Assembly: GCA_021790515.1 (NCBI GenBank)
Contig: JAJYHV010000049.1
Coordinates: 1 to 64,000, forward strand
DNA: 64,000 nucleotides
Origin: Pseudomonadota bacterium
Lineage (GTDB): Bacteria > Pseudomonadota > Gammaproteobacteria > Burkholderiales > Sulfuriferulaceae
Reading direction: 5' to 3'
Position 1 is the stretch's first letter. Every line of letters begins with the position of its first letter. The position numbers and the translations under genes are program-made. Below, piece after piece: positions 1 to 64,000 of this stretch. Under the pieces are notes generated by a model. It worked only from the letters and a program-made list of their open reading frames with translations, made no database searches and was not told the DNA's origin.

Positions 1-465
1 CCGCTCGGTTTGCACCGTGCTTATCTGGAACATCCGCTGGGTGCCTGGCTGTATCGTGCCGGTTTTGCATTGGCGCTGCTAGGTTATTTTGTATTGCACC
101 GCCGCTGTGTCGGCAGTGCCTTTATCATTCTGCTCACCGCTGCTGCCGTATACGACGTGCGCTGGATTGACGACCGTATCGCGGAGCTGAACAAGGCACT
201 GAAACTCGCGGCCTACCGTGCTCGTCCCAAAACGGCTCCTGCCGGTTTTCGTGGTCGTTATACTGACGACAACCTGTCGGAAAACACAGAAAACCCGCTG
301 GATGATTACCTCGAAGTCAAGGCAAAGGAGCGCGGTGGTCACGTTCGCCCAGGCGAAGACGTTGCCTATAACAGCAACAAACGTGCACCATCCATCGCGC
401 AACAGGAAGCACTGCTCAAAATGCTGGCGCAACAAAAATCCACAAAACCTGACAATCCACAATGA
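1..465 (+). CDS. TM2-domain-like small membrane protein (5' truncated by window edge)
   Basis: Open frame runs from the window start; GLHRAYLEHPLGAW resembles the GxHRFYLG motif of TM2 domains, followed by hydrophobic helices. Confidence 0.55.
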   Translation, partial: PLGLHRAYLEHPLGAWLYRAGFALALLGYFVLHRRCVGSAFIILLTAAAVYDVRWIDDRIAELNKALKLAAYRARPKTAPAGFRGRYTDDNLSENTENPLDDYLEVKAKERGGHVRPGEDVAYNSNKRAPSIAQQEALLKMLAQQKSTKPDNPQ

Positions 466-1688
466 ATCTTGGGTTTTACACCATACTGGTCGCGCAGTTT
501 TTATCCGCGCTGGCCGATAACAGCCTGCTATTTGCCGCAATTGCTCTTCTGAAAGAAGCACACGATCCCAATTGGTACACGCCGATATTGCAGGAATTCT
601 TTATCGTCTCTTATATTTTGCTGGCGCCCTTCGTCGGCGCATTTTCCGATGCGCTGTCCAAAGGCCGGGTCATGTTCCTGTGCAACAACATCAAGCTCGG
701 CGGCTGCATCGCCATGCTGACCGGTGTGCACCCCCTCATCTCGTATGCCATCGTCGGACTCGGTGCGGCGGGCTATTCACCCGCCAAATACGGCATCCTC
801 ACGGAATACCTGCCCGCAGAAAAACTGGTGGCTGCCAACGCATGGATGGAAGGCGCCACAGTCTTCGCCATCATTCTTGGCGCTCTCTTGGGTGGTGTCC
901 TGCTCAACCCGCATTTCAGCGCAACACTGATGGCTCATCTGGCCTGGCACGGTGACGCCGACATCGCAAAAATTGCCATTCTGTTCGTTGCCCTGCTATA
1001 TGTCGCAGCGGCAATATTCAATCTGTTCATTCCTGTCACGGCACCAGACCACACCACACCCAACCGCAACCCTGTCGCTCTGGTGCGTGATTTCTGGGCC
1101 AGTTTTGTCCAGCTATGGCGTGACCCATTGGGACAAGTATCCCTTGCTGTTACCACGCTGTTCTGGGGTGCTGGCGCCACATTACGGCTGGTCGTGCTGG
1201 CATGGGCGCTCATCACGCTGCATTTTTCCATGCAACAGGCTTCACAACTGACCGCACTGGTTGCGCTGGGTATTGCCGTTGGCGCGGTAATTGCCGGTGA
1301 ATTCGTTCGATTGCAAGACTCGGTGCGCGTCATTTCCACCGGCATCGTCATGGGCATCGTTGTCATGAGCATGGCTGCCGTACATACAGCAATTGGCGCT
1401 GGCATACTGCTCACCATCATCGGCATTCTGGGCGGATTTTTCGTCGTACCGATGAATGCGCTGCTACAACACCGCGGCCATTTACTCATGGGTGCCGGGC
1501 ACTCGATTGCGGTACAAAATTTCAACGAAAACCTGTCTATTCTTTTCATGCTGGGACTTTACGCCCTGCTCGATCACGCAGGACTGTCCGTCGATATCAT
1601 TACCGTCATTTTTGGCGCGTTCATCAGCCTTTCGATGCTAATCATCCGCATTCACTTTCGTCATATCGATCCAGAGCAGCACCAATGA
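462..1688 (+). CDS. lplT: Lysophospholipid transporter, MFS (LplT-like)
   Basis: 408 aa, multi-TM; LSALADNSLLFAAIALL and GYSPAKYGILTEYLP are typical of LplT. Confidence 0.85.
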   Translation: MNLGFYTILVAQFLSALADNSLLFAAIALLKEAHDPNWYTPILQEFFIVSYILLAPFVGAFSDALSKGRVMFLCNNIKLGGCIAMLTGVHPLISYAIVGLGAAGYSPAKYGILTEYLPAEKLVAANAWMEGATVFAIILGALLGGVLLNPHFSATLMAHLAWHGDADIAKIAILFVALLYVAAAIFNLFIPVTAPDHTTPNRNPVALVRDFWASFVQLWRDPLGQVSLAVTTLFWGAGATLRLVVLAWALITLHFSMQQASQLTALVALGIAVGAVIAGEFVRLQDSVRVISTGIVMGIVVMSMAAVHTAIGAGILLTIIGILGGFFVVPMNALLQHRGHLLMGAGHSIAVQNFNENLSILFMLGLYALLDHAGLSVDIITVIFGAFISLSMLIIRIHFRHIDPEQHQ

Positions 1689-3619
1689 GCAGCAAGGCCG
1701 CAGACGAACTGGAGCGCATTTTTTCTGCCGATGGCAAACTGGCCGCCATACTCCCCGATTTTCGCCCCCGGGAGGGGCAACTGCAGATGGCGCAAAGAAT
1801 CCGCAGCACGATTGCCAACAAGGCCGTCCTGATTGCCGAAGCGGGTACCGGCACCGGAAAAACGCTGGCTTACCTGATTCCAGCCCTGCTGGCCGCGCAC
1901 AAAGTCATCATTTCAACCGGCACCCGTCATCTGCAAGATCAATTATTCTACCGCGATCTGCCCCTGGCCAAAGCCGCCCTGAAATGCACCCTGAATTCCG
2001 CCCTGCTCAAAGGCCGTGCCAACTATATTTGTACCTGGCACCTGGAACGCAATTTACAGAACCAGCGCTTTGACCGTCCGGAAACCGGTGTCCAACTGGA
2101 ACGCATCCGGCAATTCTCCACCCAGACACAAGACGGCGACAAAGCCGGACTCACCGACATACCGGAAGACGCACCGGTCTGGCAATATGCCACATCGACC
2201 CGCGAAAACTGCCTGAACGCGGAATGTCCGCACGTTGGTGAATGTTTTTTATTCGCTGCCCGTAAACGTGCCATGGAAGCCGACATCGTGGTCGTCAATC
2301 ATCACCTGTTCTTTGCTGATGTCTGGCTACGCGACGAAGGAGTTGCCGAATTATTACCCGCTACACATACTGTCATTTTTGACGAAGCCCATCAGTTGCC
2401 GGAAACGGCCGGCCTTTTTTTTGGTGACAACCTGAGTACCGGCCAATTGCTGACCTTCGCCCGCGACACCCGCATCGAAGCCAACATCCATTGCAAGGAT
2501 TTTCCTGCGCTCAGCGATAGTTGCGATGTGCTGGAAAAAACCCTGCGCGACCTGCGTCTACCATTTGGCACCGACACTGGCCGCTGGTCAGCCGAACGTT
2601 TTTTACAAAAAGCCTCGACACAATTACAAATTTGCCTCGATGCGCTGAACACTGTCAACGCCTATCTGCAACAACAAGCCGCACGCAACCCCGCCATCGA
2701 TCTTGCCTGGCAAACAGGGGGGCGGTTTGCCGAGCAATGGACGCGCTGGCAACAACATCACGACGCCAATCTGGTACGCTGGCTGGAAATATTCAGCCAC
2801 AGCATCGCCTTCAATGCCACGCCTCTTTCCGTGGCGGACATTTTTTCCCGCCAGATGAATGAAGAACGCAGCTGGATTTTTACCTCGGCGACCCTCTCGG
2901 TCAAAGGCGATTTTTCTCATTACTGCCGACAAACCGGGTTGAATGAAACCGATTGCGCCAATTGGGACAGCCCATTTTGCTACGCCGAACAGGGCTTGCT
3001 GTTCGCGCCGCCCGACATGCCTGACCCCAACTCGCCAAGCTATACGACTGCCGTCGTACAAGCCGCTCTGCCGCTCATTCTCGCCAACAAAGGACGCGCA
3101 TTCCTGCTGTTCACCTCATTGCGCGCCATGCGTGAAGCACAAACACTGTTGCAGAAATCGCTCAAACAGAAAGAAATTACGATCCTGATGCAAGGAGAAC
3201 GTCCGCGTAGCGACCTCCTGCATCAGTTCCGCACCCATCCACATTGCATCCTGCTCGCCAGCCAAGGGTTCTGGGAAGGAGTTGATGTCAAAGGTGACAC
3301 TTTGAGTCTGGTAGTCATCGATCGCCTGCCCTTCTCCCCGCCCGATGACCCTGTGCTGTCAGCCCGCATCGAACACATCAAAAAAACTGGCGGCAATGCA
3401 TTCATGGATTATCAGCTACCCCATGCCGTCATCAGCCTCAAACAGGGCGCCGGCCGCCTGATTCGCGACGAACACGATTACGGTGTACTGATGATCTGCG
3501 ACCCCCGTCTGACTGACAAGCCTTACGGCCGCCGTATCTGGCAAAGCCTCCCACCCATGCAACGCACGCGCAAACCCGAAGAAGCCATTGCCTTCCTCAC
3601 CGCCCACCGTTCGGGCTAA
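1685..3619 (+). CDS. dinG: ATP-dependent DNA helicase, DinG/YoaA (XPD-like, Fe-S)
   Basis: Walker A AEAGTGTGKT, DEAH, Cys residues in the Fe-S region (YIC...NCLNAECPHVGEC), C-terminal QGAGRLIR. Confidence 0.88.
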   Translation: MSSKAADELERIFSADGKLAAILPDFRPREGQLQMAQRIRSTIANKAVLIAEAGTGTGKTLAYLIPALLAAHKVIISTGTRHLQDQLFYRDLPLAKAALKCTLNSALLKGRANYICTWHLERNLQNQRFDRPETGVQLERIRQFSTQTQDGDKAGLTDIPEDAPVWQYATSTRENCLNAECPHVGECFLFAARKRAMEADIVVVNHHLFFADVWLRDEGVAELLPATHTVIFDEAHQLPETAGLFFGDNLSTGQLLTFARDTRIEANIHCKDFPALSDSCDVLEKTLRDLRLPFGTDTGRWSAERFLQKASTQLQICLDALNTVNAYLQQQAARNPAIDLAWQTGGRFAEQWTRWQQHHDANLVRWLEIFSHSIAFNATPLSVADIFSRQMNEERSWIFTSATLSVKGDFSHYCRQTGLNETDCANWDSPFCYAEQGLLFAPPDMPDPNSPSYTTAVVQAALPLILANKGRAFLLFTSLRAMREAQTLLQKSLKQKEITILMQGERPRSDLLHQFRTHPHCILLASQGFWEGVDVKGDTLSLVVIDRLPFSPPDDPVLSARIEHIKKTGGNAFMDYQLPHAVISLKQGAGRLIRDEHDYGVLMICDPRLTDKPYGRRIWQSLPPMQRTRKPEEAIAFLTAHRSG

Positions 3620-3779
3620 GGAGCCACTGATTTATTCCCACATGGTCGCGACGGTGGTTTGGCGGGATGAAATGCAAGGCGCGACGCGCAGTCAAGGGTT
3701 ATTCCCTTGGGTCAGTACCCAAAAAACAAACCCGGCAAGCGGCGCAACGCGACTCATGGCGGAGTAAATCAGTGGTTCC
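3620..3779. repeat. MITE-like inverted-repeat element, long form (copy 1)
   Basis: Ends GGAGCCACTGATTTATTCC / GGAGTAAATCAGTGGTTCC; internal hairpin TTGGGTCAGTACCCAA (3707-3722); the core is repeated near 57 kb in the opposite orientation. Confidence 0.8.
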
Positions 3780-4830
3780 CTGGCATATCGCCACACTGCG
3801 CACGGTTCATCAATGCGTGATCCATCAACACGATCGCCAACATGGCTTCAGCAATCGGTGTCGCGCGAATACCCACACAAGGATCATGGCGACCATGCGT
3901 TTCGACCAGCACCGGTTCACCTTGCCGATTGATGGAACGACGCGGCAAACGGATACTGGCCGTTGGCTTGATGGCAATGTGCGCCACCACCTCCTGACCG
4001 CTGGAAATACCGCCCAGAATCCCGCCGGCATGGTTGGATAAAAAGCCCTGTGGGGTGATTTCATCACCATGCTCACTGCCGCGCTGGGTAATCGCAGCAA
4101 AACCGGCGCCAATCTCCACCCCTTTGACGGCATTGATGCTCATCAAGGCATGAGCAAGGTCAGCATCGAGGCGATCATATACCGGTTCGCCCCAACCTGC
4201 CGGCACGCCGGACGCCATGACGGTAACCTTGGCGCCAATCGAATCACCTGCGCGACGCAACTCGTCCATGAATTGCTCCAATGCCGGCACACTGGCCATA
4301 TCCGGCGCAAAAAACGGATTGTTATCAACGTCATCCCAATCAGTCAGCGGAATGACAACCGGCCCCAATTGCGCGAGATACCCACGAATCCTGACGCCAT
4401 AATGTTCATGCAGCCACTTGCGCGCCACCGCACCGGCTGCCACCCGCACCGCTGTTTCACGCGCTGACGAACGACCACCGCCACGATAATCGCGGATACC
4501 GTACTTGCGCCAATACGTATAATCCGCATGTCCAGGACGAAAAGTATCCGCCAGATTGCCATAATCCTTGCTGCGTTGATCTTCATTCTGAATCAGCAGC
4601 GCAATCGGCGTGCCCGTGGTTTTGCCTTCGAACACACCGGACAGAATCTGCACGGTATCCGACTCACGCCGCTGGGTCACGTGACGCGACGTACCGGGCT
4701 TGCGCCGATCCAGATCGTGCTGAATGTCCTGTTCACACAACGCCATCCCGGGTGGACAGCCATCCACCACGCAACCAATTGCCGGACCGTGCGACTCACC
4801 AAAAGACGTCACCCGGAACAGGGTTCCCAT
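3769..4830 (-). CDS. aroC: Chorismate synthase
   Basis: [58 protein letters not shown]. Confidence 0.93.
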
Positions 4831-4946
4831 ACTGCTGCCTGCCATACCAACCGCCAATGTCAATGCCAAAAACCGTATTTTAACCCGATCTTTGCATACA
4901 TTCGCACGACAATCGTGCAGAATTTTGTTTTGTAGGGAATTTTCAT

Positions 4947-4965
4947 GGAACCACTGATTTATTCC
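4947..4965. repeat. Solo end of the MITE-like element (copy 2)
   Basis: GGAACCACTGATTTATTCC matches the terminal inverted repeat at 3761-3779 (reverse complement). Confidence 0.6.
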
Positions 4966-5054
4966 ATCACGAACCATCACCGCGACAGTATGGACAAAAT
5001 CAATGCTCCTCTGCTGCCATATCAATTCGCACGATAGCGATTGCAACATAGCGA

Positions 5055-6335
5055 TTGCAACCTCTTTCCGCTACACTGCACCCATATCAGACATATCTCT
5101 CGGGTAGATCATTGAACATATTACCGTCAAGCAGGTCCCTCTCAGACAAACTGCCGAAGCCATGGCTGCGCTTCTATCAGTTCTGCCTGCTGGTACTACG
5201 TCGCTTCATGCTCGACGGGGCGGGACAAACTGCTGCCAGTCTGACTTACACCTCGTTGCTGGCCATCGTTCCGCTGCTCGCGTTGGGGATTACCATTCTC
5301 ACGGCATTTCCGGCTTTCGCCAATGTTTCCATCAATCTGAAAAATTTTTTGCTGCAAAACATGATGCCGGAAACCGCCAGCAAGCTCATGCAAACCTACG
5401 TGCCGCAATTTTCACAAAATGCAGGAAAACTGACCGCCATCGGCACGTTGGCACTGGCAGTAACGTCGTTGATGCTCATGCAAACCATCGAACATGCTTT
5501 GAACAATATCTGGCATGTCCGGCACCAACGTGCGCTGGTACAACGTTTTCTGATTTATTGGATGTTGCTGACGCTGGGGCCATTGTTGATGGGAGCAAGC
5601 CTGTACCTGACGTCTTATCTTGCCCAATTCGCGCTCAACATCGATCAGGGCATGGGCGGTTTACATCTGCTGGGACTGAAACTGACCCCGATCCTGCTCA
5701 CGGTCACCGCACTTTCCCTGCTCTATTCCACGGTGCCAAACCGCTATGTGCCGGCCAGTCACGCCTGGCTGGGCGGGTTGATAGGCGGCTTATGCTTCGA
5801 GGGAATGAAAACGCTGTTCTCACATTACATCAGCCATTTTTCTACCTATACCGTCATTTATGGCCCTTTTGCAGCATTGCCACTGTTTCTGCTCTGGATT
5901 TATCTGTCCTGGATGACGGTACTGTTCGGCGCCACGCTGACTGCTACGCTGCCTTATTATCGACAACCGCATCTGGCGCATCAACACAACCCCGGCGAAC
6001 TGTTTTATGTGGCATTACAAATACTGCGCCAATTGGCAACGGCACAACAGCATGGCGAAATCGTCACCTTACGACAACTGGCCGAAAACACCCACATTCA
6101 GTGGGATATCATGGAAACCGTACTGCCACAACTCGCCGAACAGCACTGGCTGTTACGCAGCGGCAAGGGTTGGGCACTCGCGATGCCACCTGATCGCATC
6201 GTCCTGCGCACTATCTTCGAACATCTTGTTTTTCAACCTCATCCGGCCAGCCAGACACTGGAACAACTCGTTCAACAACCACAACACACACTGGCCGACT
6301 GGATACAGGCAAGTCACCCTCATTCACGACGATAA
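5055..6335 (+). CDS. YihY/virulence factor BrkB family membrane protein
   Basis: [25 protein letters not shown] typical of the YihY/BrkB family; start codon uncertain. Confidence 0.85.
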
Positions 6336-6370
6336 ATCTGTCCGCCCCGCAATCAGCGCTTCCCTAATTG

Positions 6371-8179
6371 TCAGTGCAACGCCTGATAGATCGCTTGCGC
6401 CAATGGTTCGCTGATTCCTTCCACCCCGGCGATGTCTTCCAATGCCGCGTTGCGCAGCTCCCGCAAGCCACCAAATCGCGCCAACAATTTCTGCCGCCGT
6501 TTGGGTCCCACGCCGGGAATATCCTCCAACGCCGACACCTGACGCGTTTTGGCACGGCGCGCACGATGCCCGGTAATGGCAAACCGATGCGCTTCATCAC
6601 GAATTTCCTGTATCAGATGCAGCGCAGCGTCTTCTGGCGCCAGACGAAGCACGCTGCCATCGGGCGAAACCAGTTGTTCCAGTCCGGCCTTACGCGTCAC
6701 TCCTTTGGCAACGCCCACCACAGCCAGATCATGTATACCCAGCTCGGTCAGCACCGTCATGACAGCCCGTACTTGCCCCAACCCGCCATCGATGAGCAAC
6801 AAATCCGGCAACACGCCCTCACCTTCCCGTACCCGGACATAACGCCGCCGCAACGCTTCGCGCATGGCGCCATAGTCGTCACCAGCCGCTGTTTCACGCA
6901 GATTGTAACGCCGGTATTGTGCTGGTTGCATGGCTTCCTGTGCATACACCACGCAGGAAGCCACTGCGGCTTCCCCCATGGTATGACTGATATCAAAACA
7001 CTCGATGCGGTCCATTTCAGGCAACGCCAGACGTTCACGCAACAAGGTCATCCGCCGGTTTTGCAATGCCCCGGTTGACAAGCGACGCAACAAGGCAAGC
7101 CGTGCGTTATGCCGCGCCATATCCAGCCAGCGCCGTCGCTCGCCTTGCACCCGTGACAACACCTGCACCTCGTGTCCGGCACGCTCACTTAGCAAACCGG
7201 ATAAACTTTTCAAATCCACCTGTTCCGAGACAATAATCTGCGCTGGCGCCACAAATTGCAGATAATGCTGACTTAAAAAAGCCAGCAGGACTTCTTCTGC
7301 ATCAAATGGTTCGTCATCACGCGCTGCAATATTGCGCGGGAAAAAACCGCGATCACCTAAATGCTGTCCGCCGCGCACCATTGCTACATTCACACAAACC
7401 TGCCCTGCTTCACCAACCACAACAACCACATCGGCATTCAAATCTTCCTGTGTGTTCACAATCTGACGTTCGCGCACCGCTGCCAGACTACGCAACTGAT
7501 CTCGCCATCTGGCTGCCATTTCATACTGCTGCGCTTCGGATGCCACACGCATTTGCTCAGCGATGACCTGTGTCAGGCTATCGGCCTTGCCGGATAAAAA
7601 CTGGCGGGCATGCGCTACATCACGCGCATAATCCGTGGCCGAAACATGCTCCACACAAGGCGCGCTGCAACGGTTGATCTGAAACAACAGGCACGGACGC
7701 GAACGATGCGCCAGCACACTGTCTTCACAGGTGCGCAAACGAAACACTTTTTGCAGAATGTCGATGCTCTCGCGTACCGCCATGGCGTGCGGGAAAGGGC
7801 CAAAGCAATCATCTCCCGGCTTTGGCGTTCCACGAAAATACGCCAAACGAGGGTAGGCGTGACCGGTCAACAACAAATAAGGATAAGATTTGTCATCACG
7901 AAACAAAATGTTATAACGTGGCGACAGCGCTTTGATGAGATTGTTTTCCAGCAACAGTGCTTCTGCTTCCGAGCGGGTGACCGTGGTTTCGACGCCAGCG
8001 ATCTGATTCACCATCGAACGAATGCGCGGAGACAAATCATTTTTTTGAAAATACGAGCTCACCCGTTTTTTCAGGTCACCCGCCTTGCCAACGTACAACA
8101 CCTGCCCTGCCACATCGAGCATGCGATACACGCCTGGCAGTTTCGGCAAACTGGCCAGCAGGGCTGTACTGTCAAACAT
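6371..8179 (-). CDS. uvrC: Excinuclease ABC subunit C
   Basis: PGVYRMLDVAGQVLYVGKAGDLKKRVSSYF (GIY-YIG), UVR region, C-terminal HhH (LEDIPGVGPKRRQKLLARFGG). Confidence 0.95.
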   Translation of the reverse strand: MFDSTALLASLPKLPGVYRMLDVAGQVLYVGKAGDLKKRVSSYFQKNDLSPRIRSMVNQIAGVETTVTRSEAEALLLENNLIKALSPRYNILFRDDKSYPYLLLTGHAYPRLAYFRGTPKPGDDCFGPFPHAMAVRESIDILQKVFRLRTCEDSVLAHRSRPCLLFQINRCSAPCVEHVSATDYARDVAHARQFLSGKADSLTQVIAEQMRVASEAQQYEMAARWRDQLRSLAAVRERQIVNTQEDLNADVVVVVGEAGQVCVNVAMVRGGQHLGDRGFFPRNIAARDDEPFDAEEVLLAFLSQHYLQFVAPAQIIVSEQVDLKSLSGLLSERAGHEVQVLSRVQGERRRWLDMARHNARLALLRRLSTGALQNRRMTLLRERLALPEMDRIECFDISHTMGEAAVASCVVYAQEAMQPAQYRRYNLRETAAGDDYGAMREALRRRYVRVREGEGVLPDLLLIDGGLGQVRAVMTVLTELGIHDLAVVGVAKGVTRKAGLEQLVSPDGSVLRLAPEDAALHLIQEIRDEAHRFAITGHRARRAKTRQVSALEDIPGVGPKRRQKLLARFGGLRELRNAALEDIAGVEGISEPLAQAIYQALH

Positions 8180-8843
8180 GAATCGACCCGGTCTGAATAC
8201 TGGCTACCTGCGCTGCACGATCAGCGGTCAACCGTGCAAACACCGCAGCAAACATGGCCGGAGTCAACCGTCCCGTCTGGGTGTTATAACGACTGCAATG
8301 GTAACTGTCATATAAATACTGCCCACCCGGTAGCTCATGTCGCGCATCGTGCGCGAAGGGATACGCCGACAAAGGTAACTGCAACGCCATCAATACTGCA
8401 TCGTGTGCCACCCGACCCAGCGCCAGCAACGAAGCATGCTTTGCCAAAACGGCCAACTCCTGCGTCAAATAAGGATTGCAACGGCGAATCTCGGCGCGTT
8501 CCGGTTTGTTGGCAGGCGGCACACATTTCACCGCATTGGTGATGCGACAGCCACGCAATTGCAAACCATCTGCCGTATCCTGCGATACTGGCGCGCTGGC
8601 CAAACCAAAATCGTACAAAGTCTGATACAGCAGCACTCCCGCATAATCGCCGGTAAACGGACGTCCGGTACGGTTCGCGCCGTGCAGGCCAGGGGCCAAT
8701 CCAATCACCAGCAACCAAGGATTTTCATCGCCAAACGCCGCTACCGGCGCAGCATGATAATCCGGGTACTTTTCCCGAACCGTGGTCAGAAAATCCACCA
8801 GACGTGGGCAGGCACGACAATCCCGCCAATCGCTCGTCGTCAT
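8172..8843 (-). CDS. Uracil-DNA glycosylase family protein (family 4/5-like)
   Basis: CRACPRLVDFL N-terminal Cys; GLAPGLHGANRTGRPFTGDYAG motif. Confidence 0.85.
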   Translation of the reverse strand: MTTSDWRDCRACPRLVDFLTTVREKYPDYHAAPVAAFGDENPWLLVIGLAPGLHGANRTGRPFTGDYAGVLLYQTLYDFGLASAPVSQDTADGLQLRGCRITNAVKCVPPANKPERAEIRRCNPYLTQELAVLAKHASLLALGRVAHDAVLMALQLPLSAYPFAHDARHELPGGQYLYDSYHCSRYNTQTGRLTPAMFAAVFARLTADRAAQVASIQTGSIHV

Positions 8844-9922
8844 ATTTCACCGCTCAAGCCACAGCTATTGCTCGCATCCTGCGCCCACCAGTCAGCCGTG
8901 TCATGCCCCAGACCCGCAATGGCGTGCCGTGCCGACACATATTCTGCCTGCTCCAGTAATTGCGTGCGGTTTGCTGTCGGCAAACGTCCGTGCAGATGGG
9001 CCCGACGCGCGATGCCCAATGGGGTTTTTTGCCAGACAACACTGTTCAACACCCGGTCAGCCGCCGCGCCATCGTTACACACCAGAATCAAATCGCAACC
9101 AGCATCAAGCGCTGCCTGCGCCCGCGCAACCACATCGCCAGCAACGCCGGCACCTGCCATCGACAAGTCATCGCTAATAATAGCGCCGTCAAATCCCAGT
9201 TGTCCCCGCAACACCTGCTGTAACCAGAAAGACGAAAAACCAGCCGGCCGCTCATCAACTTTGGCATACCGTACATGCGCTGGCATCACGCCCGGCAAAC
9301 CATCGGCCATCAAACGCCGGTATGGCAACAGGTCTGCCGCCAATAAATCGTCCAGCGTGCGCGTATCAATCGGCAATTGCCGGTGTGAATCTGCCTCCAC
9401 GAAACCATGGCCAGGGAAATGCTTCGCCACCGCTGCCATACCCGCACCGCGCATCCCCATCATCAAAGCGTGCGCCAAATCTCCCACTACCCAAGGGTTC
9501 GCATGCAAGGCACGGCTGCCAATCACCGTAGACCGTCCATAATCCAGATCCAACACCGGTGCAAAACTGAAATCAATGCCATGAGCACGCAATTCTGCAG
9601 CCAGTACGTAACCACACGAGCGCGCCATTTGCAAGGCGCGCGCCGGATGCTGATCGTGCAACTGTCCCAACACCTGCATGGCTGGCAACAGGGTAAACCC
9701 GTCCCGAAAACGCTGCACCCGGCCGCCTTCATGATCCGTTGCAATCAAAATATGTGGCCGCACTTCACGAATCGCTGCTACCAATGCATCCAGTTGTGTT
9801 GGCGAGGCATAATTACGCGCAAACAGAATCACGCCACCAACCAATGGATGTTGCAGACGCACGACATCTTCGGCAACCAGTTCCAGGCCGATCACATCGA
9901 GCATCACCGGACCAAGACTCAT
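8840..9922 (-). CDS. nagZ: Beta-N-acetylhexosaminidase
   Basis: ATDHEGGRVQRFR, AVAKHFPGHG, IISDDLSMAG motifs of GH3 NagZ. Confidence 0.93.
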   Translation of the reverse strand: MSLGPVMLDVIGLELVAEDVVRLQHPLVGGVILFARNYASPTQLDALVAAIREVRPHILIATDHEGGRVQRFRDGFTLLPAMQVLGQLHDQHPARALQMARSCGYVLAAELRAHGIDFSFAPVLDLDYGRSTVIGSRALHANPWVVGDLAHALMMGMRGAGMAAVAKHFPGHGFVEADSHRQLPIDTRTLDDLLAADLLPYRRLMADGLPGVMPAHVRYAKVDERPAGFSSFWLQQVLRGQLGFDGAIISDDLSMAGAGVAGDVVARAQAALDAGCDLILVCNDGAAADRVLNSVVWQKTPLGIARRAHLHGRLPTANRTQLLEQAEYVSARHAIAGLGHDTADWWAQDASNSCGLSGEI

Positions 9923-10299
9923 ACACCCTCCAAAATGACTGTCGCCACCACCATCTCGCGCTCGTCGCTAATGGACACATGCCAACGCATCACACCACGA
10001 TGGGCAAGCCAATTCTGCAATGCCGGAGCAAACGCCAACGCCGGCTTGCCCAGCTCATCATGGGTCACCATGATGTCCGTCAACTGTACCGGCGGACGCA
10101 AACCTGTTCCCGCCGCCTTGGCAAACGCCTCTTTGGCTGCAAACCGCTTGGCCAGAAACCGCCCCACGTCACCTGTATATGGCACTTCTTTCTGCTCTTG
10201 TACCGCCAGCAAACGCTCCAACGCACGTACGCCATGACGCTGCCACATTCTATCCAGCCGCGCCACATTGACAATATCCGTACCCAATCCATAAATCAT
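9919..10299 (-). CDS. acpS: Holo-[acyl-carrier-protein] synthase
   Basis: MIYGLGTDIVNVARLDR; RFLAKRFAAKEAFAKAAGTG. Confidence 0.93.
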   Translation of the reverse strand: MIYGLGTDIVNVARLDRMWQRHGVRALERLLAVQEQKEVPYTGDVGRFLAKRFAAKEAFAKAAGTGLRPPVQLTDIMVTHDELGKPALAFAPALQNWLAHRGVMRWHVSISDEREMVVATVILEGV

Positions 10300-11156
10300 G
10301 CAAACACCTTGACCGGCAAACCCAATGCCCGGATTTTTTCTGCATACGCTTCCAGCCAGGATACCGGCAAGGCAGACAAATGAGGGGCAGCCTCTTGCAT
10401 GGAAGGGCGCGCCAAACCATACAACAACACCCCACGCACACCACTGTCCATCAATCCGGCAATTGCCGCCAGCCAACTTTCCTGTTCGACTGACGATGGT
10501 GGTTTGCCATCCCATGCCAGCACACAAGTCTGTATCCAGGTCGGGCACAACCCGGCTGCGAGGCGCAAATTACTCTGCAAGCGCGATGATGACATGCGCG
10601 TACCATTCATGCGACGCAAACCCGCGGGCGTCACGCTATCCATTTTGAACCACAATTCGCCATCGCGCTGCGCCGCCAAAACACGCAATCCGTCCTGTAC
10701 CCAGGATTTATCGACCAGACTGCCGTTACTGATGACACGAATAGCCACCGTATCATTCAAACCGAATTCCGCACGAATCTGCGCTACCAATGCAATTGCA
10801 TCGGCAAACTCGTGCGCGCTGGTCGGTTCACCGTCACCAGAAAACGCAATATCACGTACAACGCGCATCTGTTCCGGCACCCGCCGTTGCATGAAATCGC
10901 CGTGCATCAACTGCGCCAGCATATCGCGCAATTCCTGGGCAAGCAGCGGCAAATCAACCGGTGGTGCACTACCGCGCTGCAAATCCGGCACCTGACAATA
11001 GGCACAGCGCCAATTGCAAGCATGATTGGTATTCAGATTGATGCCCACAGACACACCACCGGAACGACGGGATACCACCGGGTAGACGTACTGCATGACA
11101 GCATCACGACTACGATGATAGATGGTCAGGATTTTTCCGTCAGGGCTTTCTGCCAT
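10296..11156 (-). CDS. Radical SAM protein, function unassigned
   Basis: CNWRCAYCQ (CxxxCxxC) motif and FSGDGEPT; start set at MAESPDGKILTIYH. Confidence 0.8.
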   Translation of the reverse strand: MAESPDGKILTIYHRSRDAVMQYVYPVVSRRSGGVSVGINLNTNHACNWRCAYCQVPDLQRGSAPPVDLPLLAQELRDMLAQLMHGDFMQRRVPEQMRVVRDIAFSGDGEPTSAHEFADAIALVAQIRAEFGLNDTVAIRVISNGSLVDKSWVQDGLRVLAAQRDGELWFKMDSVTPAGLRRMNGTRMSSSRLQSNLRLAAGLCPTWIQTCVLAWDGKPPSSVEQESWLAAIAGLMDSGVRGVLLYGLARPSMQEAAPHLSALPVSWLEAYAEKIRALGLPVKVFA

Positions 11157-11285
11157 TTTCTTCTCTCTGTGACCAGTAAGTGGTGACCGGTTTATTCCAC
11201 CAAAGCGCCTCGACCAGCTGGAAATAAAAGCTCCCGAAGCAAAAGAATACATCCCGCGTTTCATGACCCGGTACGGCAAAAACAC

Positions 11286-11314
11286 AAAAAGCACTGAATT
11301 ATCAGTGCTTTTTT
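11286..11314 (-). terminator. Rho-independent terminator downstream of tRNA-Val
   Basis: GCACTGA-ATTA-TCAGTGC stem with flanking A/T tracts. Confidence 0.65.
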
Positions 11315-11322
11315 CGTATTTC

Positions 11323-11398
11323 TGGTGGGTGCTGAGGGGTTCGAACCCCCGACATTCGCCTTGTAAGGGCGACGCTCTACCAACTGAGCTAAGCACCC
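11323..11398 (-). tRNA. tRNA-Val(TAC)
   Basis: GGGTGCTTAGCTCAGTTGGTAGAGC...CTTACAA...GTTCGAACCCC...CCA; cloverleaf fits, CCA encoded. Confidence 0.95.
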
Positions 11399-11407
11399 GA
11401 AAGCGCG

Positions 11408-11680
11408 TCAGTTTACCGCATCTTTCAGGATTTTACCAGCACGAAATTTAGGGACCTTGGCTGCCTGAATCTTGATGGCAGCACCCGTGGCAGGATTGCG
11501 CCCTTCACGCTCGGCACGCTCACCCACATAAAACGAACCAAAACCTACCAAGCTTACTTCCTGGCCATTTTTCAACGATGTCACAATAGCCTCCAGCGTA
11601 CCATCAAGTGCGCGTGCAGCCTGTGCCTTTGTCAAATCCGCCGACTGTGCAATCATGTCCACCAATTCCGATTTGTTCAC
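11408..11680 (-). CDS. hupB: DNA-binding protein HU
   Basis: GTG start; (V)[53 protein letters not shown]. Confidence 0.92.
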
Positions 11681-11725
11681 GTGTTTCCCCTTTGTGTTAA
11701 TGTTCAAACAAGTGCCGCAGTTGGC

Positions 11726-11755
11726 TTTATAGCAAGGGGCAAATTCAGCTGTCAA
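11726..11755 (-). promoter_or_regulatory. Sigma-70-like promoter for hupB
   Basis: On minus strand TTGACA-N18-TATAAA upstream of the HU gene. Confidence 0.55.
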
Positions 11756-11969
11756 GTAAAATCGGCTGTTTTGCTTTATTTATATACACTTTACCCATTC
11801 AAGCCCCGATCCGAACATCATCCAGCCGAAAAATATCCGATTTTGAAAGCTCCATTGGCCAACACCGGGAGCTTGCCGAATTTAATGTACCGAACTTAAT
11901 GTATCAAATCTGATGCGCCATACCCGCAATGTTACAACAGGCATGGCGAATCGAACCCTACCCGTCCCC

Positions 11970-14402
11970 CTAATGCTTGACTGCAACAGGTTCGGCTTCG
12001 GGTACCGCAACCGCCAACACTTCAGCAACCGCTTCCTGTGGCGCCAATACAGGCTCTGGCAAGGGCTCGGGTTGACGCTCCAGCACGCGCTGCAAGACTT
12101 GATCAATCCATTTGACCGGTTGGATGTCAAGACGATTTTTAATGTTGTCCGGCATTTCGCTCAAATCACGTACATTCTCCTGCGGAATGAGCACTGTCTT
12201 GATGCCGCCACGCAGGGCGGCCAGCAACTTCTCTTTCAGTCCACCAATCGGCAACACTTCGCCACGCAAGGTAATTTCGCCCGTCATGGCAACATCCGCT
12301 CGCACAGGAATATTGGTCATCACCGACACCAACGCCGTACACAAGCCAATGCCGGCGCTCGGCCCGTCTTTTGGTGTAGCGCCCTCCGGCAAATGGATAT
12401 GCACGTCATACTTCTGGAACATCTCTTGATGGATACCGAGTGCCTGCGAACGGCTACGCACCACAGACAGGGCTGCCTTCACCGATTCCTGCATCACATC
12501 GCCCAACTGTCCGGTAGTAATCATGCCACCTTTGCCCGGCATTAATGCTGCTTCAATCGTCAATAACTCGCCGCCGACTTCTGTCCACGCCAATCCTGTG
12601 ACTTGGCCGACCTGATTACGCTCTTCAGCCATGCCATAGGTAAAGCGTCGCACACCCAGATATTTTTCCAGATTGCGCGCGTTGACCGTGATTTTTTTCA
12701 ATTTGCCAGGCTGGGTCAACAATGCCGTTACCACCTTGCGGCAGATTTTGGCAATATCTCTGTCCAAATTACGCACGCCAGCCTCACGGGTATAATAACG
12801 CACGATATCGCGCAACGCGCTCTCGGCAATCACGCACTCGTCTGCCTTCAGACCATTGACCTTGATCTGTTTCGGCACCAGATAACGTTCCGCAATGCTG
12901 ACTTTCTCATCCTCGGTGTAACCTGACAGGCGAATCATCTCCATTCTGTCCATCAATGGGGCAGGAATGTTGAACGAATTGGCAGTTGCCACAAACATGA
13001 CATCCGACAAATCGAAATCCACCTCGATGTAGTGATCAGAAAACGTGTGGTTCTGTTCCGGATCAAGCACTTCCAGCAAGGCTGACGACGGATCGCCACG
13101 AAAATCCTGCCCCATCTTGTCCACTTCATCCAGCAGGAACAAAGGATTACGAACGCCAACCTTGCTCATGCTCTGCAAAATCTTGCCCGGCATCGAACCA
13201 ATATACGTGCGCCGGTGACCACGAATTTCCGACTCGTCGCGTACACCACCCAAAGCCATGCGCACGAACTTCCGGTTGGTTGCCTTGGCGATAGATTGCC
13301 CCAACGAAGTTTTTCCCACGCCGGGAGGCCCGACCAGACACAGAATCGGCCCTTTCAGTTTCTCTACCCGTTGCTGCACCGCCAGATATTCGACAATGCG
13401 CTCCTTGACCTTATCCAGGCCGTAATGATCCTCATCCAGAATGGCCTGCGCCTTCTTCAGATCACGACTGATACGGGTACGTTTGCGCCACGGCAGGGCG
13501 AGCAAGGCTTCGATATAACTGCGCACCACGGTCGCCTCTGCCGACATCGGTGACATCATGCGCAGCTTTTTGAGCTCTCCTTCTGCCTTGGTCTGCGCAT
13601 CCTTGCTCATGTGAGCAGCCGCAATGCGTTTTTCCAGCTCCTCCAGCTCAACGCCCTCTTCACCATCTCCCAATTCCTTCTGGATGGCTTTTACCTGTTC
13701 GTTCAGATAGTAATCACGCTGGCTTTTCTCCATCTGCCGCTTGACACGACCACGGATACGTTTTTCTACCTGCAGGATGTCGATTTCGCCTTCCAGCAAG
13801 TTCATCAAGCGATTCAAACGCTCCTGCACATCCTGCATGGCGAGGATTTCCTGTTTATGCTCCAGTTTGAGCGGCAAATGCGCGGCGACGGTATCCGTCA
13901 ACCGGCCCACCTCCTCAATGCTGACCAGCGAGGTCAGCAACTCGGACGGAATCTTCTTGTTCAGCTTGATATACTGGTCAAACTGGCTAATCAACGCCCG
14001 ACGTGCCGCCTCGGTTTCCTTGTCAAAGACATCGTTGTCTGCCGGCAGCACATCCACTGTGCCGGCCAGATAAGTATCCATATCGATGTATTCGTGCACC
14101 CGTGCACGGCGCTCGCCCTCGACCAGCACTTTAACCGTGCCATCCGGCAATTTCAGCAACTGCAACACAGTCGCCACCGTACCGATCCTGAACATATCCT
14201 CGGGCAAAGGTTCGTCTTCCGAAGCGGTTTTTTGTGCTGCCAACAAAATGCTCTTGCCCGCTTCCATCGCTACTTCCAGTGCACGGGTAGATTTGGTTCG
14301 CCCCACAAACAATGGAATAACCATGTGTGGAAACACCACCACATCGCGCAGCGGCAACAAGGGCAATGTCAATGATTCAGTATGGTGAACAGGGGTATTC
14401 AT
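11970..14402 (-). CDS. lon: Endopeptidase La (Lon protease)
   Basis: GPPGVGKTSLGQSIA Walker A; PKDGPSAGIGLCTALVS catalytic serine region. Confidence 0.97.
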   Translation of the reverse strand: MNTPVHHTESLTLPLLPLRDVVVFPHMVIPLFVGRTKSTRALEVAMEAGKSILLAAQKTASEDEPLPEDMFRIGTVATVLQLLKLPDGTVKVLVEGERRARVHEYIDMDTYLAGTVDVLPADNDVFDKETEAARRALISQFDQYIKLNKKIPSELLTSLVSIEEVGRLTDTVAAHLPLKLEHKQEILAMQDVQERLNRLMNLLEGEIDILQVEKRIRGRVKRQMEKSQRDYYLNEQVKAIQKELGDGEEGVELEELEKRIAAAHMSKDAQTKAEGELKKLRMMSPMSAEATVVRSYIEALLALPWRKRTRISRDLKKAQAILDEDHYGLDKVKERIVEYLAVQQRVEKLKGPILCLVGPPGVGKTSLGQSIAKATNRKFVRMALGGVRDESEIRGHRRTYIGSMPGKILQSMSKVGVRNPLFLLDEVDKMGQDFRGDPSSALLEVLDPEQNHTFSDHYIEVDFDLSDVMFVATANSFNIPAPLMDRMEMIRLSGYTEDEKVSIAERYLVPKQIKVNGLKADECVIAESALRDIVRYYTREAGVRNLDRDIAKICRKVVTALLTQPGKLKKITVNARNLEKYLGVRRFTYGMAEERNQVGQVTGLAWTEVGGELLTIEAALMPGKGGMITTGQLGDVMQESVKAALSVVRSRSQALGIHQEMFQKYDVHIHLPEGATPKDGPSAGIGLCTALVSVMTNIPVRADVAMTGEITLRGEVLPIGGLKEKLLAALRGGIKTVLIPQENVRDLSEMPDNIKNRLDIQPVKWIDQVLQRVLERQPEPLPEPVLAPQEAVAEVLAVAVPEAEPVAVKH

Positions 14403-14615
14403 GGGACTTTTTCCTCAAAAATGCCGTTATCATGACGGTACATGCTGCATATACAGGCGAATCAGCATATTTCAAGAGGACGCACGCTACAATCAGAGGC
14501 GAACCACGCCACAGGCAAACAATTCACTACCTGCAGCACTGATTCCAGCGCCAATTCTGTCAGGGCATCCCGACAAAACAAACAAAACCCACTGATGGAA
14601 CGCACGCCAGCACGT

Positions 14616-15887
14616 TCAGGATGCCACTTTCTCCTGATCGGCATAAATCAGCAACGGTTTGCTCTCGCCCAACACGCTGCCTTCATCCACGACCACTTTG
14701 CTGACATCTTTCATCGATGGCAATTCAAACATGATATCCAGCAAAGCATGTTCGATAATCGAACGCAACCCGCGCGCGCCCGTTTTACGCGCCAGTGCAC
14801 GACTGGCAATCGCTTTGAGCGCTTCCGGGCGAAATTCCAGTTCGACCCCTTCCATCTCGAACAAACGACCATACTGTTTACTGAGCGCATTTTTGGGTTG
14901 CGTCAGAATGGTAACCAATGCCTCTTCATCGAGTTCTTCCAGTGTTGCAATCACCGGCAAGCGACCAATCAATTCCGGAATCAAACCAAATTTGATCAAA
15001 TCTTCCGGCTCGACTTCCTGCAACAAAGTCGACACATCCTTGCTGTTGTCCTTGCTGCGCACTTCCGCACCAAAACCGATACCACCCTTGGTGGTACGAT
15101 TCTGGATGACACGTTCCAGGCCAGCAAACGCGCCGCCACAAATGAACAGGATATTGGTCGTATCGACCTGCACAAATTCCTGATTGGGGTGCTTGCGTCC
15201 TCCTTGCGGCGGAATGGAAGCGGTTGTTCCTTCAATCAGCTTGAGCAATGCCTGTTGCACACCTTCGCCCGACACATCACGGGTAATGGAAGGGTTCTCC
15301 GACTTGCGCGAAATCTTGTCAATTTCGTCGATGTACACAATTCCATTCTTGGCTTTTTCAACATCATAATCACATTTCTGCAACAGCTTCTGAATGATGT
15401 TTTCAACGTCTTCCCCCACGTAACCGGCTTCGGTCAACGTAGTGGCATCCGCCATCACGAACGGCACATCGAGCAAACGCGCCAGCGTTTGCGCCAGCAA
15501 GGTTTTACCGGAACCTGTCGGACCAACCAACAGGATATTGCTCTTGGCCAACTCAACATCAGATTTGCCACCAGATTTTCCACCATCATGGCGCAAGCGT
15601 TTGTAATGGTTGTATACTGCCACAGCCAGAATACGCTTGGCTTTATCCTGATCGATGACATAATCATCCAGAATCTGGCAAATCTGTGCCGGTGTCGGCA
15701 ACGATGATTTATCCAGACTGCCAACCTTGTCCTGCTGAATTTCATCGCGGATGATATCGGTACACAAATCCACACATTCATCACAAATGAATACCGATGG
15801 CCCGGCAATCAACTTACGTACTTCATGCTGGCTCTTACCGCAAAATGAACAATGGAGCAATTTTTCACCACCGATTTTTTCAGACAT
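14616..15887 (-). CDS. clpX: ATP-dependent Clp protease ATP-binding subunit ClpX
   Basis: Zn finger [11 protein letters not shown]...[24 protein letters not shown]. Confidence 0.97.
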
Positions 15888-15935
15888 CGTCTCATGCTCC
15901 TGTAATTTGCCAAAAGTAATCTGTCAAAAACACCG

Positions 15936-16565
15936 TTACTTCGCAATTTCCTCACGACGGGTCAGAATCTTATCGACCAACCCATAGGCAACGGCCTCCT
16001 CGGCTCCCATGAAATTGTCACGATCCGTGTCTTTTTCAAGTGTTTCCAGACTCTGTCCCGTATGTTCGGCCATAATACCGTTCAAACGTTCACGCAAATA
16101 CAAAATTTCTTTGGCGTGAATGGCAATGTCAGACGCTTGTCCCTGAAAACCACCCAGCGGTTGATGAATCATGACACGGGAATTCGGCAGCACAAAGCGC
16201 TTGCCCTTGGTCCCTGCTGTCAGCAAAAAAGCGCCCATGCTGGCCGCTTGCCCCATACACAAGGTACTGACATCCGGTTTGATAAACTGCATCGTGTCAT
16301 AAATCGACAAACCGGCAGAAACCGAACCGCCTGGCGAATTGATATACAGATGAATGTCCTTGTCGGGATTTTCCGATTCCAGAAACAATAACTGCGCCAC
16401 CACCAGATTGGCCGATTGCTCTTCGACCACACCGACCAGAAACACGATGCGCTCTTTGAGCAGACGCGAATAAATGTCGTATGCGCGTTCGCCGCGCCCA
16501 CTTTGCTCCACCACCATGGGCACCAGCCCCAATCCTTGTGGTTCCTGGTTCATGTCCCAATTCAT
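15936..16565 (-). CDS. clpP: ATP-dependent Clp protease proteolytic subunit
   Basis: [11 protein letters not shown] (Ser) and [17 protein letters not shown] (His). Confidence 0.96.
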
Positions 16566-17875
16566 GCCTGTTCCTTTTCCATCAATGCGGCAAACGTCAC
16601 GGGCTCATCCCTGACCTTGACCTGATCGAGCACCCATTCCACGACCTGATTTTCCAATGCCTGCGCACGAATTTCCTGCATACGCTCCGGCGACTGGCGG
16701 TACCAAGTCACCACGTTTTCCGGTTCTTCATAACTTTGCGCCAGTGCGTCGATAATCGAGGCCATCTGGTCAGCGGACGCCGTCAATTGTTGCACTTGTA
16801 TGACATGTGACACAATCAACCCCAACATCACCCGCTGTTTCGCCTGATTTTCAAACAAACTTAGCGACAAACCACTGCCAGCAATATCCATACCACGCGC
16901 TCGCATATCCTGCTCGGCCTTGGACAACAACTGACGGGATTCCTCCTGCACCAACGCTTTTGGCGGCTCAAAAGGCGTGACTGCCATCAATGCCTGCCAT
17001 ATCTGCTGACGCACGCGCGCCTGCACCCGATTGGTCGCCTCACGCTGCAAATTAGCCAGAATCTCGGCACGCATGACTGTAACATCACCGTCAGCAATCC
17101 CCAGGCTCATGGCAAATTCTGCATCAATGGCCGGCAATACTGCTTCTGTCACCGTCTGCACCACAATATCGAACTGCGCCGTCTTGCCAGCCAGATGATT
17201 GGCCTGATAATCCGCCGGAAAACTGACCATCACCTGACGCGCCTCACCGGCATTCGCGCCCAACAAACCTTGCTCAAATTCCGGCAAAGTCCTGCCAGCG
17301 CCAATCTCCAATAAAAATCCTGTTGCCTCGCCACCCTCAAACGGCGCGCCATCGATGGTGCCGATAAAATCCACCGTCAACCGATCACCCATTTGTGCGG
17401 CACGCGTCACATTCTGCCAACTGGCGCGCTGCTTGCTCAACACCGTCAGGGTGTTATCCACTTCGGCCTCGCCCACTTCCACCACCGGACGCACGATTTC
17501 CTGCCCGCTCAAATCACCAAGAACGATATCCGGATACACTTCAAACACCGCATAACATTCGAATGTACCTTCACTCGTTATTTCGGGTTTGGGTTCAATA
17601 CGCGGGTATCCTGCCACGCGCAAGCCGTGCACATTCACCACATCGGCAAATGCCTCGCCAATAGCGCGTTCCAGCACTTCCCGACGCACTTCGGCACCAT
17701 GCTGGCGCACAACGATATCCATCGGCACCTTGCCTGGCCGAAAACCGGCTACCCGTGTACTGCGGGCAATCTGTTTCAACTGCTGTGCAACCTTGACCTC
17801 TACTTCAGCCAAACCGACCATCAAGCCGACACGACGCTCCAACGCGTCCAATTGTTCAATTTCCGTATGTTGCAT
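16562..17875 (-). CDS. tig: Trigger factor
   Basis: [25 protein letters not shown]-like domain; upstream of clpPX. Confidence 0.94.
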
Positions 17876-17935
17876 GGCAAATCCTTATCTTACCTGTCTG
17901 TATGAAGCTGTAATGACCTGCCGCAGCAAAGCCGG

Positions 17936-18020
17936 TGGTGCGAAAGGAGAGACTCGAACTCTCACGCCTTGCGGCGCTGGAACCTAAATCCAGTGCGTCT
18001 ACCAATTCCGCCACTCTCGC
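17936..18020 (-). tRNA. tRNA-Leu(TAG)
   Basis: GCGAGAGTGGCGGAATTGGTAGACGC...CTGGATTTAGGTTCCAG...GTTCGAGTCTC...CCA; long variable arm. Confidence 0.95.
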
Positions 18021-18078
18021 AAACGGGTTAGTGTAATATAATTCATACCACCTTGTCAGCCTGTCTGTTCATTTTCTT

Positions 18079-18900
18079 ATGCAAGCACCCGCCATCCATC
18101 ACTACGAAAACTTCCCGGTTGCTTCATTTTTATTGCCGCGCCAATTGCGTGAAGCCACGCGAGTCATTTACTGGTTCGCCCGTTCGGCCGATGATATTGC
18201 GGACGAAGGTATTGCCAGCGTGGACGAACGCCTGGCCGCCCTGCAAGCGTACCGGGATGAATTATTGCGCATCGAGCGCCACATCACGCCGCAAACCGAG
18301 CTTTTTCGTAGCGTAGCAGAAATCATCCAGCGACACCAATTGCCCCTGAGCGCTTTTTACGATCTGCTGGACGCTTTTACTCAGGATGTCACCCAAACCC
18401 GTTATGCCAGTTTTGCCGAACTGATGGCGTATTGCCGCAAATCGGCCAACCCGGTCGGCCGACTGATCCTGCTTCTGCATGGGCAACAGGATGCAAAACT
18501 GCACGCCATGAGCGACGCCATCTGTACTGCGCTGCAACTGCTCAATTTCCTGCAGGACATCGCCATCGACTACGACAAAGGACGCATTTATCTGCCGCAG
18601 GAAGACCTCGCACGCTACCGCATCAACGAGGCGCAAATTGCAAAACATGACGCTGGCGGCACCTGGACGCCCTTCATGCTCGCGCAAATCCAGCGCACCC
18701 GGAAACTGTTGCAGGCCGGCGCTCCATTGGGTGTAGCGCTGCATGGTCGATTCGGGCTGGAAATCCGCTTCATCATTTCCAGCGCCGCCATTGCCCTGGA
18801 AAAACTGCACCGCGTCCACGGCGATGTGTTCCATGAACCCGTGCACCTTACCCCGCGCGACTGGCCTGCCGTCGTGTACCACGCGTTGCGTGCCAAATAA
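18079..18900 (+). CDS. hpnC: Squalene synthase HpnC
   Basis: Prenyl-synthase motif WFARSADDIADEG; first gene of an hpnCDE order. Confidence 0.87.
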   Translation: MQAPAIHHYENFPVASFLLPRQLREATRVIYWFARSADDIADEGIASVDERLAALQAYRDELLRIERHITPQTELFRSVAEIIQRHQLPLSAFYDLLDAFTQDVTQTRYASFAELMAYCRKSANPVGRLILLLHGQQDAKLHAMSDAICTALQLLNFLQDIAIDYDKGRIYLPQEDLARYRINEAQIAKHDAGGTWTPFMLAQIQRTRKLLQAGAPLGVALHGRFGLEIRFIISSAAIALEKLHRVHGDVFHEPVHLTPRDWPAVVYHALRAK

Positions 18901-18915
18901 CGGATACCTTCTGCC

Positions 18916-19749
18916 ATGACACCGCAACAATACTGCCAGCAAAAAGCCGCCGCCAGCGGTTCCAGCTTTTACTACAGTTTCCGTTTTCTGCCTCCTGACC
19001 GCCGCGACGCCATTACCGCACTCTATGCATTTTGTCGCGAAGTGGACGATGTGGTAGACGAATGCAGCGACAGCAACCAAGCCAGACATACACTGAATTG
19101 GTGGCGTGAAGAAACCGCGCGTTTGTACGCTGGCACGCCACAACATCCGGTCACGCGAGCGCTGCAACCCGCGTTACACCTGTTTCCTATTCCGGCCGAA
19201 ACCCTGTTCGCCATCATCGATGGCATGGAAATGGACCTCACCCATGTCCGTTACGCCGATTTCGACGCCCTGACATTATATTGCCATCGCGCAGCCGGCG
19301 TGGTAGGCGAAGCATCTGCGCGCATTTTCGGCTACACCCAGCCAGACACCCTGCGCTATGCAGCCTTGCTCGGACGGGCATTCCAGCTCACCAACATCAT
19401 TCGTGACGTCGGAGAAGATGCGCGACGCAACCGTATCTACCTGCCCATGAATGAACTCGAACAATTTAACGTTTCCGCACAGGATATCTTGCAGACGCGC
19501 CACACCGAAGCATTCCAGAATTTGATGGAATTTCAGTATCAACGCGCACAAACCATTTATGACGAAGCATTCCGGATACTTCCTGCCGCTGACCGCAAGG
19601 CGCAAAAAACCGGAATCGTCATGGCTGCCATTTACCGAGATTTGCTCAATGAAATTCGTGCCGACGGATTTCAGGTACTCAGGCAGCGCACCCGCCTTAC
19701 CCCGCTACGCAAATTATGGTTGGCCTGGAAAACCTGGGTTTTCGAATGA
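18916..19749 (+). CDS. hpnD: Presqualene diphosphate synthase HpnD
   Basis: SFYYSFRFLPPDRRDAITALYAFCREVDDVVDE; QLTNIIRDVGEDARRNRIYLP. Confidence 0.9.
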   Translation: MTPQQYCQQKAAASGSSFYYSFRFLPPDRRDAITALYAFCREVDDVVDECSDSNQARHTLNWWREETARLYAGTPQHPVTRALQPALHLFPIPAETLFAIIDGMEMDLTHVRYADFDALTLYCHRAAGVVGEASARIFGYTQPDTLRYAALLGRAFQLTNIIRDVGEDARRNRIYLPMNELEQFNVSAQDILQTRHTEAFQNLMEFQYQRAQTIYDEAFRILPAADRKAQKTGIVMAAIYRDLLNEIRADGFQVLRQRTRLTPLRKLWLAWKTWVFE

Positions 19750-21014
19750 ATGCCACAAGAACTTCTGCTCCTGACATCGCCATCATCGGTGGTGGTTACG
19801 CTGGCATGGCTGCAGCAATGACGCTGGCCGAACATGGCATACGCTGCACCGTTTTTGAAGCAGGGAAAGTGTTGGGTGGGCGCGCGCGCCAAATCAACCT
19901 GCCGGAACTGACACAACCCGTGGATAACGGCCAGCACCTGCTGTTGGGTGCCTACCACACCACCTTGAAGCTCATCGATAGTTTGCATCCGGCAGGCACA
20001 GCCTATCTGCGCCTGCCGTTACAACTCCATACACACAATGGCCTGCAACTGAAGGCGACCCGCCTGCCCGCGCCACTCAATACCGCATGGGCTCTGCTGA
20101 CAGCAAAAGGCATTTCCTGGTCAGAACGCTGGCATGCTGCTCGCTTTCTACAACAATCCAATACCGCTGTGCAAGGCAGCGTCAGTGAACTGCTGGCAAG
20201 CCAACCGGCCAGCCTGCGCACAAAACTATGGGAGCCACTTTGTCTGGCGGCGCTCAACACCCCGCCAACCGAAGCATCCGCGCAGGTTTTTCTCAATGTC
20301 CTGCATGACAGCCTGTTACGGCACGGTACAGACAGCGACCTCATCTTGCCCCGCATGGATCTGAGCAGCCTGTTTCCTGCCGCGGCAGGTCGCCATATCC
20401 TCGCTCAAGGTTCGGAAGTCATCACCAGCCAACGTATCAGTGCCATCGAGCCGGACGATAAGGGCTACCGGATTCTTGATCGCCACTTTCGCGCCGTCAT
20501 TCTGGCGATGGCGCCACAACATTTGCCGGCTCTGTTACGCCCGCACCCGGCACTACATGCCTCCCTGCACGCGGCAGAATCACTTTCCTACCAGTCCATC
20601 GCCACCGTTTATCTACAATACCCCCCTCACATCCGCCTGCCGCAACCGCTGACCGGCCTGCTACATGCTCACGCGCAATGGATTTTCGACCGCAGCCACA
20701 CCCACGACCAGCGCGGGTTGATGGCCGCTGTATGCAGCGTACCGCCATTGTCCGGCAACGCACTGCAACAAGCCGTCGTCCGCGAATTGCAACAGTATCT
20801 CGACCTGCCTGCCCGACCGGAATGGGTGCGTACCATCCACGAAAAACGCGCCACGTTTTCCTGTCATGCAGCACTCACCCGTCCTGCCCAACGCACCGCA
20901 TGGACAAATTTTTATCTTGCCGGCGACATTACTCACCATCACTATCCTGCCACACTGGAAGCCGCCACCCAAAGCGGAGTACAATGCGCCACACAAATTA
21001 TCCGTAACACATAA
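19746..21014 (+). CDS. hpnE: Hydroxysqualene dehydroxylase HpnE
   Basis: Rossmann FAD motif IAIIGGGYAGMAAAMTLAEHGI; ATGA overlap with hpnD. Confidence 0.87.
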   Translation: MNATRTSAPDIAIIGGGYAGMAAAMTLAEHGIRCTVFEAGKVLGGRARQINLPELTQPVDNGQHLLLGAYHTTLKLIDSLHPAGTAYLRLPLQLHTHNGLQLKATRLPAPLNTAWALLTAKGISWSERWHAARFLQQSNTAVQGSVSELLASQPASLRTKLWEPLCLAALNTPPTEASAQVFLNVLHDSLLRHGTDSDLILPRMDLSSLFPAAAGRHILAQGSEVITSQRISAIEPDDKGYRILDRHFRAVILAMAPQHLPALLRPHPALHASLHAAESLSYQSIATVYLQYPPHIRLPQPLTGLLHAHAQWIFDRSHTHDQRGLMAAVCSVPPLSGNALQQAVVRELQQYLDLPARPEWVRTIHEKRATFSCHAALTRPAQRTAWTNFYLAGDITHHHYPATLEAATQSGVQCATQIIRNT

Positions 21015-21023
21015 AGGCATCTC

Positions 21024-21764
21024 ATGAAAACGTATCAAGCCCCCTTGGATTTACTGACTGACAAGGTTATTCTGATCACCGGCGCCAGCAGTGAAATCGG
21101 CCACGCCATCGCGTTGACTTATGCTGCGCACGGCGCAACCGTGATTTTACATGGCCGTAATGTCACAAAACTCGAAGCGATTTACGACGAAATCGAAGCA
21201 AAAGGCTATCCGCAACCGGCCATCATTCCATTGGATTTTGAAAAAGCAGACGATCAAGGATTTGCCGGATTGGCCGGTTCCATTGGTCTGCAACTGAAAC
21301 GGCTGGACGGTATCGTCCACAATGCAGCCACCTTGCTGACACCAATGCCGATGGAGCTCAACAACCTGGATGACTGGTTGCGGTTATTACGTGTCAATCT
21401 TGTAGCGCCCACCGTAATCACCCGCGCCTGCCTTCCCTTGCTCAAAGCAGCACCTTCAGCCTCAGTCATTTTTACCGGAGAATCGCACGGTCATACGCCT
21501 ACGGCTTTCTGGGGAGCTTATGCCGCCTCCAAAGCTGGTCTGGAAATGGTCATGCAAATCTGGACCCAAGAACTGGAAAACCTGCATCCAGACCTTCGCA
21601 TCAACACCCTGATTCCGGGGCCAGTCAACAGCAGAAGCCGACGCAAAACCCATCCCGGCGAAGACCACTCTCAACTACCGCAACCGGCAGACATCATGCC
21701 GACCTACTTATACCTCATGGGTAAAGACAGTGTTCACGTCAAAGGACAGTGCATTCTGTTGTAA
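21024..21764 (+). CDS. Short-chain dehydrogenase, YciK-like
   Basis: VILITGASSEIGHAIALTYAAHGATVILHGRN; YAASK active site. Confidence 0.8.
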   Translation: MKTYQAPLDLLTDKVILITGASSEIGHAIALTYAAHGATVILHGRNVTKLEAIYDEIEAKGYPQPAIIPLDFEKADDQGFAGLAGSIGLQLKRLDGIVHNAATLLTPMPMELNNLDDWLRLLRVNLVAPTVITRACLPLLKAAPSASVIFTGESHGHTPTAFWGAYAASKAGLEMVMQIWTQELENLHPDLRINTLIPGPVNSRSRRKTHPGEDHSQLPQPADIMPTYLYLMGKDSVHVKGQCILL

Positions 21765-24279
21765 GCGCACTCATCAACTCTTCCCTGCGCCCATCGGCAA
21801 TGAGGCGCAACAAGGTGTCATCGATGCCCTGTTGTGCCTCGGCCAGGCTCGTCCAGCCTATCCGGCTGCCTGACACACTGAACAGTTCATGCACCACTTC
21901 CGCCACGGCAGCGTGATAACGGTTATGCCAGACAAACAATTCATCCGTCTCTACAATACCCATGCGCAACATCGCATGATGAATCGGGCACATCTGCGCA
22001 TTCATCAAGGCCGTGGGATTGAAAATATGCGCATTGTGCATCAGGATTTTACCGATGGCGGAATGATTGGCGAACTGTGCGGCATACAATCCCAACATGG
22101 TGGAGGGATATTCCGGCGAAAACGGCATCGTCCGTTGCAGAAATACCCGCAACACATCCAGTGACATGGGATGAGCCACCCCGTAACCCTGAATCAGGTG
22201 CACGTCCATCACCATCATGGCATCCAGAATGGCGTCGGTTTCTACACCTTCGACCACCAACTCCATACGCAAACCCTGTGCCAATTCCTGAATGGAGCGT
22301 ACAAAATGGATGTCTTCCGGCTTGTCCTCCAGCGCACGAACAAATGTTTGATCCAATTTGATTTTATCAACCGGCAATTCCTTGATGCGTGCCAGCGACG
22401 AATATGCGATACCCACATCATCCAGTGCCAGACGCACGCCCTTCAATTTCAGACTGGACAGACAATCCATGGCCTTTTGCTGCTCATGGAAACCGCCACC
22501 TTCCAGAATTTCCAACGTAATCCGCGCAGGATCCAACGACTGCCGATCAAAAATATCCTGCAACCGTGCCACCGAATCCGGAAAAATGGAATGTGGATGC
22601 ACATTCACCGACGCCCATAAATCATGACCGCTTGCGTCCAGCGTTCGCAAATCAACAAGGGTCTGGCGCAGCATCTCGTACGTCAGCCACAATACATCGT
22701 CCGGCGACAAATCAGACATGAAATCATCCGGTGACAGGGATTGCCCGTCTGCTGTTCGCAATCGTGCCAACGCCTCAATGCCGACAATTTTTCGCTGCCG
22801 GCCATCCAGCACCGGTTGGTAATACACCTGCAGCGCGCCGCTTTCCAGCAACCGTTGCGCTTCTGTCTTGCGACGAGGCAAACTTTGCCCGTAAATTGCC
22901 CAGTAACGGGCACGCTCGTTTTTAAGCTCCTTGCTGATATACAACGCCTGATCGGCATAACGCAGCAAGGTGTCTGCATTTTGGGTCTCATGAACCGGAA
23001 ACAGCGCCACACCAGCGCTCAGACTCACCGATACCGTATCGCCATTTTGCAACGCAATCGGCGCGCTGACCGAACGCTCGATTTTGACGAATACCGATTC
23101 GGTGTCTTCTTGCCAGGTATAATCGCCCAGCAACAATACAAACTCATCCCCCCCCAGACGGGCAACAAAATCCGAGCGCCGCAAAACCTTCTGCAAACGG
23201 TCGGCCACCGTTTGCAACACAATATCCCCGGCTTCGTGTCCCCAGCGGTCATTAATGGGTTTGAAGTTGTCCATATCGAGCATCACCATGGCCAATATGC
23301 GATGTCGATGCATCGCCATACGCATGGCGTTTTCGACTTCGATATCCAGCGCACGCCGATTGGGCAAGCCTGTCAACGCATCATGCATGGCCTGATAACT
23401 GATTTGCTCATGTGCCTGATGCAAATCGGATGTATCGACAACACTCCACAACACACCTGGCTCGCCGTTCATCAATTTTGTTCTGGCGCCCAGGATTTCC
23501 GCCCACATCGCACTGCCATCCCGACAGCGAAACTGATACGCCGTTTTTACCTGCCCCGTCGCATTGAATGCCGCGAGAAAGCTGTCATGAAAATTCCGAT
23601 ATGCCGCTTCTGAATGATGTATTTCCAGCACACTCTTACCAAGCAATTCGTCCGCTTCATAGCCCAGCATGCGGCACAACGCCGGGTTGACATCGACAAT
23701 GAAACGCTGGCGGTCAACAATCAGGATACCTGCCGCATTATGCTCAAACAGCGCGTGCTGATAATCCCGGGCCCGAATCAAGTCCAGCCGGCTATCCCGA
23801 TCACGCAGGCGAACGGCGATCCAATCCAGGGCCGACAACAAATTCGCTCCCAGCATCAGCAAGGGTGGGTTCAGCATGGCATACAGATCCTGCGACACAG
23901 GTTCATCGAATCGCCATTCCAGCAACAGCCAATCATCTCCTTGCGACAAAACCTGTAACTGCAACACCATTCCGTCAGGAGAATAAAAGACCGTCACCTC
24001 TTCTGCAGCGGCGCTTGCCGCGCTCAATTCATGTATCGCTGGTGGTGATTCATCTTGTCGAGAATGGGAAACAAGTGAAAAACTCCCCGCCGTGTTGACC
24101 CGCCAAACGGACATCGTCAGAATGCTGGCATCAGGCTTCCACAACTGGTGCAACTGTTCCAACAATTGCGATTCGGTAGTGATTGAACGTAACGCGCGAT
24201 TGAAATCCGTTAAAAACACATAAAAGCAGGACATCATGCTGATGCCCCTGCGCAAATGTTTTGTGTTTAATGTATTCAT
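21739..24279 (-). CDS. PAS-GGDEF-EAL cyclic-di-GMP turnover protein
   Basis: LGGDEFVLLL, IEALARL, VEGVET; PAS region (IVDVNPALCRMLGYEADELLGK). Confidence 0.92.
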   Translation of the reverse strand: MNTLNTKHLRRGISMMSCFYVFLTDFNRALRSITTESQLLEQLHQLWKPDASILTMSVWRVNTAGSFSLVSHSRQDESPPAIHELSAASAAAEEVTVFYSPDGMVLQLQVLSQGDDWLLLEWRFDEPVSQDLYAMLNPPLLMLGANLLSALDWIAVRLRDRDSRLDLIRARDYQHALFEHNAAGILIVDRQRFIVDVNPALCRMLGYEADELLGKSVLEIHHSEAAYRNFHDSFLAAFNATGQVKTAYQFRCRDGSAMWAEILGARTKLMNGEPGVLWSVVDTSDLHQAHEQISYQAMHDALTGLPNRRALDIEVENAMRMAMHRHRILAMVMLDMDNFKPINDRWGHEAGDIVLQTVADRLQKVLRRSDFVARLGGDEFVLLLGDYTWQEDTESVFVKIERSVSAPIALQNGDTVSVSLSAGVALFPVHETQNADTLLRYADQALYISKELKNERARYWAIYGQSLPRRKTEAQRLLESGALQVYYQPVLDGRQRKIVGIEALARLRTADGQSLSPDDFMSDLSPDDVLWLTYEMLRQTLVDLRTLDASGHDLWASVNVHPHSIFPDSVARLQDIFDRQSLDPARITLEILEGGGFHEQQKAMDCLSSLKLKGVRLALDDVGIAYSSLARIKELPVDKIKLDQTFVRALEDKPEDIHFVRSIQELAQGLRMELVVEGVETDAILDAMMVMDVHLIQGYGVAHPMSLDVLRVFLQRTMPFSPEYPSTMLGLYAAQFANHSAIGKILMHNAHIFNPTALMNAQMCPIHHAMLRMGIVETDELFVWHNRYHAAVAEVVHELFSVSGSRIGWTSLAEAQQGIDDTLLRLIADGRREELMSALTTECTVL

Positions 24280-26165
24280 GAAGGCAGATGTACGACTACC
24301 TTTGCCTGCGCCACCAATCCACGCGCATAATCATCAAATGCCGCCGATGTTTGCATGTGACCCAGCTGACGTAAAAAAGCCTGAAACTTATCGGCATTCG
24401 GTGGTGAAGACGGTAGCACGCGGGTAATGCGTACGAGTTGAAAATTACCTGCTGCATCTTGTTGCCCTGCGTACATTGGCAACTTATCAGCGTCCGCAGA
24501 AAACACGGCAGTCAATAATGCAGGAGAAACAGGGCCAGGCTGCATACGCGAGACATTGATCGCCTTACTCCAGACGATGCCGGACGGTTCCCGGCCATTA
24601 CGCAGTTGCGCCAACCAATCTGCGCCCTCTTGCGCCACGGCGTCATGCGCAGCCTGCACAGTCAGCTGCGTCGTGATTTGCTTGTCTACCTCAGCCAACG
24701 TTTGCGTTCTGGCGGGCTCGGCTTCCAGCATACGGGCAGCAACCAGCACATTGGGCGACACTTCGATCGCATCCGTGTTGTGGTGGCGTTGCATGACATC
24801 ATTGGAAAAGAGCGCCTGTAACATTTTTGGTGTATTCAGCACCGCTGTCGCACTACCTTGGCGCGTCACCCAATCCGAGGTCTGCAAGCTCAGATGCAAT
24901 GCGCTCGCCACACCGGAAAGACTGTCCGGTTGCTCAAACACCTGATTGCTGAAACGTTCGGCTGCATCGGCAAACTGCTTGGCAGCACGCTCTTTCTGCA
25001 ACAGCGCAGTAATTTCATTCGTTGTCTCCGCCAGACCACGTACACCAGCCGGATGGATGTCTTCCAGCTGAATGATATGCCAGCCATAATCGGTCAGGAC
25101 AGGAGCAGAAATCTGCCCTTTCTTGAGCGAAAAAACAGTATCGGAAAATGGTTTGACCATGTCATCACGGCCAAACCAGCCCAGTTCGCCGCCTTGTGCA
25201 GCAGACCCGGCATCCGCCGAATATTGCTTGGCCAACGCGGCAAACCTTTCTGGATGTTGCTGCAGTTGATGATAAATGTCGTCGGCCTGCTGTTTGGCGG
25301 CATCGCGTTGTTGTGGCGTGCTGCCGGATTTCATGGCAATCAGGATATGCCGCGCCTCGCGTTGCTCCGGCGTACTGAACTCAGCCTGATGCTGATTGTA
25401 GTACGCAGCGACGTCAGCAGAGGAAACAGGAATATGCTGCGCCAAATCGGCCAGTGACAGCACAAGATACTGAAACTTTGCCCGCGGCGGCAAAACGAAC
25501 TGTTGCGAATGTGCCGCATAATAGGCCTGCACCTGAGCAGGGGTCACAGAAATCTTTGACTTGGCATCAGCAAGATTCAATTCGACCGTACTGATTTCGC
25601 GCTGCTGATCAAAATCCTGAATGAAATTCCGTACTGCCACATGAGAAACCTGCGGTGAATCCACGAAAGCCGCCTGTAGTGCCTGTAGCAGCAACTCTTC
25701 GCGCGCCAGCGCTTCGAATTGCGGCACGCTCATGTCTTGCTGACGCAATAACTGCTGATAACGGGTAAGGTTGAATTTACCGTTTTCCTGAAATGCCGGA
25801 ATCATGCCGATAAAATCCGCCAATTGCCGGTCAGACACCACCATGCCAACTTTGCGCGCCGCCTGCAACAACACGCGACGCCGAATCAATCCATCGAGTA
25901 CCTGATGTTTCAACAATGGGCTATCGAGCACGCTGCTATCGGCATTCGCACCCATTTGAGCGCTTATCTGCTCGCGCTGCAACTTCAGCGCATGCTCAAA
26001 CTCATTTCTGCTGATTTTTTCGCCATTGACCACGGCAACTGCTTCTGCCGTTCCCTGACGACTCAGATAAGAGTTGACACCGAACAATGCAAAAGGCACC
26101 AACACCAGCAACAAAATAATTTTGGCGAACCATCCCTGATTACGTTCACGAATCCAGTCAAGCAT
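24276..26165 (-). CDS. ppiD: SurA N-terminal / PpiD-type peptidylprolyl isomerase
   Basis: MLDWIRERNQGWFAKIILLLVLVPFALFGVNSYLS anchor; parvulin AKQYSADAGSAAQGGELGWFGRDDMVKPF. Confidence 0.9.
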   Translation of the reverse strand: MLDWIRERNQGWFAKIILLLVLVPFALFGVNSYLSRQGTAEAVAVVNGEKISRNEFEHALKLQREQISAQMGANADSSVLDSPLLKHQVLDGLIRRRVLLQAARKVGMVVSDRQLADFIGMIPAFQENGKFNLTRYQQLLRQQDMSVPQFEALAREELLLQALQAAFVDSPQVSHVAVRNFIQDFDQQREISTVELNLADAKSKISVTPAQVQAYYAAHSQQFVLPPRAKFQYLVLSLADLAQHIPVSSADVAAYYNQHQAEFSTPEQREARHILIAMKSGSTPQQRDAAKQQADDIYHQLQQHPERFAALAKQYSADAGSAAQGGELGWFGRDDMVKPFSDTVFSLKKGQISAPVLTDYGWHIIQLEDIHPAGVRGLAETTNEITALLQKERAAKQFADAAERFSNQVFEQPDSLSGVASALHLSLQTSDWVTRQGSATAVLNTPKMLQALFSNDVMQRHHNTDAIEVSPNVLVAARMLEAEPARTQTLAEVDKQITTQLTVQAAHDAVAQEGADWLAQLRNGREPSGIVWSKAINVSRMQPGPVSPALLTAVFSADADKLPMYAGQQDAAGNFQLVRITRVLPSSPPNADKFQAFLRQLGHMQTSAAFDDYARGLVAQAKVVVHLPS

Positions 26166-26292
26166 GCAATTTCCGTCAAGATAATTAAAATCAAAAAAGT
26201 TTGCGATTGATAGCAACACGCTGTTCAGCGGTCGCCGGTCAACCACACCCTATCAAGACGGGATTGTACCTGAAAAAAACTGACTTGTTATC

Positions 26293-26487
26293 TCAATCCG
26301 CCTCATCCAACCATGTCATTTGAATCGCTTCGAGAATCTTTTCATTCGAACGCTCCGGGTCATCCGAAAACTCCGGCAACGCCGTTACCCAAGCATGCAA
26401 ATCGGTAAAACGGACATAACGCGGGTCGGTATCAGGATGTGCATCGAGCAGCGCAATGGCAATCTCACGCGTATCGGTCCATTTCAT
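26293..26487 (-). CDS. iscX: Fe-S cluster assembly protein IscX
   Basis: [34 protein letters not shown]. Confidence 0.93.
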
Positions 26488-26520
26488 ATCAATTCCTCTA
26501 AAAATCCAGTGTTCAACTAA

Positions 26521-26604
26521 GGAAGCGTTAATTTGTTCCACCAAGCCACGACCATGCAGGAATTAACATGCAGGAATTACATGTGGGAATCAATCAGCGC
26601 TTCC
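26521..26604. repeat. MITE-like element, short form (copy 3), between fdx and iscX
   Basis: GGAAGCGTTAATTTGTTCC...GGGAATCAATCAGCGCTTCC with TA on both flanks; internal CATGCAGGAATTA repeats. Confidence 0.75.
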
Positions 26605-26610
26605 CTAAAA

Positions 26611-26952
26611 TCAATGACTGCCTTCCTTCACCATGTTGATGGAGTACTTTGGAATCTCGATGACCAAGTCCTGCTCGCCGACGAGAGCCTGACACGACAA
26701 ACGTGACAAAGGTGTCAAACCCCACGCTTTGTCGAGCATATCATCCTCTAATTCATCTGATGGATCGAGCGAGGCAAATCCTTCGCGTATCACCACGTGA
26801 CACGTCGTGCAGGCGCAGGACTTTTCGCAAGCGTGCTCGATTTCAATATCGTTATCCAGCAAAACATCGCAGATACTCTCCCCGGTCGGCGCATCCAGAA
26901 CAGCACCTTCCGGGCATAATCCCGCATGTGGCAATACAATTATTTTTGGCAT
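26611..26952 (-). CDS. fdx: ISC-type 2Fe-2S ferredoxin
   Basis: HACEKSCACTTCHVVIREG. Confidence 0.95.
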   Translation of the reverse strand: MPKIIVLPHAGLCPEGAVLDAPTGESICDVLLDNDIEIEHACEKSCACTTCHVVIREGFASLDPSDELEDDMLDKAWGLTPLSRLSCQALVGEQDLVIEIPKYSINMVKEGSH

Positions 26953-26962
26953 GGTTTTCCTT

Positions 26963-28840
26963 TCACGACATCAGGTCATTGACGCTTTGTCCGGCCAGCG
27001 CTTCGCGCACCCGCATATTCATGCGCCGGGCAGCAAACGTCTGCGTCACCTGATTCAGGCGCTCGGTCATTTGTTGAATCAAAGCATAATCCATACCAGG
27101 CACACATTCGGCCAACTCCCGCATCGACGCCACAATCTCGCTGAACTCATCCATATCCAACAAGCGTTCACCATCTTCGTCCAATGCACTTTGCGTGGCA
27201 TCCAGCAACCGCCCGGCTTCCACCCGCGCTTCCTGCAAGGCTCGTGCTGTCATGTCTTCTTTGGCATGATTGAAACCGTCTTGCAACATACGCGACACAT
27301 CATCATCATGCAAACCAAAACTGGGTCTGACGGTCACTGCGGCGCTAACGCCGGTCTGCAACTCTTGCGCGGACACCGACAATAACCCATCGGCATCCAC
27401 CTGCAACGCCACGCGAATCCGCGCAGCGCCTGCCACCATGGAAGGGATGCCACGCAACTCAAATCGCGCCAATGACCGACAGTCAGAAACCAATTCCCGC
27501 TCACCTTGCAACACGTGAATGCTCATTGCTGTCTGACCATCTTTGTAGGTTGTGAATTCCTGCGCCCGAGCCACAGGAATCGTCGTGTTGCGTGGAATAA
27601 TCTTTTCCACCAGGCCGCCCATGGTTTCTATCCCCAGCGACAGCGGCGTGACATCCAACAACAACCAATCATCGTCTTCGCGACGATTGCCTGCCAACAC
27701 ATTGGCCTGCATGGCGGCACCAAGCGCCACCACTTTATCCGGATCAAGATTATTCAACGGCGTCTGACCAAACAGTGTCGCCACCGCAGACTGAATGCAA
27801 GGCATCCGTGTTGCACCACCCACCATCACCACGCCTTGCACGTCTTTGGTCGACAACCCGGCGTCACGCAAAGCGCGCCGCACCGGCGACAAGGTTTTGC
27901 TGACCAATGTCGCTGTCATCTCGTTGAACTGGACCGCTGTCAATGTCAGGTCAATGGTGAATCCTGAACTCAGCACGGCCGTGATGCGGGTTTCGGGATG
28001 CTCGGTCAACGCCTCCTTGGCAAACCGCGCATGATTGAGCAACAAGCGGTTATCCTGTGCCGTCAGATCGGGGAAACGCGCTTGCTCCAGCATCCAGCAA
28101 AACAGGCGTTGATCAAAATCATCGCCGCCCAATGCCGAGTCACCGTTGGTTGCCAATACTTCGAACACCCCCTGTGATAACCGTAGAATGGAAATGTCAA
28201 ATGTGCCGCCACCCAAATCGTAAACGGCATAAATACCTTCAGCGGCGTTATCCAATCCGTAGGCAATCGCCGCCGCCGTAGGTTCATTGAGCAGGCGCAA
28301 CACTTCCAATCCGGCCAGACGGGCGGCATCTTTTGTTGCCTGCCGCTGCGCGTCGTCAAAATAGGCTGGCACCGTAATCACCGCGCCCGTCAACTCACCA
28401 CCCAACGAATGTTCTGCCCGTTCCCGCAAAGCGCGCAGAATATCCGCCGACACCTCGACCGGACTTTTGACGCCATCGGCAGTACGTAACTGCACCATGC
28501 CCGGCGCATCAACGAAGCGATAAGGAAAGCTGCCTGCATCGGCAATATCGTGCAACACCCGTCCCATGAAACGTTTGACCGATACAACGGTATTGTAAGG
28601 ATCGTGCGCCTGTACCTGCTGCGCCGCATATCCCACCACGGGTGGTTGTTCTGGCTGATAGCGCACCACGGAAGGCAACAACGCGCGACCGTTTTCGTCA
28701 TGCAACACCACCGCCACGCCATTGCGTACCGTTGCCACCAACGAATTGGTCGTTCCCAGATCAATACCCACTGCCAAACGATGTTGATGTGGAGCCGTAC
28801 TCAAACCGGGTTCAGAAATTTGCAGTAACGCCATACCCAC
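26963..28840 (-). CDS. hscA: Fe-S chaperone HscA (Hsp70 family)
   Basis: [41 protein letters not shown]. Confidence 0.95.
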
Positions 28841-28846
28841 TCACCA

Positions 28847-29395
28847 TCAACGATCCAGAGCAACAAACGCCTCGTCAAGCTCGGCACGAATTTTATCGAT
28901 AAATTTCAGTTCACGTACGCGCTGGGCAGCCGATACAAAATCCTGCCGGACATCCAGCGCATTGGCCAGATCAGCCTGTAAACGCCGGGCCATGGTCTGC
29001 ATTTCGGCCTCAACACGTTGCAAAGCAACGTCATCAGCGTCTTTGCGGGCACCGGCAATGGCTTCGCGCCATTCAATCTGCTGCATCAAAAAAACCGCCG
29101 GCAACTGAGTGTTCTCCGGCGCCAACGCATCAATACCCTGCTGCTGCAACAAATACGCCGCACGCATCAAAGGTGACTTGAGCACTTGATATGCCTCGTT
29201 CACCCGCGTTGACCATTGCAAAGATGCGCGCTTATCGGCTTCGGACAAGTGCGCGAAACGATCAGGATGTACCTGCGCCTGCAACTGGCGAAACGCCACA
29301 TCCAGCGCCGCGCCATCCAGCTCGAATCGGGCAGGCAACCCAAACAGGGCAAAGTGATTGGCTTTGAAATCAGGCAACATCGCAAGCGGTATCAA
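28847..29395 (-). CDS. hscB: Fe-S co-chaperone HscB
   Basis: [37 protein letters not shown]-domain with HPD; start uncertain. Confidence 0.93.
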
Positions 29396-29718
29396 ACGTT
29401 GAAGCTCTCGCCACAGCCGCAGGAATTTTTGACGTTGGGATTATTGAATTTGAATCCTTCATTCAAACCCTCACGGGTAAAATCCAGCTCCATGCCATCC
29501 AGATAAGGCAAGCTTTTGGCGTCAACCAGCACGGTGACCCCATGATCGACAAACGTCAAATCGCCTTCTTCGATTTCATCGGCAAATTCGAGTTTATATG
29601 CCATGCCAGAACATCCGCTGGTGCGCACGCCAAGACGCAGACCCACCCCGTGGCCACGCTTGGCAATGAATTCACTCACCCGACGAGCAGCCGCCTCGGT
29701 CACGGTTATCGCCATCAT
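29392..29718 (-). CDS. iscA: Iron-sulfur cluster assembly protein IscA
   Basis: [29 protein letters not shown]. Confidence 0.95.
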
Positions 29719-30122
29719 GCCGTCTCCTGCACCGCTTGTTCTGTCTCATGACGGGCACGGTAATCCTGCACCGCCGCCTTGATGGCATCTTCCGCCAGAA
29801 TCGAGCAATGAATTTTCACCGGTGGCAACGCCAATTCTTCAGCAATAGCCGTATTTTTGATTTCCATCGCTTCGTCCAGCGTTTTGCCTTTCACCCACTC
29901 CGTCACCAGAGAGCTCGACGCAATCGCGGAACCACAGCCATACGTTTTGAATTTGGCGTCTTCGATAATCCCGGCATCATTGACCCGAATTTGCAGTTTC
30001 ATGACGTCGCCACAAGCAGGCGCTCCTACCATTCCTGTTCCCACATCGTCATCTTCCGCCGAAAACGATCCAACATTGCGTGGATTTTCATAATGATCCA
30101 GCACTTTATCGCTATATGCCAT
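29715..30122 (-). CDS. iscU: Fe-S cluster scaffold IscU
   Basis: [52 protein letters not shown]. Confidence 0.97.
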
Positions 30123-30147
30123 GATAATATCTCCTAAGTAAGCCTAC

Positions 30148-31368
30148 TTAATGCGCAGCCCATTTGACTGAATTCAAATCAATACCCGCCTTATACATTT
30201 CCCACAACGGCGACAGATCGCGCAATTTTTGGATTTTCTCATGCAACAGCGCAATCGTGTAATCAATTTCTTCTTCCGTGGTAAAACGCCCGATGGAAAA
30301 ACGAATAGAGCTATGCGCCAATTCATCCGAACGTCCCAAGGCCCGCAACACATACGATGGCTCAAGGCTCGCCGACGTACACGCAGAACCGGAGGACACC
30401 GCCAGATCCTTCACCGCCATCAGCATCGATTCACCTTCCACAAAATTGAAGCTCAAGTTCAGATTATGCGGCACCCGATGCGTCAGATCACCATTCAGAT
30501 GCACTTCTTCAATATCAGACAAACCCGTCAGCAAGCGATCACGCAAACGCCGGATACGCACATTTTCCAATGCCATTTCTTCGCGTGCAATCCGGTAGGC
30601 TTCGCCCATGCCGACAATCTGATGTGTCGCCAAAGTACCGGAGCGCAAACCACGTTCATGCCCGCCGCCATGCATCTGCGCTTCCAGCCGGACACGAGGT
30701 TTGCGACGCACATACAGTGCGCCAACACCCTTCGGGCCATACGTTTTATGCGCTGAAAACGACATCAGATCCACCTTCAGGTTGGCAAGGTTGATCTCGA
30801 CCTTGCCCGTCGCCTGCGCCGCATCGACATGAAAAATAACGCCATGCTCACGGCAGATTTCGCCCAACGCCGGAATATCCTGAATCACGCCGATTTCATT
30901 ATTGACGAACATGACCGAAGCGACAATCGTATCCGGCCGAATGGCAGCACGAAACGCTTCGATGTCCAGCAGACCATTTGGTTGTGGCGTCAAATACGTC
31001 ACTTCAAACCCTTCGCGTTCCAGTTCACGCATGGTATCAAGTGTTGCCTTGTGCTCGGTCATCACCGTAATCAAATGCTTGCCTTTGCCCTGATAAAAAT
31101 GCGCGGCGCCCTTGACGGCGAGGTTGATGGATTCCGTAGCACCTGACGTCCAGACGATTTCTTTCGGATCGGCGCCCACCAGCGCTGCTACCTGCTCCCG
31201 CGCCTGCTCCACGGCCTTTTCTGCCGACCAGCCAAAAGAATGTGAACGGCTGGCAGGATTCCCGAACTGCTCGGTCAGCCAGGGAATCATTTTTTCTGCC
31301 ACGCGTGGGTCGACAGGTGTCGTTGCCGCATAATCCAGGTAAATCGGCAGTTTCATATCATCATCCAT
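30148..31368 (-). CDS. iscS: Cysteine desulfurase IscS
   Basis: [59 protein letters not shown]. Confidence 0.97.
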
Positions 31369-31415
31369 CCGTTCTAAAAATTACCATCTAAAAATTACCA
31401 TCAATATATTGACTA

Positions 31416-31892
31416 TCAAGCAACTGCAACCGAGCGTTCCAGCACATGTACCGTCATCACCCGTTCTTTTTCCTGCCGGGCTTCACGCTCCTGCTCCTGT
31501 TGCACCAGATATTCCAGTGTCACCGTTTCCAAATAGCCCTGAATACAGGTGTTCAAATTGGTCCACAATTCGTGCGTCATGCACGGATGATCGTCCAGGC
31601 AATTCTGCTTGCCGCCACATTGCGTCGCATCCAGCGGCTCATCAACAGCCCGCACAATTTGTGCCACAGTCAACTCGCGCAACGGTCTGGCCAACAAATA
31701 TCCACCACCCGGTCCGCGCACGCTGTCCACCAGTGCGCGGCGACGCAACTTGCCAAACAGTTGCTCCAGATACGACAGCGAAATTTTTTGCCGCTCGCTG
31801 ATAGCAGCCAGCGTCACTGGCCCTTCTGTGCGATGCAACGCCAAATCCATCAGTGCCGTTACCGCGAACCGTCCTTTTGTCGTCAGCCGCAT
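31416..31892 (-). CDS. iscR: Fe-S responsive regulator IscR
   Basis: MRLTTKGRFAVTALMDLALH; C-x5-C-x5-C (CGGKQNCLDDHPC). Confidence 0.96.
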   Translation of the reverse strand: MRLTTKGRFAVTALMDLALHRTEGPVTLAAISERQKISLSYLEQLFGKLRRRALVDSVRGPGGGYLLARPLRELTVAQIVRAVDEPLDATQCGGKQNCLDDHPCMTHELWTNLNTCIQGYLETVTLEYLVQQEQEREARQEKERVMTVHVLERSVAVA

Positions 31893-31925
31893 AATTTGCC
31901 CCGCTCAGTTAGCAATCCATGTTGA

Positions 31926-31958
31926 AGTGTATAATACCCAAATTTTTTAGTCAACTAT
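31926..31958 (-). promoter_or_regulatory. iscR promoter with overlapping IscR type-1-like operator
   Basis: Minus strand ATAGTTGACTAAAAAATTTGGGTAT (31934-31958) closely matches the E. coli type-1 IscR consensus; TTGACT-N17-TACACT. Confidence 0.65.
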
Positions 31959-32750
31959 TTTATTCAGATATTCCGGATCAAACTTGTCCGATTGCGGCTC
32001 CTGCGATTGCTGCCCGTCCACCACAGGGTGTTCGCGTCGCAATTGCGCAACAATCCAGTTCAACCGTTCATCTACGCTGGCGGCATGATCAATCAACCCA
32101 TGCACCGCTTTGACCATCGGATCATTCATGTCTGCGCTGATGGCATAAGCAGAAAAGCCGATCTTGCGCACGGACTTCCCCTCATCAGCCTGCGGACTGA
32201 CAATACGTGCAGGTATGCCGACGGCAGTCGCTCCCTCCGGCACATCTTTCACCACGACGGCATTGGAACCCACCTTGGCATTGTCGCCAATCGTAATCGG
32301 CCCCAGAATCTTGGCGCCCGCCCCCACCACAACACCTTTACCCAAGGTCGGATGCCGCTTGCCTGCATTCCATGACGTCCCGCCCAGCGTCACCTGATGA
32401 TACAAGGTGCAATCATCCCCGACGACTGCTGTCTCCCCAATCACCACCCCCATCCCGTGATCGATAAATACCCTGCGTCCCAACTGTGCGCCCGGATGAA
32501 TTTCAATTCCGGTTGCCCAACGCGCAAACCACGCCGTAAATCGTGCCAGCCAGCGCAGGCCGCATCGCCACTGCCAGGACGCAAAACGGTGCAACAAAAT
32601 CGCATGCACGCCAGGGTAGGTCGTCAATACTTCAAACACCGAGCGTGCAGCCGGATCACGATCAAAAACTGCCGCTATATCTTCCCGCAACTGTCGAAAC
32701 ACACCCTGGCTCACTTTCCATACCTGATTGTCCAGTATACGAGTATGCAA
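31947..32750 (-). CDS. cysE: Serine O-acetyltransferase
   Basis: Hexapeptide-repeat [33 protein letters not shown]. Confidence 0.93.
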
Positions 32751-32802
32751 TACCCGACAAAATTATTCAACGATAACCTCTCCAACAGACCGCCCGTTTC
32801 CT

Positions 32803-33582
32803 TCATTTTTCTCCCGAAACGTTCTGCCCGATGGCAGCAGTTTTTCGTATCTGTTTCAAAATGCCCATCAGCATATCGAATTCCTCGCGCTCCGGTTGTG
32901 CCCGCGCAAACAAACGGCGCAAACGCACCATCAGTCGCCTCGGCATCAATGGATTCAAAAAATCTATTTCGATCAACGCCAATTCCAGATCGTGATAAAA
33001 ACGTTCCATTTCCTCGTGTCGCGCCAGCGGTTTTGGTTGCGCTTGCTCAATCACCGGAGACGTCAGCGTCTGGCGCAATTCATACGCCAGCACCTGGACT
33101 GCCGCCGCAAGATTCAACGAACTGCAACGCGGATTGGCCGGTATGTGAATCAACAACTGACATAAATCCAACTCCGCGTTCGACAACCCGGACATTTCCG
33201 TACCAAACACCAACGCCACCGGCTCATGCGCAGCATGCATCATTAAGCGCTCCGCCCCCTCGCGCGCGGTCAACCAAGCGTGGGACAACCCTCGCGCCCG
33301 CGCCGTGCACCCCGCTACCACCACCGCCCCTGTCAATGCCTGTTCCATCGTATCAGACACCTGCGCAGCGCCCAGCACGTCCGTCGCCCCGGACGACATC
33401 GCCACCGCCATGTCGTCCGGAAAATGCAAAGGATTAATCAAGCGCAAGTCTGACAACCCCATGGTTTTCATCGCGCGCGCCGCAGCTCCAATATTGCCGG
33501 GATGGCTAGTGTGACTTAATACTACCCGCACCCGTCCCAGCGCATCATCCTTATTTAACGCATCATCCCTGTTTTCTGTCAT
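32803..33582 (-). CDS. trmJ: tRNA (Cm32/Um32) methyltransferase TrmJ (SPOUT)
   Basis: [50 protein letters not shown]. Confidence 0.9.
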
Positions 33583-33652
33583 TTCAAACCATCCAGACTG
33601 GCAAAATTACGCTAAAATACCCGCTTTACCATGGATTGTCACACCCTACCCT

Positions 33653-34453
33653 ATGCATCCGATGCTTTCCACGGCGGTCAAGGCTGCCCGCCGCGCCGGC
33701 GCCATCATCAATCGCGCCGCTCTCGATATTGATCAAATCACCATCGAAACCAAACAACACAACGATTTCGTCAGCGAGGTCGATCGCATGGCAGAAAAAA
33801 CCATCATCGACACCTTGCTGGAAGCTTATCCGGATCATGCCATTCTGGCAGAAGAAAGCGGACGCCGTGGCGAATCAGATTACATATGGATCATCGACCC
33901 GCTCGATGGCACCACCAATTTTTTACATGGATTTCCACAATATTCTGTTTCTATTGCGCTATCTTACAAAGGCGTGCTCGACCAAGCCGTCATCTTTGAC
34001 CCAACCCGCAATGACCTCTTCATCGCATCACGTGGCAAAGGTGCGTTCCTGAATGATCGTCGATTGCGCGTCTCAAAACGCATCAAACTGGCAGAAGCAC
34101 TGATTGGCACCGGCTTTCCATTCCGGGATTTTCAGCATCTGGACGCTTATCTGGCCATGTTCCGCGACATGTTACAAAAAACAGCCGGTATTCGTCGCCC
34201 TGGTTCTGCCGCGCTCGATTTGGCCTGGGTCGCCGCAGGCAGACTCGACGGATTCTGGGAAATCGGCCTGTCCAAATGGGATATTGCCGCCGGTTGTCTG
34301 CTGGTGCAGGAAGCCGGCGGACTCGTCGGCGATTTCAGCGGCGAAGACAGCTATATCGACACGGGCAATATCGTCGCTGGTTCGCCGAAGATTTTCGCCC
34401 AATTGTTACAAATATTGTCTCCCCATCTGACCGACACATTGAAGGGACACTAA
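33653..34453 (+). CDS. suhB: Inositol monophosphatase family protein (SuhB)
   Basis: [39 protein letters not shown]. Confidence 0.93.
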
Positions 34454-34584
34454 ATCCAACGCATGACGATGGCGCAAGTGTGGTAATACAGCAAAATTCA
34501 CATACACTCTCGCCAAGCCATCGCCTCTCGGTTACACTTGCAAAAAAACAAATCGTAACAACTCCTTTTAGAGACAGCACCATC

Positions 34585-35817
34585 ATGGCATTAATCGTAC
34601 AAAAATATGGTGGCACATCCGTTGCCAGCGTCGAACGCATCAAACAAGTAGCTGAACGTGTCGCCAAGTTCAAAATGCTCGGTCATCAAGTTGTCGTGGT
34701 GCTATCCGCCATGAGCGGAGAAACAAACCGACTCATCAACCTCGCCAAAGAAATCCAGACCGAACCCGATCCACGCGAGCTCGACGTACTCGTCTCCACC
34801 GGCGAACAAGTTACCATCGCCCTGCTCGCCATGGCGCTCAAAGACCTCGGACTACGCGCCCGCAGCTACACCGGCAGTCAAGTTCGCATCATCACCGACA
34901 GCGCATTTACCAAAGCCCGCATCCTCGACATCGACAACCAGCGCCTGCATGACAACCTCGACGCCGGTTGCGTCGTCGTCGTTGCCGGTTTTCAGGGCGT
35001 AGACGAAGAAGGCAACATCACCACCCTTGGCCGCGGCGGCTCCGACACCACCGGCGTTGCCTTGGCTGCGGCACTCCACGCCGACGAATGCCAGATTTAC
35101 ACCGATGTCGATGGCGTCTACACCACCGACCCGCGCATCGTGCCCAACGCCCGCCGACTCGACACCATCACTTTCGAGGAAATGCTCGAAATGGCAAGCC
35201 TGGGCTCGAAAGTCCTGCAAATCCGTTCCGTCGAATTTGCCGGAAAATACAAAGTCAAACTACGTGTCCTGTCCAGCTTCGAAGAAGACAGCGGCGGCAC
35301 TCTCATTACCTTTGAGGATAACAGAACCATGGAACAACCCATCATCTCCGGTATCGCCTTCAACCGCGACGAAGCCAAGATTACCGTTCTTGGTGTACCG
35401 GACACCCCAGGCGTCGCTTATCAAATACTGGGACCTGTCGCCGACGCCAATATCGACGTCGATATGATCATTCAAAACACAGGTGCCGACCACACCACCG
35501 ACTTCACCTTCACCGTCAACCGCAACGAATATGCCCGCGCCATGGATTTACTGGAAACGCTCAAACCAAAACTTGGCGCCCGCGAAATCATTGGCGACAA
35601 AACCATCGCCAAACTGTCCATCGTTGGCGTCGGCATGCGATCCCACGTCGGTATTGCCAGCACCATGTTCAAAACACTGGCAAAAGAAAACATCAACATA
35701 CGCATGATCTCCACCTCGGAAATAAAAATTTCTGTCGTCATCGATGAAAAATACCTTGAACTTGCCGTTCGCGTACTGCATGACGCTTTTGAACTCGACA
35801 AACAACCCGTCATTTGA
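34585..35817 (+). CDS. lysC: Aspartate kinase
   Basis: MALIVQKYGGTSVASVERIKQVAERV; GRGGSDTTGVALAAAL; ACT domains. Confidence 0.95.
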   Translation: MALIVQKYGGTSVASVERIKQVAERVAKFKMLGHQVVVVLSAMSGETNRLINLAKEIQTEPDPRELDVLVSTGEQVTIALLAMALKDLGLRARSYTGSQVRIITDSAFTKARILDIDNQRLHDNLDAGCVVVVAGFQGVDEEGNITTLGRGGSDTTGVALAAALHADECQIYTDVDGVYTTDPRIVPNARRLDTITFEEMLEMASLGSKVLQIRSVEFAGKYKVKLRVLSSFEEDSGGTLITFEDNRTMEQPIISGIAFNRDEAKITVLGVPDTPGVAYQILGPVADANIDVDMIIQNTGADHTTDFTFTVNRNEYARAMDLLETLKPKLGAREIIGDKTIAKLSIVGVGMRSHVGIASTMFKTLAKENINIRMISTSEIKISVVIDEKYLELAVRVLHDAFELDKQPVI

Positions 35818-35876
35818 CGAAAATGAGCGGCTGCGTTATCATGCCGCGCTGCTTCAGATAAATGGCGCAGCAAACC

Positions 35877-35969
35877 GGAGAGATGGCCGAGTGGTCGAAG
35901 GTACTCCCCTGCTAAGGGAGCGTCGGATCAAAAATCTGACCGAGGGTTCGAATCCCTCTCTCTCCGCCA
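35877..35969 (+). tRNA. tRNA-Ser(GCT)
   Basis: GGAGAGATGGCCGAGTGGTCGAAGG...CTCCCCTGCTAAGGGAG...GTTCGAATCCCTCTCTCTCCGCCA. Confidence 0.96.
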
Positions 35970-36020
35970 ACGCATTACAAGGCACTTGAAATATAAGATA
36001 TTTCTGCAAAATCATCGGGT

Positions 36021-36077
36021 TGTAGCTGATGATTGTAGCTAATGACTGTAGCTAAAAATGTAGCTGGCACTGTAGCT
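36021..36077. repeat. Five TGTAGCT copies at 12-13 bp spacing
   Basis: TGTAGCT at 36021, 36034, 36047, 36059, 36071. Confidence 0.7.
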
Positions 36078-36402
36078 AGACCGCCCATGAATATCTATCG
36101 CCACCCCACGGTAATCTCCCCATTTTTGGCTGGGGCTAAAAGTAGAGTCATGCGACCATGGCCAGCCGCTGTTTCGGTGTGATAGGTAATCCCCTCAGCC
36201 TAAGTTCGGACATTTTGGCTGAAGCGACAACTACTCTGACACCGGGGAGTTATGCGGAATTGGTGTTTCATGCTGTCAAAAAGCGCGCAGTTTTTTCGCT
36301 TTATAACAAAATCACCGCCCTGTGAAAACGTCTTGATTGCTTGTGACATAAGCAATTTTTGAAATTTATTACTGAAAAATGCGCGCTGATTACCGGCAAA
36401 AA

Positions 36403-37734
36403 TCAGATGCTGATCGGCACGCCAGACAGTCTGTCATATGCTGTCGCCAGTGCCTGGTCATCGCCAACATTGCCGGGAAAAATGACCACCGGCAAATCCG
36501 GATAGCGCGGATGATCAGGTGGACAGCAGACGACGGAACAGCCCGGTAAAATTTGCCCGACCACGCGCGAAGTGCGGAGTGCCAAGCCCGAGCTCAACAC
36601 GTCATTCGATGTAATACCGCCCTTGCTGATCAAAAAGCCCAGGGTCTTTGGCAAGTTGCGCACTACATCCATCAGGAAAGCAGAAACCATCTCGCCAAAC
36701 GCGAGTCGTGTTGTCTGGTCGGCAAAGGTCTTTTCCATGCGACTGGTAAATACTACCGGCGTCTTGCCGGCTGCATGGCTCTGTTCGCACTTTTGGATGA
36801 TTTCCGCAAGCAGTGCTTCACGTTGTGAAGACAGTTGTTCCACATTTACCTCAATGGCTTCAATGCCGGGCATCTTCAGTAGCTGTTCAAGTTGCAAGGT
36901 GGTTTTCCTGACATGCGAACCAACAATCACAGCGCCCGGTTTCCCTCCTCGCACATATCTCGCCATCGCTGCCGCAGCGACCGGTTGCACGGGTAGTTGC
37001 GCCAAGGCGGTGAGCAGGCTGGCTGCACTGCGAAACAAAAATCGCTTACCCTGTCTCGTCGCCTGCCTGAGTTGCGCTGCAAAATGATTCAGGTCGGCCT
37101 GCGTTTCCGCATCCACTACCACACAGACGTTACCCTGTAGCATTAGCAATCGCGGCAAACTGTCGCCACGAACATCTCGCAACTGAAAACGCAATACTTG
37201 CCCGGCAGCAATCCGGCCTTTTGTTTTTTCTTCAACATAATCAGGCAAATAACTATGTCGGTAAGCAAACACCGAATCACGTGCAAATTCGGTTTCGTGC
37301 ACCGGTGTTTCTTTGCCATTCACCAGCAGATAATGCACGCTATCGCGGGTAATGCGCCCGCCCTCGAAAAAAACCGGCACCAGAAAATGTGCGTCGAATG
37401 GTCCCAACTCCTCGGCAATGACATCTGTCTCCACCGGATAGTGGCCACGCAGGGTTGAGTCGGAACGGCTGACCAGAATCGGCATAAAATCACATTCCTC
37501 TTTTTTCAACTCCGCCAACGCCAGCTTGAGGTTGTGACACACTTCACGGGTAATTTCCGCCGCTTGCCTGGCCGCCATGCCGCGCGTGTTGGTCAGTACG
37601 AAGAATAACGGCGATGCGTCCAGCATTGCATCGCGCAAGGTATCCTTATCCCAGCGCGTCAGCAGCAAACAACTGTGCACTGTTTGCGAGCCGGTCGGAT
37701 CATCATCCAGCACGATGATTTTGGTTTCAGACAT
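36403..37734 (-). CDS. DUF1537 / four-carbon acid sugar kinase family protein
   Basis: N-terminal IIVLDDDPTGSQTVHSCLLLT, SRSDSTLRGHYPVE; C-terminal ISKGGITSNDVLSSGL. Confidence 0.88.
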   Translation of the reverse strand: MSETKIIVLDDDPTGSQTVHSCLLLTRWDKDTLRDAMLDASPLFFVLTNTRGMAARQAAEITREVCHNLKLALAELKKEECDFMPILVSRSDSTLRGHYPVETDVIAEELGPFDAHFLVPVFFEGGRITRDSVHYLLVNGKETPVHETEFARDSVFAYRHSYLPDYVEEKTKGRIAAGQVLRFQLRDVRGDSLPRLLMLQGNVCVVVDAETQADLNHFAAQLRQATRQGKRFLFRSAASLLTALAQLPVQPVAAAAMARYVRGGKPGAVIVGSHVRKTTLQLEQLLKMPGIEAIEVNVEQLSSQREALLAEIIQKCEQSHAAGKTPVVFTSRMEKTFADQTTRLAFGEMVSAFLMDVVRNLPKTLGFLISKGGITSNDVLSSGLALRTSRVVGQILPGCSVVCCPPDHPRYPDLPVVIFPGNVGDDQALATAYDRLSGVPISI

Positions 37735-37808
37735 AAATTTCTCCAGCCTGTTTTCAGGCTTGTGCAGGCCTCAAAACCAGGGCAACCACCCTGGCAACGC
37801 TAACAAAA

Positions 37809-40022
37809 TCAAGTTAACAGCGCCTTCACGCGCATGGCCATTGCCTCGGCGGTAAGTCCGTTGAAGTCCATGATTTCGGCTGGACTGGCGGTGGTTTCTC
37901 CACGCTTCCATGCAAAAGTGTCGCGCTTGGGCGCACGGGTACGCAACAATGCGGGCTCCAACACTGCGCTCGGTCCGCCACTGACTGCCAGCATCACGTC
38001 ACCATCAAACAGGGCGTTAAAATGCGCATCGTCCATAAACTTGTTGTCCGGCTCCGACACCGTGCTCCAGGAAACATCGGTCGGACGATACAGACGGCGC
38101 GGATTGACGATCGCCACAATACGCACCTTATAGCCCTCGGCTTCCAGCTTGTCCCTGGTCTCGAATACCGGCAGGAAAATCATGTCACCGGTCACGCCGA
38201 ACACAACGGTACCCTTGCTCCCGCTTTTGCTTTCATAAATGATCGCCGCGCCCTGCTCCATCGCGTGCCGAGCTTCAGCCATGCTCATGTAAACCGGCAA
38301 AGGACTCTTCGAGGCGATGATCACCATGCACTTGTTGAAACTGTTGGTTGCGTATTCGTAAGCCACCTGAATGGCGTTGGCATCGCAGGGGAACAGCGGA
38401 TAGGTATTGCCGTTTCGCATCTGTGCGGCAAAGTAGTTCTCTATCTCAGGACGCTGGTGGGTCCAGCCGTTGCGTCCCTGCTCCAGCGCACCTGCAGTAA
38501 ACATCGTCACGATGGAAGGCGTCTTGCGACGCAGTTCGGCCATCGCCTGTGCCACTGTCTGCACGATAGGCCAGCCGTTGATTGCAAAACTTTCATAAGA
38601 CAGCCATAGCGAACGTGAACCAAACAATGACAACGCCACCGCAAGACCGGCACAGGCATCTTCGTTCAACGGCTCATACACTTGACCCTCAGGCTCCTGA
38701 TTGTAAAGCGGATCAACGGTCGGATGGCGTATTTTCAGCGCATCATTGATATTTTTCATCGCCGACGCTTCGTTGCCGTCGGCGTTGGTCACCACAAAAC
38801 GTTTGTCCTTTGTGCCGACATAAGCTACCAGCGCGCCCATCGCGGTTGCAGGAACCGCTTTTTCGCTTTTCGGGAAATCATGCAACGGCATGTTGCCCAG
38901 TGGCGCCATATCCAGCACATGTTCGGTCACGGCTGTTTTAACGGCCGGGCCACCGCCGGCACGCACAAAGTTCTCGCGCACGATCGACCAGGCTTCGGGG
39001 TTCAGCGCGCGGCGTTTGAGGCCGTCTATCATATGGGCTTTGTCGAGTGTGTCAGCCGGATACAGATTGTGTGATTTTGCGCCCACCGTGTGTACGCCTG
39101 TGCCCTTCAACTGTTTGATGATAAACACGGTCAACGTGCCGCCCAAGGCAGACTTGGCGGCTCTGTCCATACCGGCAAGCACCGCAGCGGCAAACGCAAG
39201 GCGTTGTTTGAGCGAAAAGCGCGAACTGTCCACATACTCACCCGCTTGGTTGGTATCGTCAAAATCCTTGGCGTTGACCAGCACCACTTCTTTGAAACCA
39301 TGGCCTTTCCAGTAAGCGATCATTTCTTCATTGGTGAAACGCGACACCATGGAGTGATGTTCCTGGCTGTAGCCGTTCCAGATCAGCGTAGGCAGAAAGT
39401 TGGTGATCTTGGGATAGGCCGTGTTGAAATGCATCATCGAATTCAGAACATACGGCTCCCCCATGCCGCCGTCACCGATGGTTACCGGGAATAATTTACC
39501 CGGATGCAGCATTGCGCCCGCCATGGCAAAGTGCTGCCCCTGACCCAGCGGCCCGGCAGGTGCCAGCAAGCCGGGGATTGCACCGGACAGGTGACCAAGC
39601 AAACCGTGTTTTTCGCGGAAACGCGCCATCAAGTCATTGACTGTCTTGATACCCATTGCTTCCAGCGAAGTATCGAGAAACATCGCGCTGTAGAAACCAG
39701 GCGCATGGTGACCCACCTCGGTCACAATATTGGTGTGACCCAACATCACCAGTGCAGCATAAGCCTCGGCGCTACTGGCGAAACCGCCCGGGTGTCCCGA
39801 TCCTTTTGAGCCACAGGTTTGCAGCGTCAGATAACGCAGCGCATCGGCCATCAACAGCGTCTGGTACACCGCATCCGGTGCGTTCGGATCACTGATGGCG
39901 GACTTGCCTTCCTGAATGGCAGCCGATTTTGCATGTGTTGAAAAACCTTCCCAGGCTGTACCGAAATGTTGAATACCTTCACAGAACTGCGGAGCTGTCG
40001 CTGTGCTTGTCATTGTGTTCAT
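37809..40022 (-). CDS. Thiamine-diphosphate enzyme, phosphoketolase/transketolase superfamily, reaction unassigned
   Basis: GSKGSGHPGG and AGPLGQG (TK-like), GDGGMGE, WNGY, SYESFAINGW, NGWTHQRPEI, PCDANAIQVAYEYA, KSPLPVYMSMAEA (PK-like). SD AAGGAG before MNTMTSTA. Confidence 0.85.
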   Translation of the reverse strand: MNTMTSTATAPQFCEGIQHFGTAWEGFSTHAKSAAIQEGKSAISDPNAPDAVYQTLLMADALRYLTLQTCGSKGSGHPGGFASSAEAYAALVMLGHTNIVTEVGHHAPGFYSAMFLDTSLEAMGIKTVNDLMARFREKHGLLGHLSGAIPGLLAPAGPLGQGQHFAMAGAMLHPGKLFPVTIGDGGMGEPYVLNSMMHFNTAYPKITNFLPTLIWNGYSQEHHSMVSRFTNEEMIAYWKGHGFKEVVLVNAKDFDDTNQAGEYVDSSRFSLKQRLAFAAAVLAGMDRAAKSALGGTLTVFIIKQLKGTGVHTVGAKSHNLYPADTLDKAHMIDGLKRRALNPEAWSIVRENFVRAGGGPAVKTAVTEHVLDMAPLGNMPLHDFPKSEKAVPATAMGALVAYVGTKDKRFVVTNADGNEASAMKNINDALKIRHPTVDPLYNQEPEGQVYEPLNEDACAGLAVALSLFGSRSLWLSYESFAINGWPIVQTVAQAMAELRRKTPSIVTMFTAGALEQGRNGWTHQRPEIENYFAAQMRNGNTYPLFPCDANAIQVAYEYATNSFNKCMVIIASKSPLPVYMSMAEARHAMEQGAAIIYESKSGSKGTVVFGVTGDMIFLPVFETRDKLEAEGYKVRIVAIVNPRRLYRPTDVSWSTVSEPDNKFMDDAHFNALFDGDVMLAVSGGPSAVLEPALLRTRAPKRDTFAWKRGETTASPAEIMDFNGLTAEAMAMRVKALLT

Positions 40023-40117
40023 GATATTGCTCCTTATAAATAAATGCGCATGGTATGGCCACCATGGCAGATGGCCGCCAAAAAAGATTTGATTACAGAA
40101 TACAGGATGGGATATAA

Positions 40118-40153
40118 TTTCACAATGCGTAATCGATTTCACAATGCGAAATA
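40118..40153. promoter_or_regulatory. Tandem near-palindromic 17-mers, putative IclR-type operator
   Basis: ATTTCACAATGCGTAAT (40118-40134) and ATTTCACAATGCGAAAT (40137-40153) in the divergent intergenic region. Confidence 0.5.
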
Positions 40154-40160
40154 TTAGCAA

Positions 40161-40185
40161 TTCGGTCACCGGCCTTCAGGCCGGG
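40161..40185. repeat. REP/IS605-end-like hairpin, copy A
   Basis: GGTCA(CCGGCCTTCAGGCCGG); perfect stem at 40170-40185; the flank AGCAATTCGGTCA is also shared with 57.1 kb. Confidence 0.65.
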
Positions 40186-40224
40186 GTTTTAAACCAGCAA
40201 GGAAACAGGATAAAAAGCAAAACA

Positions 40225-41004
40225 ATGGAAACGTCAAAAATTGACATGCAAGAACCATCCGGGTCAATACAGGTGATCGAACGGCTGGCGCGTTTGCTTG
40301 ACGCCATTGCCTTACACGACAATGACGCCAGTCTGAAAATTCTCTCTGCAGAAACCGGTCTGCATCCTTCCACCGCCTTTCGCATATTGGCCTCCTTGTC
40401 AGAACAGGGTTTTGTCGAGCGCACCGGCAAAGGCAACTATCAACTGGGTGTCAAGTTGATGCAACTGGGCAACCGTGTCAGCAGCAACGTGGACATCCGT
40501 AAAATTGCACTGCCCATTATGGAAAAGCTGCGCGACACCTTGGGTGAAACGGTTAATTTGACCATGCGCGAGGGGGATGAAGTGGTATACATCGAGCGCT
40601 CTGTTGCCAAACGCATGATGAAGGTAGAGCAAGTGATCGGCAGCCGCGCACCGCTGCATGTCACCGCCGTAGGCAAGCTGATGCTCGGCGAAGAAGGTGA
40701 AGCTGCCTGTCTTGGCTATGCCAAACGCAGCAAACTTCCTGCCTACACAGTCAACACGTTCAGCAAAGCAACAGATCTGCTGCAAGAGTGCATGGCGTCC
40801 ATCAAGCGCGGCTATGCGCTTGATAATGAAGAGGCAGAGCTCGAGGTGGGATGCATCGGCACACTGGTGCGCGACGCCAGTGGCCAGGTGGTGGCAGGGT
40901 TGTCGGTGTCAGCTCCCATCGAACGACGGCGCGAGGAATGGATTGCACTCGTCATGGCGGCAGGCAAGCAACTATCACAACAGCTCGGTTATCGCCCTGA
41001 ATAA
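40225..41004 (+). CDS. IclR family transcriptional regulator
   Basis: SIQVIERLARLLDAIALHDNDASLKILSAETGLHPSTAFRILASLSEQGFVER; effector domain AVGKLMLGEEG...GYALDNEEAELEVGCIG. Confidence 0.92.
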   Translation: METSKIDMQEPSGSIQVIERLARLLDAIALHDNDASLKILSAETGLHPSTAFRILASLSEQGFVERTGKGNYQLGVKLMQLGNRVSSNVDIRKIALPIMEKLRDTLGETVNLTMREGDEVVYIERSVAKRMMKVEQVIGSRAPLHVTAVGKLMLGEEGEAACLGYAKRSKLPAYTVNTFSKATDLLQECMASIKRGYALDNEEAELEVGCIGTLVRDASGQVVAGLSVSAPIERRREEWIALVMAAGKQLSQQLGYRPE

Positions 41005-41227
41005 ACAACCAGTTGAAAAATGAATACAAAATCAAATCATTCGCTGGTTGCAACAAACACCCTGTTGTCGGGACCCAATATCACCCGCTGCCTGTATTGT
41101 TCAGAGCAACGAACTGCTTACCGGTCCCATCTGACCAGCGCCTTGAATTCCATGATTGCAACAGGGTTGTATTTCCACAGCAACTCTGCTGCAATGCAAC
41201 AATGACGCCGTGACTGGATCAACCAAT

Positions 41228-42718
41228 ATGCACCCTTCTACACGTGAAATTACGCAGCGTACGCCTGCACAGGAATCACTGATAAAGGAATTGCGGGCGC
41301 TGTTACCTGTAACCGCCGTGTTGACGGATCCTGAAGATCTTCGCCCGTTTGAATGCGACGGGCTCTCTGTCTATCGGCGCCTGCCACTGGTTGTCGTGTT
41401 GCCGGATACCATCGAACAGGTGCAAGCCATCATGCAGTTATGCCACAAACTGAACATAGCCGTCGTGGCACGGGGTACAGGCACCGGTCTCTCCGGTGGT
41501 GCGCTGCCGTTGGGTGATGGCGTGTTGCTGAGCCTGGCCAGATTCAAGCGCATCCTCAATATTGATCCGCTTAACGCCATGGCGACCGTACAACCCGGAG
41601 TACGCAATCTGGCTATCTCGGAAGCTGCTGCCGCGCATGGCATGTACTACGCACCCGACCCCTCCTCGCAAATCGCTTGCACCATCGGCGGCAATGTCGC
41701 GGAAAATTCCGGTGGCGTGCATTGTCTTAAATACGGCCTGACCGTACACAACGTTCTGATGCTGAAGATTATCACCATTGAGGGTGAGTTTCTCACCATC
41801 GGCGCCGAAACCCTCGATGCACCCGGCTATGACGTGCTGGCGCTGATGTCCGGCTCTGAGGGAATGCTGGGCATCATCGTTGAGGTTACCGTCAAGCTGC
41901 TGGCCAGACCGGAACGTGCACAAGTGGTACTGGCAGCTTTTGATGACGTGGTCAAAGCTGGCGAAGCTGTCGGCAGCATTATTGCCGCCGGCATTATTCC
42001 TGCCGGCCTTGAAATGATGGACAGACTGGCCATCCAGGCAGCAGAAGACTTTGCCCATGCCGGCTACCCGCGCCATGCAGAGGCCATTCTGCTGTGCGAA
42101 TTGGACGGCAGCAATGCCGAAGTTTCCGAACACATCATGACGGCATGCAAACTATTGACTGAATGCGGCGCCACCGAAGTGCGCACTGCGACGGATGAGG
42201 CCGAGCGTCAATTGTTGTGGAAAGGACGCAAGTCGGCATTCCCCGCGGTGGGCCGCATTTCGCCAGACTACTACTGTATGGATGGCACCATCCCGCGTCG
42301 CCAGTTGCCGCATGTCCTGAAGCAGATGAGCCAATGGTCAGCCGAATATGGGCTGCCGGTTGCCAATGTATTTCATGCCGGCGACGGCAACCTGCACCCG
42401 CTGATTCTGTTTGATGCCAACAAACCTGGCGAGTTGGCGCGCACCGAGGAATTTGGTCGACGCATTCTGAAACTGTGTGTGGAAGCAGGCGGCACCATCA
42501 CCGGCGAACACGGCGTCGGCATGGAAAAAATCGACCAGATGTGCATCCAGTTTCAAAGCGCAGAACTGAGCCAATTCCACGCGGTGAAAGCCGCCTTTGA
42601 TCCGCTCGGCCTGCTCAATCCCGGCAAAGCCGTGCCCACGCTGCACCGCTGTGCCGAATTCGGAGCGATGCATGTGCACCACGGCGAACTGAGACACCCC
42701 GAACTGGAGAGATTCTGA
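41228..42718 (+). CDS. glcD: Glycolate oxidase subunit GlcD (FAD-linked)
   Basis: VARGTGTGLSGGALPLGDGVLLSLARF; NVFHAGDGNLHPLILFD; TGEHGVGMEK. Confidence 0.93.
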   Translation: MHPSTREITQRTPAQESLIKELRALLPVTAVLTDPEDLRPFECDGLSVYRRLPLVVVLPDTIEQVQAIMQLCHKLNIAVVARGTGTGLSGGALPLGDGVLLSLARFKRILNIDPLNAMATVQPGVRNLAISEAAAAHGMYYAPDPSSQIACTIGGNVAENSGGVHCLKYGLTVHNVLMLKIITIEGEFLTIGAETLDAPGYDVLALMSGSEGMLGIIVEVTVKLLARPERAQVVLAAFDDVVKAGEAVGSIIAAGIIPAGLEMMDRLAIQAAEDFAHAGYPRHAEAILLCELDGSNAEVSEHIMTACKLLTECGATEVRTATDEAERQLLWKGRKSAFPAVGRISPDYYCMDGTIPRRQLPHVLKQMSQWSAEYGLPVANVFHAGDGNLHPLILFDANKPGELARTEEFGRRILKLCVEAGGTITGEHGVGMEKIDQMCIQFQSAELSQFHAVKAAFDPLGLLNPGKAVPTLHRCAEFGAMHVHHGELRHPELERF

Positions 42719-43818
42719 TGACAGAATCACATGACAGTTTGACCCCGCACAACAATGTAGCCAAAGATAACCGTGCTGCACTACAACAGCAGGTAATGGA
42801 CGCAATCGATACGCGAACACCATTGAACATTTGCGGCAACAACACCAAATCTTTTCTGGGCCGCGCCTCGCAAGGGGAAACGCTGTCGCTTGCCGAGCAT
42901 CGTGGCATCATCGAATACGACCCGCGCGAATTGGTGCTTACCGCACGTACCGGCACCCCACTGACCGAGATAGAAGCCACACTGGCCGAAGCCGCTCAGA
43001 TGCTGGCGTTCGAGCCACCCCATTTCGGCGATGGCGCCACACTCGGCGGCACCATCGCCTGCGGACTCTCCGGCCCGCGCCGTCCCTATGCCGGTGCGGC
43101 GCGCGATGCCGTGCTGGGCTGTCAGATCATCAACGGCCGTGGCGAACACCTTCGCTTTGGCGGACAGGTAATGAAAAATGTCGCCGGTTACGATGTGTCA
43201 CGCCTGATGGTGGGCGCCTTCGGCACGTTGGGTGTGCTGCTTGAAGTCAGCCTGAAAGTGCTCCCTCGCCCTGCTGCCAGCCTCACACTGATACAAGAAT
43301 GTCCACAAAATGAAGCCATCCAGCGCATGAGCCATCTGCTGTCACAACCCGTTCCGGTGGATGCTGCCTGTTACCACGCCGGACACTGCTACCTCCGCAT
43401 CGCTGGCAGCGAACAGGCGGTGCGGCACGCGCAAAAACAACTGGGCGGCGAACCCCTCAAGGATTCCATCTCGTTCTGGCATTCGCTGCGCGAACATCAG
43501 CTGCATTTTTTTCTCAGTGACAAACCCTTGTATCGCGTGGTGGTCAAACCAGCCACACCAGCGCTGAATATTGCGGGAGAGTGGCTGCTGGACTGGGGCG
43601 GCGCGCAGCGCTGGCTGGCAAGCGATGAGCCGCAGGCTCTCATTCGCGAACAGGTGAGCGCAACAGGGGGGCACGTCACGCTGTTGCGTGCCGGCGCTCA
43701 GGCTGACGTGGTATTTACCCCACTATCCCCTGCGATGTTGCATCTTCATCAACGCCTGAAAAACAGTTTTGATCCCCATCGAATTTTCAATCCCGATCGC
43801 ATGTACGCAGGTCTTTAA
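42718..43818 (+). CDS. glcE: Glycolate oxidase subunit GlcE (FAD-binding)
   Basis: PPHFGDGATLGGTIACGLSGPRRPYAGAARDAVLGCQIINGRGEHLRFGGQVMKNVAGYDVSRL. Confidence 0.93.
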   Translation: MTESHDSLTPHNNVAKDNRAALQQQVMDAIDTRTPLNICGNNTKSFLGRASQGETLSLAEHRGIIEYDPRELVLTARTGTPLTEIEATLAEAAQMLAFEPPHFGDGATLGGTIACGLSGPRRPYAGAARDAVLGCQIINGRGEHLRFGGQVMKNVAGYDVSRLMVGAFGTLGVLLEVSLKVLPRPAASLTLIQECPQNEAIQRMSHLLSQPVPVDAACYHAGHCYLRIAGSEQAVRHAQKQLGGEPLKDSISFWHSLREHQLHFFLSDKPLYRVVVKPATPALNIAGEWLLDWGGAQRWLASDEPQALIREQVSATGGHVTLLRAGAQADVVFTPLSPAMLHLHQRLKNSFDPHRIFNPDRMYAGL

Positions 43819-43831
43819 AGGCGCTAAAATA

Positions 43832-45067
43832 ATGCAAACTGCTATCCCGCTCAGCCTTCTGCAACAACCGGAAATCGCCGAAGCCGATGCAATCTTGCGT
43901 AGCTGTGTGCACTGCGGTTTCTGCACCGCCACCTGCCCCACCTATCAGCTGCTGGGCTCCGAACTCGACAGCCCGCGTGGTCGCATCTACCTCATCAAGG
44001 AAATGCTGGAAGGCAATACTTCCGGAGAAAAAACCCGACTGCATCTGGATCGATGCCTCACCTGCCGTTCCTGTGAAACCACCTGCCCTTCTGGCGTGCA
44101 ATATGGCCGCCTGATCGAAATCGGCCGCAATGAAATTGAAAAGCACGCGCCACGCTCGTTATGGAGCAGACTGATTCGGCAAGCCATGTTGGCCATCATC
44201 CCTCACACCTCGCGCATGCGCCTCGCCCTGCTGCTAGGCAATCTCAGTCGCCCGCTACTACCCGCCTCATTGCGCCGCAAGCTGCCTCGTTCACGCACCG
44301 CCTTGCCACGTCCGCCGGAACGGCATCAGCGACGCATGCTGGTACTGGAGGGCTGCGTACAGCCGCTCGTCGCACCCTCCACCAACGCTGCCGCCGCACG
44401 CGTACTGGACAAACTCGGCATCAGCCTGCTCAGTGCCGCAACAGCCGGCTGTTGCGGCGCGATGCACCAGCATATGTCTGCCACTGAAAATGCTCGCGAC
44501 ATGATGCGTCGCAACATTGATGCCTGGTGGCCATACGTCGATGGCGGCATCGAGGCCATCGTAACGACCGCCAGCGGCTGCGGTGTCATGGTGAAAGAAT
44601 ACGGCCATGCACTGCAAAACGACCCGGCTTATGCGGCAAAGGCCGCACGCATTTCATCGCTGACACGCGACCTGAGCGAAATATTGCGCAACGAAGACTT
44701 CAGCCGGTTTGCAACAACCGGTAAAGGCAAACGCGTCGCCTGCCAGTCTTCCTGCACCTTACAGCATGGCCAAAAACTGGGCGGCGTGGTAGAAAGAATC
44801 CTGCAACAATGTGGCTACGTTCTGACCCCGGTCGCAGATAGCCATTTGTGTTGCGGGGCAGCAGGTACGTATACCCTGCTGCAACCCGTGCTATCGCAAC
44901 AGCTATTGCAAAACAAATTGAAAGCGCTTGAACAAGGCACGCCTGACGTGATTGTCACCAGCAACATTGGCTGCCAACTACATCTGGAAAGCGCGAGCAC
45001 AATTCCGGTAAGACACTGGATCGAGTTATTGGAAACATGGCTTGAGCCGGAGTTCGGGGATCAATAA
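43832..45067 (+). CDS. glcF: Glycolate oxidase iron-sulfur subunit GlcF
   Basis: CVHCGFCTATCPTYQLLGSELDSPRGRIYLIKEM; CLTCRSCETTCPSGVQYGRL; CCG motifs. Confidence 0.94.
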   Translation: MQTAIPLSLLQQPEIAEADAILRSCVHCGFCTATCPTYQLLGSELDSPRGRIYLIKEMLEGNTSGEKTRLHLDRCLTCRSCETTCPSGVQYGRLIEIGRNEIEKHAPRSLWSRLIRQAMLAIIPHTSRMRLALLLGNLSRPLLPASLRRKLPRSRTALPRPPERHQRRMLVLEGCVQPLVAPSTNAAAARVLDKLGISLLSAATAGCCGAMHQHMSATENARDMMRRNIDAWWPYVDGGIEAIVTTASGCGVMVKEYGHALQNDPAYAAKAARISSLTRDLSEILRNEDFSRFATTGKGKRVACQSSCTLQHGQKLGGVVERILQQCGYVLTPVADSHLCCGAAGTYTLLQPVLSQQLLQNKLKALEQGTPDVIVTSNIGCQLHLESASTIPVRHWIELLETWLEPEFGDQ

Positions 45068-45270
45068 CACAAGTGGCTCCGCCTGGTTGAACTGTTCAGT
45101 CCTGAACGCGCATTGTATCGTCTAACTGATTAATTTTAATGCAGAATAATTACCACACCGTCATAATGTGGCATAAACTTATTTATACATTATAATATCC
45201 TATTATATTTATATTACAACAACCGCCCCAATCCGGCATTCCGGGCAAATTCATACAAGGGAGAACAGTC

Positions 45271-46305
45271 ATGCGTCTCAACTTACCCGTCACCGACACA
45301 GAATATGCACTCAAAGAGGGCACGACCATTGTCTCCAAAACCGACCTGAATGGCCGCATCAGTTACGTCAACGACGGTTTCATCGAAGCCAGCGGCTATA
45401 GCGAAGAAGAACTGATCGGCAAACCGCACAATATGCTGCGCCATCCCGATATGCCGGCAGAAGCCTTTGCCGACATGTGGCAAACCATCGGCGCACGACA
45501 GGCGTGGACCGGTATGGTCAAAAACCGGCGCAAGAACGGTGATTACTACTGGGTGCTGGCCAATGTCACACCGCTCAGCAAAAAACCGCCGACCATCGGA
45601 TTTCTGTCCGTACGCACCAAACCCACGCGCGCGCAAATCCAGGAAGCCGACCGGATCTATCGTCTGTTTAAGGAAGGTCGCGCCCGCGGCCTGCATTTCT
45701 ATCAGGGCATGCTGATGCGTGAAGATTTGTTCGGCAGATTGGCCACCATACGTCGCATCCCGGTCGAACAACGCATCATGCTGACAGCCATCGCTGCGGC
45801 ACTGATGACTGCCGCCTTAGGCGGGCTTGGCTGGTGGCAAACCACACCTGCAGCCCAAGCCCTTGGCGTACAGCACTGGATGCCGATGGCGCTGGCCATC
45901 GTCGGCGGCATCGGCGCGTTACTGCTGGTACTATTCGGTTGGTTCATCTCCAGCACCATTCTCAAACCTCTCGACCGCGCTACCGAAGTCGCGCACGCCA
46001 TCGCCTGGGGCAATCTGGGACTGGAATTCGAGATGACGGAATTCGACGAAACCGCCCCGCTCATGCGCGCGCTAAACCAGATGAAAGCCAACCTGATGGC
46101 CGTGCTGACCGATGCCGACAATCAGGTCAAACGCATTGACACAATAGCACAAACCATTACACAGGCGGGCAACCAACTGGCTGCCGCCACTGCATCGGAT
46201 GGCGCTTCGAGTACCGAACAGCTTGCCGCCGCAACCAGCCAATTGCAGCGACAGACCAGCAAGCTTGGCCAGATCATGAGTGTATTCAAGCTGGATCAGA
46301 ACTAA
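45271..46305 (+). CDS. Aer-like PAS-TM-HAMP protein lacking the methyl-accepting signalling hairpin
   Basis: PAS (GRISYVNDGFIEASGYSEEELIGKPHNMLRHPDMP), two TM segments; ends with SVFKLDQN but lacks the conserved MCP tip. Confidence 0.85.
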   Translation: MRLNLPVTDTEYALKEGTTIVSKTDLNGRISYVNDGFIEASGYSEEELIGKPHNMLRHPDMPAEAFADMWQTIGARQAWTGMVKNRRKNGDYYWVLANVTPLSKKPPTIGFLSVRTKPTRAQIQEADRIYRLFKEGRARGLHFYQGMLMREDLFGRLATIRRIPVEQRIMLTAIAAALMTAALGGLGWWQTTPAAQALGVQHWMPMALAIVGGIGALLLVLFGWFISSTILKPLDRATEVAHAIAWGNLGLEFEMTEFDETAPLMRALNQMKANLMAVLTDADNQVKRIDTIAQTITQAGNQLAAATASDGASSTEQLAAATSQLQRQTSKLGQIMSVFKLDQN

Positions 46306-46370
46306 GGAAGCGCTGATTCATTCCTCCATGACCCGCTTTGCTTCTCATGGAGGAAGTTAATCAGCGGTTC
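46306..46370. repeat. MITE-like element, short form (copy 4)
   Basis: GGAAGCGCTGATTCATTCCTCCATGA...TCATGGAGGAAGTTAATCAGCGGTTC, near-complete hairpin. Confidence 0.8.
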
Positions 46371-46379
46371 TCAAACCCA

Positions 46380-47534
46380 TCACCAATTTTGGCCGTAACC
46401 CAGCAAACCCATCAAGCTACGCATCAGCAACATGGTCATATACGGTAAAATTCGCTGATACCATGGGCGGTTGCGCCAACCGTCTTCTTCAACCCATTTC
46501 CCGCCATTGTGTATGGTGCGTTGCAGCGCAGCAGACAGTTCTGCCGCAAACCGCGGGCTGTCAATCAACAGATTGGCCTCACGCGCCAGCAACAAACTGA
46601 ATGGGTCGATATTACTCGACCCGACTGTTGCCCAATGGCCGTCTATGACAGCCACTTTGGCGTGCAGAAACCCGCGATGAAACTCACAGATTTTTACGCC
46701 GGACGCCAACAAGCTGCCATACCAGGCTTGTGTCGCATACTGCAACAAACGATGATCCGGCTGCCATTGCAACAACAATATAACCTCCACACCGCGTTGC
46801 GCTGCCTCCATCAATGCACGGCGAAAACGCAGACCGGGCAAGAAATAGGCATTGGCGATCAGTACCGTTTGTGTTGCCGCAGCAATCGCAGACAAATAGG
46901 CTTCTTCTATGTCCCAGCGATAGCGCAGGTTATCACGTATGACATAAGCCGTTTTTTCTTCTCCGGTCCGCACGGCATCTGCCACTGTCGTTGCATGTTC
47001 TTCATGAGCGGCATATCCATGCACCCAGGCAACAAACATCCATAAGCGCCGCACGTCGTCCGCAATCTGTCTGACCACCTCACCCTGTACGCGCACCGCG
47101 TAATCATGGCGTGGCGGTCTGAATGCATTCATATCATCGATGATATTGATACCGCCAATAAACGCCAACCGGTTATCCACCACGACAACCTTGCGGTGCA
47201 TGCGCCGCAACCGGTAACGACGCAATGAAAAACGCGAGCGCTCCGGGTGAAATACCAGCCATTCTACCCCCGCCGCCTCCATCCCGCCCACCCAGTCAGG
47301 GCTTAAATGGCGCGTACCAAAACCGTCAACCATGACACGGACAGTCACGCCACGACGTGCGGCTGCCGCCAATGTCGTCGCTACTGCACGTCCGATTGTG
47401 TCCTCTGCAAAAATGTAGGTTTGCAGATAAACGATCTGCTCTGCTGCGTCAATGGCCGCCTGCAACGCCGGGAAATATGCGATTCCATTTTCCAGCAAAT
47501 CAACCTGATTATGCTGCGTCCAGATTTCTGTCAT
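46380..47534 (-). CDS. Phospholipase D-like cardiolipin synthase (ClsB-like)
   Basis: Two HKD motifs: MHRKVVVVDNRLAFIGGINI and LHAKVAVIDGHWATVGSSNIDPFS. Confidence 0.9.
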   Translation of the reverse strand: MTEIWTQHNQVDLLENGIAYFPALQAAIDAAEQIVYLQTYIFAEDTIGRAVATTLAAAARRGVTVRVMVDGFGTRHLSPDWVGGMEAAGVEWLVFHPERSRFSLRRYRLRRMHRKVVVVDNRLAFIGGINIIDDMNAFRPPRHDYAVRVQGEVVRQIADDVRRLWMFVAWVHGYAAHEEHATTVADAVRTGEEKTAYVIRDNLRYRWDIEEAYLSAIAAATQTVLIANAYFLPGLRFRRALMEAAQRGVEVILLLQWQPDHRLLQYATQAWYGSLLASGVKICEFHRGFLHAKVAVIDGHWATVGSSNIDPFSLLLAREANLLIDSPRFAAELSAALQRTIHNGGKWVEEDGWRNRPWYQRILPYMTMLLMRSLMGLLGYGQNW

Positions 47535-48283
47535 GACGTCATCAATGTCGCCGTTAACACAGCATGATCCGAGCGGCGCCGGCTACCATTCGCTCTCAAC
47601 ACCTGCGCATCCATTACCTGCCATCCACGCACATAAATCCTGTCCAGCGACAACAGCGGGAAATGCGCCGGAAAGCTTTTTGCGGTTTGTCCGTATACGC
47701 TCACGAACACTTCCTGCAATCCCGCAGCAGCAGCAAAATAGCGACCAGCATTGCCACGCCAATCATTAAAATCCCCGGCAACAATCAAACGGGCATCTGT
47801 CGGCACAGATTCCTGCACACGTTGCCGCAACATGACCAATTGACGACGACGGCTCTGTTCAAACAACGATAGATGCACGCACATCAAATGCACGGGTTCG
47901 ATCAGGTGTGGAACAACGATTTGCGCATGCAGCAAGCCGCGAGATTCAAACGCATGCGCGGAAATGTCCAGGTTTTCACTGGCCACGACAGGATAGCGCG
48001 ACAAAATGGCATTACCATGATGTCCGGCGCCATAGATTGCATTTTTCCCATACACATGGTTTTCCCACTCGTGTTCTGCCAGAAATTCATGCTGCGACAC
48101 GGGCGGCCAATTACGCCAGCGTTGCGCGTGTCCTGTATGCCTGCCCTGCACTTCCTGCAAAAACACAATATCCGCCTGCAAAGCCTGTAATTGGTCGCGC
48201 AATTCATGAATAACCATGTGCCGGTTGAAATACGAAAATCCTTTGTGGATATTATAACTCGCTATCCGCAATGATATTTTCAT
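47531..48283 (-). CDS. Endonuclease/exonuclease/phosphatase family protein (YbhP-like)
   Basis: RIASYNIHKGFS, DIVFLQEVQG, IVAGDFNDW, SDHAVLTATL. Confidence 0.9.
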   Translation of the reverse strand: MKISLRIASYNIHKGFSYFNRHMVIHELRDQLQALQADIVFLQEVQGRHTGHAQRWRNWPPVSQHEFLAEHEWENHVYGKNAIYGAGHHGNAILSRYPVVASENLDISAHAFESRGLLHAQIVVPHLIEPVHLMCVHLSLFEQSRRRQLVMLRQRVQESVPTDARLIVAGDFNDWRGNAGRYFAAAAGLQEVFVSVYGQTAKSFPAHFPLLSLDRIYVRGWQVMDAQVLRANGSRRRSDHAVLTATLMTS

Positions 48284-48321
48284 GGTAAATGGTCGGTGTT
48301 TGCCTGGTAATGTACTTGAAA

Positions 48322-49392
48322 TCAGCGCGCTGCCCGCCGCAACATCACGATGCCAACCAGCAAAAACACAAAAGTCGGCAGAGTGACGCTAAACCATGGC
48401 GCCCAATTATTGAGCAACCCCATATAGGCGAACAAGCGGTTAAACAAGTGGTACCCCAAACCAGCCATGATACCGGCAAACACCCGTGTACTGACCGATC
48501 CCGCGCGAGGCCGGTGCCAGGCAAAGGGCATTGCCAGCAATAACATCACCGGAGCGGCCAAAGGGTATACCAATTTGCTCCACAAGGCGATTTCATAACG
48601 TTGATCAGGTTGATGATTGGCGCGCAAGTGCAGAACATACGCCCACAAATCAGGCGCAGACATTTTTTCAGGCGCAATCAGCAAAACATTCATGATGGCT
48701 GGCGTCAAAACAGATTGCCATTGCCGGCTGGGCAAATGGACGACCTGAATGCCTGTAGTATTAAAATCCGTCTCGGCAATCTGGCGCAACAGCCAGACGT
48801 TATCATGCAAAAAATCACCCCGCGCTGCATTGACAATGCGCAACAAACGAAAGGCATCGTCAAACGTATAAATGTTGACGTCGCGCAGATTTCCATCCGC
48901 TGTAATTTCACGCACATTGATAAACTGATCGTGATCACGCACCCACACGCCAGAACGAAACGCCTGGGCGACAAGTTGATGCGTCGCCTTCAGTTTCATC
49001 TGTTCCGCATAGCGATCGGTCGCCGGTGCCACGACCTCGCCCAGAATCAGCGTCAATACCGTAAAAATCAACCCAATCCCCATCAAGTATACGGCAATAC
49101 GCTGCATGGACAATCCGGAAGCAAGCATGATGGTCAATTCAGAGTTGGTCACCATACGGGACAACGCCAGCAAACTGCCAATCAGCGCCGCAACCGGCAA
49201 CAAATCATACAGATGTCCCGGCACATTCAGTGTCACATACAACAGCACACGGGCAAAGCCATATCCTCCTTTACCCATGACATCGAGTTCGTTGATAAAA
49301 TCAAACAGGGCAAACAGAGCGGCCAGCGCAGCGAACACAAAAAAAGAAGCCGTTAATACTTCCCGCATCAGGTAAGTCACCAGAATCCGCAT
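48322..49392 (-). CDS. lptG: LPS export permease LptG
   Basis: YjgP/YjgQ fold; MRILVTYLMREVLTASFFVFAALAALFALFDFINEL. Confidence 0.9.
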   Translation of the reverse strand: MRILVTYLMREVLTASFFVFAALAALFALFDFINELDVMGKGGYGFARVLLYVTLNVPGHLYDLLPVAALIGSLLALSRMVTNSELTIMLASGLSMQRIAVYLMGIGLIFTVLTLILGEVVAPATDRYAEQMKLKATHQLVAQAFRSGVWVRDHDQFINVREITADGNLRDVNIYTFDDAFRLLRIVNAARGDFLHDNVWLLRQIAETDFNTTGIQVVHLPSRQWQSVLTPAIMNVLLIAPEKMSAPDLWAYVLHLRANHQPDQRYEIALWSKLVYPLAAPVMLLLAMPFAWHRPRAGSVSTRVFAGIMAGLGYHLFNRLFAYMGLLNNWAPWFSVTLPTFVFLLVGIVMLRRAAR

Positions 49393-50468
49393 CAACGCCA
49401 CCCCAATTGCCGCAACGTGGTGCGTTGCCAGAACATGAATACCGCCAAACCGAGCATCAGCACATGCAAACCCGCCAAACCCAGCAAAAAGGACAGATGC
49501 CCCTGCCAAACCCAAGACTGCATGATACCCAACAGATTATTGTAAATCACAAACACCAGCAGGCCGAGAATCAGCGTAAATGATCGTCCGGCGCGAGGGT
49601 TGACAAAACTCAAGGGTACTGCCAGTAAAGCCAGCACCAGCGCACTCAACGGAAATCCGGCGCGCCAGACGAACTCGGCCTGATTGATATTATTCGGGTG
49701 ACGCAACAGTTCCACCGTTGACGTTGCATTTGCACCATAATCGCGGTGCAGAATCACCGTCTGAGGTAAAATGTGCATCCAGTATTCGCCAAACTCAGAG
49801 ATCTTATAATCGGCCTGTCCGGCATTTCCCTCGTAACGGCGCCCGTTTTCCAGCACCAGATAACGCTCGCCATTCGCCAATTGCCGATGCACGCCGGTTT
49901 GGGCCACGGTAATCCCCAATGCGTGATTATCCACCGATTGCACGAATATATTCTTGATTTGCGACCCGTTCTCCGCCAGTGATTCGACAAAATACACACT
50001 GTCCGACTGCTTGGCTTCCGTAAACATACCCGGCGAAATTATCGACAATTCATCGCGCCGATTCAGCATTTGCCGAAAATCGTCCTTTTTACTCAGTGCC
50101 CATGGGATGACCGCAAAATCCAATACCGCAATCGTCAAGACAATGGGTAAGGCAAACACAAGAACCGGCCGTATCCAACGCCACAAACTGACGCCGGCGC
50201 CAGCCCAGATAGCCATTTCACTATCACGATATGCGCGCGCAAATACCGAAATAACCGCAATGAACAACGTCAATGACAGAATCAATGGTAAAAAATTGAA
50301 AACACCAAACCCCAGGAAGGCCAGCACGGCATCAATAGCCAATTCGCCATGTGCGGCATCACCCAGCAAGCGAATCAACAAGGTAGTCGTCGTAATGGTT
50401 AATAAAATCAGAAAGACGCCAACATAATTGAAAACCAGTTCACGCCACAACGCGCGCTCGTATAGCAT
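49392..50468 (-). CDS. lptF: LPS export permease LptF
   Basis: MLYERALWRELVFNYVGVFLILLTITTTTLLIRLLG; pairs with lptG, divergent to pepA. Confidence 0.92.
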   Translation of the reverse strand: MLYERALWRELVFNYVGVFLILLTITTTTLLIRLLGDAAHGELAIDAVLAFLGFGVFNFLPLILSLTLFIAVISVFARAYRDSEMAIWAGAGVSLWRWIRPVLVFALPIVLTIAVLDFAVIPWALSKKDDFRQMLNRRDELSIISPGMFTEAKQSDSVYFVESLAENGSQIKNIFVQSVDNHALGITVAQTGVHRQLANGERYLVLENGRRYEGNAGQADYKISEFGEYWMHILPQTVILHRDYGANATSTVELLRHPNNINQAEFVWRAGFPLSALVLALLAVPLSFVNPRAGRSFTLILGLLVFVIYNNLLGIMQSWVWQGHLSFLLGLAGLHVLMLGLAVFMFWQRTTLRQLGWR

Positions 50469-50554
50469 GACCAGACTTAAATTTTTGACATTTGACGAAA
50501 GACTGCAAATAATGCAGGGGTTATCTTCTTTTTCATTCGGACACTCGAGCCATC

Positions 50555-52045
50555 ATGGAACTCACCATCAAATACACCCCACTGGAAAAACAACGTGCTG
50601 CCTGCATTATCGTCGGCATTTACGAATCGCGCCAATTATCCGCCAGCGCACAGATTTTGAACAGCATCAGCGAAGGATATTTGGACAAAATCCTGTCCAC
50701 CGGCGACATGGATGGCCAAAAAGGCAGCACATTGCTCCTGCATCATGTACCTCGCATCACCAGCGAACGGGTATTGCTGGTCGGGTTGGGCAAAGCCGAG
50801 TCGCTCGATGGCAGAACATGGCTGACTGCCATGCAATCCGCCATTACTGCGCTTTTTGCCAGCGCGGCCAATACGGCTGCATTCTATTGTCTCGACGAGA
50901 CCGTCGCAGAGCACAGTAACGAATGGAAAATAGAACAATTGGCGCTTTTGCTGCGCGCACAAGCGTTCCAGCCCGGAAAACTGAAAAAGAAACCGGAAAC
51001 ACCGGCAAAAATTCCGAAAAAAATCAGTTTTGTCGTTGCCGAGAACGAATCATCAACCGCCAAAGCCACCCTTGATCTCGCTGTTGCCATTGCCAGCGGG
51101 ATGGAGCTTGCGAAAGATCTGGGCAATTTGCCCGGCAATATCTGCACGCCCGAGTATCTGGCTGGACAAGCAAAAAAACTTGCCAAAGAGTTTCAGCTCG
51201 ACTGCGAGATTCTCGAACGCAAAGACATGGAAAAACTTGGCATGAATGCCTTGTTGGCTGTCGCACAGGGCAGCAGCCAACCGCCAAAATTCATTCTGGT
51301 GCATTATCATGGCGGTAAATCCGCGCAAGCACCGATCGTACTGGTCGGTAAAGGCATTACGTTTGATGCGGGTGGCATTTCACTCAAACCCGCAGCCGAA
51401 ATGGACGAAATGAAATATGACATGGGCGGAGCGGCCAGCGTACTCGGTGCGTTACAAGCCTGTGCCACACTGAAATTACCCATCAACCTGACCATTGCCA
51501 TCCCCAGCTGCGAAAACCTGCCCGATGGCATGGCCGTCAAACCAGGCGACATCGTCACCACGATGTCTGGCCAGACAGTCGAAATTCTCAACACCGACGC
51601 AGAAGGCCGCCTGATTCTGTGCGATGCACTGACTTATGTCGAACGCTTCAAACCCGCAGTAGTCATTGATGTCGCCACTTTGACTGGCGCGTGTGTCATT
51701 GCACTGGGACACCATGCCACCGGTCTGTTCAGCAATCAGGAAGCATTATCTATCGAGCTGGAACAAGCCGGACTGGCAGCACACGATCGGGCATGGCCAT
51801 TACCGCTTTGGGACGACTACCAGAACCAGTTGGACAGCAATTTTGCCGACATCGGCAACATTGGTGGCCGACCGGCCGGTTCGATTACCGCTGCCTGCTT
51901 CCTGTCACGGTTTACCAAGGCATATACTTGGGCACACCTGGACATTGCAGGCACCGCCTGGAAATCCGGCAAAGAAAAAGGCAGCACCGGACGCCCCGTT
52001 CCCTTGCTCACCCACTTCCTCGCCAAACGCGCCAACAAAGTGTGA
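50555..52045 (+). CDS. pepA: Leucyl aminopeptidase
   Basis: VGKGITFDAGGISLKPAAEMDEMKYDMGGAASVLG; NTDAEGRLILCDAL. Confidence 0.95.
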   Translation: MELTIKYTPLEKQRAACIIVGIYESRQLSASAQILNSISEGYLDKILSTGDMDGQKGSTLLLHHVPRITSERVLLVGLGKAESLDGRTWLTAMQSAITALFASAANTAAFYCLDETVAEHSNEWKIEQLALLLRAQAFQPGKLKKKPETPAKIPKKISFVVAENESSTAKATLDLAVAIASGMELAKDLGNLPGNICTPEYLAGQAKKLAKEFQLDCEILERKDMEKLGMNALLAVAQGSSQPPKFILVHYHGGKSAQAPIVLVGKGITFDAGGISLKPAAEMDEMKYDMGGAASVLGALQACATLKLPINLTIAIPSCENLPDGMAVKPGDIVTTMSGQTVEILNTDAEGRLILCDALTYVERFKPAVVIDVATLTGACVIALGHHATGLFSNQEALSIELEQAGLAAHDRAWPLPLWDDYQNQLDSNFADIGNIGGRPAGSITAACFLSRFTKAYTWAHLDIAGTAWKSGKEKGSTGRPVPLLTHFLAKRANKV

Positions 52046-52052
52046 TCAAGGC

Positions 52053-52475
52053 ATGACAGAAGTTCATTTCTACTCTGGTGTCGCCAACCGGTTGGTCATG
52101 GCGCAGCGCGTGGCTCACAAAGCCTGGCAGCAAGCCAAGTGGGTCATCGTGTATGCGGAGGACACCGCACTGCTCGACGAACTGGATCATGACTGGTGGC
52201 AGTCCCCTGTCACCAGTTTCATGCCGCATGCGCGTGCCGGCATGGGACACGCGCACGCCACGCCCATCGTCCTCACCAATGCAGCAGAGGGTTTGCCACA
52301 CCATGATGTCCTCATCAACCTGTCTGCGGAAACACCCGGTTTCTTTAGCCGTTTCGACCGCTTGGTGGAAATCGTCAGTGTCAATCAGACAGACCGTCAA
52401 ACAGCGCGCCAGCGCTGGCGCTTTTATCAAGAACGCGGTTATGCGTTGCACAACCACAACATGGCAGAAACATGA
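52053..52475 (+). CDS. holC: DNA polymerase III subunit chi
   Basis: MTEVHFYSGVANRLVMAQRVAHKAWQQAKWVIVYAED; located between pepA and valS. Confidence 0.88.
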   Translation: MTEVHFYSGVANRLVMAQRVAHKAWQQAKWVIVYAEDTALLDELDHDWWQSPVTSFMPHARAGMGHAHATPIVLTNAAEGLPHHDVLINLSAETPGFFSRFDRLVEIVSVNQTDRQTARQRWRFYQERGYALHNHNMAET

Positions 52476-52867
52476 TGCAAGACCCCGTGCTGGAAAAAAT
52501 GCAGCAACTGATGCAAAAATATCAGGGACAACCCGACAGCACACCAGCTGCCAGAAGCCTTGTCACAGGCAATGCCGTGCCCGTACTGAGGAATATCGTG
52601 AAACTGGGGGACGCCATTCCCCCTCAACGCGACACCACAGATGCTCCATTTCTGTCCACGACGCTGATCAACACCCTGCATAGCCAGATTGAACAGGAAT
52701 TGCAAGCGCAACTCAAGCCGTTACTGGCTGAACATTTACAACGGGTCCTGACCCAAGCCATTGCAAACAGCCTGCCCGAACTGCAGCAACAATTCCAGAC
52801 CCTGATTCACGACAGTGTGCAACATGCACTGGACAGGCAAGGGTTACCAACTCGCGATAAATCATGA
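52472..52867 (+). CDS. Hypothetical protein in the pepA-holC-valS cluster
   Basis: 131-aa ORF overlapping the holC stop; charged, helix-rich; no family recognised. Confidence 0.65.
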   Translation: MMQDPVLEKMQQLMQKYQGQPDSTPAARSLVTGNAVPVLRNIVKLGDAIPPQRDTTDAPFLSTTLINTLHSQIEQELQAQLKPLLAEHLQRVLTQAIANSLPELQQQFQTLIHDSVQHALDRQGLPTRDKS

Positions 52868-52982
52868 CGTGTGGAACACGTTTTAATGGTATAGTTGAGT
52901 AATGCAATGCAACATATTGATATAAATATATTTCATTATACGAAACTCTAATACCCAATCGACCACCCAATCACAGAATAAT

Positions 52983-55730
52983 ATGGAACTCGCTAAAAGT
53001 TTTGAACCACAAACAATCGAATCACGCTGGTATCAGCAATGGGAATCGTCTGGTTATTTTCGCCCCGCACAGGATAACCGGCAGCCAGCCTATTGCATCA
53101 TGCTGCCGCCTCCCAATGTCACCGGCACCCTGCACATGGGGCACGCCTTCCAGCACACCCTGATGGACGCCCTCATTCGCCATCATCGCATGATGGGCAA
53201 TAACACCCTGTGGCAACCCGGTACCGATCATGCGGGTATCGCCACCCAGATCGTGGTCGAGCGTCAATTGGAGAGTCAGGGACTTTCTCGCCACGACCTT
53301 GGTCGCGCTGCCTTCATTGAAAAAGTATGGCAATGGAAAGGACAATCCGGTTCCACCATCACCACCCAGATGCGGCGTCTCGGCACATCATGCGATTGGG
53401 AACGTGAACGATTTACCATGGACGAAGGGCTATCCAAAGCTGTTACCGAAGTGTTCGTGCGCCTGCACCGCGAAGGCTTGATCTACCGTGGTCAACGCCT
53501 GGTCAACTGGGATCCAGTCTTGGGCACAGCGGTTTCCGATCTCGAAGTCATCGCCAGCGAAGAAGACGGATTTTTGTGGCATATCCTGTACGCCATCGAC
53601 GGAGAAAAGGGGTTTGTCGAAGTCGCCACCACCCGTCCAGAAACCCTGTTTGGTGATGTGGCAGTAGCGGTTCACCCCGACGACGAACGCTACCGACACC
53701 TGATTGGCCGCACAGTGCGCATCCCGGTGGCCGAACGCAGTATTCCGGTCATCGCCGACACCTATGTTGACCCAAGCTTCGGCACCGGCATTGTCAAAAT
53801 CACGCCGGCACACGACTTCAACGATTACGCCGTGGGCGAACGGCATCACCTTGCACCCATCGCCATCATGACACCCGATGCGCGCCTGAACGAACGGTGT
53901 CCCGCCGACTATCAAGGACTGGACCGTTATGTGGCACGGGAAAAGCTCATTGCCGCATTACAGGCGCAGGGACAATTGGCCGCGACCAAACCACACAAAT
54001 TGATGGTGCCGCGCGGTGACCGCAGCCAGGCGGTCATCGAACCCTTGCTCACGGAACAATGGTTCGTCGCTACCAAGGGACTTGCCGAACGGGCGCTGAA
54101 TGCAGTAACGAGCGGTGAACTGCGTTTCGTGCCGGAAAACTGGACCACCACCTACCGTCAGTGGCTGGAAAATATTCAGGATTGGTGTATTTCCCGCCAG
54201 TTGTGGTGGGGACACCAGATTCCCGCCTGGTATGACGAGGATGGCCATGTTTATGTTGCTCACACCGAAGCAGAAGCACGCCAACAGGCTGGCGGCAAAC
54301 CGCTGCGCCGTGACGAAGATGTACTCGACACCTGGTTCTCCTCTGCCCTGTGGCCATTTTCAACGCTGGGCTGGCCGGACAAGACGCCAGAACTGGACCA
54401 TTTCCTGCCCGGTGCCGTACTGGTAACAGGCTTCGACATCATCTTTTTCTGGGTTGCCCGCATGGTGATGATGTCACTGCACTTCACCGGCAAGGTTCCC
54501 TTCCGGGAAGTTTATGTCACCGGATTGGTTCGCGACGCCCATGGCGATAAAATGTCCAAATCCAAAGGCAATGTCATCGACCCGCTGGATTTGATTGACG
54601 GCATCAGTCTGGACGCCCTGATTACCAAGCGCACTACCGGCATGATGAATCCCAAACAGGCCGAACGCATTGCCGCTCAGACACGCAAAGATTATCCACA
54701 CGGTTTCACGCCCGTCGGCACTGACGCGCTGCGTTTTACTTTTGCCAGCCTCGCCACCCATGGTCGCGATATCAAGTTCGATTTGCAACGCGCCGACGGC
54801 TACCGCAACTTTTGTAACAAACTGTGGAACGCCACCCGTTTCGTCCTCATGAACTGTGCCGGACAAGATACCGGCATCGATGAAACCCTGCCGATAGAAC
54901 GTAGCTTTGCCGATCGCTGGATCATTGGCCATCTGCAACAAACCGAGCAAGAAATCACGCAAGCATTCATCGAATACCGCTTCGACATGGTTGCCCGCCA
55001 CCTGTATCAATTTATCTGGGATGATTATTGCGACTGGTATCTCGAACTGGCCAAAGTACAATTACAACACGGCAATGCTGCCCAGCACCGCGCCACCCGG
55101 CGCACACTGGTTCGCGTACTGGAAACGGCCTTGCGGCTTGCGCATCCGCTCATCCCGTTCATCACGGAAGAATTATGGCAACATATCGCGCCACTATGCG
55201 GAAAACAGGAGAAAAGCATCATGCTGCAACCTTGGCCTCAAGCCAACCTTGCCGCAATTGATACTCAAGCTGATCAGGACATGGCATTGCTCATGCAATT
55301 CGTGGGGACGATACGTACCTTGCGCAGCAGCATGGGAATTTCTCCCGCGCAAAAAATAGCGCTCATCATCGCCGGAAACCCGGCACCCCTTGCCGTGTTA
55401 CATACCAGCATCATCGCGCTGGCAAAACTCGACAGCCTGACCTTGCAAGAACAGCTTCCTGCCAGCAATGCCCCTGTTTCCGTTGTGGGAGAATGGCAGC
55501 TTATGCCAGACATTCGCATCGACCGGGCAACAGAAATCGCGCGACTGGACAAGGAAATCGCCCGCCTGCAAAGCGAAATCGACAAGTGTACCAATAAACT
55601 CGACAATGCAGCATTCACGGCACGCGCACCAGCAGCGGTGGTCGAACAAGAACAGCAACGTTTGCAACAATTTCGCGACACCCTGGAAAAACTGCTGCCG
55701 CAACGGGAACAGATGGAACAAAGCGAATAA
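52983..55730 (+). CDS. valS: Valyl-tRNA synthetase
   Basis: [31 protein letters not shown] (HIGH) and [14 protein letters not shown]. Confidence 0.97.
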
Positions 55731-55769
55731 ATCAAAGCGAACAAGCGGGAGTCGGCAAGCAACTGCCCC

Positions 55770-56873
55770 ATGAAACAATACGCAATATTTTGTACCGTCA
55801 TCGATAACTACGGTGATGCCGCCGTCAGTTGGCGATTGGCACGCCAACTCGCCAACGAACACGGCCTGTCTGTCCGCCTGTGGATTGACGACCTGACGTC
55901 CCTTGCCGCCCTCGAACCGGACGTTGCCCCCAACTCACCCGCGCAAAATGTGGCAGGCGTCGACATCTACCACTGGCGCGAACCCATCGACCCTCACTAC
56001 TTGAGTGCAGTCGATACCATCATTGCCGCTTTTGGCTGCCGCCTGCCTACAACGTATCTGACCGCCATGGCTACCATGCGACCAGCACCGCGCTGGATCA
56101 ATCTGGAATACCTGAGCGCAGAACCCTGGATAGAATCTTGTCATTTATTGCCATCCCCACACCCACAACTGCCCATCACGCAAACATTTGTCTTTCCCGG
56201 TTTTACCGAAAACACGGGTGGATTGTTGCGCGAACACGACCTCATCCAGCGCCGCGATGCATTTCAAAACAACCCTGCCGCACAACACGAATTCTGGCAG
56301 CAACTGGACTGTTACCCGCCACAAAACGCCATCAAGATTTCCTTGTTTGGTTATGCCCATGCGCCCTTATACGACACCTTGCGCGCCTGGACACACACTA
56401 CCCAACCTGTTTGCTGCCTCATTCCACATGGCCCGTTGGCAGAGCAAGCACAAACCCTGCCCGCATGGATAAAACGAACACTGCATCTGCAAATTTTGCC
56501 ATTCATGAGTCAAACCGATTACGACCGCCTGCTATGGGCTTGTGACGCCAATTTTGTACGCGGTGAAGATTCACTGGTACGCGCACTATGGGCCGGCCGG
56601 CCGCTGATTTGGCACATCTACCCCCAGAGCGAAAATACGCACGCCGCCAAACTGGATGCCTTCCTCAACCGTCAATTGGCACATGCCGACACAAACACGA
56701 ACAACATCGTCCGCAGTTTTGCCCAGACATGGAATGGATTGCAGACCGATCCGAATGCAGCACTCGCCTGGCTGCGGCATTTACCCTCACTGCAGGCATT
56801 GCAACGATCCTGGAGCGATGCGCTTTCTGCCCAGACGGATCTGGTTACCCGACTAGAAGCCTGTCGGACTTGA
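55770..56873 (+). CDS. earP: EF-P arginine rhamnosyltransferase EarP (DUF2331)
   Basis: DNYGDAAVSWRLARQLA; RGEDSLVRALWAGRPLIWHIYPQSENTHAAKLDAFL. Confidence 0.9.
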   Translation: MKQYAIFCTVIDNYGDAAVSWRLARQLANEHGLSVRLWIDDLTSLAALEPDVAPNSPAQNVAGVDIYHWREPIDPHYLSAVDTIIAAFGCRLPTTYLTAMATMRPAPRWINLEYLSAEPWIESCHLLPSPHPQLPITQTFVFPGFTENTGGLLREHDLIQRRDAFQNNPAAQHEFWQQLDCYPPQNAIKISLFGYAHAPLYDTLRAWTHTTQPVCCLIPHGPLAEQAQTLPAWIKRTLHLQILPFMSQTDYDRLLWACDANFVRGEDSLVRALWAGRPLIWHIYPQSENTHAAKLDAFLNRQLAHADTNTNNIVRSFAQTWNGLQTDPNAALAWLRHLPSLQALQRSWSDALSAQTDLVTRLEACRT

Positions 56874-56913
56874 TTCGTCATACCCGCATGGGACGGGGCT
56901 TGGTGGGCGAACT

Positions 56914-57049
56914 GCCGCGTTGCGCCGCTTGTCAAGGCTATTCCTTGGGTACTGACCCAAGGGAGAATAACCCTTGACTGCCCGTCGCGCCTTGCATTTC
57001 ACTCTGCCAAGCCACCGTCGCGACCGTGTAGGAATTAATCAGTGCTTCC
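56914..57049. repeat. MITE-like element, long form, 5'-truncated (copy 5)
   Basis: Core GTTGCGCCGCTTG...TTGGGTACTGACCCAAGGGAGAATAACCCTTGACTGC...GCGCCTTGCATTTCA shared with the reverse complement of 3620-3779; right end GGAATTAATCAGTGCTTCC-CTA. Confidence 0.78.
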
Positions 57050-57097
57050 CTAGAGAAGTCTTGCAGAAAACCGACAGTGCGTCGATTGTCTATCCGG

Positions 57098-57128
57098 AGC
57101 AATTAGGTCACCGGCCTTCAGGCCGGTG
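57098..57128. repeat. REP/IS605-end-like hairpin, copy B
   Basis: AGCAATTAGGTCACCGGCCTTCAGGCCGGTG; same core as copy A. Confidence 0.65.
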
Positions 57129-57163
57129 GATGTTTCATCAGGGAGGGGTGTGCATCGAAAACA

Positions 57164-57191
57164 GAAAAGCGCACCAGTTGGTGCGCTTTTC
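57164..57191 (-). terminator. Rho-independent terminator downstream of ihfB
   Basis: GAAAAGCGCACCA-GT-TGGTGCGCTTTTC stem; T-rich on minus strand. Confidence 0.7.
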
Positions 57192-57213
57192 CGGTTCAAC
57201 CTTTTCAGACCAA

Positions 57214-57501
57214 TCAGGCGGGTGAATAATCCACTCGTTCGCGTAACTCTTTGCCTGCCTTGAAATGGGGCACGTGCTTTTCCGGTACGTCCACCTTTTC
57301 GCCAGTTTTCGGGTTACGTCCCACGCGAGGCGGACGGTAGTTCAGACTAAAACTGCCAAACCCGCGAATTTCCACCCGTTTTCCGGTTGCCAGACTTTGT
57401 GATACCGCATCCAGAACGGTTCTGACCACAAGTTCCGTGTCAGCCAGCGCCAGTTGTGGATAGCGCTCTGTCAGTCTGATTATCAGCTCAGATTTAGTCA
57501 T
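57214..57501 (-). CDS. ihfB: Integration host factor subunit beta
   Basis: [58 protein letters not shown]. Confidence 0.95.
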
Positions 57502-57521
57502 CATCCCGCCTTTCAAATCAA

Positions 57522-59237
57522 TCAGGAATTACGGTTATCCAATTTGGCTTTCAGCAAGGCACCAAGGTTGGTGGTCCCTGAATTGGCAGCCTGATCGTCG
57601 GCCATTTTTTGCATGACTTCAGTGTGGTCTGCGGCATCTTTGGCCTTGACGGACAAATGAATGCTGCGACTCTTGCGATCCACATTGATAATCATCGCCT
57701 CCACGATGTCGCCTTCTTTCAGATGGGTGCGAATGTCTTCCACGCGATCACGAGAAAATTCGGATGCGCGCAAATAACCCTCTACATCATTGTCCAACTG
57801 AATCGTGGCGCCTTTGGCATCGAGTGATTTGACCACGCCTTTGACGATGCTACCTTTGTCGAAGCTCGACACAAAGCTGTTGACCGGATCGCTCTCAATC
57901 TGTTTGATGCCCAGCGAAATGCGTTCACGCTCCACATCGATGGCCAGAACGACCGCCTGTACTTCGTCGCCCTTGCGGAAATTGCGCACGGCTTCTTCAC
58001 CAGGCAACGACCAGGACAGGTCGGACAGGTGCACCAGACCATCAATTCCGCCCGGCAAGCCAATAAAGACGCCAAAATCGGTAATGGATTTGATTTGACC
58101 GGAAACCTTGTCACCCTTTTTATGGCCGGATTCGAAATCTTCCCATGGGTTGGTCTTGCATTGTTTCATGCCCAGCGAAATACGACGACGTTCTTCATCG
58201 ATTTCCAGTACCATGACTTCAACTTCGTCACCCAGTTGCACAACCTTGGAAGGATGGACATTTTTGTTGGTCCAGTCCATTTCGGACACGTGCACCAAAC
58301 CTTCAATACCGGTTTCAATTTCCACGAATGCGCCATAATCGGTCAAGTTTGCCACTTTACCAAACATGCGGGTCCCGGCAGGATAACGACGTGCCAGGCC
58401 ATGCCATGGATCATCGCCCAACTGCTTGATGCCGAGCGAAACACGATTCTTTTCCTGATCAAATTTCAGAATCTTGGCTTCCACTTCGTCGCCTACCTGC
58501 ACCACTTCCGATGGATGTTTGACGCGACGCCAGGCCATGTCAGTGATGTGCAGCAGTCCGTCGATACCGCCCAAATCAACAAACGCGCCATAATCAGTAA
58601 TGTTTTTGACCACGCCTCTGACGATGGCGCCTTCTTTCAGGTTGGACATCAATGCATCGCGATCCGCACCCATCGTTGCTTCAAGCACGGCGCGGCGTGA
58701 AACGACTACATTATTGCGTTTACGGTCGAGCTTGATGACCTTGAATTCCATCTCTTTGTTTTCATATGGAGTCGTGTCCTTGACCGGACGAATATCCACC
58801 AAAGAGCCAGGCAAGAAAGCCCGAATCCCGTTTACCATGACTGTCAAACCGCCTTTGACCTTGCCATTGACCATGCCAGAGATGATCTCGCCGTCTTCCA
58901 TGGCTTTTTCCAGGTTAATCCAGGCAGCCAGTCGCTTGGCCTTGTCGCGCGACAAACGGGTAGAGCCGTAGCCATCTTCCAGCATTTCAATCGCTACGCT
59001 GACGAAATCGCCTACCTTGACTTCCAGTTCGCCACGATCGGAGCGAAATTCTTCGATCGGAATCAGGCTTTCGGACTTCAGTCCGGCATTGACGATGACA
59101 AAATTGTCGTCGATACCGACCACTTCGGCAGTAATGACTTCGCCGGCACGCAACTCCTGACGGCTCAAACTTTCTTCAAACAGTGCTGCAAAACTCTCCA
59201 TACCGTTTTCGGCAACGGGTTCAGAAACAATAGACAT
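57522..59237 (-). CDS. rpsA: 30S ribosomal protein S1
   Basis: Six S1 repeats, e.g. [34 protein letters not shown]. Confidence 0.97.
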
Positions 59238-59386
59238 GAATGATTAACCTGAAAAAACCGCGATATATAGCGGGGTAAAATTTGGGACTCGCCCACCAAG
59301 CCAAGCGATTGATGATTTGCCACCACAGGCAGATCAAGCAATCCTTGACACCCTTGCCAACTGAAAACCAGTTGATCAATATAACC

Positions 59387-59470
59387 AACTCTTGCAACAA
59401 CTGACTCTTGCAACAACTGACTCTTGCAACAACCAACTCTTGCAACAACCAACTCTTGCAACTCTTAACA
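59387..59470. repeat. 16-bp tandem repeat, about five units, in the cmk-rpsA intergenic region
   Basis: CTTGCAACAAC(TG/CA)ACT repeated, ending CTTGCAACTCTTAAC. Confidence 0.85.
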
Positions 59471-59482
59471 ACAGCATTTATA

Positions 59483-60178
59483 TCACACTTGCTGCAAATG
59501 CTTCCAGCGCGCCAACACCCAATCCACCGCCATTTGTATCGTCATGGCACTGGTGTCGAGTAATTCGGCAGTCGGTTCACGCACCAACGGGGCAACGGCG
59601 CGCGCTGCATCACGCGCATCGCGCTCTGCCATTTGTCGCGTCAATTCAACGAGCAGATTGTCGATTTTAACATCCATCCCTTTTTCCATCAACTGCTTAT
59701 AGCGTCTTTCCGCGCGAATTTCCGGGCTGGCGGTCAAAAAAACTTTCAAACTGGCGTCCGGAAATACCACTGACGCCATGTCCCGGCCATCGGCCACCAA
59801 CCCCGGCGCACGACGAAAAGCCCGTTGACGCGCCAGTAATGCGGCACGAACCGCAGGATACTGGGCAACACAGGAAGCGCCGGCCCCCATATTTTCACTA
59901 CGCAACACATCGTCTACCTGCCGCTCATCCAACCAGACAGCATTCGCTTCAAAACGCACCGACAATCGTTCCGCCAGCGCCGCCAACGCCATTTCATCGT
60001 GCCAGGACACTCCCTGCCGCTCAGCAGCCAATGCCGTCAGACGATACAATGCGCCACTGTCCAGATAATGAAAACCCAATTGCCGCGCCACCAGACTGGC
60101 CACCGTACCCTTTCCTGACGCTGAAGGGCCGTCAATGGCAATAACCGGTACAAAGCCCGGGGCTCTCTCAGCGCTCAT
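59483..60178 (-). CDS. cmk: Cytidylate kinase
   Basis: [39 protein letters not shown]. Confidence 0.95.
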
Positions 60179-61479
60179 GGCCGCGCAATCGTAGAAAATA
60201 CATTAAAGTATTCCGGAAATGTCTTGTTGACACAGGAAGGATCATTAATACGAATCGGCACGCCAGCCAATGCAACCAGCGAGAAACACATCGCCATACG
60301 ATGATCATCGTAAGTATCAATCGTGGCCGGCAGAATTTTTTCCGGTGGCACGATACGCAAATAATCACTCCCCGCCTCTACTTCCGCCCCCACTTTGCGC
60401 AACTCGGTGGCCATGGCAGTAATGCGATCGGTTTCCTTCACCCGCCAACTGCCAATGTTACGCAATACAGTTTCACCGCGTGCAAACAACGCCAATACCG
60501 CCAAAGTCATGGCCGCATCCGGAATATGGTTGAAATCACCGTCAATACCAGCCAACTCTTCTCCACTACAAACCACGATGGCTTTGTCCTCGTATTCGAC
60601 GATCGCCCCCATCTGCACCAACGCCTGCGCAAAACGGACATCTCCCTGAATACTGAGTCGCCCCACCCCTTCCACCCGCACCGGACCGCCGCCGATAACC
60701 CCTGCTGCCAAAAAATAAGATGCTGACGACGCATCACCTTCGACTTCAATGTTACCCGGACTCACATACTGCCTGTTCGCACGCAGATGAAAAACACTCA
60801 ATCCTTCCGTCTCGACAATCACACCAAAGCGGCGCATGAGTTTGAGCGTAATATCGATATAAGGCTTGGAAATCAACTCGCCAGCCACGCGTACGGTCAC
60901 CTCACGCTGTAACAATGGCGCGGCCAACAGCAAACCCGTCAAAAACTGGCTGGATACCGAGCCCCGCACACTGACAGATGCCAATGCGGAAGGCGTGGCC
61001 GGCGCAATATCGAGCGGCGGGCATCCCTCTGTTCCCAGGTAACTTATCTGCGCTCCCAGACCGCGTAGCGCATCGACCAGATCACCAATGGGTCGCTCAT
61101 GCATGCGTGCCGTACCGGTAAGACGATATGAACCACCCGATAGGGCCAACACGGCGGTCAGGGAGCGAAATGCGGTTCCTGCATTACCGAGAAACAATTC
61201 TGCCTGTTGTACCGGAAATCGCCCGGCAACACCCTTGATTAAATAATCGCGACTGCCATCCACCTGCTGGCAGATCACGCCCAGTTGCGTCAAAGCAGCC
61301 AGCATGACCCGCGTATCGTCACAGTCGAGCACATGACGCACCAAGGTTTCACCCTCAGCCAATGCCGCGAGCAACAAAATCCGGTTGGAAAGACTTTTTG
61401 AACCGGGCAAATGCACCGTTCCCTCGGCAATCCGCAAAGCCGGAATGTCCATAAAATGCGTCGCTGTCATATCTACCAA
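60175..61479 (-). CDS. aroA: 3-phosphoshikimate 1-carboxyvinyltransferase
   Basis: [39 protein letters not shown]. Confidence 0.95.
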
Positions 61480-61664
61480 CTAGTTAACCATAAAATTATA
61501 GCAAGGCAGGCGAGACACGCCTGATGTTAACCCATTTTTTCATGCGGTTGCACCGCCTCCGCGAGCCCGGGTTTTGTGTGGATTCGCGCACCGCGCGCAC
61601 CACACCATGACGACAACGGCGGGAAAGTATACCGCAAAAACAGGCGAACAAAAATGACGGTCAA

Positions 61665-63362
61665 TCAACGCACAAACAAAATGTACGCCAGAAAAAAATC
61701 CAGCACCAGAGCAAAAATTGCCACGGAACGCCAGATAATCAACGGTTGTCTGGCCAACAGCGGTGTGGCAGGCAACGCTGATAACGGGCGCCGCTCACCA
61801 TATTCCAGCGCCAGCAAAAACTCTTCCGCCGTTTCAAAACGTTCTCCCGGTTTACGGGCAACGGCTTTTTGCAGCACATGTTCGAGCCAGGCGGGCGTCT
61901 CTGGCCGATAACGCACCACCGGCGTCATCTCGCCAAACACCGGATGTTGAAACGGCTCGATTTCGCCGTATGGATAATGTCGGGTCAACAAATAATATAA
62001 CGTAACACCCACAGCGTACAATTCGCTGGATACACTCGCCCGCGCAGCTTCCAGCAACAACTCCGGCGCCATGAAAGCCGGTGTGCCAACGCCAACCCCC
62101 GTATTTTGCCAGGCAAGGCTCGTTGCCACACCAAAATCGAGGATGCGTAATCGACCATCGTCTCCCCAGTGCAGATTGGCCGGCTTGATGTCACGATGCA
62201 AAATATTCAGCCGATGCAGGCTTGCCAACCCTTTCAGCGTCCGAATTCCCATCTGGATAATATCCGCCACAGAAAAATGACGGCCGGCGTCAATATATTG
62301 CTGCAATGTTGCGCCTGCATGCCACGACATCACATAATAAAGCGCCGAACGTTGCTCGGCAACCAAGGGCAACACCTGTGGAAAATAATGCGCCAACGCC
62401 CGTTTCGCCAGCCATTCTTCTTGCATCAACGCAATGGACAATTCTGCCTGCCCCATCATGTCCGGCGGCAAGGTTTTCAGGACATGATTTTGACCGTCAC
62501 GCAGATTTTTAACTTTATACAACAATGACAAACGTGAAGCATGGATCACCTCCAATACCTCAAAACCATCAATTTGCATACCGGATTTCAATCGAGGCGG
62601 CACAGGTAAACGACGCCCTGCGGATAAATGATCCTGCCAGCCATTTTCCGCCACGGCGTCAACACGGATAACCAGTGCGCTGGCATTGTCTTGCCCACCG
62701 CGTCGATGCGCCTGCGTCACCAATGCCGCTGCCGCCAACTCCGGATTATCATTCTCGTCGAGCGTACGGTGCATGACCACATCACCAAGTGCTTCCCATA
62801 CACCATCCGACACCAGCAAAAAAGCATCGCCAGCCTGCAAATCGCCGTCGGAAAAATCCACCATCAAGTGTTGATCAAGGCCAACCGCACGTTTCAAAAC
62901 ATGCCGCATATCCGGCCGATCCCAGACATGATCAGTCGTCAATTGCTCCAGCACGCCGCCACGCAAACGATAAATACGGGAATCCCCTACCTGCGCGAGA
63001 TAAAAATGCTGCCCCCGCAACACCAATGCAGACAGGGTACACGACATTCCCGCCAGATCGCGGCGTGTCACCGCCTGTGCTATCAACCAGCGATTGATGG
63101 CAGAAAGCACCCTTTCCAGCGCATATGGCACAGCCCAAGTATCCGGTGTGGCATAATAATCCGCCAGCAGACCACGCACGGTGTATTCCGCCGCCTCACG
63201 ACCGCCCGCCCCGCCAGATACACCGTCGGCCAGTGCAGCCAGCATCCCTTTGACTGTCGCAACTGTTTTTCCGGGCTCGACAAACGCACAAAAATCCTCG
63301 TTGCGCTCCCGCGGCCCCGTTGCCGTCGCGTGAGCCACCCGATACACGGCTTGCCGGTTCAA
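61665..63362 (-). CDS. Bifunctional PP2C phosphatase / Ser-Thr protein kinase, tail-anchored
   Basis: PP2C LADGVSGGAGGREAAEY, LLVSDGVWEAL; kinase LHRDIKPANLHW, LDFGVATS, GTPAFMAPELL; C-terminal TM helix. Confidence 0.92.
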   Translation of the reverse strand: MNRQAVYRVAHATATGPRERNEDFCAFVEPGKTVATVKGMLAALADGVSGGAGGREAAEYTVRGLLADYYATPDTWAVPYALERVLSAINRWLIAQAVTRRDLAGMSCTLSALVLRGQHFYLAQVGDSRIYRLRGGVLEQLTTDHVWDRPDMRHVLKRAVGLDQHLMVDFSDGDLQAGDAFLLVSDGVWEALGDVVMHRTLDENDNPELAAAALVTQAHRRGGQDNASALVIRVDAVAENGWQDHLSAGRRLPVPPRLKSGMQIDGFEVLEVIHASRLSLLYKVKNLRDGQNHVLKTLPPDMMGQAELSIALMQEEWLAKRALAHYFPQVLPLVAEQRSALYYVMSWHAGATLQQYIDAGRHFSVADIIQMGIRTLKGLASLHRLNILHRDIKPANLHWGDDGRLRILDFGVATSLAWQNTGVGVGTPAFMAPELLLEAARASVSSELYAVGVTLYYLLTRHYPYGEIEPFQHPVFGEMTPVVRYRPETPAWLEHVLQKAVARKPGERFETAEEFLLALEYGERRPLSALPATPLLARQPLIIWRSVAIFALVLDFFLAYILFVR

Positions 63363-64000
63363 ACACGCGCCCCGGCAACCGACGCAGCACCCCAGGTCGT
63401 GCGCCAGCGGCGTTTGACCATACTTAACCCGAATAACGATAATAACGCCAGACCGGCAAACAGGATAAATCCGATCTGATAGCTTCCCGTCAACTGGCGT
63501 GAATAGCCCAGACTGGAGGCGAGATAAAAACCACCTACTCCCCCTGCCATCCCGACCAGGCCGGTCATGACCCCGATCTCTCGCCGAAATCGTTGTGGAA
63601 CCAACTGGAACACTGCACCATTACCCATTCCCAACGCCAGCATCACCGGCACGATCACCAATAACGCCAACCATGGCGTGGACATGCCACTACTAATCGC
63701 CAACAGAAAAATTGCCGCCAAAGTATACATGACAAGTAGTGTACGAATCCCTCCTATACGGTCAGCAAGCATACCACCCAAAGGACGCACCAGCGAACCG
63801 GCAAACACGCAGGCCGCCGTAAAATAACCTGCCACCACCGGCGATAATCCATACTGGGTATTAAAGTAAATGGTCAGACTGGAAGCCAGACCAACGAAAC
63901 CACCAAACGTCACACCATAAAAAAACATGAACCACCAGGCATCCTTGTCGCGCAACACCTGCAAATACTCGCGCAAGGTTTTTGCAGGCGGGCACTCCGG
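63359..64000 (-). CDS. NarK/NasA-type nitrate/nitrite MFS transporter, C-terminal part (runs off window)
   Basis: GMGNGAVFQLVPQRFRREIGVMTGLVGMAGGVGGF nitrate-signature-like segment. Confidence 0.85.
   Translation of the reverse strand, partial: PECPPAKTLREYLQVLRDKDAWWFMFFYGVTFGGFVGLASSLTIYFNTQYGLSPVVAGYFTAACVFAGSLVRPLGGMLADRIGGIRTLLVMYTLAAIFLLAISSGMSTPWLALLVIVPVMLALGMGNGAVFQLVPQRFRREIGVMTGLVGMAGGVGGFYLASSLGYSRQLTGSYQIGFILFAGLALLSLFGLSMVKRRWRTTWGAASVAGARV

Follow-up and report, generated by a model that had tools for sequence, protein, structure and literature searches.

The window analysed here, a stretch of 64,000 nucleotides, comes from a 2.0 Mb, Gallionella-like assembly that is 96% complete. 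Positions 37809..40022 on the minus strand encode, in an unbroken open reading frame, a 737-aa ThDP-dependent enzyme of the transketolase/phosphoketolase superfamily, here denoted XFPL. The next gene, which begins 74 bp downstream of XFPL (36403..37734, minus strand, 443 aa), encodes a DUF1537 sugar-acid kinase, probably an oxotetronate 4-kinase if the inferred substrate is correct. Divergently from XFPL lies the gene for an IclR-family regulator (40225..41004, plus strand; the start at 40225 was picked from the sequence and 40213 is also open), followed on the plus strand by glcD (41228..42718), glcE (42718..43818) and glcF (43832..45067), which encode glycolate oxidase subunits, the last one being the iron-sulphur subunit. 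GlcE and GlcF score above the respective NCBIfam cut-offs (512 bits vs 284 and 624.5 vs 333), and GlcD falls just below its own (846.5 vs 897). Between XFPL and iclR, we predicted a palindromic operator, TTTCACAATGCGAAA (40137..40151, plus strand), which is probably the site of the IclR regulator, and a second, imperfect copy, TTTCACAATGCGTAA (40118..40132, plus strand), 19 bp from the first. The DNA separating the operators from the start of iclR contains a GC-rich inverted repeat, CCGGCCTTCAGGCCGG, with GGTTTT after it (40170-40195); this element of the iclR leader has the appearance of a terminator or attenuator.

The original prediction described XFPL as an enzyme with mixed transketolase and phosphoketolase motifs, and translation confirmed all the motifs it quoted, namely GHPG (residues 76-79), GPLGQG (157-162) and, in the phosphoketolase layout, WNGY (215-218), SYESF (475-479), NGWTHQRPEI (518-527), PCDANAIQVAYEYA (545-558) and KSPLPVYMSMAEA (572-584). 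Because most of the motif residues are invariant among 49 homologues, with identity down to 74%, these motifs are not a chance occurrence. The further claim that GHPG and GPLGQG replace phosphoketolase motifs was only partly upheld: both are present, but GHPG is not the equivalent of the phosphoketolase GPGHG. In the alignment, GHPG instead pairs with the His in phosphoketolase GHWGTTPG (H64; H26 in transketolase), the equivalent of GPGHG (H97) is EVGHHAPG (H105), and IPGLLAPAGPLGQG is the counterpart of phosphoketolase TPGSIHEGGELGY. When compared with the XFP_N, XFP, XFP_C and transketolase families of Pfam, as had been proposed, XFPL matched XFP (44.9 bits) and XFP_N (37.9 bits, a partial match to model positions 78-242 of 364) above cut-off and XFP_C below it (20.7 bits vs 23.4), with no match to Transketolase_N at E ≤ 1e-3. 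It is also far under the cut-off of every NCBIfam phosphoketolase and transketolase model (best scores 102.6 bits vs 962 and 39.8 vs 575, respectively). Because the existing models score so far below every cut-off, XFPL needs a name of its own even if its reaction differs from the one proposed below. The host genome encodes a canonical phosphoketolase, on another contig, as well as a canonical transketolase, and therefore XFPL replaces neither enzyme there.

In an unrooted maximum-likelihood tree, XFPL, the phosphoketolases (XFP) and the transketolases (TK) form three separate groups, each monophyletic and fully supported (100/99 for XFPL and 100/100 for XFP), on stems of 5.8, 7.4 and 8.6 changes per column, respectively; XFPL falls outside the phosphoketolase clade and does not nest inside the transketolases either. 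Profile comparison places XFPL closer to both XFP (E 4e-20) and TK (E 7e-10) than these two are to one another (E 1.5e-3). XFPL almost certainly represents a third clade, distinct from phosphoketolase and transketolase, and the tree and the profile comparison both support the earlier view that the protein belongs to a clade of its own for which both canonical names are unsafe. Scanning 84,980 species genomes yielded 207 stretches that encode relatives, of which the best 80 are the public loci analysed here. These best 80 of the 207 relatives are 74-91% identical to XFPL and for the most part encoded in MAGs of Gallionella, Sideroxydans, Thiobacillus, Sulfuriferula, Nitrotoga, Mariprofundus and sulphur-oxidising Gammaproteobacteria. 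An even sample of Pseudomonadota contained XFPL in only 3 of 399 genomes; the ordinary phosphoketolases of this sample are approximately 25% identical to XFPL, and intermediates between XFPL and XFP at 30-60% identity were found neither in the 399 genomes nor in 61 relatives. Searches for viral and plasmid copies of XFPL returned none, the plasmid matches all being ordinary phosphoketolases with 20-25% identity.

Comparison with the first-shell residues listed for phosphoketolase (PMC10547157) showed that H77, H105, H144, G157, H318, E454, Y476, Q515, N518 and H522 of XFPL, equivalent in this order to phosphoketolase H64, H97, H142, G155, H320, E479, Y501, Q546, N549 and H553, are invariant in all 49 XFPL sequences, as is K572 (phosphoketolase K605). 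In phosphoketolase, dehydration has been assigned to H97, H142 and G155 and phosphate binding to H64, Y501 and N549 (PMC6435721). Given that Y476, Q515, N518 and K572 are shared with XFP in 49 of the 49 sequences, where TK has F, L, D and R, the first shell follows phosphoketolase even though the loops are TK-like. The mixed-motif description thus stands insofar as TK-like loops are set in a phosphoketolase-like frame, but the first shell resembles that of phosphoketolase more closely than the motifs imply. Two first-shell changes, H548 to R517 and Q321 to N319, are common to all 49 XFPL; the clade also departs from phosphoketolase at D547, replaced by G, and H106 and R524 are XFPL-specific. 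The changes at R517, N319, H106 and R524 appear to be those that truly bear on specificity, and R517, which would add a positive charge beside the phosphoketolase phosphate site, could accommodate a small carboxylate, for example glyoxylate. The ThDP motif GDG...N and the activating Glu are present (D184, N216 and E454, all invariant in XFPL), and an equivalent of TK H100 is missing. With its catalytic His, Glu and ThDP residues intact, XFPL is, as judged from the alignment, a catalytically complete ThDP enzyme, and the donor half of its active site looks competent. R358 and H461, which we take to be the phosphate-site residues of TK, are not retained, so that the binding of sugar phosphates by XFPL can only be presumed. 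Alignments conflict at XFPL residues 415-424, the region in which the counterpart of phosphoketolase S440/R442 was sought. The AlphaFold model of XFPL, built without cofactor or dimer partner (pLDDT 77.7, lower at the active-site loops), adopts the three-domain fold of the ThDP transketolase/phosphoketolase superfamily, and a Foldseek search seeded with it retrieved phosphoketolases as the best matches and transketolases next (E to 2.6e-26, TM 0.53-0.68).

The association of XFPL with the kinase is strict: among the best 80 of the 207 loci, a DUF1537 kinase gene is located immediately 3' of XFPL in 70 of the 70 that could be tested, and the XFPL-linked kinases are strongly conserved (69-85% identity). 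The kinase in the window contains both SBD_N and NBD_C (PF07005, 193.7 bits, and PF17042, 136.7 bits), and all eight significant PDB matches obtained by Foldseek with its AlphaFold model (pLDDT 87.6) are DUF1537 structures, only 16-22% identical to it in sequence. Against the curated models it scores far under every cut-off, the best being D-threonate kinase (72.6 of 450 bits), and the OtnK model is absent among its matches in that search; the protein may function as OtnK without being a recognised member of that family. In Candidatus Nitrotoga, a second DUF1537 kinase is encoded near the XFPL module (L077:13810-15138 and L079:12029-13387).

The regulator gene is as constant as the kinase gene, being divergent to XFPL in all 67 testable loci among the best 80 of 207. 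The top NCBIfam match of the regulator is BhcR, below cut-off (155.5 of 350). In Paracoccus, the related BhcR responds to glyoxylate, which abolishes its DNA binding (PMC11323563), and by analogy the regulator linked to XFPL is probably glyoxylate-responsive and controls the divergent promoter. The palindrome is kept in the XFPL/iclR promoter of 76 of these 80 loci, with diverged flanking DNA, the chance expectation at the threshold used being 0.4 occurrences per 64 kb. Further copies of the palindrome precede a lutB-like gene (L035:4711), a TRAP dctP gene (L058:8852 and 9038) and an aldehyde dehydrogenase gene (L021:16953), hinting at a small regulon. Another operator-like site in the window, at 52931 upstream of the valyl-tRNA synthetase gene, is probably due to chance; there, valS is followed by earP, encoding the EF-P rhamnosyltransferase (52983-56873).

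Glycolate oxidation genes are the other usual companions of XFPL. Of the 35 loci with full flanks, 26 encode all components of a GlcDEF-like or LutABC-like oxidase within 8 kb, with no complete oxidase set nearby in the remaining 9; LutABC may oxidise lactate instead of glycolate. In each of 14 XFPL-bearing relatives, a GlcD with at least 63% identity is encoded on the same contig, a few kb from XFPL, and of 18 congeners, 12 have both XFPL and a close GlcD and 6 have neither (Fisher 5e-5, kinship ignored). As 5 of the 6 XFPL-negative congeners have Rubisco, the distribution of XFPL follows that of glycolate oxidation better than that of Rubisco alone. Neighbours in some loci include a GlcG/HbpS-like protein, malate synthase G and ABC or TRAP uptake systems; acetate kinase and phosphotransacetylase were not seen among the recurrent neighbours. 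A gene of the PF01116 aldolase family follows the kinase gene at a distance of 4-14 nt in 4 of the 80 loci (L034, L035, L041 and L050); two of these proteins were compared with the fructose-bisphosphate aldolase models and fell short of all cut-offs. Three loci (L020, L034 and L035) have tartronate-semialdehyde reductase (TSR) genes above the curated cut-off in the vicinity of the module; the dehydrogenase-like neighbours reach 368 bits with TSR, above cut-off, and 193 of 350 with L-threonate dehydrogenase.

The gene content of XFPL carriers was surveyed in two sets, 50 genomes reached through the loci, several of them incomplete MAGs, and the 14 XFPL-bearing relatives. Rubisco is encoded in 45 of the 50 and in 14 of the 14, and glyoxylate carboligase (Gcl, TIGR01504) was not found above cut-off in a single genome of either set. 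With Gcl in 0 of 50 and malate synthase in 18 of 50 (absent from 32), most XFPL genomes are devoid of both well-known glyoxylate sinks. TSR genes are present in 20 of the 50 genomes, none of which has Gcl, and this leaves room for a carboligase-like reaction; in 19 of the 50, no TSR homologue was detected even at E ≤ 1e-40. In six Gcl-free genomes (G449, G451, G456, G458, G469 and G476), TSR is located no more than approximately 2-3 kb from malate synthase. A PF00596 protein, encoded in 40 of the 50 genomes, was considered as an OtnC-type decarboxylase and rejected: in none of the six inspected loci does it lie beside the module, and in four of them (L099, L100, L102 and L104) this class II aldolase adjoins the gene for methylthioribose-1-phosphate isomerase (mtnA) and/or mtnP-like genes, an arrangement suggesting the DHAP-shunt type of methylthioadenosine salvage.

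The constant pairing with the kinase, together with the usual presence of glycolate oxidation genes, implies that XFPL probably functions in an undescribed glycolate-salvage route of CO2-fixing bacteria that oxidise iron and sulphur, and the strictness of this pairing suggests that XFPL and its kinase work on successive metabolites. Very probably, the two form a module that consumes glyoxylate or glycolate, a view favoured by the association with Rubisco and glycolate oxidase and by the absence of Gcl. Transfer of the transketolase type to an aldehyde yields a ketose, so that with glyoxylate as the acceptor the product would be 3-oxotetronate. The latter is a known DUF1537 substrate, the 4-phosphate of which is decarboxylated to DHAP (PMC12540250), and we favour it because it is the sole product of transketolase-type transfer known to be used by this kinase family (PMC12540250). 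In the route that we propose, glycolate would be oxidised to glyoxylate by GlcDEF or LutABC; XFPL would cleave a Calvin-cycle ketose phosphate, e.g., xylulose 5-phosphate, retaining the C2 ketol unit on ThDP, and pass this unit to glyoxylate, giving 3-oxotetronate and glyceraldehyde 3-phosphate; the DUF1537 kinase would convert 3-oxotetronate to 3-oxotetronate 4-phosphate; and decarboxylation would produce DHAP, which would re-enter the Calvin cycle. The net reaction would be Xu5P + glyoxylate + ATP -> GAP + DHAP + CO2, with the IclR regulator, probably sensing glyoxylate, governing the divergent promoter; we infer every one of these reactions as well as the effector. The 3-oxotetronate hypothesis was framed before the family of the decarboxylase was checked. 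Since the decarboxylation step of a related route is catalysed by 2-OtnC, a member of PF01116 (PMC12540250), the PF01116 gene behind the kinase in four loci counts in favour of the proposal, as do R517, the new charge at the H548 site, and the intact catalytic residues. Several observations count against it: the phosphoketolase dehydration and phosphate-site residues that XFPL retains would suit acetyl-phosphate formation, the putative decarboxylase adjoins the module in just those four of 80 loci, the kinase is far under every curated model, LutABC may serve lactate, and roughly a quarter of the full-flank loci are without a complete oxidase set. On balance, the whole explanation, in which the third-clade XFPL and its kinase consume glyoxylate from the adjacent glycolate oxidase via 3-oxotetronate, is one that we advance with somewhat less than even confidence; ketol transfer to glyoxylate as the exact reaction is tentative to a slightly greater degree, and more tentative again is the suggestion that the module takes the place of the glycerate pathway and the malate cycle in chemolithoautotrophs with a Calvin cycle, as a natural route of glyoxylate assimilation and phosphoglycolate salvage. 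A search of the open-access literature found no description of such a route.

The main rival to glyoxylate transfer is acetyl-phosphate-forming chemistry: XFPL could be a true phosphoketolase with an altered donor, possibly an acid-bearing or short ketose, that dehydrates the ThDP adduct to acetyl phosphate, the kinase acting on a side or upstream metabolite. The conservation of Y476, Q515, N518, K572, H144 and H105 throughout XFPL, the first four of which set it apart from TK, would fit this function, and DHA and erythrulose are among the short ketoses that phosphoketolases also cleave (PMC10547157). Yet the same genome already encodes a canonical phosphoketolase, neither acetate kinase nor phosphotransacetylase was seen among the recurrent neighbours, and such chemistry would leave the strict links to a sugar-acid kinase and to glycolate oxidase unexplained, so that we regard it as unlikely. 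An ordinary transketolase, or another enzyme handling xylulose 5-phosphate, with cosmetic motif drift is hardly credible: GHPG and GPLGQG are indeed TK-like loops, but the protein belongs to a separate clade with a long stem, coexists with distinct canonical TK and XFP genes and departs from TK in at least four first-shell positions. The same applies to the label xylulose-5-phosphate 3-epimerase, which the original prediction attributed to some databases and considered a poor fit to a ThDP fold: no epimerase family was matched in Pfam or NCBIfam, and the titles and abstracts of papers using this phrase gave no support for a link to the protein family.

If the module degraded tetronates (threonate or erythronate), a dehydrogenase-like gene, the kinase and the PF01116 protein would make up an LtnD-OtnK-OtnC path, with XFPL splitting an oxo-acid into glyoxylate and a C2 unit. 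The kinase, PF01116 and NAD_binding_2 genes do resemble the three-step threonate pathway (PMC12540250), and some modules adjoin ABC or TRAP uptake systems, but the dehydrogenase-like genes, which score as TSR and not as L-threonate dehydrogenase, occur in only three loci, whereas XFPL is invariant, and the distribution tracks Rubisco and glycolate oxidase; this interpretation seems quite unlikely. If XFPL were instead an analogue of glyoxylate carboligase, two molecules of glyoxylate would be condensed to tartronate semialdehyde, which TSR would reduce, and the DUF1537 protein would serve as the glycerate kinase. The TSR genes near the module in three loci, and their presence in 20 genomes of which none encodes Gcl, agree with such a scheme, which is nevertheless very unlikely, considering the 19 genomes without a TSR homologue and the many in which TSR is found beside malate synthase and not beside XFPL. 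Furthermore, Gcl is devoid of the ThDP-activating Glu, which XFPL retains as E454, and we know of no DUF1537 glycerate kinase.

The operon context, which was not used in the earlier reading of the motifs, carries most of the functional information, and the conserved module of enzyme, kinase and regulator, linked to glycolate oxidation in chemolithoautotrophs that use the Calvin cycle, is a more important result than the clade itself. The reaction of Rubisco with oxygen gives 2-phosphoglycolate, the disposal of which is unsettled in many chemolithoautotrophs (PMC7486775, PMC7895386), and the module is a compact candidate for its salvage in Gallionella, Sideroxydans, Nitrotoga, Mariprofundus, Thiobacillus and their relatives, most of which lack Gcl and malate synthase. 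If the glyoxylate route is correct, a textbook enzyme superfamily would gain a third functional clade, and two or three genes would become available for the engineering of photorespiration bypasses.

Among characterised enzymes, XFP (Bifidobacterium 3ahc/3ai7 and cyanobacterial 8io8) provides the best sequence and fold matches of XFPL, which keeps at least 10 of the 13 first-shell residues, including the equivalents of H64, H97, H142, H320, E479, Y501, Q546, N549 and H553; however, XFPL is only approximately 22% identical over the profile alignment, matches XFP_C below cut-off, carries R, N and G at H548, Q321 and D547, respectively, and has TK-like loops in addition to forming a clade of its own. 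With TK, it shares the GHPG, GPLGQG and PCD motifs, the ThDP fold and the catalytic His and Glu, but differs in having Y/Q/N/K in place of F/L/D/R at four first-shell sites and no H100 equivalent, and in its separate clade. The partner kinase has the fold and both Pfam domains of OtnK, DtnK and OiaK (the 3-oxotetronate, D-threonate and 3-oxo-isoapionate kinases), although it is far below all curated cut-offs and shares only 16-22% identity with its PDB relatives. The glycerate pathway and malate cycle of Cupriavidus necator (PMC7486775) likewise involve glycolate oxidase in a Rubisco-bearing chemolithoautotroph that needs a glyoxylate sink, whereas Gcl is missing from 50 of the 50 XFPL genomes and malate synthase from 32. 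In the beta-hydroxyaspartate cycle of Paracoccus, an IclR-family regulator, BhcR, is also divergent to a glyoxylate-assimilation operon (PMC11323563), but no Bhc enzyme was recognised beside the XFPL module and the regulator does not reach the cut-off for BhcR. The L-threonate pathway (LtnD/2-OtnK/2-OtnC; PMC12540250) similarly combines a DUF1537 kinase with a PF01116 protein on the way to DHAP, the difference being that in the proposed route the source of the oxotetronate would be XFPL rather than threonate dehydrogenase.
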